From: Flavobacterium humidisoli
GTDB taxonomy: Bacteria > Bacteroidota > Bacteroidia > Flavobacteriales > Flavobacteriaceae
NCBI RefSeq assembly: GCF_023272795.1
Contig: NZ_CP096829.1
Coordinates: 3,224,001 to 3,288,000, forward strand
DNA: 64,000 bases
Direction of reading: 5' to 3'
In this document: piece after piece, positions 1 to 64,000 of the stretch
Numbering within the stretch: position 1 is the first letter of the stretch
Layout of the letters: each line of letters opens with the position of its first letter
Notes under the pieces: model-generated
Seen by the model: only the letters and a program-made list of their open reading frames with translations
What the model was told of the DNA's origin: nothing
The model's database searches: none
Position numbers and translations under genes: made by a program

Positions 1-1
1 T

Positions 2-217
2 GCCTATGAAAAAAATACAATTAAATTTAATAATCTTTATGAAGAAAAAGATTTAAAGAAGCTTGATTCTGTAACTAAAATAAAAGGGAAGAAGTTAGAT
101 TCAATATCATTTTTGATAAAGCTGACAAGAAATGAATTAAATAAAATATTGAAAATTAATTATTTAGGTTATAATAATGAATATAAGAAATTTTCAAATA
201 ACATGGAAAAAATATAA
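2..217 (+). CDS. 3' end of an unidentified gene (partial)
   Basis: An open frame runs in from the left edge and stops with TAA at 215-217, giving 71 residues rich in Lys, Asn, Leu and Ile. No motif is recognised and there is no start codon in the window, so it is the C-terminal part of an unknown protein. Its strongly AT-rich, Lys/Asn-rich composition resembles the accessory lipoprotein genes further right more than the housekeeping genes next to it. It could also be a spurious open frame, since only 71 codons are visible. Confidence 0.45.
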   Translation, partial: AYEKNTIKFNNLYEEKDLKKLDSVTKIKGKKLDSISFLIKLTRNELNKILKINYLGYNNEYKKFSNNMEKI

Positions 218-255
218 AATTCGTCTAAAAATTGAGAAGTCAATAGTTTTTATTA

Positions 256-1251
256 ATGCTTAAATTTGAGAGTATATCAAATAACCAGCAAATGAAAATC
301 AAAGATATATTCTCGAAAACATGGTTTCTATTAAAGAATACTTTTTTAGAATTTAACGATGATAACGCAATTAAGCTAAGTGCAGCATTAGCATATTATA
401 CCATATTTGCGTTGCCACCTTTATTAATCATCATCATTACAATTTGCGGTTTCTTTTTTGGAGAAGAAGCTGTTACGGGAGAATTATACGGACAAATTAA
501 TGGTTTGGTAGGAAACGGCGCGGCAAGTCAGATTCAGGAAGCAATTAAAAATGTACAATTGTCTGGCGATAATGTTTTTGCAACCGTATTTGGAATCGTG
601 ATGCTGTTAATTGGAGCTTCAGGAGTTTTTGCCGAAATACAAAGTTCTATTAATTTTATTTGGGGACTTCGTGCAAAACCCGACAAAGGCATCAAAAAAT
701 TTATTCAAAACCGCTTAATGTCATTTTCTATGATTGCTTCAGTTGGTTTTTTAATGCTGGTCAGCCTTTTTATAAGTACGACTTTAGACTTGCTTAGTAC
801 GCGTTTAAAAGTTTATTTTCCAGAAAGTACAGTTTATTTGTTTTATGTAGTTAATATAGTCATTGTATTGGCGAGTATCAGTACGCTTTTTGCTATTATT
901 TTTAGAACATTACCAGACGGAAAAATAAAATGGAAAGATGCTTTTATTGGTTCAGGAGTTACTGCAATTCTTTTTATGATTGGTAAATTTGCAATTGGAT
1001 TTTATTTAGGAAGTTCTACAGTTGCTTCAGTTTATGGCGCAGCAGGTTCTGTGATAATAATTTTAGTTTGGGTCTATTATTCGGCAATTATTCTGTATTT
1101 TGGAGCAGAATTTACTAAGGTCTATGCTAAATCGTATGGAGGAAAAATCTATCCTAACGAATATTCGGTAGAAATAGCTAAAGAGATTTACGAAATTGAT
1201 GGACCACAAAAAGAACCTGTAGAAGAAAAATTACTAAACGAAAAACCATGA
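256..1251 (+). CDS. YihY/virulence factor BrkB family inner-membrane protein
   Basis: 331-residue polytopic membrane protein of the YihY/BrkB family. The N-terminal segment ALAYYTIFALPPLLIIII is the typical first membrane segment. About six hydrophobic segments follow (near residues 45-65, 105-130, 150-175, 190-215, 235-250 and 258-285), with the family-typical VYGAAGSVIIILVWVYY stretch late in the protein. The last 45 residues are a charged cytoplasmic tail. Function in the family is poorly defined; it was once thought to be RNase BN, which is not supported. An ATG at 292 is an alternative start. Its last 4 bases overlap the next gene (ATGA), so the two are probably co-transcribed. Confidence 0.88.
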   Translation: MLKFESISNNQQMKIKDIFSKTWFLLKNTFLEFNDDNAIKLSAALAYYTIFALPPLLIIIITICGFFFGEEAVTGELYGQINGLVGNGAASQIQEAIKNVQLSGDNVFATVFGIVMLLIGASGVFAEIQSSINFIWGLRAKPDKGIKKFIQNRLMSFSMIASVGFLMLVSLFISTTLDLLSTRLKVYFPESTVYLFYVVNIVIVLASISTLFAIIFRTLPDGKIKWKDAFIGSGVTAILFMIGKFAIGFYLGSSTVASVYGAAGSVIIILVWVYYSAIILYFGAEFTKVYAKSYGGKIYPNEYSVEIAKEIYEIDGPQKEPVEEKLLNEKP

Positions 1252-1772
1252 AAATAATAGCCTTTGGAGGAAGTAACAGCAAACAATCAATCAACAAACA
1301 TTTAGCAACTTATGCGTCAAGTTTATTTGAAAATGCAGAAGTTGAAGTTTTAGATTTGAATGATTTTGCAATGCCTGTATTTAGTGTGGATCTTGAAAAA
1401 GAAATTGGCAAGCATGAAGTGGCGCAAGCATTTTTGAACAAGCTTAAAGAAGCTGATATTCTGGTTGTTTCAATGGCAGAAAATAATGGAAACTATTCTG
1501 TTGCTTTCAAAAATGTTTTCGATTGGAGTTCTAGAATTGAAAAAGATGTTTTTCAGCATAAACCCATGTTACTATTAGCGACTTCTCCAGGCGGAAGAGG
1601 AGGTGCATCTGTTTTAGGAATTGCCCAAAATCTTTTCCCGCGTTATGGTGCAGAAATTAAGGGAAGTTTCTCATTACCAGCATTTGGCTCGAATTTTGAT
1701 TTACAGGAAAATAAAATTTCTAACGTTGAGTTAGATAATGAACTGAAAAACATTATTAAATCAAATTTTTAA
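1248..1772 (+). CDS. NAD(P)H-dependent FMN reductase-like flavoprotein
   Basis: 174-residue flavodoxin-like protein of the NADPH-dependent FMN reductase family. The N-terminal strand-loop FGGSNSKQSINKHLA is the flavin phosphate-binding loop. AENNGNYSVAFKNVFDW and SPGGRGGASVLG are the other family-typical flavin contacts. It would be cytoplasmic and transfer electrons from NAD(P)H to FMN or to quinone- or azo-type substrates; the true substrate cannot be read from sequence. It overlaps the YihY gene by 4 bases, and its stop codon directly abuts the ATG of the next gene, so the three form one operon. Confidence 0.85.
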   Translation: MKIIAFGGSNSKQSINKHLATYASSLFENAEVEVLDLNDFAMPVFSVDLEKEIGKHEVAQAFLNKLKEADILVVSMAENNGNYSVAFKNVFDWSSRIEKDVFQHKPMLLLATSPGGRGGASVLGIAQNLFPRYGAEIKGSFSLPAFGSNFDLQENKISNVELDNELKNIIKSNF

Positions 1773-2747
1773 ATGCCACAAAAAAAGATTGCCCTTATTT
1801 TTCTTTTACTAAATATTTTTGCTATCAATTTTACTTTCGCTCAAAAGATTAACGAAGTTGATAAAATAGTTGCAAAATATCCAAAAAATTTTGACAGCAC
1901 TGAAAAATTAGCCGACAGAATTGAGAAAGATTTTGATTCGGATGCCGAGCGAGCACGCGCTATTTACAGCTGGATTGCTTTTAATATAAGATATGATTAC
2001 AATGCCTATTTGAATCCGCCAAGAGTGCAGGGTTTCAGTTATTCTACCGAAGCTGAAAAACAGCGAAAAATAAAACAATTGAATGATAACCTGATTCAAA
2101 AAGCCTTTAACTCTAAAAAAGCGGTTTGTGAAGGTTTCACTGCTTTATATCAGAATTTGGCAGAACAAGTTGGTTTGAAGTGTGAAATTGTTAAGGGAGA
2201 TTCTAAAACAAGACTGGCTGATATTGGAAGAAAAAACACTTCCTCAAATCATGCTTGGAATATGGTTTTGATTAACAAAAAATGGCGCTTGATCGATGTA
2301 ACTTGGGGTCAGGGTTATTATGACAGTAATAAAGGAAGAATGGTTAACGATTTTAATCCGATTTATTTTGATACCGATCCTGACTATTTTTTTGCAAAGC
2401 ATTTTCCAGATTCTGGATCATTTTTAGGAAGTCGATTAAGTAAAGATGATTTCTTAAACGGTCCATTGATTTATAATAAAACTATCGAAAACGATTATAA
2501 AATCAAAACTCCAAGTTCAGGCATAATGGAAGTGAAAAATGGAGATAAAATAACTGTCGAAATTAAAAATGTTTCCAAATCCAATCAGGTTTTTTATTTA
2601 AATAAAAAGAATCAGCCAGTTAAAGTTCAAAATCCAAAGGAAAAAAGAGGAGCTTTAGAGTTTCAAATTCTTATTGACAGCAATGTTGGTAATTACATTA
2701 CGATTTTTGTTGACACCGATAGTATTGTGTCTTTTAAAATTGTCTAG
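1773..2747 (+). CDS. secreted transglutaminase-like (cysteine peptidase fold) protein
   Basis: 324 residues with an N-terminal signal peptide (Lys-rich start, hydrophobic core, cut near FAQ-KI). A transglutaminase-like domain covers about residues 45-190. The expected triad is visible as Cys in KAVCEGFTALY, His in SNHAWNMV and Asp in LIDVTWGQGYY. The C-terminal 120 residues look beta-rich and carry no known motif. Bacterial relatives are exported and may act as peptidases or protein cross-linkers; the substrate is unknown. The ATG follows the upstream TAA with no gap, which suggests translational coupling. Confidence 0.83.
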   Translation: MPQKKIALIFLLLNIFAINFTFAQKINEVDKIVAKYPKNFDSTEKLADRIEKDFDSDAERARAIYSWIAFNIRYDYNAYLNPPRVQGFSYSTEAEKQRKIKQLNDNLIQKAFNSKKAVCEGFTALYQNLAEQVGLKCEIVKGDSKTRLADIGRKNTSSNHAWNMVLINKKWRLIDVTWGQGYYDSNKGRMVNDFNPIYFDTDPDYFFAKHFPDSGSFLGSRLSKDDFLNGPLIYNKTIENDYKIKTPSSGIMEVKNGDKITVEIKNVSKSNQVFYLNKKNQPVKVQNPKEKRGALEFQILIDSNVGNYITIFVDTDSIVSFKIV

Positions 2748-2823
2748 AAAATAAGAGTTCTTCAATATTTTATGTTTTCTGAAATTGCCGTATCTTAGCG
2801 GGAAATGAAAAGAATTTGATGCT

Positions 2824-3999
2824 ATGGAAACAGCTTTTTTGAAATCAATTTTAGATAATGATTTCTACAAATTTACAATGCAGCATGCTGTAATAAAGCT
2901 TTTTCCAAAGGCAAAAGTCCGTTACGGATTCATAAATCGCGGTAAACATATTTTTCCAGAAGGTTTTGCAGATCTACTTCGCGTTTCTGTAGATGCAATG
3001 GCAGATCTTCGTTTAACAAAAGAAGAAAAAAATTATCTGGCCCATTATTGCCCTTATCTAGATCCGACTTATTTAGATTTTTTACAAGGATATAGTTTTG
3101 ATCCTTCTGAGGTGCAAATCAGTCAAGAAGGGTCAGAAATCAGTGTTACCGTAGAAGGATTCTGGTATAGAACAATTTTGTGGGAAGTACCGCTAATGGC
3201 ATTGATTTCAGAACTGTTTTATAAAGCGAGCCATCTGATTCGCTTAAATGATGAAGCGATAAAGAATCTTACTAAAGAAAAAATTGAAAACTATAATAAA
3301 CTTGGGGTTTCAGTTTTAGAATTTGGAACCCGACGTCGCCATTCTTATGAAGTTCATGACTTAGTAAATAAAACTTTGAGCACTTATGGTGGACAAAGTT
3401 TTATCGGAACAAGCAATGTACATTTTGCAATGGTCAATAATAAGCGCCCTTTAGGAACACACGCACACGAATGGTTCATGTTTCATGCCGCGCAATATGG
3501 TTTTAAAATGGCTAATTCGATAAGTCTCGAACATTGGACGCAAGTTTATAGTGGAGATCTCGGAATTGCTTTAACCGATACTTATACTACAGAAATATTT
3601 TTCAATCAATTTGATAAAAAATATTCTAAACTTTTTGATGGTGTTCGACATGATAGTGGTGACCCGATAGAATTTGCTCAAAAAGTAATTTCGCATTATA
3701 CTAAAATGGGAATAGACCCTAAATCTAAAGCGATTGTTTTTTCTGATTCGCTCAATTATGAAAAAGTTAAAAAGATTGTAGATTTCTGTCATGATAAGAT
3801 AAAAATGTCATTCGGGATTGGAACCAATTTTACAAATGATGTTGGTCTTCCTGCAATGAATATGGTCATAAAATTGACCGATACAAAACCCGATAATACG
3901 CATTGGCAAGGTGTTGTAAAACTTTCAGACGAAAAAAATAAAAATACAGGAACTCCCGAAATGATTGCGCTGGCAAAACAAGTGCTTGGAATCAAATAG
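2824..3999 (+). CDS. pncB: nicotinate phosphoribosyltransferase
   Basis: 391 residues, full length for the family. It converts nicotinate and PRPP (with ATP) to nicotinate mononucleotide in NAD salvage. Family motifs are present: NDFYKFTMQHAV near the N-terminus, the substrate-site segment GTRRRHSYEVHD, the GTHAHEWFMFH region containing the His phosphorylated in this family, and VRHDSGDPIEFA in the phosphate-binding part. It stands alone, with a 76-base gap before it and 162 bases after it. Confidence 0.95.
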   Translation: METAFLKSILDNDFYKFTMQHAVIKLFPKAKVRYGFINRGKHIFPEGFADLLRVSVDAMADLRLTKEEKNYLAHYCPYLDPTYLDFLQGYSFDPSEVQISQEGSEISVTVEGFWYRTILWEVPLMALISELFYKASHLIRLNDEAIKNLTKEKIENYNKLGVSVLEFGTRRRHSYEVHDLVNKTLSTYGGQSFIGTSNVHFAMVNNKRPLGTHAHEWFMFHAAQYGFKMANSISLEHWTQVYSGDLGIALTDTYTTEIFFNQFDKKYSKLFDGVRHDSGDPIEFAQKVISHYTKMGIDPKSKAIVFSDSLNYEKVKKIVDFCHDKIKMSFGIGTNFTNDVGLPAMNMVIKLTDTKPDNTHWQGVVKLSDEKNKNTGTPEMIALAKQVLGIK

Positions 4000-4161
4000 T
4001 ATTTTTTGCTAAAAAAGCAGTTTTTTTATATTTTTAGTGTTCGTTTTATTTTAAAATCAATTTAAATAGATTTTAAACTGTTATTATTCATAACAAAAAA
4101 GAAATACGCTTTTATTTTTTACCGATAAATGGTACATTAGCCAAAAATCCTAAATTCATTT

Positions 4162-6030
4162 ATGCTAGAGCAAAATCAATACAACGAAGATAATATTCGT
4201 TCACTCGATTGGAAGGAACATATTCGTATGCGTCCGGGTATGTACATCGGGAAATTAGGGGACGGATCATCACCAGATGACGGTATTTATATTCTTTTAA
4301 AAGAAGTTTTAGACAACTGTATCGATGAGTTCGTTATGGGTGCCGGAAAAACTATCGAGGTAAGTATTAAAGACAAAACAGTTTCTGTTCGTGATTACGG
4401 ACGTGGAATTCCATTGGGTAAAGTGGTCGATGTAGTTTCGAAAATGAATACCGGTGGAAAGTACGATTCTAAAGCTTTCCAGAAATCGGTTGGTTTGAAT
4501 GGTGTCGGAACAAAAGCAGTAAATGCTTTGTCTAATTATTTCCGTGTAGAATCGGTTCGTGATGAGAAACAAAAAGCAGCTGAATTTTCTGCAGGAAATT
4601 TGGTTCTAGAAGAAGACGTTATCGATACAACAAAACGTAAAGGAACTAAAGTAATTTTTACGCCAGACGAAACGATTTTCAAAAACTATAAATTCCGTTT
4701 AGAATATGTGATCAAAATGGTCAAAAACTATTGTTATTTGAACAATGGTTTGACTATTATTTTCAACGGAGAAAAATACTATTCAGAGAATGGGCTTCGT
4801 GATTTATTAGAAGAAACGATCAATGAAGACGATTTAGAATACCCAATTATTCATTTAAAAGAGCATGATATCGAGGTAGCGCTTACACACAGTAAAACGC
4901 AATACAGCGAAGAATATCACTCTTTTGTAAACGGTCAGAACACAACACAAGGAGGAACGCACTTAGCGGCCTATCGTGAAGCTGTTGTAAAAACAATTCG
5001 AGAGTTTTATAATAAGAATTTCGAAGCATCAGACGTTCGTAAATCGATTGTAAGTGCAATTAGTATTAAGGTGATGGAACCGGTTTTTGAGTCTCAAACC
5101 AAAACAAAATTAGGTTCTACCGATATGGGGTCTGATGATGGAACTCCAGCAGTTTCTGTTCGTACTTTCGTTAACGATTTCATCAAAACGAAACTGGATA
5201 ATTACCTGCATAAAAATCCAACAACTGCCGAAGCTTTATTGCGTAAAATTCTGCAAGCAGAACGTGAGCGCAAAGAATTGTCGGGAATTAGAAAACTGGC
5301 GACAGATCGTGCTAAAAAAGCCAATCTTCACAATAAAAAATTAAGAGACTGCAGAGCTCATCTTCCTGATACCAAAAATCCAAGAAACTTAGAAAGCACG
5401 CTTTTTATTACCGAGGGAGATTCGGCTTCTGGATCCATTACAAAGTCACGCGACGTGAATACTCAAGCGGTTTTCAGTTTGCGTGGTAAGCCTTTGAATT
5501 CATATGGAATGACGAAGAAAATTGTGTATGAAAACGAAGAATTCAATTTACTGCAAGCTGCGCTTGATATTGAAGACGGATTAGAAAAATTACGTTACAA
5601 CAATATCGTAATCGCAACCGATGCCGATGTCGACGGAATGCACATTCGTTTGCTTTTGATTACTTTCTTTTTACAGTTTTTCCCAGAATTAATTAAAGAA
5701 GGGCATTTGTATATTTTACAAACGCCACTTTTCAGGGTTCGAAACAAAAAAGAAACCATCTATTGCTATTCTGAAGAAGAAAGAAAAGACGCCATCGAAA
5801 AATTAAAACCAAAACCAGAAATCACCCGATTTAAAGGTTTGGGGGAGATTTCGCCAGATGAGTTCAAGAACTTTATTGGAGACACCATTCGCCTTGACCC
5901 AATTATGATGGATAAAAATACTTCGATTGAGCAATTATTGTCTTTCTATATGGGTAAAAATACACCGGACAGGCAAGAGTTTATTATCAAGAATTTGAAG
6001 GTGGAAATTGATGAGTTGGAGGAGGTTTAA
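4162..6030 (+). CDS. parE: DNA topoisomerase IV subunit B
   Basis: 622-residue type IIA topoisomerase ATPase subunit. The GHKL ATPase motifs are [16 protein letters not shown] and [15 protein letters not shown] transducer domain follows, then the TOPRIM metal site with [10 protein letters not shown] and DADVDGMHI. It pairs with ParC to decatenate and relax DNA. The length and the absence of the large GyrB insertion suit ParE. In related genomes parE is usually directly followed by parC; here a nuclease-like gene of 1.07 kb lies between them. Confidence 0.95.
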
Positions 6031-6051
6031 GAATTTTTAGAATAACAAATA

Positions 6052-7119
6052 GTGCCAGACGGTCTTCAAAATAAAGTTATTTTCCAGCAAGTTGCCGAGC
6101 TATTGCAAAGTGCCCGACAACAGGTTTTGCGTACCGTAAATTCTACAATGACAATTACTTATTTTGAAATAGGAAGAATTATTGTTGAAGAAGAACAAAA
6201 TGGAAAAGATAGGGCTGAATATGGGAAAAAGCTTTTAAAAGATCTTTCGAAGCAATTAACTAAAGAATTTGGAAGAGGCTTTTCTATTGATAATTTGGAA
6301 AATATGAGGAAGCTCTTTTTAACTTTCTCAAAATCCGAGACACTGTCTCGGATTTTCGAAATTCAAAAAAAACAGTCACTAACTGAGGAATTCAATAAAC
6401 CAGATTATCAAACTTTGGCTTCCTTTTTTAAATTGACTTTTAGCCATTATATTTTTTTAATGCGAATTGAAGATGAAAAAGAAAGACAGTTTTACAAAAT
6501 TGAATCTGAAAAACATAATTGGAGTGTTCGAGAATTAAAACGTCAATATGATACGGCACTTTATACACGATTGGCTTTAAGTAGAGATAAAGAAGGAGTC
6601 TTAAAGCTTTCAGAGCAAGGTCAGATTATCGAGAAACCGAAAGATATTATTAAAGATCCTTATATTCTTGAATTTTTAGGATTGCCAGAATTACATCAAT
6701 ATTCAGAATCTCAATTAGAAGAAGAAATCATTAGTAAACTAGAGCATTTTTTATTAGAATTAGGTCATGGTTTCACTTTTGTAGCAAGACAGGAAAGAAT
6801 TACTTTTGATGATAAACATTTTAGAATTGATTTAGTCTTTTACAATAGAATACTGCGATGTTTTGTCCTCATTGATTTAAAAATAGGCGAATTAAAACAT
6901 CAGGATTTAGGTCAGATGCAAATGTATGTCAATTATTACGATAGAGAAATGCGATTGGAAGATGAAAACAAAACTATTGGAATTGTACTTTGTCAGACTA
7001 AAAGTGAAGCAGTTGTAAAATATACTTTGCCAGAAAACAACGAGCAGATATTTGCAAGTAAATATAAGACCGTTTTACCAAGTGTTGAAGCTTTAAAAGA
7101 ATTACTCGAAAAGAAATAG
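6052..7119 (+). CDS. DUF1016/YhcG-type PD-(D/E)XK nuclease-like protein
   Basis: 355 residues of the YhcG family. The N-terminal DUF1016_N helical domain is at about residues 10-140 (TYFEIGRIIVEEEQ, YGKKLLKDLSKQL). The C-terminal PD-(D/E)XK nuclease domain is at about 180-350, with FRIDLVFYNR (catalytic Asp) followed by FVLIDLKIGEL (the D/E-x-K pair seen as DLK). The start is a GTG just after an in-frame stop. The gene lies between parE (gap 21 bases) and parC (gap 23 bases), same strand, so it is probably expressed with the topoisomerase genes. YhcG proteins are scattered accessory genes, so this is likely an acquired insertion. A perfect palindrome lies inside the coding region at the variable linker. 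Confidence 0.88.
   Translation: MPDGLQNKVIFQQVAELLQSARQQVLRTVNSTMTITYFEIGRIIVEEEQNGKDRAEYGKKLLKDLSKQLTKEFGRGFSIDNLENMRKLFLTFSKSETLSRIFEIQKKQSLTEEFNKPDYQTLASFFKLTFSHYIFLMRIEDEKERQFYKIESEKHNWSVRELKRQYDTALYTRLALSRDKEGVLKLSEQGQIIEKPKDIIKDPYILEFLGLPELHQYSESQLEEEIISKLEHFLLELGHGFTFVARQERITFDDKHFRIDLVFYNRILRCFVLIDLKIGELKHQDLGQMQMYVNYYDREMRLEDENKTIGIVLCQTKSEAVVKYTLPENNEQIFASKYKTVLPSVEALKELLEKK
6330..6356. repeat. 27-bp perfect palindrome inside the DUF1016 gene
   Basis: Two 13-base arms (AAAATCCGAGACA and its reverse complement) surround one central C. It encodes KSETLSRIF in the linker between the DUF1016_N helices and the segment leading to the conserved FSHY. No second copy was noticed in this window. 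It could form a hairpin in DNA or mRNA. Whether it is an inserted mobile palindrome or chance is unknown. Confidence 0.8.
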
Positions 7120-7142
7120 AATTATAATTAGAATATAATTAA

Positions 7143-9863
7143 ATGAAAGACGAAGAAGACGATAACATAATTCCAAACGACGACGAGAATAATCAGGATG
7201 AAAACCAAATTGATGACAATCAAAATGGAGATGACGATGAGATTATCGACGTAGATGCTAAACAGTTTGAAGGGCAGCATTTTTACGAAAATCAGGAAGA
7301 AGAAGGCGAAGACGTTATTACGAAAGTAACCGGAATGTACAAAGACTGGTTCTTGGATTACGCTTCGTATGTAATTTTGGAACGTGCAGTTCCAGCTATC
7401 GAGGACGGATTCAAGCCTGTTCAGCGTCGTATTATGCACTCTTTAAAAGAGTTAGATGATGGTCGTTATAATAAAGTTGCCAATGTTGTTGGTCACACCA
7501 TGCAGTATCACCCACACGGAGATGCGAGTATTGGTGATGCGATGGTGCAAATTGGTCAAAAAGATTTATTAATTGACTGTCAAGGTAACTGGGGTAATAT
7601 TTTAACAGGCGATGGAGCAGCAGCTTCACGTTATATCGAGGCACGTTTGTCTAAATTTGCTTTGGAGGTTTTGTATTCTCCAAAAATAACCGATTGGGGA
7701 GTTTCGTACGATGGTCGTCGTGCAGAACCAAACAATCTTCCGGTAAAATTCCCATTGCTTTTAGCGCAGGGGGCAGAAGGTATCGCAGTTGGTTTATCAA
7801 CAAAAGTTTTACCGCATAACTTTAACGAATTAATTGACGCTTCGATTAAAATCTTAAAAGGAAAACCGTTTACGCTTTATCCTGATTTTATGACGCAGGG
7901 TATTGCCGATGTTTCTAATTACAACGACGGAATGCGTGGCGGGCGTGTGCGTGTGCGTGCTAAAATTTCGCAATTAGACAAAAATACATTGGTGATTACA
8001 CAGATTCCGTTTTCGACCAATACATCGAGTTTAATTGACAGTATTTTGAAAGCAAATGAAAAAGGTAAAATCAAAATCAAGAAAATTGAAGACAATACGG
8101 CTGCCGATGTTGAGATTTTAATTCACCTTTTCCCAGGCGTTTCGCCAGATAAAACGATTGATGCGTTATTTGCATTTACAGCTTGTGAAACATCTGTAGC
8201 GCCTTTAGGATGTGTTATTGAGGATAATAAACCGTTGTTTATCGGTGTTTCTCAAATGTTGAAAATTTCAACAGAAAGAACAGTCGATTTACTTCGTCAG
8301 GAATTAGAAATTCAGTTAGAAGAATTAAAAAATAAGTGGCACTTTTCTACGTTGGAGAAAATCTTCATTCGTGAAGAAATGTATATTGACTTCAAATTAT
8401 ATGGAGACAGAGAATCACTTTACAAATACTTATACGATCGTTTTGAGCCTTTCAAAAAATCATTCGTTAGAGACATCAATGACGACGATTTACAAAGACT
8501 GACTCAAATTCCGATGATTCGTATTACGCGTTTTGACTCTGATAAAGCTGATGATTTAATCGCTAAGTTAGAAGATGAAATGAAAGAAGTAGAGTATAAT
8601 CTGGAACATTTAACAGATTTTGCAATTGCTTATTTTACGAAATTAAAAGAGAAATACGGAAAAGGCCGTGAACGCCAGACAGAACTTCGTGTTTTTGATA
8701 ACGTTGAAGCCACAAAAGTTGTTTTAAGAAACACAAAACTTTATGTAAATCGTGAAGAGGGATTTGTTGGAACAAGTTTAAAGAAAGACGAATACGTTGG
8801 CGATTGTTCTGATATTGATGATGTTATCGTGTTTTTAAGAGACGGAACATTGATGATCACAAAAGTAGATGCCAAAACATTTATAGGAAAAGACATTATA
8901 CACGCAGCAGTTTTTGATAAAAACGATAAACGCACCATTTATAATATGATGTATCGCGATGGTAAATCGGGGCCGTCTTATATAAAACGTTTTAATGTTA
9001 CAGGTGTAACACGTGATAAAGCTTACGATTTAACTAATGGAACAAACGGCTCTCAGGTGGTTTACTTTTCACATAATCCAAATGGAGAAGCTGAGGTTGT
9101 AACTATTTTGCTTCGTCAGGTTGGAACGATTAAGAAATTGAAATTCGATATTGATTTTGCTAATTTAGCGATTAAAGGACGTGGTTCTAAAGGAAACTTG
9201 GTTACCAAATATCCAATCAAGAAAATCGAGTTAAAAGAAAAAGGAATTTCCACTTTACTGCCAAGAAAAGTTTGGTTTGATGATACGGTAAAACGCTTAA
9301 ATGTTGATGCTAGAGGAGAACTATTAGGCGAATTTAAACCAAGTGATAAAATATTGGTAATTAGTCAATCGGGTAAATTGAAGGTTATTATTCCGGAATT
9401 ATCGACTCACTTTGATGAAGATATGATCGTTTTGGAAAAATGGAAACCTAAAAAACCAATTTCTGCAATTTATTATGATGGAGAAAAAGAGCGTTATTTC
9501 TTGAAACGTTTCCTTGTAGAAAATGAAGGTAAGGAAGAAAGTTTTATTACCGATCACCCGAATTCGCAGTTAGAGATTGTTTCAACAGATTATCGTCCGG
9601 TTGCACAATTGGTTTTTGCCAAAGTAAAAGGGGTTCAAAAAGATGATTTACATATTGATGTAGAAGACTTTATAGCCGTAAAAGGTTTCAAGGCTTTAGG
9701 GAATCAATTGACAACAGATAAACTAAAACAGGTAAATTTATTAGATCCGCTTCCTTATGAAGAACCTGTTGAAGAAGTTCCTGAAAGACCAGAAATTTCA
9801 GAAGACGATCCAGTCGAAACAGAATTAGATGACGATGGCCAGATAGGCTTGGTTTTAGAATAA
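7143..9863 (+). CDS. parC: DNA topoisomerase IV subunit A
   Basis: 906-residue type IIA topoisomerase cleavage subunit. The first 60 residues are an Asp/Glu/Asn-rich tail common in Flavobacteriaceae. The winged-helix and tower domains follow, with catalytic Tyr164 in AASRYIEARL. RRIMHSLKELDDGRYNKVANVVGHTMQYHPHGD (two adjoining motifs, read RRIMHS and HPHGD) marks the quinolone-site region. The C-terminal third forms the beta-pinwheel DNA-wrapping domain and ends in another acidic tail. It partners with ParE. A strong bidirectional terminator follows directly. Confidence 0.94.
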   Translation: MKDEEDDNIIPNDDENNQDENQIDDNQNGDDDEIIDVDAKQFEGQHFYENQEEEGEDVITKVTGMYKDWFLDYASYVILERAVPAIEDGFKPVQRRIMHSLKELDDGRYNKVANVVGHTMQYHPHGDASIGDAMVQIGQKDLLIDCQGNWGNILTGDGAAASRYIEARLSKFALEVLYSPKITDWGVSYDGRRAEPNNLPVKFPLLLAQGAEGIAVGLSTKVLPHNFNELIDASIKILKGKPFTLYPDFMTQGIADVSNYNDGMRGGRVRVRAKISQLDKNTLVITQIPFSTNTSSLIDSILKANEKGKIKIKKIEDNTAADVEILIHLFPGVSPDKTIDALFAFTACETSVAPLGCVIEDNKPLFIGVSQMLKISTERTVDLLRQELEIQLEELKNKWHFSTLEKIFIREEMYIDFKLYGDRESLYKYLYDRFEPFKKSFVRDINDDDLQRLTQIPMIRITRFDSDKADDLIAKLEDEMKEVEYNLEHLTDFAIAYFTKLKEKYGKGRERQTELRVFDNVEATKVVLRNTKLYVNREEGFVGTSLKKDEYVGDCSDIDDVIVFLRDGTLMITKVDAKTFIGKDIIHAAVFDKNDKRTIYNMMYRDGKSGPSYIKRFNVTGVTRDKAYDLTNGTNGSQVVYFSHNPNGEAEVVTILLRQVGTIKKLKFDIDFANLAIKGRGSKGNLVTKYPIKKIELKEKGISTLLPRKVWFDDTVKRLNVDARGELLGEFKPSDKILVISQSGKLKVIIPELSTHFDEDMIVLEKWKPKKPISAIYYDGEKERYFLKRFLVENEGKEESFITDHPNSQLEIVSTDYRPVAQLVFAKVKGVQKDDLHIDVEDFIAVKGFKALGNQLTTDKLKQVNLLDPLPYEEPVEEVPERPEISEDDPVETELDDDGQIGLVLE

Positions 9864-9869
9864 AAAATG

Positions 9870-9904
9870 AAAACGCCAGAAACTTAAGTTCTGGCGTTTT
9901 TTTA
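9870..9904. terminator. bidirectional terminator between parC and clpV
   Basis: The perfect 12-base stem AAAACGCCAGAA / TTCTGGCGTTTT has a 7-base loop, a T tract on the right and an A tract on the left. It therefore serves both parC (+) and the convergent clpV (-). An almost identical hairpin closes the other end of the T6SS locus at 38635. Confidence 0.9.
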
Positions 9905-9920
9905 TAGGTATATGCTTCGA

Positions 9921-12383
9921 TTAATTCTCAACGGGAACAATTTCTTCTTTAACCCATTTGACTTCGTTGTTTTCAATAATTGCCGTAACGATATCGCCAT
10001 CTTTAATTTCTCCAGAAATTAACTTTTTTGCCAAAGGTCTTCTCAAATGGCTTCTAATAATGCTTTTAATTGGTCTTGCTCCATATTTAGCATTAAATCC
10101 GTTTTCGGCGAGATAAGTTTTAGTCTCAATCGGAATTTCGACTTCGACATTGATGTTTTTCAATAAGTCAGTAAATTCTTTTTTAAGATGTATTTCAAAT
10201 ATTTTAAGGGCATTTTCTTTACTAAGTGGAGCAAAAGGAATAATTTCAGTTAATCTTCCCAAAAACTCAGGTCTGAAATAATTTGCCATAATTTCCATTA
10301 AAGAAGTCGAACTCGGAATTTCACCGCTGTTAAAGGTTTCTACAATGTGATCTGCTCCAATATTGGATGTAAAAAGTATAATAGCATTCGAAAAATCACC
10401 TTCTTTTCCTAAACGATCGTGAAGTTTGCCTTCGTCCATAACTTGCAGGAAGACATCAAAAACGGATGGATGCGCTTTTTCAATTTCATCAAATAAAACA
10501 ATAGAGTAGGGTTTCTGTCTAATTTTGTTAACAAGCAAGCCTCCTTCTTCATAACCCACATATCCCGGAGGCGCACCATATAGAAGAGCTGCAGAATGTT
10601 CCTCTTTAAATTCAGACATATCAAATCTGATAATTGCATTTTCATCTTGAAAAAGAAATTCAGCTAAACTTTTGGCTAATTCTGTTTTTCCAGTTCCTGT
10701 TGGACCTAAGAAGAAAAAAGATGCAATTGGCTGACCTGCTTTGCTTAAACCTGATCTTGATTCTAAGATAGAACCAGCAACCGTAGCAATGCAATGATCT
10801 TGACCAATTACTCTTTTGCTTAAAACCTCTTCAATTGTATTAAGTTTATTTTTTTCTTCTTCGTTTAACTTTCCTGCCGGAATTCCCGTTTTTTGAGCAA
10901 TTATAAGAGACAAATCAAAAGCCTCAATATGGACACGTTTGTCTAAAGCTCTCTTTTCGATTATTTGCAAGAGGTTTTCAATATAATTGATGATAACTTC
11001 AGAAGACTCAAATGTTTTTGAATTGTTCTCCTCATCAGCAATCATTAAAAAAGCAGTTTTGTTTGCTAAATCAGTTAAAAACCAATTGGATTCTTTCATT
11101 AATTGCTCTTCAGATAAACCTGCTTCATTTTGTTTAAGCATTTCTAGTTTGCTAATAAGCGCAGCTTTTTCTTTTAAAAAAGTTTCACCAGAAGTTTTAA
11201 GGACAGACATCGTATGATCTATCAGATTTATAGCTGATTCTGGTAGACTTTTTTCTTTTAAATACCTTTTAGATAATCGAATAGATTCAGAAATCGTTTC
11301 GTCATCAATCTGTATTTTGTGATGTTCCTGATACGTTTTTATTGATTCACGAATCATTCGAAACAAAGTTTCATCATCAGATTCTTGCAGTTTAACAATT
11401 TCAAACATGCCCGAAAGACCTTGCTCTTTTTCAATTCTCTTAGAAAATTCGTCAATAGTTGAAGTTGCAATAATATTTAATCCCTTTGCTAATTCCCCTT
11501 TTAAGACATTTGAAACTCCCGAATCTCCGCCATTTTTATCTAAAAGAGTATGTATTTCTTCTATAATTAAAATTGCTTTTGGAAACTGTTTTAACTCCTG
11601 AATGCAGTTTTTTAAGCGGTCTTCAATTTCTCCTTTATACGAAGCGCCAGCAATTAAAGAAGATAAATCGAGTTCGAATAACTGCACTTTGTCTAATACA
11701 TCTGGAATTTTATTATTAATGACATTTTCGACAAGAGCATCAATTAAAATGGTTTTCCCAATGCCACGGTCACCAATTAGCAATACATTGGGTTTAGAGA
11801 AACGGCATAAAATTTCTTTGATAGTATTTAATTCGGCTTCACGGCCTATTGCAGGTATTCTTTTTTTGTTTTTTTCAAGATTTTTATGAATGCAGTATTT
11901 GCCCAAAAAACCTTTTGTAACTTCTTGTTTGATCGCATTATTATTTTGTGGGATAACAATCTGATCATCGAGTAATTCATTTCTAGAAATAGGGTAAGAT
12001 TTCATTTGATCAAAAGTAAAACCTACTCCCGGAGAACTAATAGCAATTATAATGGCATACAGGCTAATTTCATCTTCGTTTAATGCAATTCGTACCGATT
12101 CAGCTTCTTTTATGATCTCATCAATAATATCGCTTGGTTCAGCGTCAAGAACATTGGTGGTTTTTGGTTCTTCCTCAATTCGTACTTCTGCCCATTCATC
12201 AAGATAATAAACATCTTTACCCATAGCTTCAAGACGTTTTAAAAGAGATAAATCCCTGTTTAAAACAGCTTTTAACAAATGCGATGCCGAGTAATATTTA
12301 TTTAAATTGTTTTTAGCAATTTTTTTAGCAATTTCTAATGCGCTTAGTAATTCTACACTGAAAACGTTTTTTTCTTCTTCCAT
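9921..12383 (-). CDS. tssH: T6SS ClpV-type AAA+ unfoldase (TssH)
   Basis: 820-residue class I Clp ATPase. The Clp_N repeat domain is at about 10-150. AAA1 has Walker A GDRGIGKT and Walker B ILIIEEIH, a coiled M region is at about 400-500, and AAA2 has GPTGTGKTEL and VLFDEIEKAH. A ClpB_D2-small domain closes the protein. In the T6SS context this is TssH/ClpV, which disassembles contracted TssB/C sheath so it can be reused. It is shorter and more divergent than ClpB, and the N-domain of ClpV normally binds the TssC N-terminus. It reads opposite to the main T6SS operon, 7 bases behind the PKD-protein gene. Confidence 0.88.
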   Translation of the reverse strand: MEEEKNVFSVELLSALEIAKKIAKNNLNKYYSASHLLKAVLNRDLSLLKRLEAMGKDVYYLDEWAEVRIEEEPKTTNVLDAEPSDIIDEIIKEAESVRIALNEDEISLYAIIIAISSPGVGFTFDQMKSYPISRNELLDDQIVIPQNNNAIKQEVTKGFLGKYCIHKNLEKNKKRIPAIGREAELNTIKEILCRFSKPNVLLIGDRGIGKTILIDALVENVINNKIPDVLDKVQLFELDLSSLIAGASYKGEIEDRLKNCIQELKQFPKAILIIEEIHTLLDKNGGDSGVSNVLKGELAKGLNIIATSTIDEFSKRIEKEQGLSGMFEIVKLQESDDETLFRMIRESIKTYQEHHKIQIDDETISESIRLSKRYLKEKSLPESAINLIDHTMSVLKTSGETFLKEKAALISKLEMLKQNEAGLSEEQLMKESNWFLTDLANKTAFLMIADEENNSKTFESSEVIINYIENLLQIIEKRALDKRVHIEAFDLSLIIAQKTGIPAGKLNEEEKNKLNTIEEVLSKRVIGQDHCIATVAGSILESRSGLSKAGQPIASFFFLGPTGTGKTELAKSLAEFLFQDENAIIRFDMSEFKEEHSAALLYGAPPGYVGYEEGGLLVNKIRQKPYSIVLFDEIEKAHPSVFDVFLQVMDEGKLHDRLGKEGDFSNAIILFTSNIGADHIVETFNSGEIPSSTSLMEIMANYFRPEFLGRLTEIIPFAPLSKENALKIFEIHLKKEFTDLLKNINVEVEIPIETKTYLAENGFNAKYGARPIKSIIRSHLRRPLAKKLISGEIKDGDIVTAIIENNEVKWVKEEIVPVEN

Positions 12384-12390
12384 AATAAAA

Positions 12391-13443
12391 TTAATCTTTA
12401 GACCATATCAGGTATTTTTTTACTTTATAGCTGATGCTTAACCCTTTTATGCAGTTTGTTTGTTTGTCTTTATTTAAGCGAATTGATTCAATTTTTATTT
12501 TCTTTCCTTTTACAGAAGCGCACAACTGGGCAAAAGTCACTAGATCTTTATCATTTTTTACAACTGGAATATCAAGATCATCGCATATAAATTCTGCAAA
12601 ATCATCTTTTACTTTACTGCCTTCTGCGACCTTTTTAAATAAAATTTCAAATTGATCTTCAGACATTTTAGGTGCTTTTTTAGTTGTTGCGATGCTGTCT
12701 TTTACAGTTTTAGTTTTAGGCGCAACTGGAACGTATTGTAGCATTTCTTCCAGCGGATCTTTTTTAACAGGCCCGCGAGGCAGAGCAAATGCTTCGGCTT
12801 TTTTCTCAAATTCATATGAGCTTACGTCCAGCGGATTGGTCTTTTTTATAACTCTTGGATGCACATAAATTATCTTTTTTGCTACACGACTGAAATCGCC
12901 ATTTATAACCAGCGTAATTGTTTTTTCGCCAGGAGTAATGAAGTTATAGACTGGATTTGAAGAAGTCTCGTCTATGCCTTTATTTTCACCAAATGCCCAT
13001 TCCCAAGTCTTAGCATCTTCAGAAATTGATTTGAAATATGCAGGCTGTCCAACGGTGATAGTTTTAGGAGCAATAATCTTTGGCGTTCCTATTTTATCAG
13101 CCGCAAATTTGTCTTTTATAACCAGCTCTTTTGTATGAGTGCAACCACCGTTTATTGTTAATGTAACAGAGTATTTTCCTGGCTTTTTATAAATATGGAA
13201 AGTGTGCTTTCTGACATCTTTTTCTGACCCGTCTCCAAAGTCCCAAACCCATGATTTTGCATTAGAAGTTTGATCATAAAATTCTATAGATTCTTCTGAT
13301 TGCGAATGGTCTGAAAAGATGTAAAATTTTGCGTCTTCACAATCGACATGATTAAAAAATTGAACTATAAAGGCAATGATTCCAACTAATAACAGGATGG
13401 TAAAAAAAAATACAATCCTAATGTCGATATTTTTTTGATTCAT
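12391..13443 (-). CDS. membrane-anchored PKD-domain protein of the T6SS (candidate envelope-complex subunit, possibly TssP)
   Basis: 350 residues from the ATG at 13443. An in-frame TTG at 13500 would add 19 residues but overlaps a promoter-like box. One membrane segment is at about residues 9-28 (VFFFTILLLVGIIAFIV), followed by a large periplasmic part. The first PKD domain is typical (WVWDFGDG, YKKPGKYSVTLTING). The second is weaker (WEWAFGEN, FITPGEKTITLVING). The C-terminal 100 residues are unassigned. Paired with clpV and divergent from the rest of the T6SS genes, it is most likely part of the Bacteroidota-specific membrane complex (TssN, Q, O, P, R). The exact letter is a guess. Confidence 0.72.
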   Translation of the reverse strand: MNQKNIDIRIVFFFTILLLVGIIAFIVQFFNHVDCEDAKFYIFSDHSQSEESIEFYDQTSNAKSWVWDFGDGSEKDVRKHTFHIYKKPGKYSVTLTINGGCTHTKELVIKDKFAADKIGTPKIIAPKTITVGQPAYFKSISEDAKTWEWAFGENKGIDETSSNPVYNFITPGEKTITLVINGDFSRVAKKIIYVHPRVIKKTNPLDVSSYEFEKKAEAFALPRGPVKKDPLEEMLQYVPVAPKTKTVKDSIATTKKAPKMSEDQFEILFKKVAEGSKVKDDFAEFICDDLDIPVVKNDKDLVTFAQLCASVKGKKIKIESIRLNKDKQTNCIKGLSISYKVKKYLIWSKD

Positions 13444-13497
13444 TTTTAAATTTTGAAATATTTTACTATGTAAGATAATTTTAACAAAAAACGGAAG

Positions 13498-13505
13498 CAA
13501 ATGTA
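13498..13505 (-). promoter_or_regulatory. TAnnTTTG-type -7 box for the PKD protein-clpV operon
   Basis: On the minus strand TACATTTG matches the Bacteroidota -7 consensus exactly and lies about 55 bases before the ATG at 13443. No clear TTG -33 box stands 17-21 bases upstream, so the call rests on one element only. Confidence 0.35.
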
Positions 13506-13559
13506 GTTTTTATTATTTTAAAAAACTTATATTTCATACTATAAATTTTACAAAAAATA

Positions 13560-13592
13560 TTTGTATTCTTACAAAATATTTCGTTAGGTTTG
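13560..13592 (+). promoter_or_regulatory. candidate promoter for the rightward T6SS operon
   Basis: TTTG at 13560-13563 and TAGGTTTG at 13585-13592 are separated by 21 bases and match the Bacteroidota -33/-7 elements. The first rightward gene starts at 13790, so the leader would be about 190 bases. The gene-free stretch 13444-13789 thus holds the divergent promoters of both T6SS halves. No riboswitch or clear operator was recognised in it. Confidence 0.4.
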
Positions 13593-13789
13593 TAACCACC
13601 TCGTTCCAAAATGTAAATAAATTCATAATAAACGAGTTACGTCCAAAAATGAGAATTTTCTCAAGGTTGAAAAATGAAAAATGAGCGAGAAGTTTGTTTT
13701 TTAATGTTGCTGAAATTTTAAAAAAAGGCCCATTTGGGGAAGTAAATTATTTTTAATTATCTAAAAAAAGCATATTAATATTATTTTTT

Positions 13790-14431
13790 ATGAGGCAGAT
13801 TGTTATAATGATTCTTATGATGCATTTATTTACAGAATGCCATGCTCAAAAATATATTTCCCAAATTCCCTTCAAATATGATTATTCTCTGGAGCTGTTA
13901 AAAAAACAGTCTCAAATGTCCGAAACAGGTTTAAAGAATAAAACAGTCGTTAATGATAATTCCGAGAATTTAAGTGATGAAGTACTGGCTCTCAAAGAGA
14001 AGTACTCCATAATTCTGGCTGTAATGCCCAATAAAATTACCAACTACAAATTATACTCCTACATAGATCCTTGGTTGAATACGCCGTATAAGGAAAAAAG
14101 CTTTTCTAAAAAAGGAATTGATTGCTCTTATTTCCTACAGTCTTTATACAGTGATGTTTATAAAGTTACTCTCCCTAAAGATCCTGCTGGAATGTGGAAA
14201 TCGAAATCCATCCAGATTTTTACAGGGAGAAGTTTTCTTGCTGAAGGCGATCTGGTTTTCTTTAGATATGATAAAGATCATCCAATCTCCGATGTTGGCT
14301 TGTATCTGCATAATGACCGAATTCTGGCTTGTACAGACAAAGGTTTGGCAATATATAATTTCAATGATGAATACTTTCAGATACGATATATAGGCGCAGG
14401 ACGAATCAACGAAGATGGAAAGAAAAAGTAA
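13790..14431 (+). CDS. secreted NlpC/P60 (C40)-like protein, likely catalytically impaired
   Basis: 213 residues with a signal peptide (cut near CHA-QK) and an NlpC/P60-like domain at about 85-210. The nucleophile motif is intact (GIDCSYF, Cys112), and AEGDLVFF is the usual second motif. The third motif, normally HVGIYL, reads DVGLYL, so the catalytic His is replaced by Asp168. The nearest other His is three residues after the motif. As first gene of the rightward T6SS operon, overlapping TssG by 17 bases, it may open or bind peptidoglycan for the apparatus; with the His missing, binding or scaffolding is more likely than cutting. Confidence 0.75.
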   Translation: MRQIVIMILMMHLFTECHAQKYISQIPFKYDYSLELLKKQSQMSETGLKNKTVVNDNSENLSDEVLALKEKYSIILAVMPNKITNYKLYSYIDPWLNTPYKEKSFSKKGIDCSYFLQSLYSDVYKVTLPKDPAGMWKSKSIQIFTGRSFLAEGDLVFFRYDKDHPISDVGLYLHNDRILACTDKGLAIYNFNDEYFQIRYIGAGRINEDGKKK

Positions 14432-15359
14432 AAAAAGTCTAGAGGAGCTTGCATACGAAATAGAGAGTATTTCCTATGATATAAGGGCAGAAGTTGTTGC
14501 TAATGAACTTCTGGAAAATAAAGTTGTGGCACAAGACGAAATCACGATTTCGAACCATGGGCAGTTTTCGCGAGCGTACAGAAGCGATATTCTAGGAGCT
14601 GGAATTCAGGACGATAATTACGACAAACAAGAATATCTTAATATTAGACTGTCGCGAGATAGTATGTATGATGCATTACCTGAGGGTTTTGTTCATAGTT
14701 TGACTGAAAATAATGCTGATAAATCTGTTAAACAGATGATTAAGGAGCACAAACACCAGAAAAAGCAAGAAGCAGAAGCTCGTGTTTTTTTTACTCCTTT
14801 TGAAAATGAAATTTTTCATTATCGAACTAAAATTGAAAGTGTTGAAAGGAATTTTCTGTATCAGCTGAACGGAAGTAAACCATTGGAATTTTTCTATGAT
14901 TTTTGGGGACTGTCTCACATTTATCCAGAAATTTTAGTTTCAAAGTTTATTCAGCTTTTACCCTATGCCTATAAAATAGTAGGAGATATTGACTTGGCTT
15001 GTCATTGTTTGTCCAATATTATTGAAGAAAAAGTAAGTTATACAACGACCACTTCAAAAGAGTACAGTGAAGAGGCAGAACAGATTAAGTTAGGAGAAAA
15101 TAGATTAGGAGTTGATTTTATTACCGGAAAAAATTATATGGATTATTCGATGAATTTAACTCTAAAAATAGGGCCGATAGTAAATAAGACGTATCAGCAT
15201 TATCTTAAAAACGGCGATATAAAAATATTTATAGATTGTTTTTGCGAACATTTCTTTCCGATGGAAGTAGAAGTAAAAACAGTTTTATTGATTAATGAAG
15301 AAACGGAGCAGTTTAATTTTAGTAAAGAACCTGTATTAGGGTACACAACACGAATATAG
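14415..15359 (+). CDS. tssG: T6SS baseplate subunit TssG (Bacteroidota type)
   Basis: 314-residue cytoplasmic protein. The N-terminus (SYDIRAEVVANELL, QFSRAYRSDI) and the FFTPFENEIFHYR segment are recalled from Bacteroidota TssG-like proteins. The C-terminal PVLGYTTRI resembles the LG-x-T end of proteobacterial TssG. TssG and TssF form the wedge of the baseplate. Here TssF is encoded 22 kb away at the far end of the locus. The gene overlaps the NlpC/P60-like gene by 17 bases and is 2 bases from tssN, so the three are tightly coupled. Naming rests on motif memory and context. Confidence 0.72.
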   Translation: MERKSKKSLEELAYEIESISYDIRAEVVANELLENKVVAQDEITISNHGQFSRAYRSDILGAGIQDDNYDKQEYLNIRLSRDSMYDALPEGFVHSLTENNADKSVKQMIKEHKHQKKQEAEARVFFTPFENEIFHYRTKIESVERNFLYQLNGSKPLEFFYDFWGLSHIYPEILVSKFIQLLPYAYKIVGDIDLACHCLSNIIEEKVSYTTTTSKEYSEEAEQIKLGENRLGVDFITGKNYMDYSMNLTLKIGPIVNKTYQHYLKNGDIKIFIDCFCEHFFPMEVEVKTVLLINEETEQFNFSKEPVLGYTTRI

Positions 15360-15361
15360 TA

Positions 15362-16342
15362 ATGATTAAGAAGCATTTATTAGACCTTATTGATATCAGG
15401 CTTATAGTATTTTTAGCAATAATTGTAGGGGTAAGCCTTATACTTACCATGTTATTCAGAGATAAAGTAAAAGAATTTGCGCAGCAATACAAAAGGAAAT
15501 TTTATATCTATATTTCCTCTTTTGTTTTAGTATATGCGCTGGTAGGTTTTTTGGGTTACAACAAACTATTTATCGAATTATCAGACGAATTTCTTTTTTA
15601 TCAAATAGCATCATTGTTATTCGGTATACTGAATGTTTACTTGTACAGATGGTATTTTAACGAGTTTAATAAAAAAGGCGATGTTGGTATAGAATTGTTG
15701 TTTTCGCTACTTATAACACTATACTCCAGTGTATTATTTATAATTATTTACACAGCCTTAAACGGGATTACCCTAACCTTTTTAATGTGTTCTCATTTTT
15801 TGGTATTTATTGTGCCAACAGGAGTTTATGCGGTTTTTAATTATATGATGCAGATTCCGCCTAAAGAGTATGTTACGTGGAAAATTCCAGAGAGAAAAGA
15901 TCCTTTCCCAGAGATTGAAAACGTTCAAATGAAGGATTTGCTATTGATCACCCTATTAATTCAGAAGAAAGAAAGCGATACAAAATATACTTCAATAAGA
16001 TCAAAAGGTCCAGTGAGGATAGATTTTGGTGCTTTGTTTTATCATACTGTTTCTGGATACAATGAACACAATGCAGATAGTAAAATTGAATTAAAACAAG
16101 ATGGAAAAAATTGCAATTGGGTATTCTTCCTGCAGCCAAAATGGTATCAAACAGCAAAATATGTAGACGCAAAATATACTTTGGGCATGAATGGTATTAC
16201 CGAGAATTCGGTTATAATCTGTAAAAGACAGAAAAAAGAAGAGATTAGACTGCCTAAAAAACAAAATGGCGATGATGGTTTTATGTTTGAACCTAAAACT
16301 GGAAAGAAAGAAAAAGAGAAGGAAGCTGAATTAACTAATTAG
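15362..16342 (+). CDS. tssN: T6SS inner-membrane protein TssN
   Basis: 326 residues. The N-terminal half has about five membrane segments (near residues 14-34, 46-66, 76-96, 113-135 and 140-163). The C-terminal half is a soluble cytoplasmic domain containing VQMKDLLLITLLIQKKE and NWVFFLQPKWYQ, ending in a Lys/Glu-rich tail. This matches TssN, the multi-pass component of the Bacteroidota T6SS membrane complex that links the complex to the baseplate and stands in for TssJLM. It lies between tssG and the LysM gene on the same strand. Confidence 0.75.
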   Translation: MIKKHLLDLIDIRLIVFLAIIVGVSLILTMLFRDKVKEFAQQYKRKFYIYISSFVLVYALVGFLGYNKLFIELSDEFLFYQIASLLFGILNVYLYRWYFNEFNKKGDVGIELLFSLLITLYSSVLFIIIYTALNGITLTFLMCSHFLVFIVPTGVYAVFNYMMQIPPKEYVTWKIPERKDPFPEIENVQMKDLLLITLLIQKKESDTKYTSIRSKGPVRIDFGALFYHTVSGYNEHNADSKIELKQDGKNCNWVFFLQPKWYQTAKYVDAKYTLGMNGITENSVIICKRQKKEEIRLPKKQNGDDGFMFEPKTGKKEKEKEAELTN

Positions 16343-16365
16343 CAATAAAAAGTAGTTTAAAGCAA

Positions 16366-17439
16366 ATGTATTATTTAGAAAACTCAGACGAAGAATTGGT
16401 CTACGATAAACATCTTACTTACAAAGTAAGAAAAGGAGATACGCTGCAAAGTGTAGCAGATCAGCTTGGAATCGATTCGCAAGAGCTAAGAAGATATCAT
16501 AATATATATTGCCCGCTTCCCGATTTGATTGAAGCAGATTTTAAAAGCTATTTGAAATTTGTCATTCTGGCTTCTGAAGAAACAAAGGCTAAAGTAAAAG
16601 AGGAAGTACTAAAAAAGTCTAAAAAAGTAGTTTTTGGAAGTGATTACAAAATACCTTTTTTAGCAGAGAAAAGCATCAAGACTTATAAGGCAAAATATAC
16701 TACTGAGGTAAGCAGTGCAGTTGACGTGATCGAAATGACTATTGGCGTAAAATGGCTCGCGACGGATAAAAACAAATACCATCTCTTTGAAATACATAGA
16801 GAAAAAGAAATTTATGTCAATGGTTCACCACCAGATTCTGTAATACAAGAACTTGAAGCAAAGACCGCAGAAGTGCTGTATCCTTTAAAGATTGTAGTTG
16901 ATGAATTTGGTAAATGGATTGACATTTATAATTACAATGAAATTGAAAGCCGCTGGCCAAAAATAAAGAAGGAAGTTTTAGACTATTATGAAGGAGAAGT
17001 AGCAGAAACTTATATGGAACAAACGGAGTATGCTTTAGAAAACTCAGATACTCTATTAGAATCGCTGCGTTCAGATTATTTTTTGAGGACTTTTTTTAAT
17101 GGGATTCATGTAGGATATACAGGAGTATATTCATTTGAGACTGAAGTATCCTTTCCGCTGGAAAAAGATGAAGAATCGGTTTTTAAAGTAAAGCAGAAAA
17201 TAGATGCTGTTCTAGACGATAACGATTTAATAAAAATCGAGCAAAAAGGAGAGTATGTAGACACAGGTTACGATGTTATATACGGTTATGCGCCTTGGAA
17301 AGGAAATTTTAATTCAGTTTACTTTCTAAATTCTGATTCTTATAATATTGAAAAACTAAATGCACATTGTAATATTGAATACGATGAACCTATAAAAGCA
17401 ACTATTGAAATTGAGCTTGTAAAGAAAGAAGAAAATTAA
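16366..17439 (+). CDS. cytoplasmic LysM-domain protein of the T6SS (possible spike/baseplate adaptor)
   Basis: 357 residues without signal peptide or membrane segment. A LysM domain is at about residues 18-62 (YKVRKGDTLQSVADQLGI). The remaining 290 residues are unrecognised, mixed alpha/beta in appearance. LysM usually binds glycan, but in contractile tails LysM proteins without export signals act as structural hub parts (for example T4 gp53 and the Afp7/Pvc7 proteins of extracellular injection systems). Sitting between tssN and the PAAR-like gene, an adaptor or baseplate role is the best inference. Confidence 0.65.
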   Translation: MYYLENSDEELVYDKHLTYKVRKGDTLQSVADQLGIDSQELRRYHNIYCPLPDLIEADFKSYLKFVILASEETKAKVKEEVLKKSKKVVFGSDYKIPFLAEKSIKTYKAKYTTEVSSAVDVIEMTIGVKWLATDKNKYHLFEIHREKEIYVNGSPPDSVIQELEAKTAEVLYPLKIVVDEFGKWIDIYNYNEIESRWPKIKKEVLDYYEGEVAETYMEQTEYALENSDTLLESLRSDYFLRTFFNGIHVGYTGVYSFETEVSFPLEKDEESVFKVKQKIDAVLDDNDLIKIEQKGEYVDTGYDVIYGYAPWKGNFNSVYFLNSDSYNIEKLNAHCNIEYDEPIKATIEIELVKKEEN

Positions 17440-17514
17440 GATAATTAAACAGGGATTTAAGATTATAGTGCTAAGAAGGTTAAAAGAATAGTTGATATTC
17501 AAAAAAGTAAAGCC

Positions 17515-18009
17515 ATGAGTGAGAAACATGTAGTAGTACAAGGAGCAACATTGAAATGTAAATTCAGTGTAGAACCCAAAACAGATACTTTGAAGGTAAA
17601 ATCGCAGGAAAAACATTATGCCAACGATAAAGATGCCGAAAAGAAACTGATTGCAACTGATAAAGAAATTGGGCAGACACTAGAGAAAAATACTTTTGGT
17701 AAATGCAAAATGCAGCCAAACGGAAGCGGTGATTATCTCCCTTGTCAGGCTGTAATTAATAAATGGAGCGGGTTTTATGAAAAAGTGACGCTGTCTAATA
17801 AAGGAAAAATTTTATTAGAAGACAGTAAAGGAACTTGCCCGATTGGAGGACCGGACTGTATCACGGTAGACAAACACGGACAAAAGGCCGAGCTTGGAAA
17901 ACAGAATGCAAAAAAAGAAAAACCACAGGTAAACAATCAAATTAATCCTTTGGTAAATACATCAAAATTTAAGGAGAGTTTAGAAGAGAGTGATTCTATT
18001 TGTAAATAA
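17515..18009 (+). CDS. PAAR-like DUF4280 spike-tip protein
   Basis: 164 residues of the DUF4280 family (PAAR-like). It opens with VVVQGATLKCKF, and the conserved cysteines recur in FGKCKMQPNG, YLPCQAV and GTCPIGGPDCITV. The C-terminal 40 residues form a Gln/Asn/Lys-rich tail ending in Cys. PAAR proteins sharpen the VgrG spike and carry effectors. The next gene, a cell-wall-degrading effector, starts 11 bases later, so this is probably its carrier. Confidence 0.82.
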   Translation: MSEKHVVVQGATLKCKFSVEPKTDTLKVKSQEKHYANDKDAEKKLIATDKEIGQTLEKNTFGKCKMQPNGSGDYLPCQAVINKWSGFYEKVTLSNKGKILLEDSKGTCPIGGPDCITVDKHGQKAELGKQNAKKEKPQVNNQINPLVNTSKFKESLEESDSICK

Positions 18010-18020
18010 AATAAAGCAGT

Positions 18021-20495
18021 ATGTCAGATTTTAAAATAATTGGAAATACGGATCCTGTTGTAGGTAAAGAAGAGTTTTATTCAGTAAATACTTTTTTACC
18101 AAGCATTCTGCCTTTTCAAAACACAGCTTCAAACAATAGTTTTGAACAGCCTGTAAAATGGGAAATTTACATTCTAGAAAATGGAAGATGGCGGAAAACA
18201 AAAGAAAATGATAAAACAGGAAAACGAGTTTCGTATACCTTTCTTCAAAAAAGTTTAGAGAGAAAAGGAATTCGTATTCTGGCAAGAAGAGGAGAAGATG
18301 TGGCACGCCTCAATATAAAAACACATCCAGCCGAGACTCCCAAAATTGAAAGTATAGAATTGCTGGATAAAGCAGGAAAAAAGCCAACAGCACCGCTTTC
18401 TTACGGACAGACTCTTAAAGCAAGAGTACATTGTCTGCATATGGAAAAACGCAAAGTATCTGTAACCCTTTGGGAAGATGATGCCGCTGGAGCAGGGCAC
18501 AATAAAGCAAATGAAAAAAATATATTGCAAACGCTTTCTGGAATAGTTAAAGACGGAAAAGCGGATGTCGATTTTGTATTACGACCAAGTTTTGCAAAAA
18601 TTGCCGATAAGAGTAAAGACGAGGGTAAAATACACGAATATTATGTTACTACCGATTTTGATAACGAAAAATTAGCTAGTAAAAATGTGAATGTAAATGA
18701 CCTGGAAACACCTGTAGCGCCTGTTAAAAAGAAAATACCATTACAGCAGCCGGCACAAACTAAACCGCCTTTGCAGCAGCCAAAAGCAAATACACCAGTT
18801 ACAAATGGAACTGGAAAAGCTAAAAGCGAAATTACAAAAGTTCATATTACAGATGCAGCAGGACGTCCTATTGTTGGACTTTTTAAAGAAAAACAAATAA
18901 AAGTTTGGATTGATTCTGTAGGATTAATAGGCAACCAAATACGATTTAGATTATATGAGCATGATGTTATAAGCAATGATATATTAATAGATCAAAAGTT
19001 CACAATTACCAGCAATATTTTTCCCGTAGATGTTTTTCTCAATCGAATATTAAAAAGTAAAGGAGATGACATAGGAGAAGGAGCAGAGCAAGAATTGTTT
19101 GCGGATGTAGAGGTAGTAACAGACCCAAAACAAAGCAAACATAGCGGCAAAATAGATGTAGATGCAAAAGTGTTTAAACCAGACCCTGTTGATGTTACTA
19201 ATAAAGTTGCAAAGGTTGGTGAGGGAGATAAGAATGATAAGGAGGATAAAGGCAACGTAGTTTGTCAAAAATGTATTGATCCAGTAACTGTAAAACAGCT
19301 TCAAGATTTATTTCCAAAGGCAGACAAAGAAACTTTAAAAACCATTGCGGAAACATATACAAAACATATGAAAGCATTAAAAATGAATACTTGTTGGAAT
19401 AAGGCTCATTTTTTTGCACAGGCGATGGTTGAAAGTGGAAAAAGCTTTAAATTAAAGGAAGGTGAAGGTATGAATTATTTGGCTGATGATTTGTATCTCG
19501 GAAGATGGAATCCCAAAAAGAAAAAGTATGTTACGATATTTTCATATTTTAAGACAAGGAAAGAGGAGGCTTATAAGTATGGTAGAATTGAAGAAATAAA
19601 GAATGGTAAAAAGATAATTACCCAAGTAGCTGATCAAAAAGCGATTGCAAATCGTGTTTATGCTAATAGAGTTGGAAATAAAGGGATTGAATCAGGAGAT
19701 GGATGGAATTTTAGAGGAAAAGGATGTATTCAATTAACAGGTAGAACTAATTATGAAAATGCAAATAAATATACTTTAAAGTATGAAAATGCAGATATAC
19801 TTAAGAATTCAGATCTAGTTGCAAAAGATATTAAAATTGCGGTTTTATCATCAATGGCATATTTTGATATGTATGGAGTCAATAAAAAAGCAAACAAATG
19901 TAAGGATGTTAAAAACAAAATTGCTCCGATGATCGGAAATGATGTGCAACTTCAAGATGGAAAAACTAATCATGGAGAAAAACAAGAAGCTTTTGATGAT
20001 TTTACTTCTAAGACCTTTACTATATCTAATTGTAAATATGGAAGTTCAGAAAATAAAGAAGAAAAGAAAGAGACAGGAAAAGGTGTTACAATTAGGTTGG
20101 TGAGAAAATGGCAAACAAAAAAATCGACTATTGGGGAATTTACTATTGATGATTCTGATATTAAAGGATATATATTGGAAGAAAAGGGGCCAGATACAAC
20201 AGTTTCGGGTATAGAGCAAAGAGTTCCTGTGGGCACTTATAATTTAAAATGGCATAATGGAACTAAGAAAAAAGGAGTCTTAAAATTATATAATAGTGAT
20301 GTATCTGAAAGTAGAGCTATTTTAATACATTCTGGAAATACAGCGGCAGATACTGAAGGTTGCTTATTACCAGGAAGTTCAAAATCTACAGATTTTGTCG
20401 GAGGTAGTCAGGCAAAAGTTAAAGAAATAAATGATTATGTTAAGGAGAAAGGCGTTGAAGGAGCAAAAATTATTATAACAGCAAAGTATGAATAA
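18021..20495 (+). CDS. T6SS cell-wall effector: Ig-like repeats, GH19-type lysozyme/chitinase domain, DUF5675
   Basis: 824 residues, no signal peptide. Two Ig-like segments cover about 1-235, then a Pro/Gln linker (about 240-265) and a third beta domain (KVHITDAAGRPIVG onward, about 270-400). A GH19-like domain is at about 425-675 with FFAQAMVESG (probable catalytic Glu471), GWNFRGKGCIQLTGRTNYE and LSSMAYFDMYG. The C-terminal domain, about 688-824, matches DUF5675 (RVPVGTYNL, AILIHSGN, TEGCLLPGS). It should cut peptidoglycan glycan strands in the target periplasm. The PAAR-like gene lies just upstream, and a signal-peptide SH3b protein overlaps its 3' end by 8 bases. Confidence 0.82.
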   Translation: MSDFKIIGNTDPVVGKEEFYSVNTFLPSILPFQNTASNNSFEQPVKWEIYILENGRWRKTKENDKTGKRVSYTFLQKSLERKGIRILARRGEDVARLNIKTHPAETPKIESIELLDKAGKKPTAPLSYGQTLKARVHCLHMEKRKVSVTLWEDDAAGAGHNKANEKNILQTLSGIVKDGKADVDFVLRPSFAKIADKSKDEGKIHEYYVTTDFDNEKLASKNVNVNDLETPVAPVKKKIPLQQPAQTKPPLQQPKANTPVTNGTGKAKSEITKVHITDAAGRPIVGLFKEKQIKVWIDSVGLIGNQIRFRLYEHDVISNDILIDQKFTITSNIFPVDVFLNRILKSKGDDIGEGAEQELFADVEVVTDPKQSKHSGKIDVDAKVFKPDPVDVTNKVAKVGEGDKNDKEDKGNVVCQKCIDPVTVKQLQDLFPKADKETLKTIAETYTKHMKALKMNTCWNKAHFFAQAMVESGKSFKLKEGEGMNYLADDLYLGRWNPKKKKYVTIFSYFKTRKEEAYKYGRIEEIKNGKKIITQVADQKAIANRVYANRVGNKGIESGDGWNFRGKGCIQLTGRTNYENANKYTLKYENADILKNSDLVAKDIKIAVLSSMAYFDMYGVNKKANKCKDVKNKIAPMIGNDVQLQDGKTNHGEKQEAFDDFTSKTFTISNCKYGSSENKEEKKETGKGVTIRLVRKWQTKKSTIGEFTIDDSDIKGYILEEKGPDTTVSGIEQRVPVGTYNLKWHNGTKKKGVLKLYNSDVSESRAILIHSGNTAADTEGCLLPGSSKSTDFVGGSQAKVKEINDYVKEKGVEGAKIIITAKYE

Positions 20496-21243
20496 ATATT
20501 TTATAATCTTTTTATTAATTGCAACATGCAATATAAATGCACAGAATAATTTTAATGTCCGCCAACTTCAAGAGGGATATAATGCTAAAAACAAAAAAAT
20601 ATTTATAGATAATTTCCCTAATAATTTTAAGGATTTTAAATTAATTTTTGGTTGGAACGATAAATTAGATAAGCCAAATGCATTATATAATGAAGCAAAT
20701 GATTTTATAAAATATTTTTTTGAATTATCATCTAATAATGATAATTGCAAAAAAATGATAATGAAAATTGCATGTCAAGCGAAGTGGGAAGCTGACGCTG
20801 TTAATTATTTTCATATGAATCTAGTTTTGTTAGTTGAGAATGATGAAAATTTTGATAAAATGTTGCAAACATTGGAGGATAAAGATTTGAATGAATTTTG
20901 GCGTTTTTATTTTGATATTGAAAACTTAATTTATTCACAAAAACTATATACTATACTTAATGCTTTTATGAAAGAAAAAGCAATGTATGCTTTCAATATA
21001 TTAAAAAAAGAAAGGAGTAATTATACTGATAAACATGGAAAATTATATAAATATCAAATTTTTGATAAAGATGGTTATTGTAATTTAAGGAAAAATGGTA
21101 ATTCTAAATCTGATGTTATTGAAAAAATAGAAAATAATGAAATTGTAAATGTTTTAGATAGTTCAGAAGATTGGTGGTTTATCCAAACGAATAAAGGATT
21201 AGTAGGATTTGTACATAAAAGTAGAATTAAAGTTAAAAATTGA
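20488..21243 (+). CDS. secreted SH3b-domain protein, candidate immunity protein
   Basis: 251 residues with a signal peptide (FIIFLLIATCNINA-QN). The middle, residues 30-190, is unrecognised and helical. The C-terminus is a bacterial SH3 domain at about 190-250 (YCNLRKNGNSKSDVI, DWWFIQTNKGLVGFVH). It overlaps the effector gene by 8 bases, which ties its translation to the effector. Periplasmic location matches where the effector would act, so it is the prime candidate for protection. The AT-rich, Asn/Lys-rich codon use differs from the structural T6SS genes. Confidence 0.7.
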   Translation: MNKYFIIFLLIATCNINAQNNFNVRQLQEGYNAKNKKIFIDNFPNNFKDFKLIFGWNDKLDKPNALYNEANDFIKYFFELSSNNDNCKKMIMKIACQAKWEADAVNYFHMNLVLLVENDENFDKMLQTLEDKDLNEFWRFYFDIENLIYSQKLYTILNAFMKEKAMYAFNILKKERSNYTDKHGKLYKYQIFDKDGYCNLRKNGNSKSDVIEKIENNEIVNVLDSSEDWWFIQTNKGLVGFVHKSRIKVKN

Positions 21244-21244
21244 A

Positions 21245-21895
21245 ATGAAAAATAAGTTTTTTTTAAAGATTATGATCTTAATGTTATGTTTAATTTCATG
21301 TAATGATAAAAAAGAAAAAGTTGTAGATATCAAAGAAAAAGATTCTAAAGAAATCGTTGGAGATACTTTAACCATTAACAAAACAAAAGATTACATTAAA
21401 GATTATAAAGCAAAATATACATCAAAAAAATATAATATAAGAGTTGAAAAAGACTGCGATCTAAATATGGATGGGCAAATTGATAAAATTATAGTTTTTG
21501 AACCTTCTGAAATAGCTAATAATAAATTAACAAAAAAATCGCCTGTCTGTATTTTTATCAAGAAAGAAAATAATTATGATATTTATGAAAATAAAAACAT
21601 TATTTACACTTCTTTTTTTAATTCAATGGCAGAAGGTTTTCAAGATTTAGTGATTAAAGATAATTACTTCACATTTGAAGAAAATAATCAGGCAGGAGAT
21701 GTTAGAGGTAATGACTATATAACATTTAAGTATGACTTAAAATCTAACGAAATTTTATTACACAAATATAGTATTGAATTAATTAGTATTGATGGTGAAA
21801 ATGACAAAACTTTCACATACGACAAAAAAGTGTTTGGAAGTATTTTTTTTAATGATTTTGATATTGATAAAATAAAACAGAAAATCAATAATTAA
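21245..21895 (+). CDS. lipoprotein, candidate T6SS immunity protein (paralogue 1)
   Basis: 216 residues from the ATG at 21245; a longer in-frame start at 21209 would overlap the upstream gene and spoil the signal. The lipobox is LISC. A Ca-loop-like motif DLNMDGQIDK lies near the middle, then YENKNII, AEGFQDLVIKDNYFT and YITFKYDLKSNEILLHKY. These C-terminal blocks recur in the lipoprotein at 23390-24553, so the two are homologues. It starts one base after the stop of the SH3b gene. The role is inferred only from location and context. Confidence 0.68.
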   Translation: MKNKFFLKIMILMLCLISCNDKKEKVVDIKEKDSKEIVGDTLTINKTKDYIKDYKAKYTSKKYNIRVEKDCDLNMDGQIDKIIVFEPSEIANNKLTKKSPVCIFIKKENNYDIYENKNIIYTSFFNSMAEGFQDLVIKDNYFTFEENNQAGDVRGNDYITFKYDLKSNEILLHKYSIELISIDGENDKTFTYDKKVFGSIFFNDFDIDKIKQKINN

Positions 21896-21959
21896 TAAAT
21901 TTTATATTAAGAGCCTACAGCGCTAACGGAATATTAAAAATAAACAAATAAAGAAAGTA

Positions 21960-22045
21960 AGCTCCTTGACATATTGAAAAGAAAAGCCCCAGCTAGCAAA
22001 GGTTTTAGACTTTTGTTAGCTGAGGGAATTTATAAATAGAAATTA
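21960..22045. repeat. 86-bp intergenic repeat, copy 1 (with stem-loop)
   Basis: It runs from AGCTCCTTGACATATTG to ATAGAAATTA and is almost identical to 23193-23279. Inside, CCCAGCTAGCAAA pairs with TTTGTTAGCTG-A-GGG to give a hairpin with one bulge. It ends 22 bases before the ATG of the lipoprotein gene at 22068. The gene-free stretch 21896-22067 contains nothing else recognised. Confidence 0.85.
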
Positions 22046-22067
22046 TGGCGATGTTGAATAAATAATT

Positions 22068-23057
22068 ATGAAAAGAATTTTAAGTATAACGTTTTTAGCT
22101 TTTTTATTTACAAGTTGTAAAGAAAATGTAAGTGCAGAAAATATAAAAAACATAGAAAATAGTTTAAGTGCAGAAATTACCAAAGATTCCTTAAATGTAT
22201 CGTTTGAAGAAAAAAATAAACAAGATGAAGAAATATTTCAATTAGAAAAACCCATAAAAACAATAAAGGGAGAATATGAAGCTGCTTATAATGGTTATAA
22301 AGTACTTCTAAATTCTAATTCCAACAATCAGGAATTAACTTTTTTTAAAAACAAAACAGAAATAAAAAAAGTATTAAATTTTTATTATGAAAATGGCGAT
22401 ATAGTTTTTAAACTTTATAAATCCAATTTAGGTAATCTTGTTTTATTAATAGAAGGAAGAGATTACTATAGTAGCAATTTGGGAATATACTACATTGATA
22501 ATAAATCTAATTCTATAATAGAAATTGATGATACATTAGTTTTTAGACAAGAAGATCCAGAGAAACTTGGAGTTAAAGACTTAATAGGACACATTTCAAA
22601 AGAAGGGGATGTATTAAAATCTAATTTTTATTTAGGGGATAAATTTTTATATGAGAAAAAATATAACATTCAGAAAAAGATACAGCAAAGTATAAAAAAG
22701 TATGGAGACAATTGGCTTGGGATCTATCAAACACAAATAAATAAAAATAGTAATGATACAAATACAATGCATATTATTTCTTTAAAAATAAATAAAGACT
22801 CAATAATATTTGAAGTAAACGGTTATCATGTGTCTCAAAAATATCTATTAGGAGCTAAAGAAGTCGAAAATAAATTAAAATTAGAATTTATAAAAGATTT
22901 ATCTGAATATAATGATCCTCAAATAGAAAAAATACAAGATTTTGGGGTTATTACTTTTAAAGATAATATATATATGTTGCGGTGTCCTTATATTGATTTA
23001 AACTTTGTTTATGGCTTAAAGCAAGTATGCGTTTTAAAAAAAGATATATCGCATTAA
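22068..23057 (+). CDS. lipoprotein of unknown function, candidate orphan immunity protein
   Basis: 329 residues with a lipobox (FLFTSC) and then a charged linker to about residue 70. Two beta-rich halves follow: the first contains YEAAYNGYKVLL and LVLLIEGRDYYSS, the second WLGIYQTQIN, HIISLKINKDSIIFEVNGYHVSQ and FGVITFKDNIYML. No known family is recognised. It sits in a run of lipoprotein genes behind the GH19-type effector, flanked on both sides by copies of an intergenic repeat, which suggests a separately acquired cassette. Confidence 0.6.
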   Translation: MKRILSITFLAFLFTSCKENVSAENIKNIENSLSAEITKDSLNVSFEEKNKQDEEIFQLEKPIKTIKGEYEAAYNGYKVLLNSNSNNQELTFFKNKTEIKKVLNFYYENGDIVFKLYKSNLGNLVLLIEGRDYYSSNLGIYYIDNKSNSIIEIDDTLVFRQEDPEKLGVKDLIGHISKEGDVLKSNFYLGDKFLYEKKYNIQKKIQQSIKKYGDNWLGIYQTQINKNSNDTNTMHIISLKINKDSIIFEVNGYHVSQKYLLGAKEVENKLKLEFIKDLSEYNDPQIEKIQDFGVITFKDNIYMLRCPYIDLNFVYGLKQVCVLKKDISH

Positions 23058-23192
23058 ATAACAGTTTCTATTATAATTGCGTTAAGTGGAAAAGTAAACA
23101 TAAGTTTGAAAATTATTAGATTTTGATGTGTCATAATAATGGTTTTGTAACTTTTATGAATTAAACATAATATCTAAAATCGTAATATAAAA

Positions 23193-23279
23193 AGCTCCTT
23201 GACATATTGAAAAAGAAAAGCCCCAGCTAGCAAAAGTTTTAGGCTTTTGTTAGCTGAGGGAATTTATAAAGAGAAATTA
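23193..23279. repeat. 87-bp intergenic repeat, copy 2
   Basis: Second copy of the element at 21960-22045, differing at only a few positions, including in the hairpin loop. It ends 2 bases before an ATG at 23282. The preceding stretch 23058-23192 has no gene and no motif that I recognise. Confidence 0.85.
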
Positions 23280-23281
23280 AA

Positions 23282-24553
23282 ATGAAAATAATTCTAAATA
23301 TTAGGAGCTTAATTGTATTAATTATCTCTTTTACGATAATTAGTTGTAAGAAATATGTAGCTTCTTCTAGGATAGATCCTGAGAGTTATATGAAACTAAA
23401 TTTGATAATACTGGTGAGAAAATATAGTAACTTAAAACAAATCATAAAAGTAATACTAATCTTTTTATTGTTTATTTCCTGTAATGGACAAAATTCAAAT
23501 AAAAAAAAGCAGGTTTTAAATAAGGATAAAGAACAAATCAAAAATATAAACAATGAACAATCATCTGTTGATTTTTTTGACCAAAAATACTTCAATGGTT
23601 ACATGATTTCGTTTGGAGATGAAGATCTTTCTGAACATCCATATCGTTATTATTACAATTATAATAATAATGATATACAATGGTTTGCTATAAGCTATGT
23701 TCCTAAAGACATTTCTTTGCATAATTATTGGGTCAACTATATTAAAAGTTTTGACTCAGGTGAAAATAAAGAAAATTCAATAATAGAAAAAAAGGTCAAT
23801 AAAGATTTAAGTTTATATAACATTTTTGCAGTTTATATACCTAAAAAATATTTAGACGTATCTAATGGTGAATCAGAAGAGGCTATGTTTTTTAAAAATA
23901 ATACTGAGGTCTTTTTTTATCTATATAATTCATTTGACAATAAATGGAGGTTTCTAAAAAAAGTCCAAACAAAAAGTCCGCAAATAGGGCAACGTGATTT
24001 TTTCTATAAACAATTTCCAGAATTATTTTCTTCTGCTAATGTTCTGAAATTAAATGAGAATAGAAACATTGCATATTTTTATGATTATGATTTAGATCAA
24101 GATGGAATAAAAGATAAAATTATAATTTATACAAATGATGAAGAAAAAGGAGAGTTTGAGAGAATTCATTTTGGACTTCGAATGGAAATAAAAAAAGGTT
24201 TGCCAAATAATTCTTTTAAAACATGGTATGAAAACAAGAATATTATACCTAAGAACAATTTTAATTGTGCTGCAGAAGGATTTAGTACGGTAGTATTTAA
24301 GGACAACTATTTTACAGTTGAGAATCAAGTTTGCTCAGATTATATTGAAATATCGACCTATATTACTTTTAAAGTAATTGGAAACAACATAGTACTCCAT
24401 AAATATGGTGAAAGATATTTTGATAAGGCTGATCACGAAAAACAGATACCTTCAAAGATATGGGGAATTAAGGATTTTCAGAATGTTAACTTTGATGAAG
24501 TAACGGATGATTTTCTTGTGAAGTTAAGTCAAGTAAAACCAAAAAATAAGTAA
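23282..24553 (+). CDS. lipoprotein with two tandem signal sequences, candidate immunity protein (paralogue 2, possibly chimeric)
   Basis: 423 residues from 23282; the working start may be the internal ATG at 23390 (387 residues). The first signal has lipobox TIISC, and about 45 residues later a second complete signal has lipobox LFISC. Only one can be used, so the first looks like the leftover 5' end of another lipoprotein gene fused in frame. The middle is unrecognised. The C-terminal 180 residues match the lipoprotein at 21245: DLDQDGIKDK, YENKNII, AEGFSTVVFKDNYFT, YITFK and IVLHKYG. Confidence 0.65.
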   Translation: MKIILNIRSLIVLIISFTIISCKKYVASSRIDPESYMKLNLIILVRKYSNLKQIIKVILIFLLFISCNGQNSNKKKQVLNKDKEQIKNINNEQSSVDFFDQKYFNGYMISFGDEDLSEHPYRYYYNYNNNDIQWFAISYVPKDISLHNYWVNYIKSFDSGENKENSIIEKKVNKDLSLYNIFAVYIPKKYLDVSNGESEEAMFFKNNTEVFFYLYNSFDNKWRFLKKVQTKSPQIGQRDFFYKQFPELFSSANVLKLNENRNIAYFYDYDLDQDGIKDKIIIYTNDEEKGEFERIHFGLRMEIKKGLPNNSFKTWYENKNIIPKNNFNCAAEGFSTVVFKDNYFTVENQVCSDYIEISTYITFKVIGNNIVLHKYGERYFDKADHEKQIPSKIWGIKDFQNVNFDEVTDDFLVKLSQVKPKNK

Positions 24554-24561
24554 AAATATAT

Positions 24562-24577
24562 TTAAGCCCCTTGACAT
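24562..24577. repeat. left-edge remnant of the 87-bp repeat before tssK
   Basis: AAGCCCCTTGACATA here matches the left edge of the repeats at 21960 and 23193 (AGCTCCTTGACATA), after which similarity ends. The rest of 24578-24729 shows no clear motif. It marks the same kind of junction at the downstream edge of the immunity array. Confidence 0.5.
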
Positions 24578-24729
24578 AAAATCCGGCTCAGTGCGCGCAA
24601 TTGTATCTATTTAACCCGAAAAGACTTGTTATTATTAGATTTAATACCATTTCGTAATAGCAAAAACTAACTTGAAACCAAAACAGAGAAAATTAAAGCA
24701 TTCTCATTTCAAATAAAAAATATAGAATT

Positions 24730-25899
24730 ATGATAGAAAAATTAAGTCATTTTCCCGTAAACTGGATTGATGGGATGAAGATAAATAAAAGTCATTTTTT
24801 ATCGATTCAGGATAACGTTTCTGAGTTGGTAAACGATGCTATAGGTATTCATACCACTCCTATAAGTTATGGACTTCTGGATTCTGGAAACCAAAATAAA
24901 GAGGCCACAAAAATCACTTTAGGAATTGATAACCACAAACTGCTTCGCGTACGTGTAGAAGAATGCCACGCTATTACCCCAAACGGATCAAGAATCGAAA
25001 TTAGTAAAAGCAATACCGATACCTTAGATCTTCAGGTTCCGTATCCGGAAGATACTTATGAAATAAAAGAAGGCGAACAATTAGTTTTATTGGCTTGTAT
25101 CTCGGTGAATTCTAAAAAGAGAATTCCTTTTGGCGAACCAGATCCTGATGAAGTGCCGCCAAGATATCCGTACACACAGCCTGAGTACAAGCTTCATTTA
25201 ATTAAAGCCGAAGAATTTCGATCAGGAATAGGGTATGGTGGTTTTTACCTGGCAATTGGTAAAGTGCTTATTGGAGATACAACAGTTTTAGACGAAGATT
25301 ATATTCCGCCATCAGTAACGGTAGCCTGTCATCCAAAATTGGTTGACATGCAGGCGCAAATTGCACGCTCGTTTGGTCAGATTGAGATTTATTCGGTTCA
25401 GATCTCTCAAAAAATTAACCGCGCACAGCAGACAGGAGTCTTGTCGCAGACTGTTATGCAATTGGCAGACAATACTGGATATTATTTAGGAAGTACCTTA
25501 ACCCAATTTCGTTGGTTTTCATTGCATCAGCATCCAGCTTCAATGTTAAGTACGGTGGTGTCATTTGCCAGAGTGATGAAGAATTTTATCGATTCAAAAT
25601 CTGGTGCAGGGAAAGAAGAACTACTGAATTATTTTGCCGAGTGGTGTGATATTTCGCAGGGAGATCTCGAAATCCTGTTTACCACTCTTATAAATGCGGG
25701 TTACGATCATGTTCATATTGATAAAACAGCCTCACTTGCAATGAACGCTTTGGCTAGAATTGAGAAATTATTTGAGACACTGAACAAACTGGATTACATC
25801 GGTAAGAAGAAAGAAAACATTGAGTTGTTTGTTGCCGAAACAGATAAAAAAGACATCGTTCATAATCCAAAACGACACGGTTTCTTTATCAAAGATTAA
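24730..25899 (+). CDS. tssK: T6SS baseplate subunit TssK
   Basis: 389 residues. The N-terminal shoulder begins PVNWIDGMKINKSHF, equivalent to the W-x-x-G-M-x-x-x-x-H motif of TssK. EIYSVQISQKINRAQQTGVL is in the middle helical part, and a C-terminal head follows. TssK trimers join the TssF/G wedge to the membrane complex. The protein is shorter than proteobacterial TssK, as usual in this phylum. It starts the structural block tssK-tssO-tssB-tssC after the immunity array. Confidence 0.85.
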   Translation: MIEKLSHFPVNWIDGMKINKSHFLSIQDNVSELVNDAIGIHTTPISYGLLDSGNQNKEATKITLGIDNHKLLRVRVEECHAITPNGSRIEISKSNTDTLDLQVPYPEDTYEIKEGEQLVLLACISVNSKKRIPFGEPDPDEVPPRYPYTQPEYKLHLIKAEEFRSGIGYGGFYLAIGKVLIGDTTVLDEDYIPPSVTVACHPKLVDMQAQIARSFGQIEIYSVQISQKINRAQQTGVLSQTVMQLADNTGYYLGSTLTQFRWFSLHQHPASMLSTVVSFARVMKNFIDSKSGAGKEELLNYFAEWCDISQGDLEILFTTLINAGYDHVHIDKTASLAMNALARIEKLFETLNKLDYIGKKKENIELFVAETDKKDIVHNPKRHGFFIKD

Positions 25900-25922
25900 A
25901 AAGTAAAATAGTAATATAAATT

Positions 25923-26435
25923 ATGGAAGTATTAAATAAACAAGAACGCCAGAAAGCTTTTATCGCTTTTTTAATTGCCTTTATCCTAACTTTTTGCGTT
26001 ATGCTGCTTGCAGTTTCGTTCAATTTTTACATGCCGGTAGCAGAAAATAAAATGCTGAAAGCAGAAAACGAAATGATGAAAAGAGAATACGATTATCAAA
26101 CTAATTTTTCGGTTAAAATAGACAGCATCAGAATGACAATCGATTCGATCAATTCACCAAAGGTAGATAACGATTTTCAGCAACGTCTGGCGAATGTCAT
26201 GATTGCCAATATTTATCAAAAAGTACCAAAAGACACTACTGAAAACAAAAAGCTATATAACAATGTTATTCTGGCGTACAAGAATATTATTGATTATAAA
26301 AAACAAATTAGAAGCCTAACACACAATTCGCACTTAATAGACAGTTTGAACCAGTCGGCTAAAACATACAAAGAAGAATTAGAAAAAGTAAGCAGAGATT
26401 TAGATGTATGTCGTCAGATTTATCAAAATCAATAA
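25923..26435 (+). CDS. tssO: T6SS membrane protein TssO
   Basis: 170 residues with a single membrane helix at about 15-37 (AFLIAFILTFCVMLLAVSF) and a coiled, charged periplasmic part containing heptad-like stretches (ENKMLKAENEMMKREYD, KTYKEELEKVSRDLDVC). This is the TssO pattern of Bacteroidota T6SS, part of the TssN/Q/O/P/R membrane complex. It lies 23 bases after tssK and before tssB, the usual order in this group. Confidence 0.82.
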   Translation: MEVLNKQERQKAFIAFLIAFILTFCVMLLAVSFNFYMPVAENKMLKAENEMMKREYDYQTNFSVKIDSIRMTIDSINSPKVDNDFQQRLANVMIANIYQKVPKDTTENKKLYNNVILAYKNIIDYKKQIRSLTHNSHLIDSLNQSAKTYKEELEKVSRDLDVCRQIYQNQ

Positions 26436-26488
26436 TTAGAAATCAGAGTAAAGAAATTAATAAACTAATCATTTAAAAATTTAAAATT

Positions 26489-26938
26489 ATGTTGTCAAAC
26501 TATGGAATTGGAGGTAATGAAGTAAAAATAGATGCAGATGAAGCGATCACTGCAATCCCTCAAAACAGAACACTTGTTGCTCAAAAATTAACAGTTGATG
26601 CGCCTGTAAAACCAGAATTGGTAGAAGGAATTACAAGTATTGAAAAAGCATTTGAACATTTTAAACCAGAAGTAAAAGTAAATTTTGAAACTGCAGACGG
26701 TGCAACTAAAGTGGAACCTTTAAAATTTAAGAATTTAGGAGATTTTGGTATAAAAGGAATCACAACACAAAGCAGCTTTTTATCTGATCTTGAAACAGAA
26801 AAAGATCAGTATCAAAAAATTATCCGCCAGTTAAAATCAAACAAGATTTTAAAAGCGGCTTTAGAAGACGGTGAAGCTAAACAAGCTTTATTGGAAAGTC
26901 TTGGAGCACTGATCAACGAGTTAAAAGAGAACAAATAA
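26489..26938 (+). CDS. tssB: T6SS sheath small subunit TssB (VipA-like)
   Basis: 149 residues. The family core is visible as FEHFKPEVKVNFETADG and LKFKNLGDFGIKGI, with a helical C-terminus LIRQLKSNKILKAALEDGEAK-like that pairs with TssC. It co-assembles with TssC into the contractile sheath. The gene is 21 bases before tssC. Confidence 0.88.
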   Translation: MLSNYGIGGNEVKIDADEAITAIPQNRTLVAQKLTVDAPVKPELVEGITSIEKAFEHFKPEVKVNFETADGATKVEPLKFKNLGDFGIKGITTQSSFLSDLETEKDQYQKIIRQLKSNKILKAALEDGEAKQALLESLGALINELKENK

Positions 26939-26959
26939 GAATTTAAAAATATTATAGAT

Positions 26960-28330
26960 ATGTCAAGTAAAGAAGCATATAAAGGAGATCTGGATACAGC
27001 AGTATTAGAACCTAAAGCAGTAAAAGGAATTTCAATTGAAAAAAATGTTGAAAAACTAGCTAAATACGGTGGTTTCGATTTGCTGGAAATGGCAATTGAA
27101 GGAGTTCAAAACCTTAATCCAGAGAGAAAAGCAAGAAGAAAAATCTTTTTAGGAGAAGTAAATAAAGCTAAAGAAAGAGAAACACTTTTAAAAACTTTGG
27201 AGCTTTGGTCTTCTGTTTTAAGCAATAATGAAGCTTTGACTGACATGGTGGCTCAAAGTGAGGACAAGTGTAAAGAATCTGAAGCTTTGCTTCAAAAAAA
27301 CCTTGCAAAAGCTGTTGAAGATACAAGAGAGATTGAAGCAGCTTACAGAACATTGGCTTTATTCTTTAAAAATACAGAAACAGATAAAGTAAAAAATGTG
27401 ACGATTGTAAATGCAGAACTGGATCAATTAAAAGATCTTGACAATACACGTTTTATTGATGCAATTCACTCAGAGTTGGTAGATAATTACGATCGTTTGG
27501 ATCTTAAAAATAACTACGGAATTTTGGTAATTCCTGGATATTTAGGTTCTAATAAAGTAATTGAAAAATGGGCAAAAATTGCGCATGAAAATAAAGTAAT
27601 GTTAGTTACAGATTTCGAACACCTTGACGAACCGGATGATGTAATGGAAATGTTTGACGCCGCTTCTTTAACAGGAGGAGATGTTTACCGTTCTAACGTA
27701 ATCATGACTTGTAACTGGCTGGTTGGACGTGGTAGATTTGATCAAATTGGAGAAAGCGAAGATTTACACGTGGCGCCTTCTGCAGCATTGGCAGGAAAAA
27801 TATACAAAACATTAATGTCTCAAGTTACTGCAGGTAAGAAATTTGGTGGAATTAATGAAGTAGATGGAGTAAAATTTGATCTTAAGAAAAGCGAAATCGC
27901 AAATCTTGAAAACTTAGGTTTGGTTCCAATGGTAAACGAGTATGGAAAAGTAATGGCTTTCTCTGCTAAAACATTATTCAGTGGCGATAACTTAGGTTTA
28001 CAAACTTATTCTGTAGTTCGTGTTTTTGATTATGTGACAAAAGTATTAATGGATTTCCTTAATCGTCGTGCTTTCGAAAACTTTACAGCAAAAACACGTA
28101 AAGAAATTATGAATCAGATTGTTGCTTTCCTTGACGGAATCACAGGTCCGGATAAATTAATTGAGAATTTTGAAATCCGCAGATTCGAGCAAGATCCAAT
28201 TCAAAAAGACAGAATTTATATGGATATCCACATGAAACCATATTTTCCTGCTAAAAACTTCCTTATTAAAATGGATGGGCACAAAGGAGATGACGGAACA
28301 GAATGGGATACAGATTACGAGCAAAAATAA
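26960..28330 (+). CDS. tssC: T6SS sheath large subunit TssC (VipB-like)
   Basis: 456 residues, near the usual family length. It begins with a helical N-terminal arm that in other systems is the ClpV contact. NNYGILVIPGYLGS, MTCNWLVGRGRF, LMSQVTAGKKFGG and a conserved YFPAKNFLIKMDG end are family-typical. It forms the sheath with TssB in the cytoplasm. A strong terminator follows, so tssK-O-B-C may end there. Confidence 0.9.
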   Translation: MSSKEAYKGDLDTAVLEPKAVKGISIEKNVEKLAKYGGFDLLEMAIEGVQNLNPERKARRKIFLGEVNKAKERETLLKTLELWSSVLSNNEALTDMVAQSEDKCKESEALLQKNLAKAVEDTREIEAAYRTLALFFKNTETDKVKNVTIVNAELDQLKDLDNTRFIDAIHSELVDNYDRLDLKNNYGILVIPGYLGSNKVIEKWAKIAHENKVMLVTDFEHLDEPDDVMEMFDAASLTGGDVYRSNVIMTCNWLVGRGRFDQIGESEDLHVAPSAALAGKIYKTLMSQVTAGKKFGGINEVDGVKFDLKKSEIANLENLGLVPMVNEYGKVMAFSAKTLFSGDNLGLQTYSVVRVFDYVTKVLMDFLNRRAFENFTAKTRKEIMNQIVAFLDGITGPDKLIENFEIRRFEQDPIQKDRIYMDIHMKPYFPAKNFLIKMDGHKGDDGTEWDTDYEQK

Positions 28331-28344
28331 TTGTACAGTAAATA

Positions 28345-28379
28345 AAAAAGGAAGCACAATTTTATGTGCTTCCTTTTTC
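28345..28379 (+). terminator. terminator after tssC
   Basis: The stem AAAAAGGAAGCACA / TGTGCTTCCTTTTT has a 6-base loop (28359-28364) and ends in T residues, 14 bases after the tssC stop. It would reduce read-through from the highly expressed sheath genes into the next gene. Confidence 0.85.
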
Positions 28380-28426
28380 AACAAAACATTGATCTTTTGA
28401 ATGATCAAACCAAATAATTCAAATTC

Positions 28427-28954
28427 ATGAACGTACTTAAAATTTTACTTTTAGTCGGTTTGTTTACCCTATCAAGTTCGATTAAAGCACAAAAAGTAAA
28501 ACAAATTGATACTTTAAGTTGCCCTATTACGCAAAACGATTTATTGCTTTCAGGAAAGTTATTTGCAAGTGCGACACCAATTTTGCTTCGTGTTTATAAC
28601 GAAGATTATGAATATGCTGTTTTTCAGTTAGGAAAAAGAAGAGGCAGCATTTATTTATACTTTAAAATTTTTACAGATAATGTCTGTGTGAAACAAGAGC
28701 AGCCGCTGGAACTCTATTTTAAAAATGGAGAAATGTATATTCTTAAAAATACTTTCAAGGTAAATTGTGATGGAACTGCAGCTCTTGAACTTTCACGAAG
28801 AGACATAAAGAAATTAATGTCAAATAGTATCAATACAATAAAATTTTTCACACTTAAAAAGGACTATGAATTTAGTCCCACAGAAGTTGATAACCAAAAT
28901 ATAAGGTTTTATCTGCACTGTTTAAAACTTTATAAAGTAAGAAAGAAAAAATAA
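28427..28954 (+). CDS. secreted protein of unknown function in the T6SS core
   Basis: 175 residues with a signal peptide (LLLVGLFTLSSSIKA-QK) and no lipobox at the cut. The mature part is beta-rich (AVFQLGKRRGSIYLYFKIF, CVKQEQPLELYFKNGEMYIL) with a basic C-terminus and four cysteines. I do not recognise a family. The place between tssC and tssE argues for a periplasmic apparatus part, perhaps one of the Bacteroidota-specific membrane-complex subunits, rather than cargo. Confidence 0.6.
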   Translation: MNVLKILLLVGLFTLSSSIKAQKVKQIDTLSCPITQNDLLLSGKLFASATPILLRVYNEDYEYAVFQLGKRRGSIYLYFKIFTDNVCVKQEQPLELYFKNGEMYILKNTFKVNCDGTAALELSRRDIKKLMSNSINTIKFFTLKKDYEFSPTEVDNQNIRFYLHCLKLYKVRKKK

Positions 28955-29014
28955 ATATTCAGTTGACAGAATTTGACACAGCCTAAATATAATCTCTAAT
29001 AAAAAAATCAAAAT

Positions 29015-29728
29015 ATGCCATTTCCAGAATTGAACCTTTCATTGGGACTTACAGATAACGATGGTTCTGTTTTCTATGCAGGAAGCGGAGAAGGAAAAGT
29101 GATTGTAAAAACAGATTCTGCTTTAAAAAAGTATAGTATCAATATAACAATTTCAGAACAAGAGGTTGGATCAGTTTATTTGAATACACATTTAAAAGAT
29201 GCTGAAATTCCTGCTGAAATTGAGATTCCTGTTTATCAAATGATAGTTACAGATGATAAAACAAACGAAAAAGAAATATATAAAGTTACTCGCGATACTT
29301 TTTTTTATAAACAGCAAACAAAGAAAAAAGGATTATGGAGCTTTTTGGGTTTAAAATTCTTAGCCCCAAATAACTTTCTTTTTGAAAATATCCCTTTTGA
29401 ACCTTTGAAAGAAGAAATGGAAACGTATGATATTTCAAAATATAGAAAATTAAATGGAGATGAACTCACCTATAGTTTTCAAAAAGACGGACAAGCTATT
29501 CAAATTTTTGCTGGAGACATTAATACGCTGAAAGTAGTGAAGGGAGTAAGCTATTTTGTAATTGTTGATGAAAAAAAAGGACAGCGTTTTATAGGAGATA
29601 TACTCTATAGGGAAAAATTTTTGAAGCTGACACCATCAGTAAAACTGCATCTGATTAAACGCAAGCAGGTTTCTAAAGAAATGGAAACAGATAAAAAAGG
29701 TCGTACAGACAGATTAATTTATATTTAA
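29015..29728 (+). CDS. cytoplasmic protein of unknown function in the T6SS core
   Basis: 237 residues, no signal peptide or membrane segment. It begins MPFPELNLSLGLTDNDGSV and contains KKYSINITISEQEVGSVYL, GLWSFLGLKFLAPNNFLFEN and GVSYFVIVDEKKGQRFIGDI. No known family is recognised. It lies between the secreted protein at 28427 and tssE on the same strand, so a baseplate or tube-assembly accessory role is the most likely reading. Confidence 0.6.
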   Translation: MPFPELNLSLGLTDNDGSVFYAGSGEGKVIVKTDSALKKYSINITISEQEVGSVYLNTHLKDAEIPAEIEIPVYQMIVTDDKTNEKEIYKVTRDTFFYKQQTKKKGLWSFLGLKFLAPNNFLFENIPFEPLKEEMETYDISKYRKLNGDELTYSFQKDGQAIQIFAGDINTLKVVKGVSYFVIVDEKKGQRFIGDILYREKFLKLTPSVKLHLIKRKQVSKEMETDKKGRTDRLIYI

Positions 29729-29740
29729 TATGTGCAAAAT

Positions 29741-30172
29741 ATGAAAGGAGCATTTTACAAACTGCCTATAGACTTTAATAGCGTAATGCAAAAAAAGGAG
29801 TTAGAAAAAACTTCAATAGAACATTCTATTGCTCAACAGGTTATTTTATTGGCTACAACTACATTTGGCGAGTGCAAGTTTGATGAAACGTTTGGGTCAA
29901 AAATTTGGGAGATTGATTTTGACTTATTGATGAATGAAAATACGCTCAAAGACATCATTTCAAAAACAATGAAACAATCCCTTCTTTTTCATGAAAAGAG
30001 AATAAAAGTAAAAGAACTTAAGGTAGAATTATCCGAAACTATGTATTTGGTTGATGATGTAAGCAGAGCCAAAAAGAAAGTTGATATTATAATTGAAGCA
30101 ACTATAAAAAGTACTAACAGAGATTTTGATTTTAGGGGATACTTTTTTGTTGGGCCATTATCATATAAGTAG
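29741..30172 (+). CDS. tssE: T6SS baseplate subunit TssE (gp25-like)
   Basis: 143 residues from the ATG at 29741; an in-frame GTG at 29732 would add three. It is of the GPW/gp25 lysozyme-like baseplate family. SIAQQVILLATTTFGECKFDETFGSKIWEIDFD corresponds to the conserved core around the E-F-G/W-x-x-D positions (here FDETFGSKIWEIDF). It starts sheath polymerisation at the baseplate. It precedes the Hcp genes with a 182-base gap that contains no other feature apart from a possible promoter-like AT-rich stretch. Confidence 0.75.
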   Translation: MKGAFYKLPIDFNSVMQKKELEKTSIEHSIAQQVILLATTTFGECKFDETFGSKIWEIDFDLLMNENTLKDIISKTMKQSLLFHEKRIKVKELKVELSETMYLVDDVSRAKKKVDIIIEATIKSTNRDFDFRGYFFVGPLSYK

Positions 30173-30354
30173 TTTTTTTTAATACTATTTTTAGTTCATA
30201 TTGCTTAAAATTCAGTGTTATAGATCTTTAAATAATTGATAATTTGAGACTTATATATTGTAAATAAAATTTTATTAAAATAATTATTATAACAGGATTT
30301 TATTTATATATTTACAGCATAAATAAATAAATTAATAATTAAAAATTTTTCATT

Positions 30355-30741
30355 ATGTCGTTTTTAACATCATTAACAGTAGCAGGAAAAGATTACAAAG
30401 TATTAAACGTAAGTTATGATTTAGCTCAAGAAACAGATGCTTCTGGGCGCCCATCTACAGTAACACGTGGAGGAAGAATCATGATCGAAGTTGAATCAAC
30501 TGGAAGTACTGAATTGTTTGAATGGATGACTAACAATTTCGAAAGAAAAGACGGGTCAGTAAAATTCATCAAACGTGATTCAAATGCTACTTTAAAAGAG
30601 CTAAAGTTTACAGAAGCTTACATGGTTAAGTACAAAGAAAACTTTGATCATAACAGTGAAAATCCATTAACGGAAACTTTTATGATTTCTGCTCGTAAAA
30701 TTTCGATGGGTGGAGGAGAATTTGATAATGCTTGGGTATAA
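30355..30741 (+). CDS. tssD: T6SS tube protein Hcp (TssD), copy 1
   Basis: 128-residue Bacteroidota-type Hcp. It starts SFLTSLTVAGKDYKVLNVSYDLAQETDASGRPS-like with the TRGGRIMIEVESTG strand and ends FDNAWV, as in phylum relatives. Hexamer rings stack to form the inner tube inside the TssB/C sheath. A 182-base leader and a following terminator suggest strong independent expression, as expected for the most abundant component. Confidence 0.88.
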   Translation: MSFLTSLTVAGKDYKVLNVSYDLAQETDASGRPSTVTRGGRIMIEVESTGSTELFEWMTNNFERKDGSVKFIKRDSNATLKELKFTEAYMVKYKENFDHNSENPLTETFMISARKISMGGGEFDNAWV

Positions 30742-30773
30742 TCCTTTGGACTTTATCAAAATCTAATTAAACT

Positions 30774-30808
30774 AAAAGGGAGTCCAATAATTGGACTTCC
30801 TTTTTTTT
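30774..30808 (+). terminator. terminator between the two hcp genes
   Basis: AAAAGGGAGTCCAA pairs with TTGGACTTCCTTTT (one G-T wobble) around a TAA loop and runs into eight T residues. It would let hcp copy 1 be transcribed at a higher level than the genes downstream. Confidence 0.88.
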
Positions 30809-30894
30809 GTTTTTTCTTTCAAAATATCTGGTTTTGTAATGGTAAAACTAGATTTTCAACATTTCCTAAATTTAATCATCTAATAAATCTACCA

Positions 30895-31290
30895 ATGAGT
30901 TTTTTATCTAAATTACATATAGACGGCGAAGAATATAATGTTCTTGAATTTAATATTGGCTTTAAACAAGAAATAGATACAACAAGTAAACCCACCGGTA
31001 ACGCAAAAGGCGGCGTGATCAAAATGATCATAGAAGCAAGCCAGAACAGTCATTTTTTATCCTGGATGCTAAATGGGGATTTAACCAAAGACGGAAAAAT
31101 TGTTTTTTACAGAAGAGATGCTTTAAGCAAAATGAAAGAACTTACGTTTACTAAAGCATTTTGCATTGGCTATGATGAACAATTTACAAGCACTACCGAA
31201 ATACCAATGCGAATTACGATGGAATTAGTAGCAAAAGAATTGACTTTTGGAGACGCTAAATTCTCAAATAACTGGATTGCTTTAGATTAA
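30895..31290 (+). CDS. tssD: T6SS Hcp-like protein (TssD), divergent copy 2
   Basis: 131 residues, clearly the same fold as copy 1: SFLSKLHIDGEEYNVLEFN, AKGGVIKMIIEAS, FDNAW-like end KFSNNWIALD. Sequence identity to copy 1 is modest. It lies 37 bases before vgrG and after a terminator, so it belongs to the vgrG/effector transcription unit. It may be the Hcp that caps the tube below this VgrG or helps load its cargo. Confidence 0.85.
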   Translation: MSFLSKLHIDGEEYNVLEFNIGFKQEIDTTSKPTGNAKGGVIKMIIEASQNSHFLSWMLNGDLTKDGKIVFYRRDALSKMKELTFTKAFCIGYDEQFTSTTEIPMRITMELVAKELTFGDAKFSNNWIALD

Positions 31291-31327
31291 TTGTTTAAAA
31301 TCTCATTAAAAACAAGTACGCATTATT

Positions 31328-33136
31328 ATGGCACATTTTTCAGAACAAGTACATATAACTATAGGAGGTTTTACCCAAAACGTTGTTTATTATGATTTAA
31401 AGCTATCTCAAAAAATGGCCGATCATCATCATTTTTCGTTTGTTTGGCAATACACGGGTAAAGCAGTAATTAATCCGGCAGATCAGGCAAAAGCACTTAG
31501 AACCTATCTTGGTGATGAGGTGATTTTTACCTTTAAAAGTCTTACCGGAATTAGACTAATGAGTAAAGGAATCATTACGGAACTTTCTTCTATTGATCTT
31601 GATGGAAGTCCAGCTGGATTGCACGTTTCTGGTGTAAGCCACAGTATTGTAATTGACGATATGAAAAAGTCAAGAACATTTAAAGATCGTAGCATGGATG
31701 AAATTGTGCTTGGAATTTTTGCTGAAGGACCTGGAGAGTTTTATCAGAGAGATTCTATTAAATCAACCTATCTTAAAGAATTTAGAAACCTCTTGCAATA
31801 TAACGAAACTAGCTTTGAGTTCTTAAAAAGAATTGCTAAGCGTTATGGGCAATGGTTTTATTTTGATGGAATGCGTATGCAGTTTGGACAAACAAAAACT
31901 AGCCAGACCAAGTTGATTAATGGGGCTTCATTGCATAGCTTTAAGATACAAGCAAATATGAGCTCGCATAAGATTTCGCTGAATGGTTATGATTACGAAA
32001 ATGTAGCAACCTTTCGTGATGCTGCCGTTAAGACTTCATCTGGAAGTAAAGATAGTTTTGCTGCTATTGTAGGTTATAATCAGGGAACCGTAGCAAATTC
32101 TGATTTAAATAATGGTGCTTATACTGCAAATGCTACAAATAAGCAAGAACTGGAGGAAATGATAAAACTGCAAACTGCGGGTAGTGATGCCAATAGTGTA
32201 TATTACAGTGGTACATCTTATTTTCCAATTGGTCTTGGACAAGTGTTTACAATAGTAAATCAAACGGTAGTGCATGAATTAATTGCTATTGAAGTTGTAC
32301 ACCATTCTCAAGTTCACGGAAATTATTCTTGTGAATTTAAAGCTATTCCGGCCGATGTATCGGCTCCACATTATACAGATGTTTTTGTATATGCGAAAGC
32401 GGAAACACAGCCTGCACAGGTAAAAGATAATAACGATCCTGAAGGGTTAGGACGTGTGCAAGTAGAGTTTTATGGTGCAAGCGGTACAGCAGTTACAGAT
32501 TGGATAAGAATGGTACAGCCTTATTCTGGTTCTGGAAAAGGATTTTATTTTGTTCCTGAAATTGGAGAGGAAGTTTTAATTGGTTTTGAAGGCAATAATG
32601 TTCAAAATCCTTATGTAATTGGTGCGCAATATAATGGACAAGACTCAAGCGGTTATGCCGATGCGCAGAATAATATAAAAGCAATTCATACCAGAAGCGG
32701 ACACATTATAAAATTTACTGAAGATGAAAGCATTATAATTGCCGATAAAAACGGTAATGAAATAGTAATGGATACTGTTGGTGGTAATATTAGCATTACA
32801 GCAAATAACACAATTGACCTTAATGCACAAAATATCAATTTTAATGCTTCGCAAAATATTAGTGTAAGCGCTGGAATGAATATTACAGAAAGTGCTGGTG
32901 CTGATAAAACTAGTGTTGTAGGTATGATGCTTAATACAACAGTTGGAGGAGACAGCATGTTATCAGTTACAGGAAACTTTATGGAAAGTATTGAAGGTAA
33001 TAAAGAAGTGCATACAGAAAAGGAAATAACTTTCAATAGCCAAATGGGAATGGAGTATTCATCTGGTGGAGAGATACAGAAACATTCACAAAAAGAAATA
33101 AAATTAAATAGCGCAGAAAAATCTAATTTCTTTTAA
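31328..33136 (+). CDS. tssI: T6SS spike protein VgrG (TssI)
   Basis: 602 residues. The gp27-like N-terminal hub is at about 1-340 (SLQKMADHHHFSF-like, YNETSFEFLKRIAKRYGQWFYFDG). The gp5 OB-fold is at about 360-440 (DPEGLGRVQVEFYG, GFYFVPEIGEEVLIGFEG). A beta-helix needle of repeating short strands rich in Asn, Ile and Ala runs about 460-600. The trimer forms the piercing spike. The next gene begins 2 bases after its stop and its first 50 residues continue the same needle-like pattern. Confidence 0.92.
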   Translation: MAHFSEQVHITIGGFTQNVVYYDLKLSQKMADHHHFSFVWQYTGKAVINPADQAKALRTYLGDEVIFTFKSLTGIRLMSKGIITELSSIDLDGSPAGLHVSGVSHSIVIDDMKKSRTFKDRSMDEIVLGIFAEGPGEFYQRDSIKSTYLKEFRNLLQYNETSFEFLKRIAKRYGQWFYFDGMRMQFGQTKTSQTKLINGASLHSFKIQANMSSHKISLNGYDYENVATFRDAAVKTSSGSKDSFAAIVGYNQGTVANSDLNNGAYTANATNKQELEEMIKLQTAGSDANSVYYSGTSYFPIGLGQVFTIVNQTVVHELIAIEVVHHSQVHGNYSCEFKAIPADVSAPHYTDVFVYAKAETQPAQVKDNNDPEGLGRVQVEFYGASGTAVTDWIRMVQPYSGSGKGFYFVPEIGEEVLIGFEGNNVQNPYVIGAQYNGQDSSGYADAQNNIKAIHTRSGHIIKFTEDESIIIADKNGNEIVMDTVGGNISITANNTIDLNAQNINFNASQNISVSAGMNITESAGADKTSVVGMMLNTTVGGDSMLSVTGNFMESIEGNKEVHTEKEITFNSQMGMEYSSGGEIQKHSQKEIKLNSAEKSNFF

Positions 33137-33138
33137 TT

Positions 33139-34584
33139 ATGTCATATAAATCAATAGTAGGTGGGAAATTAGTAGTTAATGCTAAAGGCGATATCAAGTC
33201 TTATGCAAAAGAAAATATCGAAATAAGTTCCAAAAAATCTATTAAAGTAACGGGGGCGGAAAAAGGAGTTAGTACTGGAAAGCCTAAAATGATTGCTATA
33301 TATGTTAATGAAAAATGCTTAGTACATTTTAGGCCGAAAGATAACTGGAATGGAGAGAATTACGGATTTGATTGGGTAAGAACTGGTGATACTAAAATAA
33401 AAGGAGATACTAATTACAAACAAATAATTGGCAAGTATGGAGCTGTATATGCTTCGCAAGGTGGCGTACTTACACAAAGTAACGATGAATTTAGAAAATT
33501 AATGTCTAAATTTAATCCCCATACATTTTTTGTTAAAGACAAAAGTGGTAAGAAGAAAGGAGTAAATTACTGTGTGCCGTGGTTATGCTTATATCCTGAA
33601 AACATCGTAAAGCAAATAAAACAAAAAGACGGAACAGTAAAACCAACAGAAGTTAAATCTGGGTTCAAAAATACTACTGCTACTTTAAAAACTATTCTTG
33701 TAATAGATAAAAAGCCAGAAAAGTTAGAGCTAGATTATGATAATAAATTATTTAAAATAGTTAATCCTGCTTTTCCATTATCTGTCGGTAGACATGAAAT
33801 AGAAATGACTATAACATGTTTAAAAGAATTTAGTACAGATCAACCTATAAAGGTTGTTGCAACCTATAAAGATGCTAAAGGAAAATTAGAAAAATCGCTT
33901 GCGGGTAAATTAAAAGTAATTAGAAATAAAGATAGATATAAAGTAAATGTTCTTTTTGTTAACGTTTGGACTAATATTAATGGTGGTAAAAACCCAAAGA
34001 AAGGAGAAACATTTGATAGAGACAAAGAATTAAAAAAATATTTGAATCAAGGTTTGGTAAATCCATCATTTGAAAAAGTAATTTTGGATTTAAGTATTGA
34101 TATTGATCCAATTACTAAAAAAAGAACAGATAGGAAAACCAATTTTAATAATATTTCCCATGCTGTAGGAGGAACTAGGCCTAATATACCAAAAGGTTCA
34201 ATTGATGATATTTATAAATTTTTAAATACTGAATTATACAAAAGTTACAGTTATAAAAAGTATCAAAATCATTTTAAAATTTATTTTATAAATGAGGATG
34301 CTAATGGATTGTATGGTATAGGCAGATCAATAAATAAAACGGATGATTTAAGAACAATTTTGGTTTATAGCATAGGCTTTAAAGACAGTACAGTTGCACA
34401 TGAAACATTGCACTCTATGGGATTATATCATTCTTTTGATAACAATAGCGAATTTACATTTGAATTTTGTAAAACAGATAATATAATGGATTATTCAGAT
34501 GCTTATTCGCCTCCAATACCTGTAATAAGCTTATATCATTGGCAATGGAGTAAATTATGGGATAGAGCAACCAAAGAGATTTAA
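33139..34584 (+). CDS. T6SS effector: needle-like N-terminus plus metzincin zinc metalloprotease domain
   Basis: 481 residues, no signal peptide. Residues 1-45 (GGKLVVNAKGDIKSYAKENI, IEISSKKSI) resemble the VgrG beta-helix and may dock on the spike. Residues 50-260 look like beta-rich linker domains. The C-terminal domain has HETLHSMGLYH at 421-431, the metzincin HExxHxxGxxH zinc site, and a Met-turn NIMDYS with Met450. Both signatures together make a metzincin fold likely. It is translated right after vgrG and followed 1 base later by a lipoprotein immunity candidate. A decayed copy of its 3' end lies at 35580. Confidence 0.82.
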   Translation: MSYKSIVGGKLVVNAKGDIKSYAKENIEISSKKSIKVTGAEKGVSTGKPKMIAIYVNEKCLVHFRPKDNWNGENYGFDWVRTGDTKIKGDTNYKQIIGKYGAVYASQGGVLTQSNDEFRKLMSKFNPHTFFVKDKSGKKKGVNYCVPWLCLYPENIVKQIKQKDGTVKPTEVKSGFKNTTATLKTILVIDKKPEKLELDYDNKLFKIVNPAFPLSVGRHEIEMTITCLKEFSTDQPIKVVATYKDAKGKLEKSLAGKLKVIRNKDRYKVNVLFVNVWTNINGGKNPKKGETFDRDKELKKYLNQGLVNPSFEKVILDLSIDIDPITKKRTDRKTNFNNISHAVGGTRPNIPKGSIDDIYKFLNTELYKSYSYKKYQNHFKIYFINEDANGLYGIGRSINKTDDLRTILVYSIGFKDSTVAHETLHSMGLYHSFDNNSEFTFEFCKTDNIMDYSDAYSPPIPVISLYHWQWSKLWDRATKEI

Positions 34585-34585
34585 A

Positions 34586-35272
34586 ATGAGAAAAATATTA
34601 GCAATAAGTTTAATTTGTGTAATTTTTAGTTGTAAGCCACAAGATAAAAAACAAACAGAAATTGAAAAAATAAAGCATTATAAAATGGAAAGAAATGAAA
34701 GATATAATGAATTAGTCACGAAAGATTTTGAAACGTTTGATATTAAACGGTTTGATCAAAATAAGAATGAAAATGAAGACTATGTTTATACACTGCCAAA
34801 TGGTTCAAGGGTTAGAGAGTTTGGATATAAAGAAAGAGGCTATTTTAGTCAAATATTTCCAAAAAAATCTGTGTTTACTATCAGCAAGGGATTTTATCCA
34901 AATTCTAATATAAAAGATAAAGGACCTTCATTTAAGGATAATTGTGAAATTGGTATTTGGTATGAGTTTGATGAAAAAGGAAAATTAATAAAGGAAATTG
35001 ATCTTGATAAACCTTTCAAAATTGCAATTAATGACATTATTGAATTTTTAAAAAAAAATGAAGCAGATTTATTTTCAAATTTTACTTCAATAAAGAGATC
35101 TTATGATGAGAAAACAAAACAGGCCACTTGGAGTTTAGTTTATCGAGGAAAATATAAAGATAACTCAGGAATGTTTGTTATTGATATAGATGATTCATCA
35201 GCAGAAGTGGTAAAAGTGATAAAAATATTAGGTAAGGAAGGAGAGAAAGAAATTATTTTTTATCAAAAATAA
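34586..35272 (+). CDS. lipoprotein, candidate immunity protein for the metzincin effector (copy 1)
   Basis: 228 residues with lipobox VIFSC at residues 12-16. The mature part includes YFSQIFPKKSVFTISKGFY, GIWYEFDEKG, DKPFKIAINDIIEFLKKN and a beta-rich C-terminus ending GEKEIIF. The second copy at 35737 is alike over its full length. It starts one base after the effector stop, so the pair is translationally coupled. A periplasm-facing lipoprotein fits protection from a protease delivered to the periplasm. The function is inferred from position. Confidence 0.72.
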   Translation: MRKILAISLICVIFSCKPQDKKQTEIEKIKHYKMERNERYNELVTKDFETFDIKRFDQNKNENEDYVYTLPNGSRVREFGYKERGYFSQIFPKKSVFTISKGFYPNSNIKDKGPSFKDNCEIGIWYEFDEKGKLIKEIDLDKPFKIAINDIIEFLKKNEADLFSNFTSIKRSYDEKTKQATWSLVYRGKYKDNSGMFVIDIDDSSAEVVKVIKILGKEGEKEIIFYQK

Positions 35273-35379
35273 TTTCTTTAATTGTTCGTCTGGAATTTAT
35301 CTAGAAATCAATTACTTTATGTTCTTCTCGATAAATACTTCTATATTAAAAGTCATACGAAAACGACAATTAGGATGAA

Positions 35380-35439
35380 ATGAAAAACATAATTTTATCG
35401 TACTTTTTTGTTATGCGATGTGTAGCATCTCGTTCGTGA
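35380..35439 (+). pseudogene. truncated 5' end of an immunity lipoprotein gene (remnant A)
   Basis: An ATG opens 19 codons ending in TGA. The DNA of the first ~45 bases aligns with the start of the intact immunity gene at 35737 (MKN-IL-Y-FF pattern, then ATGTGTAGC versus ATATGTAGC). Similarity stops exactly where the REP-like element begins, so the element replaced the rest of the gene. Confidence 0.65.
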
Positions 35440-35494
35440 TATTTATCAAGAATAACTAAAATTGGGTGCACGAGCGAGATACTCGCGCGAGCAG
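35422..35494. repeat. REP-like palindromic element, copy A
   Basis: GCATCTCGTTCGTG on the left and CACGAGCGAGATAC on the right form a stem around about 32 bases, followed by a second short palindrome, CTCGCGCGAG. Copy B at 36573-36645 differs at a few bases, several of which preserve pairing. In both copies, a decayed gene 5' end lies on the left and a gene 3' fragment on the right. Confidence 0.8.
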
Positions 35495-35575
35495 AATAAT
35501 GCTTCAGGACATTTTACTTTATGGGATGGTAAACACTTAATATATCCTGGAGGGGCAGATCATGACGATCCATAA
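35495..35575 (+). pseudogene. 3' fragment of a Tae4-like amidase effector gene
   Basis: An open frame enters directly from the REP-like element and ends in TAA at 35573-35575. It encodes ASGHFTLWDGKHLIY and an Asp-rich end. The SGHxTLWDG block is the C-terminal catalytic-His region of T6SS amidase effector 4 (Tae4) proteins, which cut peptidoglycan peptide bonds. No start or upstream part is present, so it is a non-functional remnant. The assignment rests on a short motif. Confidence 0.6.
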
Positions 35576-35579
35576 TGTT

Positions 35580-35660
35580 CCTCCAATTCTTATCATAAGT
35601 TTCTATCATTAGCAATGGAGTAGGTTATGCAAAAAATCAATTAAGGAATAAATTTAATGT
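35580..35660 (+). pseudogene. 3' fragment of a second metzincin effector copy
   Basis: The DNA CCTCCAATTCTTATCATAAG and the following GCAATGGAGTA align with the last ~75 bases of the intact effector gene (34512-34586), including the stop region and the approach to the next ATG. In the remnant the frame is broken by a stop where the effector has Trp (TGG to TAG). It lies in front of immunity copy 2 just as the intact effector lies in front of copy 1, so the effector-immunity pair was once duplicated. Confidence 0.7.
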
Positions 35661-35736
35661 GTAGAATTTATAATTAATGGCTTATTTTTCTTTAAATATC
35701 ATTACTCATATAAAATTCAATATTTAAAAATTTAAA

Positions 35737-36423
35737 ATGAAAAATAAAATTTTATTGTATGTTGTTTTTTTTGCGATATGTAGCTGTAAACCTCAAAATA
35801 GCAAACAAGAAAAAATCGAAAAAATTAAACTAAACAGTAGGGAAAATGAATATAAGAAATTGGTCAACAAAGAATTTGAAAAATTTGACATCAATAGATT
35901 TAATAAGCACAAATATGAATCAGGAGATTATATATATGTCCTAAATGATGGAACGCAAATAAATGAATATGGAAATGAGGAAAGTGGATATTTTAGCGAA
36001 CAAAAGCCTAGAAAATCATTATTTGTAATATCTAAAGGGTATTATATTAATTCAGGAATTCGTGCAAAAGGAGTAAAGTTTGGAAATGTTGGATGTGTTT
36101 TAGGAATTTGGTATGAATTTGATGAAAACGGAAGGCTAGTTAAAGAAACAGATTTTGATAAACCATTTAAGATTACTATTTATGACATTATAGAGTTCTT
36201 AAAAAATAGTGATGTTGATTTATATGCTAATACTACATCGGTAAATAGATTTTATGATGAAAAAACGAAAAAAGGAACTTGGACTTTACACTATTTGGGA
36301 AAATTTAATGATGATAGTGGTAAATTAATCGTCAAAATCGATGATGAATCAAGAAAGGTACAAGAAGTTATTAAAATTACTGGAAGACGAGGAGAGAAAG
36401 AAATTATTTTTGAGAAAAAATAA
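35737..36423 (+). CDS. lipoprotein, immunity paralogue (copy 2, orphan)
   Basis: 228 residues, same length as copy 1, with an early lipobox-like CSC after a hydrophobic stretch. Shared blocks include YFSE/YFSQ, ISKGYY/ISKGFY, GIWYEFDENG, DKPFKIT, YDEKTKKGTW and GEKEIIF. Its own effector has decayed to the fragment at 35580, so it is an orphan immunity gene. The mature regions differ enough that it may protect against a variant effector of neighbouring strains. Confidence 0.72.
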   Translation: MKNKILLYVVFFAICSCKPQNSKQEKIEKIKLNSRENEYKKLVNKEFEKFDINRFNKHKYESGDYIYVLNDGTQINEYGNEESGYFSEQKPRKSLFVISKGYYINSGIRAKGVKFGNVGCVLGIWYEFDENGRLVKETDFDKPFKITIYDIIEFLKNSDVDLYANTTSVNRFYDEKTKKGTWTLHYLGKFNDDSGKLIVKIDDESRKVQEVIKITGRRGEKEIIFEKK

Positions 36424-36530
36424 TTTTTTTAATTGTTCGTCTGGAATTTATCTAGAAATCAATTACTTTATTTTCTTCTCGATAAATACTTCTGTATTAA
36501 AAGTCATACGAAAACGACAATTAGGATGAA

Positions 36531-36569
36531 ATGAAAAACATAATTTTATTATACTTTTTTGTTATGTGA
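36531..36569 (+). pseudogene. truncated 5' end of an immunity lipoprotein gene (remnant B)
   Basis: The ATG opens 12 codons (MKN-ILLYFF pattern) and a TGA. It is the counterpart of remnant A at 35380, with one extra base change creating an earlier stop. It abuts the second REP-like element. Confidence 0.6.
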
Positions 36570-36572
36570 CGT

Positions 36573-36645
36573 GTAGCATCTCGTTCGTGATATTTGTTAA
36601 AAATAACTAAAATTGGGTGCACGAGCGAGATGCTCGCGTGAGCAG
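36573..36645. repeat. REP-like palindromic element, copy B
   Basis: GCATCTCGTTCGTG pairs with CACGAGCGAGATGC (one G-T pair), followed by CTCGCGTGAG. It is the same structure as copy A at 35422-35494. Confidence 0.8.
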
Positions 36646-36648
36646 GAG

Positions 36649-36720
36649 AATGCTTTTAACAATGACAATTTTGAAGATACTGCTGAGAATCTTAAAACTA
36701 TAAATGTTTATTTAGAATAA
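36649..36720 (+). pseudogene. 3' ORF fragment after REP-like copy B
   Basis: An open frame runs out of the REP-like element for 23 codons (FNNDNFEDTAENLKTI region) and ends in TAA at 36718-36720. By analogy with the Tae4-like fragment in the same position after copy A, it may be the end of another lost effector or immunity gene. No family is recognised, and chance is possible. Confidence 0.3.
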
Positions 36721-36788
36721 AGAACCGACAATTTAAAATCAAACACTATAAATATTCATTTTTTATTAAATAGAATTAAAATAAAACA

Positions 36789-38630
36789 ATGAGACAAGAT
36801 CGAATAAAAGACAGAGTACTAAAAAGAGCAGCTAGGTCATGGGGCTTTTCAGATGTGGAGATGGAAACATCTTTTGATCCTGTGGTATCAATGATGCTAA
36901 ATGCATTGTCTTATGAGTTGGAGAAAGTAGCTCATGAGCTCGAAGACTCAAAAACCCGCGTAGTGGAAAGGGTTTTAGAAATCATGTTTCCAGAAGTTAC
37001 GGCAGGAGTGAAGCCGGCAAGAGCAATATTACATGCATTGCCATTAGAAAATAATATGAAAGTTTCCTTGCAGAATCAAATGTCGGCAAATCGAAGAATT
37101 CATAATATTTACAATCCTTTAGCTCCAATAACCAAAGAAATAGCGCTTTCGCCAACATTAGAAGTAAAACTATCTTCTGCTGAGGTAAAGTATATTGCGT
37201 ACGAGAGAAACTTATTCGAAATTTCGAATCTCTTTTATAAAGATTCGATTCGAGATTATAAGCATTCTCTTCCTTCTGGTATCGTATTTATGGGCATTGA
37301 ATTGAAAAATCCAAAAGCATTGGATTTGGAAGATTTAATGCTGTACATAGATATTAAAAATACGCATCAGAAAGAGATGTTTCATTACTACCTGAAACAA
37401 ATGAAGTGTTTTCAGGATGATTTGCAAATTACGGTACAAGAGGGATATAATGTTCCTATAAATAACATTGATATAGAAAACATTATAAACCGTAATTATA
37501 CGCATTTGAGCGAGATAATGCAGGAAGTAAATGAGTTTTATTTTGATAATTTTTACACACTAAAAGGAGAATTAAAACATAAGCCTATTAGTGAATATGG
37601 AGAAGAATACAAATGTTTTGAAGCGATAACAAATAGAAATGATAATCCTATTATTTGGGTGAAGATGGTTTTTCCAGAATCTTTAATTCCTCAAATATTA
37701 GATAATGTTTCTTTTACTGCAAATTGCTTTCCGGTAATTAATAAAAAGAAGCATATTATAAATAAAACGCTTGGTAATTTCTTGTCGTACATTGCATTGG
37801 AAACAGATAATAATATCTATTTGGATGTTGATACTGTTGTCGATGGATTCAATAATCATTATGAAATAAAAGAATTTAAAGATGGTGTTATTGAAGAAGG
37901 AAATGCAGTATTAAGAACGGGTGGAGTTTCTAGATTTGATTCTAGAAGTGCATCAGAACTGCTTCAAAACGTATTAGATCTTTTAAAAGATGAAAGTTCT
38001 TCTTTTGCAGGTTTAGGAAAAGATTTTATGAATAGCTCTTTGGTTGAAATTAATCAGCTTTTGGCCTCTGTAGAACAGCAGGCTAAAGAAAGTAGTTTTT
38101 CTAAAAATAATGATCCTTATTTAATGATTAAACCTAAATTTGAGGAATCTTTAGGGAAATCATTTTCAATACATTATTGGTCTACTTGTGCAGAAGCGGG
38201 GAATGATATAAAAGCAGGAACTGTTTTAGAAACCAAAGAAGATTTGCAGTTTGTAAGCAAAGAAGCCGTACTGATTACCAATACGGTTGGTGGAATGAAC
38301 AAACAAAATAATAAAGATAGAATCTTAGCATATCGTAATGCTTTGTTAACACGTGGCAGAATTGTGACGTTTGCAGATATTAAAGCATTTGGATTTAATC
38401 ATTTTAAAAGTTGCATTTTAGATATTAAAATAGAAAAAGGAACTCGAAAAGAGATCTCTGTAAAAGCAGGTTTTAGCCGAACGGTCGATATTCATTTAAA
38501 AGTAAATCCGATTGAGAAAGAGTATCTATCAGCAACCGAATGGGATTATTTGTGTGAAAGTTTTATGAAGAACTTAAAAAATAGATCTTCAAACGTATTT
38601 CCGTATCGTCTTTTTATAGAAAATGAATAA
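36789..38630 (+). CDS. tssF: T6SS baseplate subunit TssF
   Basis: 613 residues, the usual TssF length. The N-terminus DRVLKRAARSWGFSD, followed by FDPVVSMMLNALSYELEKV and RVLEIMFPE, is typical of the family. The C-terminal RGRIVTFADIKAFGFNHF segment is the gp6-like wedge part. It dimerises and joins TssG in the baseplate wedge. It closes the locus on the right, separated from the other core genes by the effector/immunity array, and is followed by a terminator. Confidence 0.88.
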   Translation: MRQDRIKDRVLKRAARSWGFSDVEMETSFDPVVSMMLNALSYELEKVAHELEDSKTRVVERVLEIMFPEVTAGVKPARAILHALPLENNMKVSLQNQMSANRRIHNIYNPLAPITKEIALSPTLEVKLSSAEVKYIAYERNLFEISNLFYKDSIRDYKHSLPSGIVFMGIELKNPKALDLEDLMLYIDIKNTHQKEMFHYYLKQMKCFQDDLQITVQEGYNVPINNIDIENIINRNYTHLSEIMQEVNEFYFDNFYTLKGELKHKPISEYGEEYKCFEAITNRNDNPIIWVKMVFPESLIPQILDNVSFTANCFPVINKKKHIINKTLGNFLSYIALETDNNIYLDVDTVVDGFNNHYEIKEFKDGVIEEGNAVLRTGGVSRFDSRSASELLQNVLDLLKDESSSFAGLGKDFMNSSLVEINQLLASVEQQAKESSFSKNNDPYLMIKPKFEESLGKSFSIHYWSTCAEAGNDIKAGTVLETKEDLQFVSKEAVLITNTVGGMNKQNNKDRILAYRNALLTRGRIVTFADIKAFGFNHFKSCILDIKIEKGTRKEISVKAGFSRTVDIHLKVNPIEKEYLSATEWDYLCESFMKNLKNRSSNVFPYRLFIENE

Positions 38631-38634
38631 ACAT

Positions 38635-38667
38635 AAAACGCCAGAAACTTAAAGTTCTGGCGTTTTT
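38635..38667. terminator. bidirectional terminator closing the T6SS locus
   Basis: AAAACGCCAGAA / TTCTGGCGTTTT stem with an 8-base loop, between tssF (+) and the convergent peroxidase gene (-). It is nearly identical to the hairpin at 9870, differing by one A in the loop. Confidence 0.9.
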
Positions 38668-38692
38668 GATTTACTGAAATCTATTTTGGTTT

Positions 38693-40477
38693 TTATTGGT
38701 ATTTTTTGTCCGTAAGTGTTTTCATAAAAGCAACAAGTGCTTTTTCTTCCATTTTAGTCATTTTTAGTTCATCAAATGGCAGTGTTTGGTTTTCGACTTC
38801 GTAGCCTAAACCTTGACCGCCTCCTTTGTTGTAAAAATCAACGACTTCTTCTAAAGTCTTAAAAACACCATTGTGCATATAAGGAGCTGTTATGGCTGCA
38901 TTTCGAACCGTTGGAGTTTTAAAAGCGCCAACCAATTGAGGCATTTTATTGTATAAATATCGCCCTTGATCTACGCTCAATTTCTTACCGGAAACATCTT
39001 GAGGAGTCCCGATAACTTCATGTTCGCTTTTAGAATAACTCGGAGGAACAGTTCCGTTAAACAAAGGAGTAAAGTGACAGGTGGCACATTTTGCTTTTCC
39101 CATAAAGAGATTCATTCCTTCTATTTCCTGATTGTTCAAAGCGTTTTTGTTTCCTCTCATGTATTCGTCAAATCTTGAATCGAAAGCATTTAAAGAACGT
39201 ACATAACTCGCAATAGCATTTTGAATCTGCCAGGCTTCAGGTTTTGAAGTTTTTGGAAATGCTTTCTTGAAAAGGCTGATATATTCGTTATTCAATAGAA
39301 TTTTAGCATGAATGGCATCCATTGAGCCATGCATTTCATCTTTATTCTGAATTACATCTACACTTTGCTTCTCTAAGTCTAATTGGCGCATATCCCAAAA
39401 TTGAGCATTTTGTAAAGAAGCATACGTAAGAGTAGGTGTGTTTCGTGCAAGATTAGATCCTGTTAATGAAACGTTTGTTTTTAAACCATCTGTAAATGCT
39501 TTTTCTGGATGATGGCAACTTGCACAGCTTCTGTCGTTATTTTTTGAAAGGTTGGTGTCATAAAACAGTTTTTCTCCCAATTTAGCTTTATCTGTTGTGT
39601 AATTGTAATCTTTAGAAAGTACAAACGCATTTACATCAAAGGCATTTTTGTCAAACAAAGTTTCAATTTCGGGTTTTAATGGACTTGTTTTTTTTACGTT
39701 TTTAATGTTCAGTTCTTTCTGAAAAGTTTTAATTTTTTTCGAAATCGGATTCAAATATTCTGTAATAAAAAAGGCTCTGTCAAAAGCATTGAAATTATTG
39801 TTTTCTTTACAATATTGCTGTGCTGCTGCGATTAACTTCTTTAAATCTACTAATGATTTATTATCGGAATTAATGATTTCAAGAGGTTTAGAAATTGATA
39901 ATAAACTTTCTCCCGCCTCAGGAATTGAAGATTGTAAAATTGGACTGTCAAAACCTGTAATTCCTAAAGCAATAACACGAAATATATTTTGTTCAAGTGC
40001 ATCCAAAACATAATCATCAGAAATAGTGATTACTTCAAATGTAGTTTTCAACTGCTTTATGTTAGATTGAAAAATATTCAATTCTCTTATTACATTTTCT
40101 TTATCTTCGATTTTATATTCAGGATAAATCATATCTTCGATTACTTGAAAACCATGTGGCTCAAAAGATCTGTTTTCTTCCAATTCCATTTCATCCAAGG
40201 CTGGGCCATTCATAAAGCGAGCCGTTTCAGGAATAAAATACTCAATTGCCCATTCTACTTTTTTATAGAATAAACGTGATTTTTTAAACTGTTCTACAAT
40301 TTCGTTTGGAGAAGCATTGCGATCTACAAGCTTTTGAAATTGGATAATTTCATTGCTTAATTTGTTTAAGTCAACAAGAAGATTCTGGTTGATTGTTGTT
40401 TTGGAAGTTTCCTTTTTTTGACATGAAAAGAACAAACAAAGGGCTAAAAATAGAAATGAAAAATATTTTAATTTCAT
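38693..40477 (-). CDS. di-haem cytochrome c peroxidase (MauG/CcpA family) lipoprotein
   Basis: 594 residues. The lipobox is LFFSC at residues 15-19. A helical N-terminal domain of about 240 residues, of unknown type, precedes the peroxidase core. Two haem sites are visible: CASCH at 318-322 and CATCH at 464-468. The distal Met candidate is in APYMHNGVF (about 533-539). It reduces hydrogen peroxide with electrons from small cytochromes, or oxidises a partner protein, in the periplasm. The N-terminal extension makes it longer than classical CcpA (about 350). It is 67 bases downstream of the PhoX-like gene on the same strand. Confidence 0.86.
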   Translation of the reverse strand: MKLKYFSFLFLALCLFFSCQKKETSKTTINQNLLVDLNKLSNEIIQFQKLVDRNASPNEIVEQFKKSRLFYKKVEWAIEYFIPETARFMNGPALDEMELEENRSFEPHGFQVIEDMIYPEYKIEDKENVIRELNIFQSNIKQLKTTFEVITISDDYVLDALEQNIFRVIALGITGFDSPILQSSIPEAGESLLSISKPLEIINSDNKSLVDLKKLIAAAQQYCKENNNFNAFDRAFFITEYLNPISKKIKTFQKELNIKNVKKTSPLKPEIETLFDKNAFDVNAFVLSKDYNYTTDKAKLGEKLFYDTNLSKNNDRSCASCHHPEKAFTDGLKTNVSLTGSNLARNTPTLTYASLQNAQFWDMRQLDLEKQSVDVIQNKDEMHGSMDAIHAKILLNNEYISLFKKAFPKTSKPEAWQIQNAIASYVRSLNAFDSRFDEYMRGNKNALNNQEIEGMNLFMGKAKCATCHFTPLFNGTVPPSYSKSEHEVIGTPQDVSGKKLSVDQGRYLYNKMPQLVGAFKTPTVRNAAITAPYMHNGVFKTLEEVVDFYNKGGGQGLGYEVENQTLPFDELKMTKMEEKALVAFMKTLTDKKYQ

Positions 40478-40494
40478 AATAGTGTTTTAATAGA

Positions 40495-40523
40495 AACAAC
40501 CCTTATCGAAAATAAGGGTTGTT
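40495..40523. terminator. hairpin between the PhoX-like gene and the peroxidase gene
   Basis: Perfect 12-base stem AACAACCCTTAT / ATAAGGGTTGTT with a 5-base loop. The T tract after it on the minus strand is weak, so it may be a partial terminator or an mRNA end-stabilising structure. Confidence 0.6.
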
Positions 40524-40544
40524 AATAGATTTAGGCTGAAATTA

Positions 40545-42020
40545 TTATCTCTGTACGTTTCTTATAATTACAGTTTGTCCACCCTCTTTGTTGGTTTGAG
40601 TTCCCGAACCGTCTGCATTTTTGAATGCATCACTTTGCCATGTGTGCGGGTGAATGTTTACTGTAAAAGTATCTGGAACGCCAATGATATCTGAAATATC
40701 TTCCATAGCACCAAACTCCCAGCTTCCTAATCTCATTTCGCCAGTTTGGTTGTATAAAGTATTCCAGGCTGCATCGGTTCTTTTGTGGTTCATGTTTAAC
40801 CAAGGTTTATTTTGCTTCGTAGCAATGCTATATTGCCAGATATATGAATCGTGTTTAGCATCGGCGTAGTAGCTGTCACCATCCTCTTGAATGTAAACGT
40901 AGTTTTCAGTTACACATAAGTTATCTGGGTTAATGATTCCAGTTCCTGGTGTGCTGTCACCTTCAACAGCTAGTTCTAAAGTTCCTTTTAACGGATTTGT
41001 AGCATCTAGTTTCACTTTGTAAACTCTTCCCCACATCGTGTAACCGTCAACAGGAGCATTGTTGGTTGCTTGACCTGTAGCAGTAAAATAAACTTCTCTA
41101 TTGTTGCTTGCGCTTCCTTTTCTGTAATCTACATCTTCAACTCTAGAAAAACGAATTGCTTTTAATTCGTTAACAGTTGTATTGATAACAGCGCCGGTAA
41201 GATTTTTTGCATTTGGAATTTCAACAAATTCAACTGGATAACTGTTATTTAATTTGATATCAGTTTCAACTTGATTGCCATCGGTTCTTTTTAAAGCATA
41301 TAATTTTCCGTTAGACAAATCGCCAACAGTACTTACATACATAATTAATTGTCCAGCACTTACGTGTGAAGTCGCGTACGACTGATCTTCGCCAATTAGT
41401 ATAACAGTTTTCCCTGGATAAGCTTCTTTAGGAAGCGGAACAGCATTTTCCATACTCGCTTTTCCTAAAGCTGGTAAAACCCTATCTTTTCTTGCTTTAT
41501 CTGAAGATTGTCCCAACGGATTGATTCCGTGTACCATACTTTCTTGTCCGCTTTCGCCAGCAGTTAAGAAGATTGGTCCAAATCCGTGAATTTCTGGAGT
41601 TGCCAATGTAGCAGAACATAAACGAGTTAAGCCACCAACACCATCAACAATATAATCACCTTTTACAGGTTTAAAAGTTTTGTCTAAATAAACTCTTGAT
41701 ACAGATTGAAGAATTTCGTGGTTAGTAATCATGATATATCCATCACCATTTGGATTTTTCATTAATCCAGCTCCATCAGGCTGTGCGCCATAAACAAAAG
41801 AAGGAGATTCTGGAAGAACATCTGTACTAGCAATTAAAGTACTGATTTTTAGATTTTCAAAACCTGTCATTGGATAAACAAAAGGTGGCACTTTTGAATG
41901 CGAAGTAAAATCGATACTAGCATTTACACTATTCGAATCTTTGTCATCATTTTGGCAGCTTATTACAGAAAGGCCTGCAATTCCAAGCAAGGTAATTGAT
42001 TTTAAAAAGTTAGCTTTCAT
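40545..42020 (-). CDS. PhoX/DUF839-like lipoprotein (predicted beta-propeller phosphatase family)
   Basis: 491 residues from the ATG at 42020; an in-frame start at 42071 would put 17 charged residues before the signal. The lipobox is VISC. PhoX-like segments: ITNHEILQSVSRVY, GQESMVHGINPLG, EDQSYATSH, RVEDVDYRKG with REVYFTATG, and INPDNLCVTENYVYIQEDG. PhoX enzymes are Ca/Fe-dependent phosphomonoesterases made when phosphate is scarce. Not every metal ligand can be confirmed by eye. A TAGCTTTG box lies about 30 bases upstream. Confidence 0.7.
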   Translation of the reverse strand: MKANFLKSITLLGIAGLSVISCQNDDKDSNSVNASIDFTSHSKVPPFVYPMTGFENLKISTLIASTDVLPESPSFVYGAQPDGAGLMKNPNGDGYIMITNHEILQSVSRVYLDKTFKPVKGDYIVDGVGGLTRLCSATLATPEIHGFGPIFLTAGESGQESMVHGINPLGQSSDKARKDRVLPALGKASMENAVPLPKEAYPGKTVILIGEDQSYATSHVSAGQLIMYVSTVGDLSNGKLYALKRTDGNQVETDIKLNNSYPVEFVEIPNAKNLTGAVINTTVNELKAIRFSRVEDVDYRKGSASNNREVYFTATGQATNNAPVDGYTMWGRVYKVKLDATNPLKGTLELAVEGDSTPGTGIINPDNLCVTENYVYIQEDGDSYYADAKHDSYIWQYSIATKQNKPWLNMNHKRTDAAWNTLYNQTGEMRLGSWEFGAMEDISDIIGVPDTFTVNIHPHTWQSDAFKNADGSGTQTNKEGGQTVIIRNVQR

Positions 42021-42049
42021 AATTGTTTTTTTGTTTTTTTTGATTAGAA

Positions 42050-42057
42050 CAAAGCTA
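42050..42057 (-). promoter_or_regulatory. TAnnTTTG-type -7 box upstream of the PhoX-like gene
   Basis: TAGCTTTG on the minus strand, 30 bases before the chosen ATG. The -33 region has only CTG at 18 bases upstream, so the promoter is partial to consensus. The gap 42021-42178 otherwise holds nothing recognised. Confidence 0.4.
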
Positions 42058-42178
42058 TCTTTCAAAAACAAAATACAGGTTATGGCTATTTTTCTTTTTT
42101 GCTAATTTTTATAAGTCTAGTATTACTAAATGGTAAATTATAGTACTTAAATGTAAAGTTAAGATTCATAAAAAAATC

Positions 42179-42811
42179 TTAAGGTTTGAAAAGCTGATTT
42201 AAATTAATTGCTTTTTTCTCTCGCAATTTCTTTACAATCTTAAGAAACGCAATGGCAGTAATGTAGGCATCACCAAGTGCTGTGTGGCGATCTTTTTTAG
42301 AAATATCAAATTTGTCTGCAAGATCATCTAAGGTATAATGATCCTTTCGTTCAAATAAATGAGATTGAATCAAAGTCTTTTTATACAAATAAGCTGTGTC
42401 TAAGGTTTTATTAGTGAGATGAGGAAGTCCGTTTCTTTCTAAAGCTTTATTAATCATGGTAACATCAAAAATAGTATGATGTGCAATGATAATGGAGTCT
42501 CCTAGAAAATCTAGAAACTGCTGCAACGCTTCTAATTCGGTTGGACGCTGGATCACAAATGCTTTTAGAATTCCATGAATTTGAGCGGTCGATTTATCGT
42601 AATGATCTTGTTCTAAATACACTTCGAAACTTTCTTGAATAGAAATAATACCATTCTGAAGAACTAATGCACCAATGCATAGAATACGGTCATTTTCGTA
42701 ATCAAAACCAGTTGTTTCGGTATCTAAAACCACAAAACGAGTTTCTTCGATCGTAATGCTTTCATCAAATAGATTGTTTTCCTCTTTTTTCCAAAAATTA
42801 AATAAACTCAT
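42179..42811 (-). CDS. DnaQ-like 3'-5' exonuclease (DEDDh)
   Basis: 210 residues. Exo I is FVVLDTETTGFD, Exo II contains IIAHHTIFDVTMI, and Exo III is KDRHTALGDAYITAIAFL with the His of DEDDh. It removes nucleotides from DNA or RNA 3' ends; relatives include the DNA polymerase III epsilon subunit and RNase T. It follows the DUF294 gene by 2 bases on the same strand, so the two are coupled. This pairing with a cNMP/CBS/nucleotidyltransferase protein is a recurring one. Confidence 0.85.
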   Translation of the reverse strand: MSLFNFWKKEENNLFDESITIEETRFVVLDTETTGFDYENDRILCIGALVLQNGIISIQESFEVYLEQDHYDKSTAQIHGILKAFVIQRPTELEALQQFLDFLGDSIIIAHHTIFDVTMINKALERNGLPHLTNKTLDTAYLYKKTLIQSHLFERKDHYTLDDLADKFDISKKDRHTALGDAYITAIAFLKIVKKLREKKAINLNQLFKP

Positions 42812-42813
42812 TG

Positions 42814-44733
42814 TTATACCAGATTTGAGATATTAAAACGTACCGAAATAAGTTCCTGAAGTTCCTTAATGGTTTTAAAAGTACGTTTCAGCTTAATTTT
42901 TTCCATTTTGGTCAAAGATTCCAATTCGATGAACTGGCCAGAATCATGATGCAAAAGACCTTGTTTGGTTCTAAATTTCAATAAAGCTTTGAACGAATAG
43001 GAGCATGATAGATATAATTCTCTATTGTTAGGTTCCAGTTCTGCTAATTTTTCAAAGCGCTCTGCTGTATTGCTAATCGATTTTACCGAATGAGATAAAA
43101 TTAAAACACGTGCAGCATCTGTCAATGGCATTAAAGCTCTTCGTTTAATATCAAAATTATCTTTGTTTGCACCATCTTGTTCTACCAAAAACTGTCTGAA
43201 GAAACCAGTAGGAGAAGGGCTTTGCAGGGCTCCACTCACCAAATGCATATAAAAAATAGGATTAGCTTTTAAATCTTCAAAAATATAATCAGACAATTGA
43301 TTTGCTACTTCGGTATCTCCGTAAGTTAAACTATAATCAAAGAAAATAAAGGACAATAAGACCTCATTTTTACCAGGATTTGTAATCCAATGATGCACAT
43401 GACTTTTCCATTCGTCTACGCTCATACACCATTTTGGGTTCGAAGCCATCATTTCGGCAGGACAATAATCGTATCCAATTTCAAAAAGTCCCTTATTGAC
43501 AAGTCCGGCAAATTTTAGAAAATAGATTTTAGTTTCATCTCTAAAAACGTCATTTACATTTTCATAAACAATGGCATTATCTTGATCTGTATGTAACATC
43601 TGCTCTCCACGACCTTGACTTCCAAGCGCGAGCCAAGCAAATTTTACGGGTGGCGGACTGCTCATTTTTTCTAAGCAAATCTCAATAACACGATTGGTGC
43701 AAGCTTCGTTAAGTTCAGTAATGATTTTCGTAATCAAAGTCATCGGAATATTTTGATCCAAATAGCCTTGCAATAACTGCATAATACGATTACGAATAGG
43801 TTTTATTTCCTTAATTTTTTTAGTTCGTTTTAAGGCTTTAATTAAAACTGCAGGATTGTTTCCGAGCGCAACCATAACGTCGTGTTTCGATAAAATACCG
43901 ACTGCTTTGCTATTTACTGTTCCATCTTTCGTTAAACACAAATGACTGATATTACTTTTCATCATTGCCATTTGCGCCTCGGTAACGGTCATTTTTTTAG
44001 GATAGGTAATAACAGGTTTAGTCATTATCATTTCGGCAGTGGTTGTAATAGGAAAATCTCCTGTAACGATTTTATTTCGAAGATCTTTATCTGTCAAAAT
44101 ACCAATTGGAAGCATTTCATCAACAATCAAAATTGCACCAACTTTTTTCTTATTCATGATTTTTGCAATCTCTTTTACCGTAGTTGAAGGACTGCAGGTC
44201 ACAATTTTTTTTGAATATTTTATGGGCGCCAAGTCAAAAGAATGATTGCTCGAATGCAGATTTTCATTTAACTGATCATCACCATATAATTTATCTTTAT
44301 GAATGTCTGAATACGGATTTCGAGTGTTTGAAGCATAACTTTCAATCAAGAAATTACCAACGTTTCTATTCTCGAGTGCATAAGGTTTAAAAACCGCAAT
44401 GGGAATGGCATACAAGATACTTTCTTCGTGAGCCACAGCTTCCATTATATAATTTTCTTGTGCCAATAACGGACGCAATCCAAAAATATCACCTTCATCG
44501 CACATATCTAAAACGGTATTTTTAGTGCTTTTTTTAAGTGCCACAGCGCCTTTATGAACCACATAAAAAGAATCGTGGGTTTTGTCATTTTCAGCAAAAA
44601 TGACAGCATCTTTTTCTTTATAAATAATAGAAATCTGTTCAGAAAGCTTTTCTAAATCTCTCTGATGAAGAAAATTAAACGGCGGATAATTTTTTAAAAA
44701 ATCGGCAACTCTCTGCGAAATGGTATTTTTCAT
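42814..44733 (-). CDS. cNMP-binding/CBS/DUF294 nucleotidyltransferase-like signalling protein
   Basis: 639 residues. A cyclic-nucleotide-binding-like domain is at about 20-130 (AENDKTHDSFYVVHKGAVAL in two adjoining parts). Two CBS motifs are at about 165-290 (KKKVGAILIVDEMLPIGILTDKDLR region). The DUF294 nucleotidyltransferase-like domain has LALGSQGRGEQ and TDQDNAIVYE, and the DUF294 C-terminal helical domain follows. The family resembles GlnD-type regulators. The N-terminal sensors suggest control by adenine nucleotides. Cytoplasmic; the target is unknown. Confidence 0.86.
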   Translation of the reverse strand: MKNTISQRVADFLKNYPPFNFLHQRDLEKLSEQISIIYKEKDAVIFAENDKTHDSFYVVHKGAVALKKSTKNTVLDMCDEGDIFGLRPLLAQENYIMEAVAHEESILYAIPIAVFKPYALENRNVGNFLIESYASNTRNPYSDIHKDKLYGDDQLNENLHSSNHSFDLAPIKYSKKIVTCSPSTTVKEIAKIMNKKKVGAILIVDEMLPIGILTDKDLRNKIVTGDFPITTTAEMIMTKPVITYPKKMTVTEAQMAMMKSNISHLCLTKDGTVNSKAVGILSKHDVMVALGNNPAVLIKALKRTKKIKEIKPIRNRIMQLLQGYLDQNIPMTLITKIITELNEACTNRVIEICLEKMSSPPPVKFAWLALGSQGRGEQMLHTDQDNAIVYENVNDVFRDETKIYFLKFAGLVNKGLFEIGYDYCPAEMMASNPKWCMSVDEWKSHVHHWITNPGKNEVLLSFIFFDYSLTYGDTEVANQLSDYIFEDLKANPIFYMHLVSGALQSPSPTGFFRQFLVEQDGANKDNFDIKRRALMPLTDAARVLILSHSVKSISNTAERFEKLAELEPNNRELYLSCSYSFKALLKFRTKQGLLHHDSGQFIELESLTKMEKIKLKRTFKTIKELQELISVRFNISNLV

Positions 44734-44798
44734 TTGGTTAGATTAGAGTTCTAATGTACTATTTTAAATAGAAATGTAAAAGAAACACGTTATAATAA

Positions 44799-44863
44799 TT
44801 TGCCACAAAGGCACAAAGTCGAAAAGAAATAAATCCTTAGCGTCTTTGTGCCTTTGTGGCAAA
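44799..44863. repeat. inverted repeat TTTGCCACAAAGGCACAAAG
   Basis: Perfect 20-base arms separated by 25 bases, between the DUF294 gene and the small lipoprotein gene, both on the minus strand. The right arm runs into an A tract, giving a T tract on the minus strand only for transcripts from upstream, so it can act as a terminator for the lipoprotein gene. Arms of this wording are, from memory, common between genes in Flavobacterium. Confidence 0.8.
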
Positions 44864-44891
44864 AAAAAGCTCCAAGCTGGAACTTTATTAT

Positions 44892-45263
44892 TTAATCAAC
44901 TTTATAAACTGTACCTCGCTGTTTTTCTTCAGAACCAACCAAGCCAAATTCAAATGTATAAGAATCCTTAGAAGTGTTTAAAATCTTCATGCTGATCGCT
45001 TTTTCTTCGGCCATATTTTTAGGATGTTTCTTTTGCAATACATATTCACAGTCACTTACCCAGCGTATGGTTGCAGTATCGGTTTTTCCTTCGTAGGTTT
45101 CAATTTCTATATCGTCTTTACGCTCAAAATAAGTTGTTTTTTTTTCGCCGTTAACTTCAGTTTCAAATTTAAATTTACCAGTTTTAAAATCCTTGCAATT
45201 GTGTTCGGCGTTATAGCATGACGCTAAAACCAAAATAGGGAATAAGAATACTATTTTTTTCAT
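44892..45263 (-). CDS. small lipoprotein of unknown function
   Basis: 123 residues with lipobox VLASC. The mature part of about 105 residues is beta-rich and charged, with FKTGKFKFETEVNGEKK, TATIRWVSDCEYVLQ and GLVGSEEKQRGTVYKVD. It looks like a small, possibly calycin-like, conserved Flavobacteriaceae lipoprotein. I do not recognise a function. No operon partner is evident. Confidence 0.65.
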   Translation of the reverse strand: MKKIVFLFPILVLASCYNAEHNCKDFKTGKFKFETEVNGEKKTTYFERKDDIEIETYEGKTDTATIRWVSDCEYVLQKKHPKNMAEEKAISMKILNTSKDSYTFEFGLVGSEEKQRGTVYKVD

Positions 45264-45344
45264 TTTTTATGCTTTAAGCTTTAGGCAATAGGCTTTAAGC
45301 TTTAATTAATAAGCAGTTTTGCTTATAGCCTAAAGCGTATAGCT
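45264..45344. repeat. intergenic region built from iterated GCTTTAAGC-like words
   Basis: GCTTTAAGCTTTAGGC, AGGCTTTAAGCTTTAA and then GCTTATAGCCTAAAGC form overlapping direct and inverted copies that can fold back on themselves. It fills the gap between two minus-strand genes. Confidence 0.65.
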
Positions 45345-45348
45345 TTTA

Positions 45349-45924
45349 TCATTTCAATTTTTTTAATTCATCATCGGTAAAGTTCTTGATTTCTTTTTCT
45401 TTGGCAAACTTTTCAGCGTTATAATTTCCTGATTTGTTTTTTGGAATCGATAAACTATTCCATTCACTGTTTTTCATCTGTTTGGCATAAAAAACAATCT
45501 GTCCGACATGATACGGATAGTGTGCCAATTGACGATTGATAGCTTCAATAACCGTATGACCTTCGTTTCTAATATAAATAATATCTGAAAGCTGTTCTGA
45601 TTTTAAACTTTGTAAAGCATTTTCAAGACAATTCCAGCCTTTGTTCCAGACTTCGAGAACTTCTTCTTTAGATTGTAAATCGTTTTCAAATTCAGAATCT
45701 CTATTGCGCCATTCTTTTTCACCATCGGTAGTTAAAAAATCAGTCCAGCGGGAAAGCATATTGCCCGAAATGTGTTTTATTATTGTGGCAATACTGTTGG
45801 TATCTTCATTTACACTAATAAAAAGCTGTTGAGGTTCAAGTTGCTCAATGGCTTTTTCGCCAAGAGTTTTATAATATAAAAACTGCTTTCTGGCACTTTC
45901 TAGATAAGATTGATCGGCACTCAT
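45349..45924 (-). CDS. DUF1572/DinB-like four-helix protein
   Basis: 191 residues of the DUF1572 group in the DinB superfamily. Metal-site positions are visible: His in IKHISGNMLSRW and the NRQLAHYPYHVGQIVFYAKQ segment with three His residues. DinB-like proteins are metal-binding, often thiol-dependent transferases; the substrate here is unknown. It lies 2 bases after the pentapeptide-repeat gene on the same strand. Confidence 0.8.
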   Translation of the reverse strand: MSADQSYLESARKQFLYYKTLGEKAIEQLEPQQLFISVNEDTNSIATIIKHISGNMLSRWTDFLTTDGEKEWRNRDSEFENDLQSKEEVLEVWNKGWNCLENALQSLKSEQLSDIIYIRNEGHTVIEAINRQLAHYPYHVGQIVFYAKQMKNSEWNSLSIPKNKSGNYNAEKFAKEKEIKNFTDDELKKLK

Positions 45925-45926
45925 AA

Positions 45927-46499
45927 CTAAACGATTTTGATATCATATTTATCTAATAACCCGACAATTCCATCAGTAGAAAATTGCGCTTTTTTCATCG
46001 GATTAAATTCAGGATCGATTTTGTAATTGTAAGCGGTTTTAAAATTGACCGATGCTAATTGTGTTTCATTAAAAATAGCTCCATCAAGATCACAATTGTC
46101 AAAAACAGAACTCGTTAAATTGGTTCCAATAAAAGTTACTTCACGAACAGAAGAATTAACGAACTTAGTTTTTGGCATTTTTTTATTTGAAAATAATGCA
46201 TAATCGAGAACGCATTCATCAAAATAAACTTGAAATAGAAAATCATCACATTCATTAAATGCAATTCCTAAAAGTTTGCAGTTTTTAAAAGTGACGTTCT
46301 TTAAACTTGTTCCTGCCAAACTTGTCATAGAAAGATTACAGTCAATAAATTCGCAATCCAAAAAAGTGTTAGAATTGAAATTACTGTTAGAAAAGTCACA
46401 GTTTTTAAAAACACAATCTTCAAACTCGCGATTATTTATTTTTTTGTCAATATAAACAACTTTCTCAAATGTTTTCTGAATGTGAATTAGAGCTTCCAT
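45927..46499 (-). CDS. pentapeptide-repeat protein
   Basis: 190 residues. From about residue 20 to 155 it shows the A/C-D/N-L/F-x-x pattern (FEDCVFKNCDFSNSNF, FLDCEFIDCNLSM, LAGTSLKNVTF), which folds into a right-handed quadrilateral beta-helix. Some members mimic DNA and shield gyrase from quinolones (Qnr-like). This one is Cys-rich and not clearly Qnr. Role unknown; co-transcribed with the DUF1572 gene. Confidence 0.85.
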   Translation of the reverse strand: MEALIHIQKTFEKVVYIDKKINNREFEDCVFKNCDFSNSNFNSNTFLDCEFIDCNLSMTSLAGTSLKNVTFKNCKLLGIAFNECDDFLFQVYFDECVLDYALFSNKKMPKTKFVNSSVREVTFIGTNLTSSVFDNCDLDGAIFNETQLASVNFKTAYNYKIDPEFNPMKKAQFSTDGIVGLLDKYDIKIV

Positions 46500-46529
46500 A
46501 AGTATTTTAGAAATTTAAGTTTTCAGTTC

Positions 46530-46751
46530 TTAATCATTAAATATACCTTTCATAATAATTTTCAATCCCAAAAAGATCAAAAGCATAGAAGATAAGCAAG
46601 CCAAAATTCCAATTCCTAAAACTAAATAATGCCAATTGGTATGCTGATTTTGAAAAGCATTATATATCAATGTTGGCCCAAGGAACATTAAAGGCAAAGC
46701 ACCTGTTAAATATTTAATTCCTTTTCCTAATAATTGTCTGTTTGTTGCCAT
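46530..46751 (-). CDS. DUF6095-type small membrane protein
   Basis: 73 residues with two membrane helices (about 13-31 and 40-64) joined by a short loop, FQNQHTNWHY. This pattern is typical of the small conserved Flavobacteriaceae family DUF6095. No function is known. It is in a tail-to-head row with the pentapeptide gene. Confidence 0.72.
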   Translation of the reverse strand: MATNRQLLGKGIKYLTGALPLMFLGPTLIYNAFQNQHTNWHYLVLGIGILACLSSMLLIFLGLKIIMKGIFND

Positions 46752-46843
46752 GGTTTTGTTTCATGTTTGCAAAGTTTCAAGTTTCATGTTTCAAGTTTTG
46801 AAAAATCTTTGTCTTATCATTAGAAACAATTCACAGAAAACCT

Positions 46844-47656
46844 CTATTTGTTATAATTGTCAACAGCATTTCTTACGCTGCCATATTTTTTCAATAATTC
46901 AGAAGCTTCGTCATACGAAACCAAAATCTCGTCCATAATCATTTTTACGCCACGATCAACCAGTTTTACATTGCTCAACTGCATATCGACCATTTTGTTT
47001 CCTCTTACTTTTCCTAACTTAATCATAGCTGCAGTCGAAATCATGTTTAAAACCAGTTTCTGTGCAGTTCCAGCTTTCATTCTAGAGCTTCCAGTTACAA
47101 ATTCTGGACCAACTACAACCTCAATAGGAAATTGCGCCGTCAATGCCAGCGGACTTCCAGCATTACAAGTAATACAACCTGTAATAATGTTGTTTTGGTT
47201 ACAAGTTTCTAAGCCCCCGATAACATAAGGAGTTGTCCCTGAAGCCGCAATTCCGATTACAACATCATTAGAATCGATTTTATGGTTTTGAAGATCAATC
47301 CAAGCTTGTGTAGGGTTATCTTCTGCGTTTTCTACTGCACGTCTAATTGCTGTGTCTCCACCTGCAATAATGCCATTTACTAAGTCAAAAGGAACGCCAA
47401 AAGTTGGCGGACATTCAGAAGCATCAACAACACCAAGTCGGCCAGAAGTTCCTGCTCCAATATAAAACAATCTGCCGCCAAGTTTTAATTTGTCTACTAT
47501 CTGCGGAATCAAAGCTTCTATTTGAGGCAAAGCTTTTTCGACTGCATACGGCACAGTTTTGTCTTCTTTGTTTATATTAGATAACAATTCATGAACAGAC
47601 ATCTTCTCTAAATGTTCATATTTTGAAGCTTGTTCAGTAGTTTTCGTAAATGTCAT
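46844..47656 (-). CDS. murQ: N-acetylmuramic acid 6-phosphate etherase
   Basis: 270 residues from the ATG at 47656; a start at 47680 would add eight residues. SIS-fold sugar-phosphate enzyme that removes the lactyl ether from MurNAc-6-phosphate to give GlcNAc-6-phosphate in cell-wall recycling. Family motifs: YIGAGTSGRLGVVDASECPP in two adjoining blocks (GAGTSGRLGV, DASECPPTFG), GGDTAIRRAVENAED, GIAASGTTPYV and GSSRMKAGTAQK. No sugar kinase or permease is adjacent. Confidence 0.93.
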   Translation of the reverse strand: MTFTKTTEQASKYEHLEKMSVHELLSNINKEDKTVPYAVEKALPQIEALIPQIVDKLKLGGRLFYIGAGTSGRLGVVDASECPPTFGVPFDLVNGIIAGGDTAIRRAVENAEDNPTQAWIDLQNHKIDSNDVVIGIAASGTTPYVIGGLETCNQNNIITGCITCNAGSPLALTAQFPIEVVVGPEFVTGSSRMKAGTAQKLVLNMISTAAMIKLGKVRGNKMVDMQLSNVKLVDRGVKMIMDEILVSYDEASELLKKYGSVRNAVDNYNK

Positions 47657-47776
47657 TTTATCGTTATTTAGACTCGTCAAAATTAATATATTTTATTTCA
47701 ATCTTGCAAAGTCTCAGAGATTTAAAATCATTTTTTTTCGTCTATTTTTTCTCTCTAAAGACGGTTTTATGGTGGC

Positions 47777-47806
47777 TTTGTTACAAAAACGAAAATATTA
47801 TATTTG
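47777..47806 (+). promoter_or_regulatory. consensus Bacteroidota promoter for the AraC-family gene
   Basis: TTTG at 47777-47780, an 18-base spacer, and TATATTTG at 47799-47806. Both boxes match the TTTG / TAnnTTTG consensus. The ATG at 47825 would give a short leader of about 12 bases. Confidence 0.65.
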
Positions 47807-47824
47807 TCTAATATAAAAAGATAG

Positions 47825-48958
47825 ATGGATCAATTAGATTTATTACAGGGAATTGCTCGAATTTCTGTTTTCGTTTCCTTATTAATGGCATTTTTTCTGC
47901 TAACCGTAAAAACAGAAAATAAACTGGCAAACCGCTTGTTTGCTTTGTTCTTTATTTTTTCGGCTATTGATCTCAGCGGGTTTTTTATGTATATGTATAC
48001 TGAGAATCATCGAAATCTAGAGATTTTTAGATCTACTTTTTGTTTGTTAGGTATGCCTTCGTTTTATCTTTATGTACTGGCAGTCTGTTATTCTGATTTT
48101 AGATTAAAATGGAAACATACCATTCACCTTCTTCCTTTTATCGTGGTAAACGTACTTTTTATTCCTAGAATTTATAAAAGTATTGAAGAAGGAAATTTTA
48201 TAGGTCCTCTCAATCAAATGTCTGAGATTTATTTTATACAGATTTTAATAGAATTTCAGTACATTTTTTATATCGTAAGTGTATTTTTGATTTTGAAGAA
48301 ATACAAAGAAATTTATCTAGAAAATTATACCAATCCGAGCGTTTCTACTTATAAATGGCTTTTTCAAATGACTTGTGTGTTTCTTGTTGCACATTCTATT
48401 GTAGCTTTAAAAAATATACTGAGATATAGTGGTTTTAGAGAGGTTTTTCTTTGGGCCAATGTATTGGTAGGGACCATAGCTTTATTTATAACGTGCTGGT
48501 TTATAATGAAAGCTTTAAAATATCCAGAACTTTTTAGAGGTGTAAATTCTAAATTAGTATTAACAAAAGATATTCTGCCAGAAATTGATGAAAAGCCAGA
48601 AGCTGTAACCCAACAAAATGATTTGATCAACGCACAAATTAGTACATTAAAACAATATATGATTGAGAAAGAGCCATTTCTCGATCCGTCGCTTACTATT
48701 CAGGAATTGGCCAATCAGATTAGTATTCCCGTTCGCGATTTATCTATTTTAATAAATCATCATATCGATCAGCATTTTTTTGATTTTGTGAACGAATATC
48801 GCATCCAAAAAGCCATGCAAATTTTAAGAGATCGATCAAAAAGTCAATTAACTATTCTAGAAATATTGTACGAAGTTGGTTTTAACTCAAAATCTTCTTT
48901 TAATACTTCATTTAAAAAGTATACCAATTTAACGCCGACAGCCTACAGAAATAGTTGA
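47825..48958 (+). CDS. membrane-bound AraC-family transcription regulator
   Basis: 377 residues. The N-terminal ~240 residues form about seven membrane helices. The C-terminal AraC/XylS DNA-binding domain is at about 270-375, with two helix-turn-helix units (LTIQELANQISIPVRDLSILI and LTILEILYEVGFNSKSSFNTSF, each read in part). The final motif KYTNLTPTAYRNS is typical. It probably senses a membrane or periplasmic signal and may regulate the receptor gene downstream, which is only inferred from adjacency. Confidence 0.86.
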   Translation: MDQLDLLQGIARISVFVSLLMAFFLLTVKTENKLANRLFALFFIFSAIDLSGFFMYMYTENHRNLEIFRSTFCLLGMPSFYLYVLAVCYSDFRLKWKHTIHLLPFIVVNVLFIPRIYKSIEEGNFIGPLNQMSEIYFIQILIEFQYIFYIVSVFLILKKYKEIYLENYTNPSVSTYKWLFQMTCVFLVAHSIVALKNILRYSGFREVFLWANVLVGTIALFITCWFIMKALKYPELFRGVNSKLVLTKDILPEIDEKPEAVTQQNDLINAQISTLKQYMIEKEPFLDPSLTIQELANQISIPVRDLSILINHHIDQHFFDFVNEYRIQKAMQILRDRSKSQLTILEILYEVGFNSKSSFNTSFKKYTNLTPTAYRNS

Positions 48959-48997
48959 AAATAAAGGTTTTGTAAAAAGTCGAACGCCTTACCTAAT

Positions 48998-49040
48998 AAA
49001 GTCGAACCAATTTCTATTTGAGAAAAAGGTTCGACTTTTT
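48998..49040 (+). terminator. terminator after the AraC-family gene
   Basis: AAAGTCGAACC pairs with GGTTCGACTTT around a 19-base loop and is followed by a T run (with one more T tract to 49042). A partial extra copy of the left arm lies just upstream at about 48976. Confidence 0.75.
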
Positions 49041-49113
49041 TTGTCGGTCGCGTAGGAAGATTTTCTAAGGCAACTTTGCTTCAAATTAATCGAACAAGTT
49101 AAAATTAGAAATC

Positions 49114-51492
49114 ATGAAAAAATTAAACCTCCTAATCTTTTTACTATTGCCTTTATTTTGTTTAGCACAATCTACACTAAAAGGGAAAGTCGCTAGCGAA
49201 ACCAAATCTTTAGAATGGGCAGAAATTTCAATACTAAATAAAGAAGGGAAAATTATTGATGGAACTACAGCTAAAGAAGATGGTTCTTTTGAAATCAACC
49301 TTAAAAACGGTTCTTATAAAATTGAAATCAGTCTTTTAGGTTTTGCTGATTATGAAAAAGAAATTTCATTAGAAACAAACACCGATTTAGGAACTATTAT
49401 TTTAAAAGAAAACGAAACCAAATTAGTAGAAGTTGTTGTTCAGTCTAAAAAGAAAACTATTGAGCAGAAAACAGACCGTTTGGTTTATAATCTCGAAAAC
49501 AATGTTACAACTACTGGCGGCGACGCTTTAAGCGCTATTAATACTGCGCCTGGAGTTGTAGTGAAAAACGACGTGATTACAATTTTAGGAAAGGGAACTT
49601 CGCGCGTTATGATCGATGGACGCTTAATTGAATTGACTGGCGAAGAACTCAACAATTTCTTGAAATCAATTTCGGCTGCAGATATCAAAAACATTGAAGT
49701 TATAAGCAATCCGCCCGCAAAATATGAAGCAGATGGAACAGGTGGACTCATCAATATTATTATGAAAAAAGGAGTCCGAGATTCGTGGAAAAATTCGACT
49801 ACAGTTTCTTACGATCAGAACAAATATGGTATTTACACTTTAAGAGATAATTTTTTCTATAGCAAAAATAAGTTTAGATTTTCGGCAAGTGTGAATGGTA
49901 AAACGGGTTATAAAAACTCTAAAGAGAATTTAGACATGTATTTTCCTGATGGACTTTCTACAATGTACGCCGATACAAAAGTTAAAAATGAGAATTTTTC
50001 AGGAAAACTGGCAGCAGATTATGATTTTTCTGAACGTACAACGATTGGTTTTCAGTTTATGAATGACAGAAACAATCCTGATTTTGGATCGGATATTAGA
50101 ATTGAAAAGTACAATACACAAAACGAATTGCAACAGGTTACCTTGAATAAAAGTTTTACAGATAAAGGCTCCAAAAATCAGACTTATAACGCGCATTTGA
50201 TTACCAAATTTGATTCAAAAAAGAAATTATCCTTTGATGTGGATTATTTCAATTACAACTCAACTTTTGATAGAGATTTTATAGCGAACAATTTTAATCC
50301 AGATATGGAATTTATTGATATCAATCAGTCGGGAAGAAATATTTCCAACCAAGATATTAATAACTGGAGTTTTAAGGCAGATATGGAACATCCGTTTGAA
50401 ACTTTTAATTTGTCTTATGGTGCAAAAGTGAGTTTTACAAATAGCATAAGCGATGTGGTTTTTTACAATACGATTACTGGAACTCCCGAATTAGATCCTA
50501 GTCAGTCAAACCAATTTAAATACACTGAAAATAATCAGGCGTTTTACATTAATGGAGATAAAAAAATAAATGAAAAGTGGAATCTGCAAGTGGGTTTGCG
50601 ACTTGAAAACACACAAACAAACGGATTCTCTGAAACCATGAATCAGGAAAGTGTAAATGATTATTTGAAGTTGTTTCCAACTTTTTATGCTTCGTACAAG
50701 AAAAACGAGAACAATACTTTTAGTCTGAATTATGGAAAAAGAATCAACCGACCACGTTTTGATTTACTGAATCCGTTTAGAGTTTATATTAATAGTAACA
50801 GTTATTCTGAAGGAAATCCGTTTTTAAAACCTTCATTTAGTGATAATTTTGAGTTTGCACATTCCTATAAAGAAATTTTGAGAACCAGCGTTTTTGTGAA
50901 TTTAGTTTCAAATGGTTATGGCGTTTTGTTTACTTCAAATCCAGAAACGAATACGCAGATTGTAACACGTGAAAATTATTTTAAAAATATAAATTATGGT
51001 GTTGGAGAAACTTATTCAGCCACTTTTACAGATTGGTGGCAGAGTGAAAATACTTTGTACTTTTTAGGTGCTCAAACGGAGTTTATAAAAGATATTAATG
51101 CAACGCCATCAAACAGTTTACAGATTGATTTTACAACGAATAATACTTTTATATTAGGAAAAAGCACAAAACTTCAAATTGATTTTAATTATAGTTCACC
51201 TTTTAAAAGTGGTTTGTATGAGATTGGTTATGCTTCAAGTTTTGATATTGGTTTTAAACAGGATTTGTTGAATAAAACTCTTCAGATTGCATTTTTAGCC
51301 AATGATATTTTTAATACTTCTTATTTGAAAGATTTCACTTCGGTTGTAAATGGTGTGAAACAGGTTTATAGTCAAAATGAAAGTAATCGTTTTGTGCGTT
51401 TGTCTGTGATTTACAATTTCGGAAATAAAAAGATTAATGTGAAAGAGCGTGCTTTTGGAAATCAGGACGAGAAAAAGAGAACTGGGAATTAA
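49114..51492 (+). CDS. outer-membrane beta-barrel receptor with carboxypeptidase-like N-domain (TonB-dependent type)
   Basis: 792 residues with a signal peptide (LLPLFCLA-QS). A carboxypeptidase D regulatory-like domain is at about 22-100. A plug-like region is at about 120-215 (NVTTTGGDALSAINTAPGVVV, RVMIDGRLIELTGEEL, GGLINIIMKKG). A large barrel follows with aromatic strand ends, finishing near RLSVIYNFG plus a Lys/Glu-rich tail. It fits the OMP_b-brl_3 TonB-linked receptor group; the ligand is unknown. Confidence 0.86.
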   Translation: MKKLNLLIFLLLPLFCLAQSTLKGKVASETKSLEWAEISILNKEGKIIDGTTAKEDGSFEINLKNGSYKIEISLLGFADYEKEISLETNTDLGTIILKENETKLVEVVVQSKKKTIEQKTDRLVYNLENNVTTTGGDALSAINTAPGVVVKNDVITILGKGTSRVMIDGRLIELTGEELNNFLKSISAADIKNIEVISNPPAKYEADGTGGLINIIMKKGVRDSWKNSTTVSYDQNKYGIYTLRDNFFYSKNKFRFSASVNGKTGYKNSKENLDMYFPDGLSTMYADTKVKNENFSGKLAADYDFSERTTIGFQFMNDRNNPDFGSDIRIEKYNTQNELQQVTLNKSFTDKGSKNQTYNAHLITKFDSKKKLSFDVDYFNYNSTFDRDFIANNFNPDMEFIDINQSGRNISNQDINNWSFKADMEHPFETFNLSYGAKVSFTNSISDVVFYNTITGTPELDPSQSNQFKYTENNQAFYINGDKKINEKWNLQVGLRLENTQTNGFSETMNQESVNDYLKLFPTFYASYKKNENNTFSLNYGKRINRPRFDLLNPFRVYINSNSYSEGNPFLKPSFSDNFEFAHSYKEILRTSVFVNLVSNGYGVLFTSNPETNTQIVTRENYFKNINYGVGETYSATFTDWWQSENTLYFLGAQTEFIKDINATPSNSLQIDFTTNNTFILGKSTKLQIDFNYSSPFKSGLYEIGYASSFDIGFKQDLLNKTLQIAFLANDIFNTSYLKDFTSVVNGVKQVYSQNESNRFVRLSVIYNFGNKKINVKERAFGNQDEKKRTGN

Positions 51493-51497
51493 AATTA

Positions 51498-51547
51498 GAT
51501 AATGTGTCAATTAGAAAATTATCATATTGTTTAATTGACACATTATC
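51498..51547. repeat. 15-bp inverted repeat between convergent genes
   Basis: GATAATGTGTCAATT and its exact reverse complement, separated by 20 bases. It lies between the receptor gene (+) and the ZIP gene (-). There is no strong T tract, so it is a weak terminator at best. Confidence 0.7.
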
Positions 51548-51558
51548 GAAGTAATTTG

Positions 51559-52227
51559 TTATAAAAAGAATGCTAGTAAAATTCCGAGAACGATCATCGA
51601 AACTTTGGCGATATTAAATTTATGCCCTTCGCTGCTTTCAAAAATGATTGTTGAGGAGATGTGGAATAAAATTCCAATTACAATTGCTGTTATTTCGGTG
51701 TAATATTTACTTAAAAACGGTAAATATTCTGAAGCTACAGTTCCAAGTGGCGTCATGAGGGCAAAGGTCAGCATGAAGGCAAAAATGGCTTTTTTGTTTA
51801 AATCTGCATTAATGAAAAATGTTGTTAAGATAACCGCAATTGGCAGATGATGAATGGCAATTCCTACTGCTAAACCATGATGATGGCTTACTGGAAACCC
51901 TTCTAAAAAAGCGTGAATGCAAAGGCTGATAAATAAAAGCCATGGAATTTGAGACATTTTTGCATGTCCGTGAACGTGTCCGTGTTCGGCACCTTTTGAA
52001 AAAAATTCAAGTACGATCTGGAATAAAATTCCGACCATTATAAAGATTCCGATATTATGATTGTGCGATTCGTAAACATCGGGAAGAAGATGCATTACGG
52101 TTAACGACAATAAAAAAGAACCGCTAAATGCGAGTAATAATTTTAAATTATTTTTGTTTTCTGGTTTTATAAATAAAGCCACGCTATATCCTAAAAGTAC
52201 AGAAAATAAGGGTAGTAAATAGTTCAT
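51559..52227 (-). CDS. ZIP-family metal transporter
   Basis: 222 residues with about eight membrane helices. The central His-rich loop between helices 3 and 4 contains HGHVHGHAK. Helix 4 has GFPVSHHHGLAVGIAIHHLP (metal-site His residues), and helix 5 has the matching acidic/His region. The family imports zinc or other divalent metals across the inner membrane. It stands alone. Confidence 0.88.
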   Translation of the reverse strand: MNYLLPLFSVLLGYSVALFIKPENKNNLKLLLAFSGSFLLSLTVMHLLPDVYESHNHNIGIFIMVGILFQIVLEFFSKGAEHGHVHGHAKMSQIPWLLFISLCIHAFLEGFPVSHHHGLAVGIAIHHLPIAVILTTFFINADLNKKAIFAFMLTFALMTPLGTVASEYLPFLSKYYTEITAIVIGILFHISSTIIFESSEGHKFNIAKVSMIVLGILLAFFL

Positions 52228-52232
52228 TTGTA

Positions 52233-52284
52233 TTTGTTTAACCGTTTGATCGTTTTTCGCTTACCGATTAAACGGTTTAGCAAA
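52233..52284. repeat. imperfect inverted repeat upstream of the ZIP gene
   Basis: TTTGTTTAACCGTTT and AAACGGTTTAGCAAA are inverted with a few mismatches, with further CGTTT/AAACG words between and after. It sits between two minus-strand genes. Confidence 0.6.
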
Positions 52285-52300
52285 TAAACGATTAACCAAT

Positions 52301-53065
52301 TTACTTAAAAATCATGATTAATCTTTCGCTTTCGGTTTTGTGGAATTTTTTGAGTTTATAATCCCCAAAAATATCCAAAAGAAAGATTCCGGCTTCATCC
52401 ATTAAATCTTGAAAGTCTTTCAAAGTTAATGCTTTTACTTTTTCTGTAAAATGATATTTTCTGCCTTGGTCTTCAAAATCAATTTCTTTAAAAATATGTC
52501 CGTCTTCAACATATCTTTTGATATGAAAATCTATTTCGTCGACTGTTTTCACTTCTTCAGGAACAAGATTTTCAATAACGTTTGGTACATTCATGAAATC
52601 GATAACGGCAAAACCATATTCCGATAAGCTTTCTTTAATTGCTTTTAAAGTGGTCAAATTGTCTTCGTCGCTTTCAAAATAGCCAAAACTCGTAAAAAGA
52701 TTAAAAATAGCATCAAACTTTTCTTCAAAAGGCTCACGCATATCGTGCACTTTAAAATGCAGGGTTTCATTGCTGTTTTTGCTAGCTTCGGCTATGCTGT
52801 TTTCAGACAAATCTGCGCCTAAAACATCGTAGCCTAATTGATTCAAATAAATAGAATGACGGCCTTTTCCGCAAGCTAAATCCAAAACTTTTGCTTTCTC
52901 AGGCAAGTTAAGATAATGCGTTAAATTGTCCATGAAAACCTGAGCTTCACGATAATTACGATCCTTGTAAAGAATATGATAATATGGCGTGTCAAACCAC
53001 GAAGAATACCAGTTTTGATTGTCATCTTCTTGATTTTGGATTGGTGCGTTATGTTTTTCAGACAT
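52301..53065 (-). CDS. class I SAM-dependent methyltransferase
   Basis: 254 residues. The Rossmann-fold motif I is VLDLACGKGRHSIYL, followed by the acidic end of strand 2 (DVLGADLSENSI) and MREPFEEKFDAIFNLFTSFGYF. The last part holds a beta-rich insert (DFHIKRYVEDGHIFKEIDF). The substrate is unknown. It is divergent from the THUMP methyltransferase gene. Confidence 0.86.
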   Translation of the reverse strand: MSEKHNAPIQNQEDDNQNWYSSWFDTPYYHILYKDRNYREAQVFMDNLTHYLNLPEKAKVLDLACGKGRHSIYLNQLGYDVLGADLSENSIAEASKNSNETLHFKVHDMREPFEEKFDAIFNLFTSFGYFESDEDNLTTLKAIKESLSEYGFAVIDFMNVPNVIENLVPEEVKTVDEIDFHIKRYVEDGHIFKEIDFEDQGRKYHFTEKVKALTLKDFQDLMDEAGIFLLDIFGDYKLKKFHKTESERLIMIFK

Positions 53066-53093
53066 TTATTCTATTTCAATTAATTCAAAAGTC

Positions 53094-53118
53094 CGGCAAA
53101 TTTAGTGTATTTTTGCCG
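53094..53118. promoter_or_regulatory. inverted repeat holding opposed TAnnTTTG boxes between divergent genes
   Basis: CGGCAAA and TTTGCCG flank 11 bases. On the minus strand 53097-53104 reads TAAATTTG, and on the plus strand 53108-53115 reads TATTTTTG, one -7 box for each divergent methyltransferase gene. Neither has a clear -33 TTG, so both calls are tentative. Confidence 0.35.
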
Positions 53119-53202
53119 AAAAATAACTATTTCGCTACGATACGTATTTATAACAGTATAATAAAATGTTATAGCGATTGGCTTTTTTTAATTGAAAAAG
53201 AA

Positions 53203-54366
53203 ATGGAAGAAAATTTTAAAATGATTGCCAAATGTTTTTTTGGCTTTGAAGAAATATTAGAAAAAGAATTACGCACACTTGGCGCTCAAGATGTTGAAAA
53301 AGGTGTGAGAATGGTGAGCTTTAAAGGAGACAAAGGTTTTATGTACAAAGCCAATTTGTCTTTGCGGACTGCGCTTAAAGTCCTAAAACCAATTTATTCT
53401 TTTCGAGCTAACAATGAGCAGGCTCTGTACAAAGGGATTTTGGGGATAAATTGGTCTAAATACTTAAATGCGAATCAGACTTTTGTGATTGATAGTACTG
53501 TGCATTCGACTTATTTCAATCATTCTGAATTTATTTCTCAGAAATGTAAAGATGCGATTGTAGATCAGTTTAGAGAAAGAACGGGACAGCGTCCAAGTAT
53601 TGATAAACAGCATCCAGATTTGCGCATAAATATTCATATTGACAAAGATCAGGTTTCGGTTTCTTTAGATACTTCTGGAGCTTCGCTTCATCAGCGTGGT
53701 TACAGAACTGCTACGAATATCGCGCCTATAAATGAGGTTTTAGCAGCTGGAATTCTTTTATTGTCTGGTTGGGATGGACAAAGTGATTTCTTGGATCCTA
53801 TGTGTGGTTCTGGAACTTTCTTGGCAGAAGCGGCTATGATTGCCTGCAATATTCCAGCAAACATTAACAGAAAGGAGTTTGCTTTTGAAAAATGGAAAGA
53901 TTGGGATAATGATTTGTTTGATACAATTGTTGATAGTTTAATGAAAAAAACAAGAGAGTTTCATTATACAATTAAAGGTTTTGATAAAGCGCCAAGTGCT
54001 GTAAGCAAAGCTAAAGACAATATTAGAAACGCTAATTTAGAAGATTATATTAAAGTTTACGAAGAGAACTTTTTTGATACAGAAAAAGAAACAGAAGGAA
54101 AACTACATATTGTTTTCAACCCGCCTTATGATGAGCGTTTAGATATTCATATGGAAAGATTCTACGCCAGCATTGGAGATACCTTAAAGAAGAATTATCC
54201 AGGAACAAACGCTTGGTTTATTACAGCCAACCTTGAAGCCTTAAAATTTGTCGGATTAAAACCTTCAAGAAAAATCAAACTTTTTAACGGAAGTCTTGAA
54301 GCACGTTTGGTAAAATACGAAATGTACGAAGGAAGTAAGAGAACTAAATTTCAAGTTTCTGAATAG
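53203..54366 (+). CDS. THUMP-domain RNA guanine-N2 methyltransferase (RlmL/Trm11-like)
   Basis: 387 residues from the ATG at 53203. An in-frame start at 52984 would overlap the divergent gene and add unrelated residues. The THUMP domain is at about 45-160. The methyltransferase domain is at about 165-380, with NEVLAAGILLLSGW, DPMCGSGTFLAEAAMIA (motif I) and the catalytic VFNPPYDERL (NPPY). It methylates guanines in rRNA or tRNA, like the N-terminal half of E. coli RlmL. Confidence 0.9.
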   Translation: MEENFKMIAKCFFGFEEILEKELRTLGAQDVEKGVRMVSFKGDKGFMYKANLSLRTALKVLKPIYSFRANNEQALYKGILGINWSKYLNANQTFVIDSTVHSTYFNHSEFISQKCKDAIVDQFRERTGQRPSIDKQHPDLRINIHIDKDQVSVSLDTSGASLHQRGYRTATNIAPINEVLAAGILLLSGWDGQSDFLDPMCGSGTFLAEAAMIACNIPANINRKEFAFEKWKDWDNDLFDTIVDSLMKKTREFHYTIKGFDKAPSAVSKAKDNIRNANLEDYIKVYEENFFDTEKETEGKLHIVFNPPYDERLDIHMERFYASIGDTLKKNYPGTNAWFITANLEALKFVGLKPSRKIKLFNGSLEARLVKYEMYEGSKRTKFQVSE

Positions 54367-54369
54367 GTA

Positions 54370-54544
54370 CAGAGTTGCAAAGGTTCAAAGGGACTAAGTG
54401 AAATTCTTTGTCGCTTAGAAAATTTAAACTTTAACTGAAAAAATATTAAAAATATAATTTGATTACTAGTTCAAACAAGTAAAGCTTTAATAGAGCAAAG
54501 AAAAAAAACTCTGTCTCTTTTAACCTTTGCAGCTTTGAACCTTA
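54370..54544. repeat. long inverted repeat of GCAAAGGTTCAAAG-type words
   Basis: TTGCAAAGGTTCAAAGG near the left end is mirrored by CCTTTGCAGCTTTGAACCTT at the right end, with more TTTG/CAAA words between. It fills the 190-base gap between two plus-strand genes; no gene is seen there. Confidence 0.6.
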
Positions 54545-54556
54545 AAAAATAAAAAA

Positions 54557-54793
54557 ATGTCAAAACTACAACTACGCGCTTTTTTATACCAATTGGCTGC
54601 TTTTGCAATTTTATTTCTTTTATTTAGATATTTGATTGCTGCTTATACGGGATTAACTGGAATCTGGATTCCGATGACGGCATTTGTAATTGGAACCATT
54701 ATTGGGCCTAAATTCCAAGCTGTGAGAACTAAAGATGGTGAAAAGCTTTTTATGAAATGGCTTTTTATAAAAGGAATTAAAGAAATCGGATAA
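54557..54793 (+). CDS. small two-helix membrane protein of unknown function
   Basis: 78 residues with two membrane helices (about 9-29 and 34-51) and a basic C-terminal tail. It is a plausible conserved Flavobacteriaceae hypothetical. The next gene starts 12 bases after its stop, so they are probably co-transcribed. Confidence 0.7.
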   Translation: MSKLQLRAFLYQLAAFAILFLLFRYLIAAYTGLTGIWIPMTAFVIGTIIGPKFQAVRTKDGEKLFMKWLFIKGIKEIG

Positions 54794-54805
54794 TTTGAAA
54801 AATAT

Positions 54806-55498
54806 ATGAGGAAAATTGGACTTATTGGCGGAATCAGCTGGGTTTCTACATCTGATTATTATACTTTAATTAATAAAGGAATTAATGAAAAACTCGGCGG
54901 ACTAAATTTCTCTGAATGTCTAATCTACTCTTTTAATTATGCCGATATTAAAAAGAATAACGATGCTAACGACTGGGATTCGACTTTTAATATGCTTCTA
55001 AAAGCGGCGGAAGTTTTAAAATCGGGCGGGGCAGAAGCTATTGTTTTATGTGCCAATACGATGCATTTAATAGCAGATAAACTGCAGCAAGCCATTGGAC
55101 TTCCTCTTATTCATATTGCTGAAGAAACAGCAGTTGAAATTCAGAAAAAAGAGCTAAAAAAAGTAGGTTTGCTGGGAACAAAATTCACAATGGAATTGGA
55201 TTTCTTTAAAGATAAACTTGCTCAGAAAGGAATTGAAGCGATAATTCCTGTAAGCGAAGAAGTTAAAGATTTTATTCATTATACCATTTTTGAAGAGTTG
55301 GGAAGAGGAATTGCAACCGAAGAAACGAAAAAGCGTTATCTTGAAATTGCAAATGAATTAATCAAAAATGGAGCAGAAGGAATTATTTTAGGATGTACTG
55401 AAATTCCGCTGGTAATAAAAGAAGGAGATTTAAGTGTTCCTGTTTTTGATACTACTTTAATACATACACAAGCGGCAATTAATTTCCAGTTATCGTAA
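54806..55498 (+). CDS. aspartate/glutamate racemase family protein
   Basis: 230 residues. The two catalytic cysteines are in VLCANTMHL and LGCTEIPLV. The N-terminus GLIGGISWVSTSDYY is typical of the YgeA/RacX-type branch, which racemises amino acids other than the classic substrates. Cytoplasmic, PLP-independent. The substrate cannot be set from sequence. Confidence 0.88.
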   Translation: MRKIGLIGGISWVSTSDYYTLINKGINEKLGGLNFSECLIYSFNYADIKKNNDANDWDSTFNMLLKAAEVLKSGGAEAIVLCANTMHLIADKLQQAIGLPLIHIAEETAVEIQKKELKKVGLLGTKFTMELDFFKDKLAQKGIEAIIPVSEEVKDFIHYTIFEELGRGIATEETKKRYLEIANELIKNGAEGIILGCTEIPLVIKEGDLSVPVFDTTLIHTQAAINFQLS

Positions 55499-55524
55499 GT
55501 CTAGTTTCTAAGGATCTTAACATT

Positions 55525-55567
55525 AAAAAAAGAGGCAAATTCAAAAATTGAATTTGCCTCTTTTTTT
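55525..55567. terminator. bidirectional terminator after the racemase gene
   Basis: AAAAAAGAGGCAAATTCA pairs with TGAATTTGCCTCTTTTTT around a 5-base loop, with A and T tracts on the two sides. It serves the racemase gene (+) and the convergent DUF6048 gene (-). Confidence 0.9.
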
Positions 55568-55604
55568 AACTTAGTATCTCAGAATCTTAGCAACTTTGAA
55601 AAAC

Positions 55605-56450
55605 CTATTTTTTCTTCTTAGGTTCTTCTTTTTTCACTGTTTCAGATGCCATTGTTTTTTTCTTGTAAATCGGAATAAAGTAAGAAACGGTATAATTGAA
55701 ACCAATTCCAAAACTTCCATCATAAGTTCTGTTAAAACCTGGAATATACAGGTTTTCAAAATTATTTGGTTCTTTATTAGAAGTCAGAAGTTTAAGCTGA
55801 ACACCGAAACCAACAAATACGTTTTTCACAACTTGGGCTTTTAATCCTAATGCAACTTCGATCCAAGTAGCTGTAAGTCCGCTATATTTATTGTCTGTTG
55901 CTATTGGAGGTAGTTCTCCCCAATACGGATTCGGGTTATAGATCTTATAGCTATGCAATTCTTGTGCAAAACTACTAAATCCGCCACGCATTCCTATCGT
56001 GATAAGGTTTTCCATATCAAGCCAGTTTTGATAAAAATTATAGTCAAAACCTGCTTTTATATAGGTTCCATTAGCAGAAGAAGTTAAACGGTCATCTTCT
56101 GTAGTTTTATCTTCGTATCCTAATTCTGCCGCTAAGAAATACTTTTTGGTTAATCGCCAGTCTCCAACAAATTCTACTCCTTTATAATCTTTGTCATAAA
56201 GGCCACGAGTAAGTTTGTACAAATCGACACCAACACGAAGTCCGTAACGGTCTGTTTTTACAACGCTATCTTTTGGAGCTTGAGCTTCCTGAATTTCTGG
56301 TTTTGCCGTTTTTACAGTTTCTGTTTTTGGCTTTTTAGTCGCTACTGTGTCTTTCAGATTTTTAGAAATCTCAGGAACATCCTGCGCATAACCTAAAAAC
56401 ATTGAAAACAATAATGAAAGACTAGAAATAAACTTTAATGTGTGTTTCAT
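55605..56450 (-). CDS. DUF6048-type outer-membrane beta-barrel protein
   Basis: 281 residues from the ATG at 56450 (a start at 56462 would add four). The signal peptide is cut near GYA-QD. A Pro/Lys/Thr-rich linker leads to the barrel (YGLRVGVDLYKLTRGLYD, YFLAAELGYEDKTTEDD, GIGFNYTVSYFIPIY) and a Lys-rich tail. The family is always of this kind in Flavobacteriaceae, function unknown. Its 5' end overlaps the DUF6452 gene by 29 bases, a conserved pairing. Confidence 0.78.
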   Translation of the reverse strand: MKHTLKFISSLSLLFSMFLGYAQDVPEISKNLKDTVATKKPKTETVKTAKPEIQEAQAPKDSVVKTDRYGLRVGVDLYKLTRGLYDKDYKGVEFVGDWRLTKKYFLAAELGYEDKTTEDDRLTSSANGTYIKAGFDYNFYQNWLDMENLITIGMRGGFSSFAQELHSYKIYNPNPYWGELPPIATDNKYSGLTATWIEVALGLKAQVVKNVFVGFGVQLKLLTSNKEPNNFENLYIPGFNRTYDGSFGIGFNYTVSYFIPIYKKKTMASETVKKEEPKKKK

Positions 56451-56958
56451 TTTCAGATTCAATGTTAGGGTTTTCTAAATCAACTTCGGTCATCCAAAAG
56501 GTATCTCCATCTGGATCAGTATGTACAAAAGGCAGAATATTTTTTAGCTGAAAAATAGTTTTAAAGCCACAAGCTCTCGAAACATATACATTTTGTGTGT
56601 TATAGTTGAATTTAATAACATCAGTATTGATTGCTGTGGTGCTTAAAGAGCTGTAAATAAACTTAAAGGTTGCTGTAGTATCATTAACCTTTAACGGAAT
56701 TGATACAGTACTTCCGTTAGTTACATATCTCAATGGATCATCTTCTGCAAGACTTTCATTAAAAACAATCCCTTCTTCCATTTCGTCACCAATAACTTTT
56801 AAGTTGGTAACATTTTTTGTTTTAGTCGGACTAGAAATGTCATAAAATGTCATAACCAATCTTGGTGTAGTTGGCGTATTGGCATCGCAGATATCATCTT
56901 TCTCGCAGCTAGATAAGCCGAAAGTAAAGAGCACTAAAAGAGAGATTAATTTTTTCAT
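56422..56958 (-). CDS. DUF6452-type lipoprotein
   Basis: 178 residues with lipobox LSSC. The mature part is a beta-rich domain (RLVMTFYDISSPTKTKNV, STVSIPLKVNDTTATFKF) with a conserved Cys (SRACGFKTIF). It precedes and overlaps the DUF6048 barrel gene and follows rlmD by 7 bases. An envelope partnership with the barrel is likely, but no function is known. Confidence 0.78.
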   Translation of the reverse strand: MKKLISLLVLFTFGLSSCEKDDICDANTPTTPRLVMTFYDISSPTKTKNVTNLKVIGDEMEEGIVFNESLAEDDPLRYVTNGSTVSIPLKVNDTTATFKFIYSSLSTTAINTDVIKFNYNTQNVYVSRACGFKTIFQLKNILPFVHTDPDGDTFWMTEVDLENPNIESENETHIKVYF

Positions 56959-56965
56959 GTATTTT

Positions 56966-58378
56966 TTATCGAAGTTCTAAAAGTACAACATTTTCAACAT
57001 GATGCGTCTGCGGAAACATATCTACAGGGCGCACACGAGTTACTTTGTATTTTTCATCCATTAAAGCTAGGTCTCGCGCTTGAGTTGCAGAATTACAGCT
57101 TACATAAACCACTCTTTTAGGAGCAATTTTTAAGATTTGCTCGACAACATCTTTATGCATTCCGTCGCGAGGCGGATCTGTAATAATAACGTCCGGTTTT
57201 CCGTGCTGTGCAATAAAAGCTTCATTAAAGACTACCTTCATGTCACCAACAAAAAACTCGCAATTTGTAATATTATTGCGTTCTGCATTGGCTTTAGCAT
57301 CTATAATAGCTTCTGGAACACTTTCTACTCCAATTACTTTTTTTGCTTTTTTAGAAACGAACTGTGCAATGGTTCCGGTTCCTGTATATAAGTCGTAAAC
57401 CACTTCATTTCCTGTAAGTCCAGCAAAATCGCGTGTTATTTTATATAATTCGTAAGCTTGATCAGAGTTGGTTTGGTAGAATGATTTAGCATTAATACTG
57501 AATTTTAAACCTTCCATTTCTTCCAAAATGTAATTTCTTCCTTTGTATAGAATTACATCCTGATCGTAAATTGTATCGTTTGGTTTTCCGTTTACAACAT
57601 ATTGTAATGAAGTAATTTGAGGGAATTTCTCGTATAAATGGTCAAGAATTAATTCTCGATTTTCTTTATCTTCTTCAAAAAACTGAATCAAAACCATGAT
57701 TTCTCCAGTAGAAACCGTACGAATCATTACCGTTCTTAATAATCCAGAGTGTTCTCTTGGATTAAAAAAAGCTAAGTTATGTTCGTTTGCAAAAGCTCTA
57801 ATTTCATTACGAATGGCATTTGAAGGATCTTCTTGTAAATGACATTTGTTAATGTCCAAAATTTTGTCCCACATTTTAGGAATGTGAAAACCTAAAGCAT
57901 TTCTGTTCCCTAAATCTTCAGTGCTTCCAATTTCTTTTTCAGTTAACCAACGGCTATTTGAAAAAGAAAACTCCATTTTATTTCTATAAAAAAACTGTTT
58001 CTCAGAACCTAAAATATCTTCAAATTCTGGAAGTTCTATTTTTCCTATTCTTTGTAAGTGATTTTTAACTTCATTTTGTTTAAAAGCAAGTTGCTGGCTG
58101 TATTTCATATTTTGCCATTTGCAACCTCCGCATACACCAAAATGTTCGCATATTGGCTCTACTCTATATTCAGATAATTCGTGAAATTTTACCGCTTTAC
58201 CTTCGTAATAAGCTTTTCTTTTTTTTAGTGTTTGTACGTCTACAACATCTCCAGGTACCACATTCGGAATAAAGATAACTTTTCCGTCAGGTGCTTTGGC
58301 TACTGAAACCCCTTTTGCACCAGCATCAAGAACTTGAATTTGATGAAAGACAATTTTGTCTGTATTTTTTCTTCCCAT
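56966..58378 (-). CDS. rlmD: 23S rRNA (uracil-5)-methyltransferase RlmD
   Basis: 470 residues. A TRAM domain is at about 10-70. Iron-sulphur cluster cysteines are in CEHFGVCGGCKWQ, with a fourth Cys expected further on (KCHLQ). The methyltransferase core has VVYDLYTGTGTIAQF, DPPRDGMHK and the catalytic-Cys motif VYVSCNSATQARD. It makes m5U1939 in 23S rRNA. It is the first gene of a minus-strand operon with DUF6452 and DUF6048. Confidence 0.92.
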   Translation of the reverse strand: MGRKNTDKIVFHQIQVLDAGAKGVSVAKAPDGKVIFIPNVVPGDVVDVQTLKKRKAYYEGKAVKFHELSEYRVEPICEHFGVCGGCKWQNMKYSQQLAFKQNEVKNHLQRIGKIELPEFEDILGSEKQFFYRNKMEFSFSNSRWLTEKEIGSTEDLGNRNALGFHIPKMWDKILDINKCHLQEDPSNAIRNEIRAFANEHNLAFFNPREHSGLLRTVMIRTVSTGEIMVLIQFFEEDKENRELILDHLYEKFPQITSLQYVVNGKPNDTIYDQDVILYKGRNYILEEMEGLKFSINAKSFYQTNSDQAYELYKITRDFAGLTGNEVVYDLYTGTGTIAQFVSKKAKKVIGVESVPEAIIDAKANAERNNITNCEFFVGDMKVVFNEAFIAQHGKPDVIITDPPRDGMHKDVVEQILKIAPKRVVYVSCNSATQARDLALMDEKYKVTRVRPVDMFPQTHHVENVVLLELR

Positions 58379-58534
58379 AGCGCAAAAATAAGCCTTTGAA
58401 AACTTTTACAAATTTAATTTTAGAAAAAATTTAGAAATTCTTCAAAATATTAGTTTAATTGGGGATAAAAGCTAATTTTGTTTTCGTAATAATCCCAATA
58501 AAATTACGTATTAACCTGCTATCTTTATCTTTTT

Positions 58535-59584
58535 ATGAAGTTGTATCACAAACTTTCACAAATCAGCTTTCTTAAAAAAAGTTATGCTTTCAAATTTTTA
58601 TTTGTTGCTTTTATCGGTATCCATATTCCCTTAATCGGAATCTTGTTTTTTGTTCTATTTTTTGAGCATAAAGTATCATCAGCTTCTATTCTCGTTTTTT
58701 CCTTAATTATGACTTTGCTGGCAACGGCAATAACGCTTTTGGTTTTAAATAAATTGATAAAGCCAATTGCAACGGCTTCAAAAGCATTGGATGATTACAG
58801 AGCTTCAAGAAAAGTGTCTGCGCTGCCAACAGATTATACAGATGAAGCAGGTCTGCTTTTGTGTAATATACAGGAATCTATTAATGAAGCGGAGAATTTT
58901 ATAAACGAAAAACAGGATTTAGTTTATATGCTTTCACACGATTTAAAAAATTTTGCAGGAAATCCGCAAGGTTTAGCTAAGCTTATTATAAGTGAAGAAC
59001 CATCAGAATCTGTCAAAAATATGGCCGAGCTAATTTGCGAATCGACTGAACTGCAATTTAGATACATCGAAAATTTTATAAAATTGCTAAAAGAACAGGA
59101 CGATGTGGTAAAAGTAAGCCAAGAAGTTAAGGCGGTTTTATTTTCAAATATTGTTCCTTTCATTAACGAACAAGTTGAACAACGTTTGTTGGATAAAAAT
59201 ATAAAAATGGATTTGGTTTTAGAATGTAATACAGCGAAACTGAAAATAGATGAAGGACTTTTGGTTCAAGTATTGGTAAATCTAATAAGCAACGCAGTTA
59301 AGTTTTCTTATTTTGATAGTGAAATTAAAGTCAGAATCTTTTCTGCAGATTCAAAATTGATTATAACGGTAAAAGATTATGGAATGGGCTTTGATCGAAA
59401 TCAGATTGAAGAATTATTTAAAAAATTCACCAAATTGAGCCGTCTAGGAACCGCAAACGAAGGTTCTACAGGAATCGGATTGTACTTATGCAAAAAAATC
59501 ATAGAAAGAAATAAAGGTCGATTGACTGCTTCTAGCGAAGGAAAAAATAAAGGTGCAGAATTTAAGATAGAATTTGACTTATAG
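58535..59584 (+). CDS. two-helix sensor histidine kinase
   Basis: 349 residues. Two membrane helices are at about 18-40 and 48-72 with almost no periplasmic loop. The DHp helix has the phospho-His in YMLSHDLKNF. The ATPase boxes are LVNLISNAVKFS (N), DYGMGFD (G1), LFKKFTKL (F) and GSTGIGLYLCKKI (G2). No response regulator gene is adjacent, so it is an orphan kinase. The near absence of a loop suggests a membrane or cytoplasmic signal. Confidence 0.9.
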   Translation: MKLYHKLSQISFLKKSYAFKFLFVAFIGIHIPLIGILFFVLFFEHKVSSASILVFSLIMTLLATAITLLVLNKLIKPIATASKALDDYRASRKVSALPTDYTDEAGLLLCNIQESINEAENFINEKQDLVYMLSHDLKNFAGNPQGLAKLIISEEPSESVKNMAELICESTELQFRYIENFIKLLKEQDDVVKVSQEVKAVLFSNIVPFINEQVEQRLLDKNIKMDLVLECNTAKLKIDEGLLVQVLVNLISNAVKFSYFDSEIKVRIFSADSKLIITVKDYGMGFDRNQIEELFKKFTKLSRLGTANEGSTGIGLYLCKKIIERNKGRLTASSEGKNKGAEFKIEFDL

Positions 59585-59597
59585 ATTCTGAAAAAAA

Positions 59598-59636
59598 ATA
59601 AGGCTGTAAGATTTTATTCTTTACAGCCTTTTATTT
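59598..59636. terminator. terminator between the histidine kinase and the aldo/keto reductase
   Basis: AAGGCTGTAA pairs with TTACAGCCTT around an 11-base loop, flanked by A-rich and T-rich sides. It lies between convergent genes. Confidence 0.82.
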
Positions 59637-59649
59637 TAATATTAAAGAC

Positions 59650-60636
59650 TTACCAAAGCTGGTGAACAGAGGGTTTGATAAGGTCGATGTAGATTTTATT
59701 CATTGCTGAAATCTGCTCTGAAGTTAATTTTGGAGTGTCATAAACTGATAAATTAGACAAAACATGTTCTGTTTTGGATGCTCCAGGAATAATACAGCTT
59801 ACTTCATTAAAACTCAAAATCCATTGTAAAGCAATTGCAGCTAGATTTTTTGATTCTGGAAACAAAACTTTTAATTCTTCAACAGCTTTTAATCCTAATT
59901 CGTAATCAATTCCAGAAAAAGTTTCGCCTTTATCAAACGCTTCTCCGTTACGATTAAAGTTTCGGTGATCCTGAGGGTCAAAAGTTGTTTTTGCATCAAA
60001 TTTACCTGTTAAAAGTCCACTTGCTAATGGAACTCGGGCAATAATTCCGATATCTTTCTTTTTAGCTTCCTCGAAAAACAATTCAGAAGGTCGCTGACGA
60101 AACAAATTGAAAATAATCTGCACCGTTGTTACGTTTGAGTATTCAATGGCTTTTAAAGCTTCTTCGACTTTTTCAACGCTTACGCCCAAATTAAGAATTT
60201 TCCCTTGTTCTTTTAGTCTATCAAAAAGTTCAAATATTTCTGGACGATAATAAACTTCAGTCGGTGGACAATGCAGCTGAATTAAGTCAAGCGTTTCTAA
60301 TCCGGTTCTTTTTAAACTGTCTTCAACAAATTTCTGAAGCACTTTTGGAGTATATCCTTCATTAACATGCGGATTAATCTGGCGCCCGCATTTAGTGGCA
60401 ACAAAAATACGTTCAGAACGAGAACGAACCACTCTTCCAACGGCAGTCTCGCTTAATCCATTTTCGTAAACGTCGGCAGTATCAATAAAGTTTACGCCAT
60501 TATCAATAGCAGTATTTAAAAGTTCATCGGCAGTTTTGTCATCAAAACCCGATCCCCATTTTCCGCCAACTTGCCAAGTGCCAAGTGAAATTTCAGATAT
60601 ATTAAAGTTTGTTTTTCCTAGTTTTCTGTAGTTCAT
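59650..60636 (-). CDS. aldo/keto reductase
   Basis: 328-residue TIM-barrel oxidoreductase. The tetrad is visible as Asp and Tyr in FIDTADVYENG, Lys in FVATKCG and His in LIQLHCPP. The NADPH-binding end contains IIPGASKTEHV. Substrate unknown. Monocistronic in appearance. Confidence 0.92.
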   Translation of the reverse strand: MNYRKLGKTNFNISEISLGTWQVGGKWGSGFDDKTADELLNTAIDNGVNFIDTADVYENGLSETAVGRVVRSRSERIFVATKCGRQINPHVNEGYTPKVLQKFVEDSLKRTGLETLDLIQLHCPPTEVYYRPEIFELFDRLKEQGKILNLGVSVEKVEEALKAIEYSNVTTVQIIFNLFRQRPSELFFEEAKKKDIGIIARVPLASGLLTGKFDAKTTFDPQDHRNFNRNGEAFDKGETFSGIDYELGLKAVEELKVLFPESKNLAAIALQWILSFNEVSCIIPGASKTEHVLSNLSVYDTPKLTSEQISAMNKIYIDLIKPSVHQLW

Positions 60637-60639
60637 TTC

Positions 60640-60790
60640 TTTTTAAGATTCTAAGGTTCTGAGTTTCTAATATGCTAAGTTTTTTAAGTTTCTGAGATTC
60701 TAAGTTTCTAAGATTTTGAGATACAATGTTTTTTAGTTATCCAAAACTTAGAAACTTAGAATCTTAGAACCTTAGCAGCTTAGTATCTTT
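60640..60790. repeat. intergenic CTTAGAATCTTAGAA-type inverted repeat cluster
   Basis: The left half is built of AGATTCTAAGGTTCTGAGTT-like words and the right half of AACTTAGAATCTTAGAACCT-like words, so the two halves are roughly reverse complements. It fills the gap between two minus-strand genes. Confidence 0.7.
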
Positions 60791-61678
60791 TTAGTCAAAT
60801 AAATCCGAAGACAAATAACGATCGCCTCGATCGCAGATAACGGCTACGATAACTCCAGATTCTAATTGTTCTGCAATTTTTAAGGCAACTGCAACAGAAC
60901 CTCCGCTGCTCATACCTGCAAAAACACCTTCTTCTAGAGCTAATCTTTTGGTCATGGCTCTTGCTTCTTCTTCGCTCACATCTACAACGGTATCAACTTT
61001 AGAAGCATCAAATATTTTAGGAAGATATTCTTGTGGCCATTTACGGATTCCAGGAATCTGAGAACCATCGCTTGGCTGTGCACCAACAATCTGAACGTTT
61101 GGATTTTTTTCTTTCAAATAAGTAGAAGTACCAATAATAGTTCCTGTTGTTCCCATTGCTGAAACGAAATGCGTTACTGTTCCGTCAGTATCATTCCAAA
61201 TTTCAGGCCCTGTTGTTTTGTAATGCGCTTTCCAGTTATCATCATTAGCAAACTGGTTAAGCATTAAATAGCCACCTTGCGCTACTTTTTTATCTGCATA
61301 ATCTCTAGATCCAATAATTCCTTCGCTTGCAGGCGTAAGAATAACTGTCGCGCCATAAGCACGCATAGTTTGAGTACGTTCTTTGGTAGAATCTTCGGGT
61401 AAAACCAGTTCGATTTCAATGCCAAATAATTGAGCAATCATAGCAAGTGCAATGCCAGTGTTTCCGCTGGTTGCTTCAATTAATTTATCTCCTTTTTTGA
61501 TATCTCCTCTTTCTAATGCTGCAGCAATCATGTTGTATGCGGCTCTATCTTTTACACTTCCTCCAGGATTGTTTCCTTCTAGTTTCAGTAAAAGTTTTAC
61601 ATTTTTATTTTTCACTAGATTGACCGTTTCCATCAAAGGAGTATTGCCAATTAGATTTAATAATTTATATGAATTCAT
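60791..61678 (-). CDS. cysM: cysteine synthase B (O-acetylserine sulfhydrylase)
   Basis: 295 residues of the PLP fold-type II family. The PLP lysine is in GGSVKDRAAYNM, the phosphate-binding loop is EATSGNTGIALA and the CysM-type segment is SAMGTTGTIIGTS. It makes cysteine from O-acetylserine and sulphide or thiosulphate. It starts 1 base after the serine acetyltransferase gene, so both steps of cysteine synthesis are coupled. Confidence 0.93.
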   Translation of the reverse strand: MNSYKLLNLIGNTPLMETVNLVKNKNVKLLLKLEGNNPGGSVKDRAAYNMIAAALERGDIKKGDKLIEATSGNTGIALAMIAQLFGIEIELVLPEDSTKERTQTMRAYGATVILTPASEGIIGSRDYADKKVAQGGYLMLNQFANDDNWKAHYKTTGPEIWNDTDGTVTHFVSAMGTTGTIIGTSTYLKEKNPNVQIVGAQPSDGSQIPGIRKWPQEYLPKIFDASKVDTVVDVSEEEARAMTKRLALEEGVFAGMSSGGSVAVALKIAEQLESGVIVAVICDRGDRYLSSDLFD

Positions 61679-61679
61679 G

Positions 61680-62471
61680 TTATTTTTTTTCTTTTATTTT
61701 AACGTCAGTAGTAGTGGTGTTTAAAACGATAGAGTCTTCTGGAATAGATTTGGTAACCCATGCATTTCCACCAACAACACTGTTTTTTCCTATTACAGTT
61801 TCTCCACCCAGAATTGTTGCATTGGCATAAATGCAGACATTCGCTTCAACGGTCGGGTGTCTTTTTGCGTTTTTCATGTCTTTGCTTACGCTTAATGCGC
61901 CAAGCGTAACACCTTGATAGATTTTTACATGTTTTTTGATAACGGTAGTTTCACCAATTACAATACCGGTTGCGTGATCGATAAAAAAGGGCGATGCAAT
62001 ATCGGCTCCTGCGTGAATATCTGTTCCTGTAATTCTATGGGCGTATTCGCTCATTAATCGAGAAAACAACAATAAATCGAGATGATATAATTCGTGACTT
62101 AGTCTATAAATTGCGATGGCATAAAAGCCAGGATACCCCAAGTATACTTCATCGATGCTGTTTGATGCAGGATCGTTTTCTAGAATATATTCGGCATCTT
62201 GATTTAGTTTTTCTAAAACTCCAGGAAGTTTCTCTAAAAAGCGATCCCAGATAGATTCGCATAAATTTTGAGGTTTTTTACAAGCCAAAACCGCAATTTC
62301 TTTAAAGCGAAACTCTAGTTCATCAATGCTTTCGTCAAGCGCTGCATTTGAATCAAAAAGCGTATAAAAAAGCTTTTCAGTAAAGTCTTCTGTTTTGGTT
62401 TTAATACCGTAATTTATGTGTGAGTGGCTCTTTAAAGCTCTTATATTTTGTATGATATTGTCTTTTGTCAC
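61680..62471 (-). CDS. cysE: serine O-acetyltransferase
   Basis: 263 residues from a GTG at 62471. A further GTG at 62537 would add 22 hydrophobic residues that do not look part of the enzyme; no ATG is available nearby. The helical N-domain is at about 1-130. The left-handed beta-helix has DIHAGADIASPFFIDHATGIVIGET-type hexapeptides (seen as HAGADIASPF and HATGIVIGET), then GVTLGALS, HPTVEANVCI and GGNAWVTKSIP. It acetylates serine for CysM downstream. Confidence 0.88.
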   Translation of the reverse strand: MTKDNIIQNIRALKSHSHINYGIKTKTEDFTEKLFYTLFDSNAALDESIDELEFRFKEIAVLACKKPQNLCESIWDRFLEKLPGVLEKLNQDAEYILENDPASNSIDEVYLGYPGFYAIAIYRLSHELYHLDLLLFSRLMSEYAHRITGTDIHAGADIASPFFIDHATGIVIGETTVIKKHVKIYQGVTLGALSVSKDMKNAKRHPTVEANVCIYANATILGGETVIGKNSVVGGNAWVTKSIPEDSIVLNTTTTDVKIKEKK

Positions 62472-62661
62472 AATGGTAAAAATGAATGAATAATTTTGGA
62501 ACGTTAAAAGTAAGGTGTTTTTTGGAAATAAAGTCACGATTTAACTAAAGAAATTTTGTTTAGAAAGTTGTATTTGTGATAAAAAAACAATTCTAAGCAC
62601 TTCTTTTTTATGCATTTCATACGAAGTTAATTGCGTAAATTAGCTTTCAAAACATATCAAA

Positions 62662-63363
62662 ATGAAAAACAATAAAACATTTAAAAGTGCAATTTCTGGG
62701 CTTTCTTTTAGCGAAAACGAAAAGATCTGCGGGAAATCAATTCACGATCCTATTCTTGGGTTAATCAAAAAAGAATTTCCTGATTTTAATGATGACGATT
62801 GTATTGCCGTAAATGAATTAAATGTGTACCGCCAACAATATATTTCCAATTATCTTTCGACAGAAATAGGAGCGCTATCGGCAATGGAGAAAAGCGTTAT
62901 TTCTTCCTTAAAGCAAGATAAATCTATTGTGAGTATTGTCGAAGACGAAGAAGAAGTAAGGAATTTAGGGCAGAGAGTGGCCGACGGAGTAGCTGATTTT
63001 GGAGGAAGTTGGACTTTTATTATTTCTTTTGTCATTTTTATTGTCATCTGGATCAGCTCAAATGTTTATATACTTTCCAATAAAGGTTTTGATCCGTATC
63101 CTTTTATTCTTCTAAATTTAATTCTTTCCTGTGTGGCAGCATTGCAGGCGCCTGTAATTATGATGAGTCAAAATCGCCAAGAAGAAAAAGATAGAAACCG
63201 AGCTAAAAAAGATTACATGATTAATCTAAAATCAGAATTGGAAATTAGAATGATTCACGATAAAATTGATCATATGATCATGCATCAGCAACAAGAATTA
63301 ATCGAAATCCAAAAAGTACAAATTGAGATGATGAATGATATTTTGGATCAGATTAAGAAATAA
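62662..63363 (+). CDS. DUF1003 membrane protein
   Basis: 233 residues. The N-terminal 95 residues are soluble. The DUF1003 core has QRVADGVADFGGSWTFI, two membrane helices (about 114-134 and 145-170) and the family motif FDPYPFILLNLILS, followed by APVIMMSQNRQEEKDR and a long charged coiled C-terminus. Function unknown. Confidence 0.9.
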   Translation: MKNNKTFKSAISGLSFSENEKICGKSIHDPILGLIKKEFPDFNDDDCIAVNELNVYRQQYISNYLSTEIGALSAMEKSVISSLKQDKSIVSIVEDEEEVRNLGQRVADGVADFGGSWTFIISFVIFIVIWISSNVYILSNKGFDPYPFILLNLILSCVAALQAPVIMMSQNRQEEKDRNRAKKDYMINLKSELEIRMIHDKIDHMIMHQQQELIEIQKVQIEMMNDILDQIKK

Positions 63364-63427
63364 AGGTTCTTAAAATTCCAATTTTTTAAAATCCCAAATC
63401 CCAAAAAAGAGCGAAGCGATTTTTTAG

Positions 63428-63501
63428 AAAATCTAAAATCTAAAATCTAAAATCTAAAATCTAAAATCTAAAATCTAAAATCTAAAATCTAAAATCTAAA
63501 A
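63428..63501. repeat. tandem repeat AAAATCT, about ten copies
   Basis: A perfect 7-base unit repeats ten times from 63428 to 63497, plus a partial unit. It lies between the convergent DUF1003 and DUF2752 genes and runs into the latter, whose TAG stop at 63496-63498 is made by the last unit. It could vary in copy number by slippage without changing the protein. Confidence 0.9.
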
Positions 63502-63780
63502 ATAAAAGTGTTTGAAGTAATAGCCACCAAGCATAAAAATAAAATTAACCACGGCAATGTTCCAAACGATTTTTTTGTAATTTCTAGATTTATCTAAGAA
63601 ATGAAACGCGATAAAAAGGAAGAGCAAGAGGCAAGTATAAATGGCTGGATACATTTTAAAAGCTGCTAAAAAATCACCTTGAAAAAGTAAGAATAGAGAG
63701 CGCTGAAATCCGCACCCCAAACAGTCATAACCAAAGAAGGTTTTGAATAGGCAAGGGATCATGTATTTCTCTAAGCTCAT
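63496..63780 (-). CDS. DUF2752 small membrane protein
   Basis: 94 residues from the ATG at 63780; a TTG at 63798 would add six. The family motif is seen as CLFKTFFGYDCLGCGFQRSLFLLFQGDFLAAF. Two to three membrane helices follow. The conserved Cys pair suggests a redox or metal link, but the function is unknown. The stop codon lies inside the AAAATCT tandem repeat. Confidence 0.85.
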   Translation of the reverse strand: MSLEKYMIPCLFKTFFGYDCLGCGFQRSLFLLFQGDFLAAFKMYPAIYTCLLLFLFIAFHFLDKSRNYKKIVWNIAVVNFIFMLGGYYFKHFYF

Positions 63781-63888
63781 GGTGAATCTTTTTTGCAATT
63801 TTACTAAAAAAATATGAGAAACGTTTGGAGTGGTATAGAACTAGTACTTGAAAGTTTTATACTTTTGAAATCTTAAAATAAAGAAAGG

Positions 63889-64000
63889 ATGAAAACTTTT
63901 AAAATTATAATAATGATTCTTGCGATTTCGGTTGCCTTATACGAACAGGTTTCGGAAGAAAAAAATATCTATATCATGATTGCTGCAATTGTAGTTTTCA
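63889..64000 (+). CDS. 5' end of a small membrane protein gene (partial)
   Basis: An ATG at 63889 opens 37 codons to the right edge. It shows a Lys-led hydrophobic helix (IIIMILAISVALY), a short acidic loop and the start of a second helix. Too little is present to name it. It is divergent from the DUF2752 gene. Confidence 0.55.
   Translation, partial: MKTFKIIIMILAISVALYEQVSEEKNIYIMIAAIVVF

What the first reader, a model, noticed from the sequence alone, without database searches (positions are those of the whole stretch)
23282..23500. Two lipoprotein signals in tandem in one reading frame
The ORF has a full signal and lipobox (TIISC) and then, 45 residues on, another full signal and lipobox (LFISC). 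This is best explained by in-frame fusion of the 5' end of one immunity gene to an intact second gene, leaving a chimera. It sits directly after the 87-bp repeat, which points to the repeat as the joining site.
Basis: partly seen in the sequence, partly recalled or inferred. Interest (0 to 1): 0.5.

Follow-up and report, generated by a model that had tools for sequence, protein, structure and literature searches.

The report
Recombination scar in toxin-immunity gene array
A Flavobacterium carries a gene with two protein-export signals in a row, most likely because its array of toxin-immunity genes was cut and rejoined: the front of one immunity gene, the last bit of a lost toxin gene and a complete second immunity gene now read as one.

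Summary
In detail: ORF 23282-24553 has lipobox signals at Cys22 and Cys67 in one frame, behind a second copy of an 87-bp repeat. The window is a Flavobacterium T6SSiii cluster. (1) Between the signals lies the 3' end of a lost T6SS effector gene of the Peptidase_M23 type, frame-shifted by one base; the second gene belongs to the immunity proteins found beside such effectors. (2) The ATG that three relatives have at that gene's start site is CTG here; GTG 23414 follows it. (3) The repeat is not the internal joining site. It is a hairpin element that precedes many immunity genes of such arrays; the join lies 6 nt behind the first lipobox cysteine. The double signal is not conserved: 1 of 63 ORFs behind such elements. 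Best model: Vibrio-like effector displacement plus capture of a 'leader + start + signal' front module. Such fronts appear to be shuffled among unrelated immunity genes in the genus, with change points 0-34 nt (median 9) behind the cysteine. The scar is a new variant of a known kind; I found the hairpin element and the shuffling in no paper listing. Start use and protein processing are inferred.

The parts
17515..18009 (+). DUF4280 gene upstream of the effector ('PAAR-like' is recalled)
   Evidence: Pfam PF14107 E 1.6e-20
18021..20495 (+). present effector gene: C-terminal DUF5675 and a weak Glyco_hydro_19 match
   Evidence: Pfam PF18925 E 5.1e-23; PF00182 E 1.8e-4, below its cut-off
20488..21243 (+). 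SH3-domain protein overlapping the effector stop; presumed cognate immunity
   Evidence: Pfam SH3_3 E 4.4e-9; same order in G079 and G054
21209..21895 (+). second presumed cognate immunity lipoprotein; related to the C part of the chimera (38% over 117 aa)
21959..22045 (+). hairpin element, copy 1
   Evidence: 97.6 bits for 21959-22032
22068..23057 (+). presumed orphan immunity lipoprotein gene behind copy 1
23192..23279 (+). hairpin element, copy 2 (the '87-bp repeat')
   Evidence: 93.9 bits for 23192-23266
23282..23353 (+). front module: start, first signal, lipobox Cys22 (23345-23347) and 6 nt more; 83% nt identity over 72 nt to the 5' end of the 296-aa G091 gene
23354..23368 (+). junction zone
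   Evidence: identity to G091 ends, effector-tail similarity begins
23369..23427 (+). remnant of the 3' end of a lost M23-type effector gene (RIDPESYMK in the ORF's frame, then after a one-base frame change TKFDNTGEKI and a stop at 23425-23427)
   Evidence: nhmmer profile of two intact effector ends: window 23367-23417 E 3.6e-4, best place in the loci searched; alignment
23414..24553 (+). immunity gene B, complete; GTG 23414 next to its native start site, second lipobox Cys67 (23480-23482)
23477..24028 (+). N part of gene B, related to immunity proteins encoded next to M23 effectors
   Evidence: 33% to G057, 70% to H122
24041..24547 (+). C part of gene B, related to the 21209-21895 protein
24564..24578 (+). 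possible vestige of another element (AAGCCCCTTGACATA) in front of the tssK leader
   Evidence: read; not tested against chance
24730..25899 (+). tssK, downstream border of the array
   Evidence: NCBIfam TIGR03353 E 5.4e-6, below its cut-off; no Pfam match; 80% or more identical in 31 of 398 genus genomes

Best explanation
The ORF is a recombination scar in a T6SSiii effector/immunity array of a Flavobacterium. A front module (hairpin leader, ATG and signal peptide of one immunity-type lipoprotein gene) was joined, about 6 nt behind its lipobox cysteine, to the last ~20 codons of an older M23-type effector gene and the complete immunity gene (gene B) behind it. The rest of that effector is gone, as in the effector-displacement model of Vibrio cholerae. 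A one-base length difference in the leftover tail puts the captured start and signal in frame with gene B, which has its own signal, so two signals stand in tandem. Shown: order of the parts, homologies, loss of the ATG at gene B's start site, open and constrained body. Inferred: translation now starts mainly at 23282 (ATG 23390 and GTG 23414 remain as weaker starts), the first signal targets the protein, the second is vestigial, and the product still serves as immunity.
For: (a) Leader plus first 24 codons match a complete gene in G091 that lies behind the same leader; the match stops 6 nt behind the Cys codon. (b) The next ~50 nt match the ends of two intact effectors (G057, Peptidase_M23 E 6e-13 in its last 478 residues; G098, 53% identical to G057 there): profile E 3.6e-4, best place in the loci searched. 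(c) In G057 the immunity gene that starts inside the effector end is 33% identical to gene B over 202 aa; in G098 the one at the effector end is 27.5% identical to H122's gene B. (d) In G079 and H122 gene B follows short pieces of the same tail (profile E 1.2 and 0.58, weak alone). (e) The own genome has no match at E 0.001 to the M23 effector C-terminus or to the complete first gene. (f) G057, G079 and H122 have ATG where the window has CTG, and two further ATGs of H122 are AAC and TTA here. (g) Effector 3' remnants in front of immunity genes also in G054, G094 and F. psychroterrae. (h) Double signal in 1 of 63.
Against: The tail match is short (~50 nt). G098's immunity protein has no match to the window's gene B itself at E 0.001. 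The G079 and H122 tails are below significance alone. No same-species strain was available to date the event or to exclude an error in a run of A; with the length that the relatives have there, the two signals would not share a frame. GTG 23414 gives a normal-looking 23-residue lipoprotein signal, so gene B may still be translated from it. No expression or protein data.
Confidence: 0.8

Rival explanations
1. The tandem is cosmetic: gene B is expressed from its own site (GTG 23414 or ATG 23390), and the upstream signal belongs to a decaying stub that happens to be open in the same frame.
For: GTG 23414 gives MRKYSNLKQIIKVILIFLLFISC, a typical signal at the site where relatives start. The effector remnant shows that the region is a leftover.
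Against: The ATG of three relatives at that site is CTG here, while the front module has a complete leader, an ATG 15 nt behind the 74-nt element (median of 63: 18 nt) and an intact signal.
Confidence: 0.35
2. The repeat itself is the joining site: unequal crossing-over between the two 87-bp copies made the chimera.
For: The copies are 95% identical and 1.2 kb apart, so they could recombine; the leader may have been the upstream anchor.
Against: The chimeric junction lies 74 nt beyond the repeat, inside coding sequence; the continuity of repeat and signal is the same as in G091.
Confidence: 0.05
3. The double signal is a working feature, for example one gene with two start sites and two destinations.
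For: Both signals look intact; several starts are possible.
Against: Not conserved: 1 of 63 ORFs behind elements; three relatives of gene B aligned have one signal.
Confidence: 0.07
4. Sequencing error: a one-base error in a run of A joins two frames that are separate in the cell.
For: The frame change sits at a run of A; the tails of G057, G098, G079 and H122 are one base longer there.
Against: The genome is one contig, listed as 99.99% complete; the loss of gene B's ATG would be a coincidence, though GTG remains.
Confidence: 0.1

Closest known systems
Effector displacement and orphan immunity arrays of Vibrio cholerae T6SS (Kirchberger et al. 2017, PMC5361080; passages and section 13 read)
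   Same: A new effector-immunity module displaces the old effector, keeps its immunity gene and shifts it back; [quoted passage not shown] Homology-facilitated illegitimate recombination is proposed there.
   Different: Here it is T6SSiii of a Flavobacterium; the remnant is ~20 codons, is fused in frame to another lipoprotein's front, and the arrays carry a hairpin element. The passages I read do not mention a leader repeat or signal swapping.
rAID orphan immunity arrays of Bacteroidales (passages of PMC12247911 read; the 2019 paper is recalled only)
   Same: Co-oriented orphan immunity genes with conserved intergenic sequence motifs.
   Different: rAID is described there with a predicted tyrosine recombinase; none was found among the 27 window proteins scanned, and these arrays lie inside the T6SS cluster between effector and tssK.
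T7SS esaG/tipC tandem immunity genes (Garrett et al. 2022, PMC9484751; passages read)
   Same: Conserved blocks, intergenic regions included, let immunity genes recombine, expand and contract.
   Different: There the genes are paralogues; here similar fronts sit on bodies without BLASTP similarity and the change point is near the lipobox.

Membership tests
T6SS subtype iii cluster | TssN, TssO and Bacteroidota-type TssC and TssD genes (assignment to subtype iii is recalled) | tested here: met
   TssN E 1.4e-78, TssO E 4e-20, TssC E 1.9e-236, TssD twice
Effector displacement scar (V. cholerae type) | 3' remnant of another effector in front of its own immunity gene | tested here: met
   profile match 23367-23417 E 3.6e-4; gene-B relative next to the intact M23 effector of G057, more distant one in G098
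Effector displacement scar (V. cholerae type) | cognate effector absent from the genome (orphan immunity) | tested here: met
   own genome: no match to the G057 M23 effector C-terminus at E 0.001
Effector displacement scar (V. cholerae type) | gene B still protects against an M23 effector | not testable with these tools
   needs a competition or co-expression assay
rAID array | adjacent tyrosine recombinase | tested here: not met
   no tyrosine recombinase family among 27 window proteins scanned with Pfam at E 0.01 (8, 20, one twice); some genes within and all beyond 4162-38627 were not scanned
rAID array | conserved intergenic sequence between immunity genes | tested here: met
   element R1; not compared with the rAID motif itself
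Integron attC-like site | recombinogenic folded DNA strand with an integrase | tested here: inconclusive
   hairpin covaries; 65 G-U against 5 A-C cells on the gene-sense strand, which favours RNA; no integrase among the proteins scanned; recombination itself not testable
Known Rfam family | match above gathering score | tested here: not met
   0 matches in the window

The most novel reading that the evidence does not exclude
In Flavobacterium T6SSiii arrays a 74-nt leader hairpin plus start codon plus lipoprotein signal acts as an exchangeable front module. When an effector is displaced and its immunity gene loses the coupled translation start, the orphan captures a front module by recombination that ends near the lipobox. 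The window's double signal is such a capture in which the old signal was not removed.
Probability: 0.5. Interest if true: 0.65.

Novelty: new variant of a known kind. Interest (0 to 1): 0.45.

Why it matters
It shows at base level how an immunity gene can outlive its toxin: which pieces stay, where the joins fall, and how the orphan may regain a start and a signal. If the front module is truly exchangeable, arrays of orphan immunity genes in Flavobacterium have a common expression-and-export adaptor that makes newly acquired immunity bodies usable, a simple answer to how such arrays stay functional while turning over. The hairpin would also be a new structured element tied to one weapon system.

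Tried and rejected
The repeat as the internal joining site: rejected by the position of the break. A promoter in or before the repeat: the Bacteroidota -7 motif TAnnTTTG (recalled) occurs in 0 of 63 elements and in 2 of 63 upstream 100-nt stretches, shuffled mean 3.3, so no support; the element's conserved TTGAC (59 of 63) is unexplained. Rfam: 0 matches at gathering score. Structure prediction of gene B from four sequences gave mean pLDDT 43 and was not used; no fold search was made. Pfam gave no family for the chimera at E 0.01 and NCBIfam only one match far below its cut-off. A scan of GTDB contigs gave 2 loci. One search also listed effector-like hits in L025, L027, L031, L049, L105, L108 and L114-L117; most are probably effectors that my start motif missed, and I did not sort them. 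The listings of paper searches showed nothing that I could recognise on this hairpin element, on front shuffling in T6SS immunity arrays, or on tandem lipoprotein signals in immunity genes; this covers only the open-licence library, those terms and the titles and abstract starts listed.

Full report
WHAT IS THERE. ORF 23282-24553 (+, 423 aa) has a lipobox signal ending at Cys22 (TIISC) and another ending at Cys67 (LFISC), in one frame. It starts 3 nt behind the second copy of an 88-column, 95% identical repeat (21959-22045 and 23192-23279); these are the only two matches found in the 5,636,211-base genome. The surroundings are a T6SS cluster of the Bacteroidota kind: TssN, TssO, TssC, two TssD, VgrG-like, TssG, TssF and a ClpV-like ATPase. 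The genus is Flavobacterium by inference: one of its unnamed genus mates (G184) has a contig of the same length, 233,271, as the F. psychroterrae contig found by a protein search.

THE PIECE BETWEEN THE SIGNALS. In G057 an effector with a Peptidase_M23 domain ends ...DRLNPENYMKTKFDNDGNKSN and its immunity gene starts inside that end. In G098 a related effector (53% identical over residues 1-215 of the query) ends ...STRVDPEKYMKTKFDETTKGNPE with an immunity gene at its end. The window has SSRIDPESYMK in the frame of the ORF and then TKFDNTGEKI with a stop in the next frame, one base shorter than the relatives at a run of A. A DNA profile of only the two intact effector ends gives window 23367-23417 as its best place in the loci then held (548,067 bases in all, less the four source loci, with overlapping copies among them), E 3.6e-4; the next other place scores E 0.25. 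The corresponding places in H122 and G079 score E 0.58 and 1.2 and count only by their position directly in front of gene B. The own genome has no match to the M23 effector C-terminus at E 0.001.

THE SECOND GENE (GENE B). Its N part is 33% identical to the G057 immunity protein and 70% to that of Flavobacterium sp. H122; the G098 immunity protein matches H122's (27.5%) and G057's (24%) but not the window's at E 0.001. So gene B belongs to the immunity proteins found beside M23 effectors, and its cognate effector is missing here. The three relatives aligned have one signal. At the native start site G079, G057 and H122 have ATG; the window has CTG followed by GTG (23414), and two further ATGs of H122 are AAC and TTA here. 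The body looks constrained: N part dS 0.121, dN 0.047 against F. psychroterrae B1 (ratio 0.39), ratio 0.24 against H122; C part 0.21 and 0.22 against G079 and F. psychroterrae B2; the N-part ratios against those two are 0.63 and 0.68 at dS 0.9-1.0. F. psychroterrae B1 carries nearly the same N part with a different front, an element copy and another signal, the similarity beginning around the lipobox.

THE FIRST SIGNAL. It matches a complete 296-aa lipoprotein gene in G091 (L032:14014-14904), which lies behind its own element copy. Identity runs through element, start and signal and drops 6 nt behind the Cys codon: 0.85 before, 0.21 after. The complete gene has no match in the own genome at E 0.001. 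The repeat is therefore part of that gene's front, and the join is inside coding sequence, 74 nt past the end of the repeat.

THE REPEAT IS AN ARRAY ELEMENT. A covariance model (74 positions, 14 pairs) from 28 copies finds 77 copies in 24 of 398 genus genomes (strict filters, so a lower bound). Of the 77, 71 lie 200-12,616 bp upstream of tssK on the same strand; the six others are two near a contig start in G077, one near a contig end in G187, one in G175 and weak ones in G094 and G237. Of the 24 genomes 23 have tssK, against 54 of 398 overall; 8 of 31 genomes with a close tssK have no element. In a family sample it occurred in 1 of 149 genomes, the window's own. The hairpin covaries: 96.4% of 392 cells paired, 7 of 14 pairs with changes on both sides, slid controls 31-53% paired (the structure comes from the same alignment, which favours it). 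In the table there are 65 G-U or U-G cells and 5 A-C or C-A cells, so the gene-sense strand folds better than the other, as expected for RNA. In 30 sources (523,342 bases) there were 96 matches; I dropped 22 that are the opposite strand of the palindrome and kept 74. Of the 74, 63 are followed within 130 nt by an ATG ORF of at least 60 aa or one running off the locus; 57 of these start within 40 nt (median 18) and 57 have a lipobox within 45 residues. The other 11 lead to no such ORF and may be decayed cassettes. The preceding open frame ends a median 39 nt before the element. I did not count how many array genes lack an element.

FRONT-MODULE SHUFFLING. Among 57 element-borne lipoprotein genes, 15 of 1408 pairs with no BLASTP similarity of the bodies (E 0.01) share at least 80% of the signal's nucleotides; among 77 lipoprotein-like ORFs of the same loci without an element core upstream, 0 of 2765 pairs do. 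Pairs are not independent, several of the 15 share a gene, and one keeps 0.6 identity beyond the change, so its bodies may be related. The change point lies 0-34 nt behind the Cys codon, median 9, 9 of 15 within 15 nt. The window's own pair with G091 is one of the 15. Conversely, homologous bodies can carry unrelated fronts: L106_11504/L109_15101, body 89%, signal 0.58, where unrelated pairs average 0.56. Other pairs with homologous bodies keep homologous fronts, so swapping is not universal. Selection for working signals could by itself place the joins near the lipobox; a hot spot is not shown.

OTHER SCARS. G054 keeps ~91 codons and G094 ~62 codons of another effector's end in front of immunity genes that by eye match those effectors; in F. 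psychroterrae an effector that seems to lack its front lies inside the array.

MECHANISM AND VERDICT. The order 'front module, effector tail, its immunity gene' is what the V. cholerae displacement model predicts when an incoming stretch ends illegitimately inside the old effector (PMC5361080, section 13). The extra step here is that the incoming end is a lipoprotein front, and a one-base difference in the tail sets it in frame with gene B. I think the captured start at 23282 is now the main one, because it has the complete leader and gene B's ATG is gone; GTG 23414 remains a real alternative. The first signal would then anchor the protein and the second be a short vestigial hydrophobic stretch. 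These last steps are inference. The scar is a new variant of a known kind; the hairpin element and front shuffling are the more novel part and rest on sequence statistics only.

Noticed in passing
L026 (G094), three sites on the minus strand: A more distant relative has an analogous element: a similar 5' core (TTCATTGACATT) followed by what looks like a hairpin of quite different sequence.
   Followed up: partly
window 24564-24578: AAGCCCCTTGACATA directly in front of the tssK leader looks like the stump of a third element, i.e. another lost cassette.
   Followed up: no
window 23414-24553: Gene B is itself a mosaic: N part like M23-effector immunity proteins, C part related to the protein of 21209-21895; H122 and G057 have another C part.
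   Followed up: partly
L029:8300-8660 and L035:7750-7860: Both stretches next to effector remnants hold a similar repeat-like sequence (GCGGATTTGC.ATCC.TGCC), perhaps another mobile repeat at displacement joins.
   Followed up: no
L024:14235-14904 (G109): Gene B behind an element is decayed: most of its N part is missing and the frame is broken.
   Followed up: partly
L103 (G175), ORF behind the element at 9157-9230 (minus strand): This ORF has the first codons of a common front but no signal right behind them, possibly a malformed join of the opposite kind.
   Followed up: no
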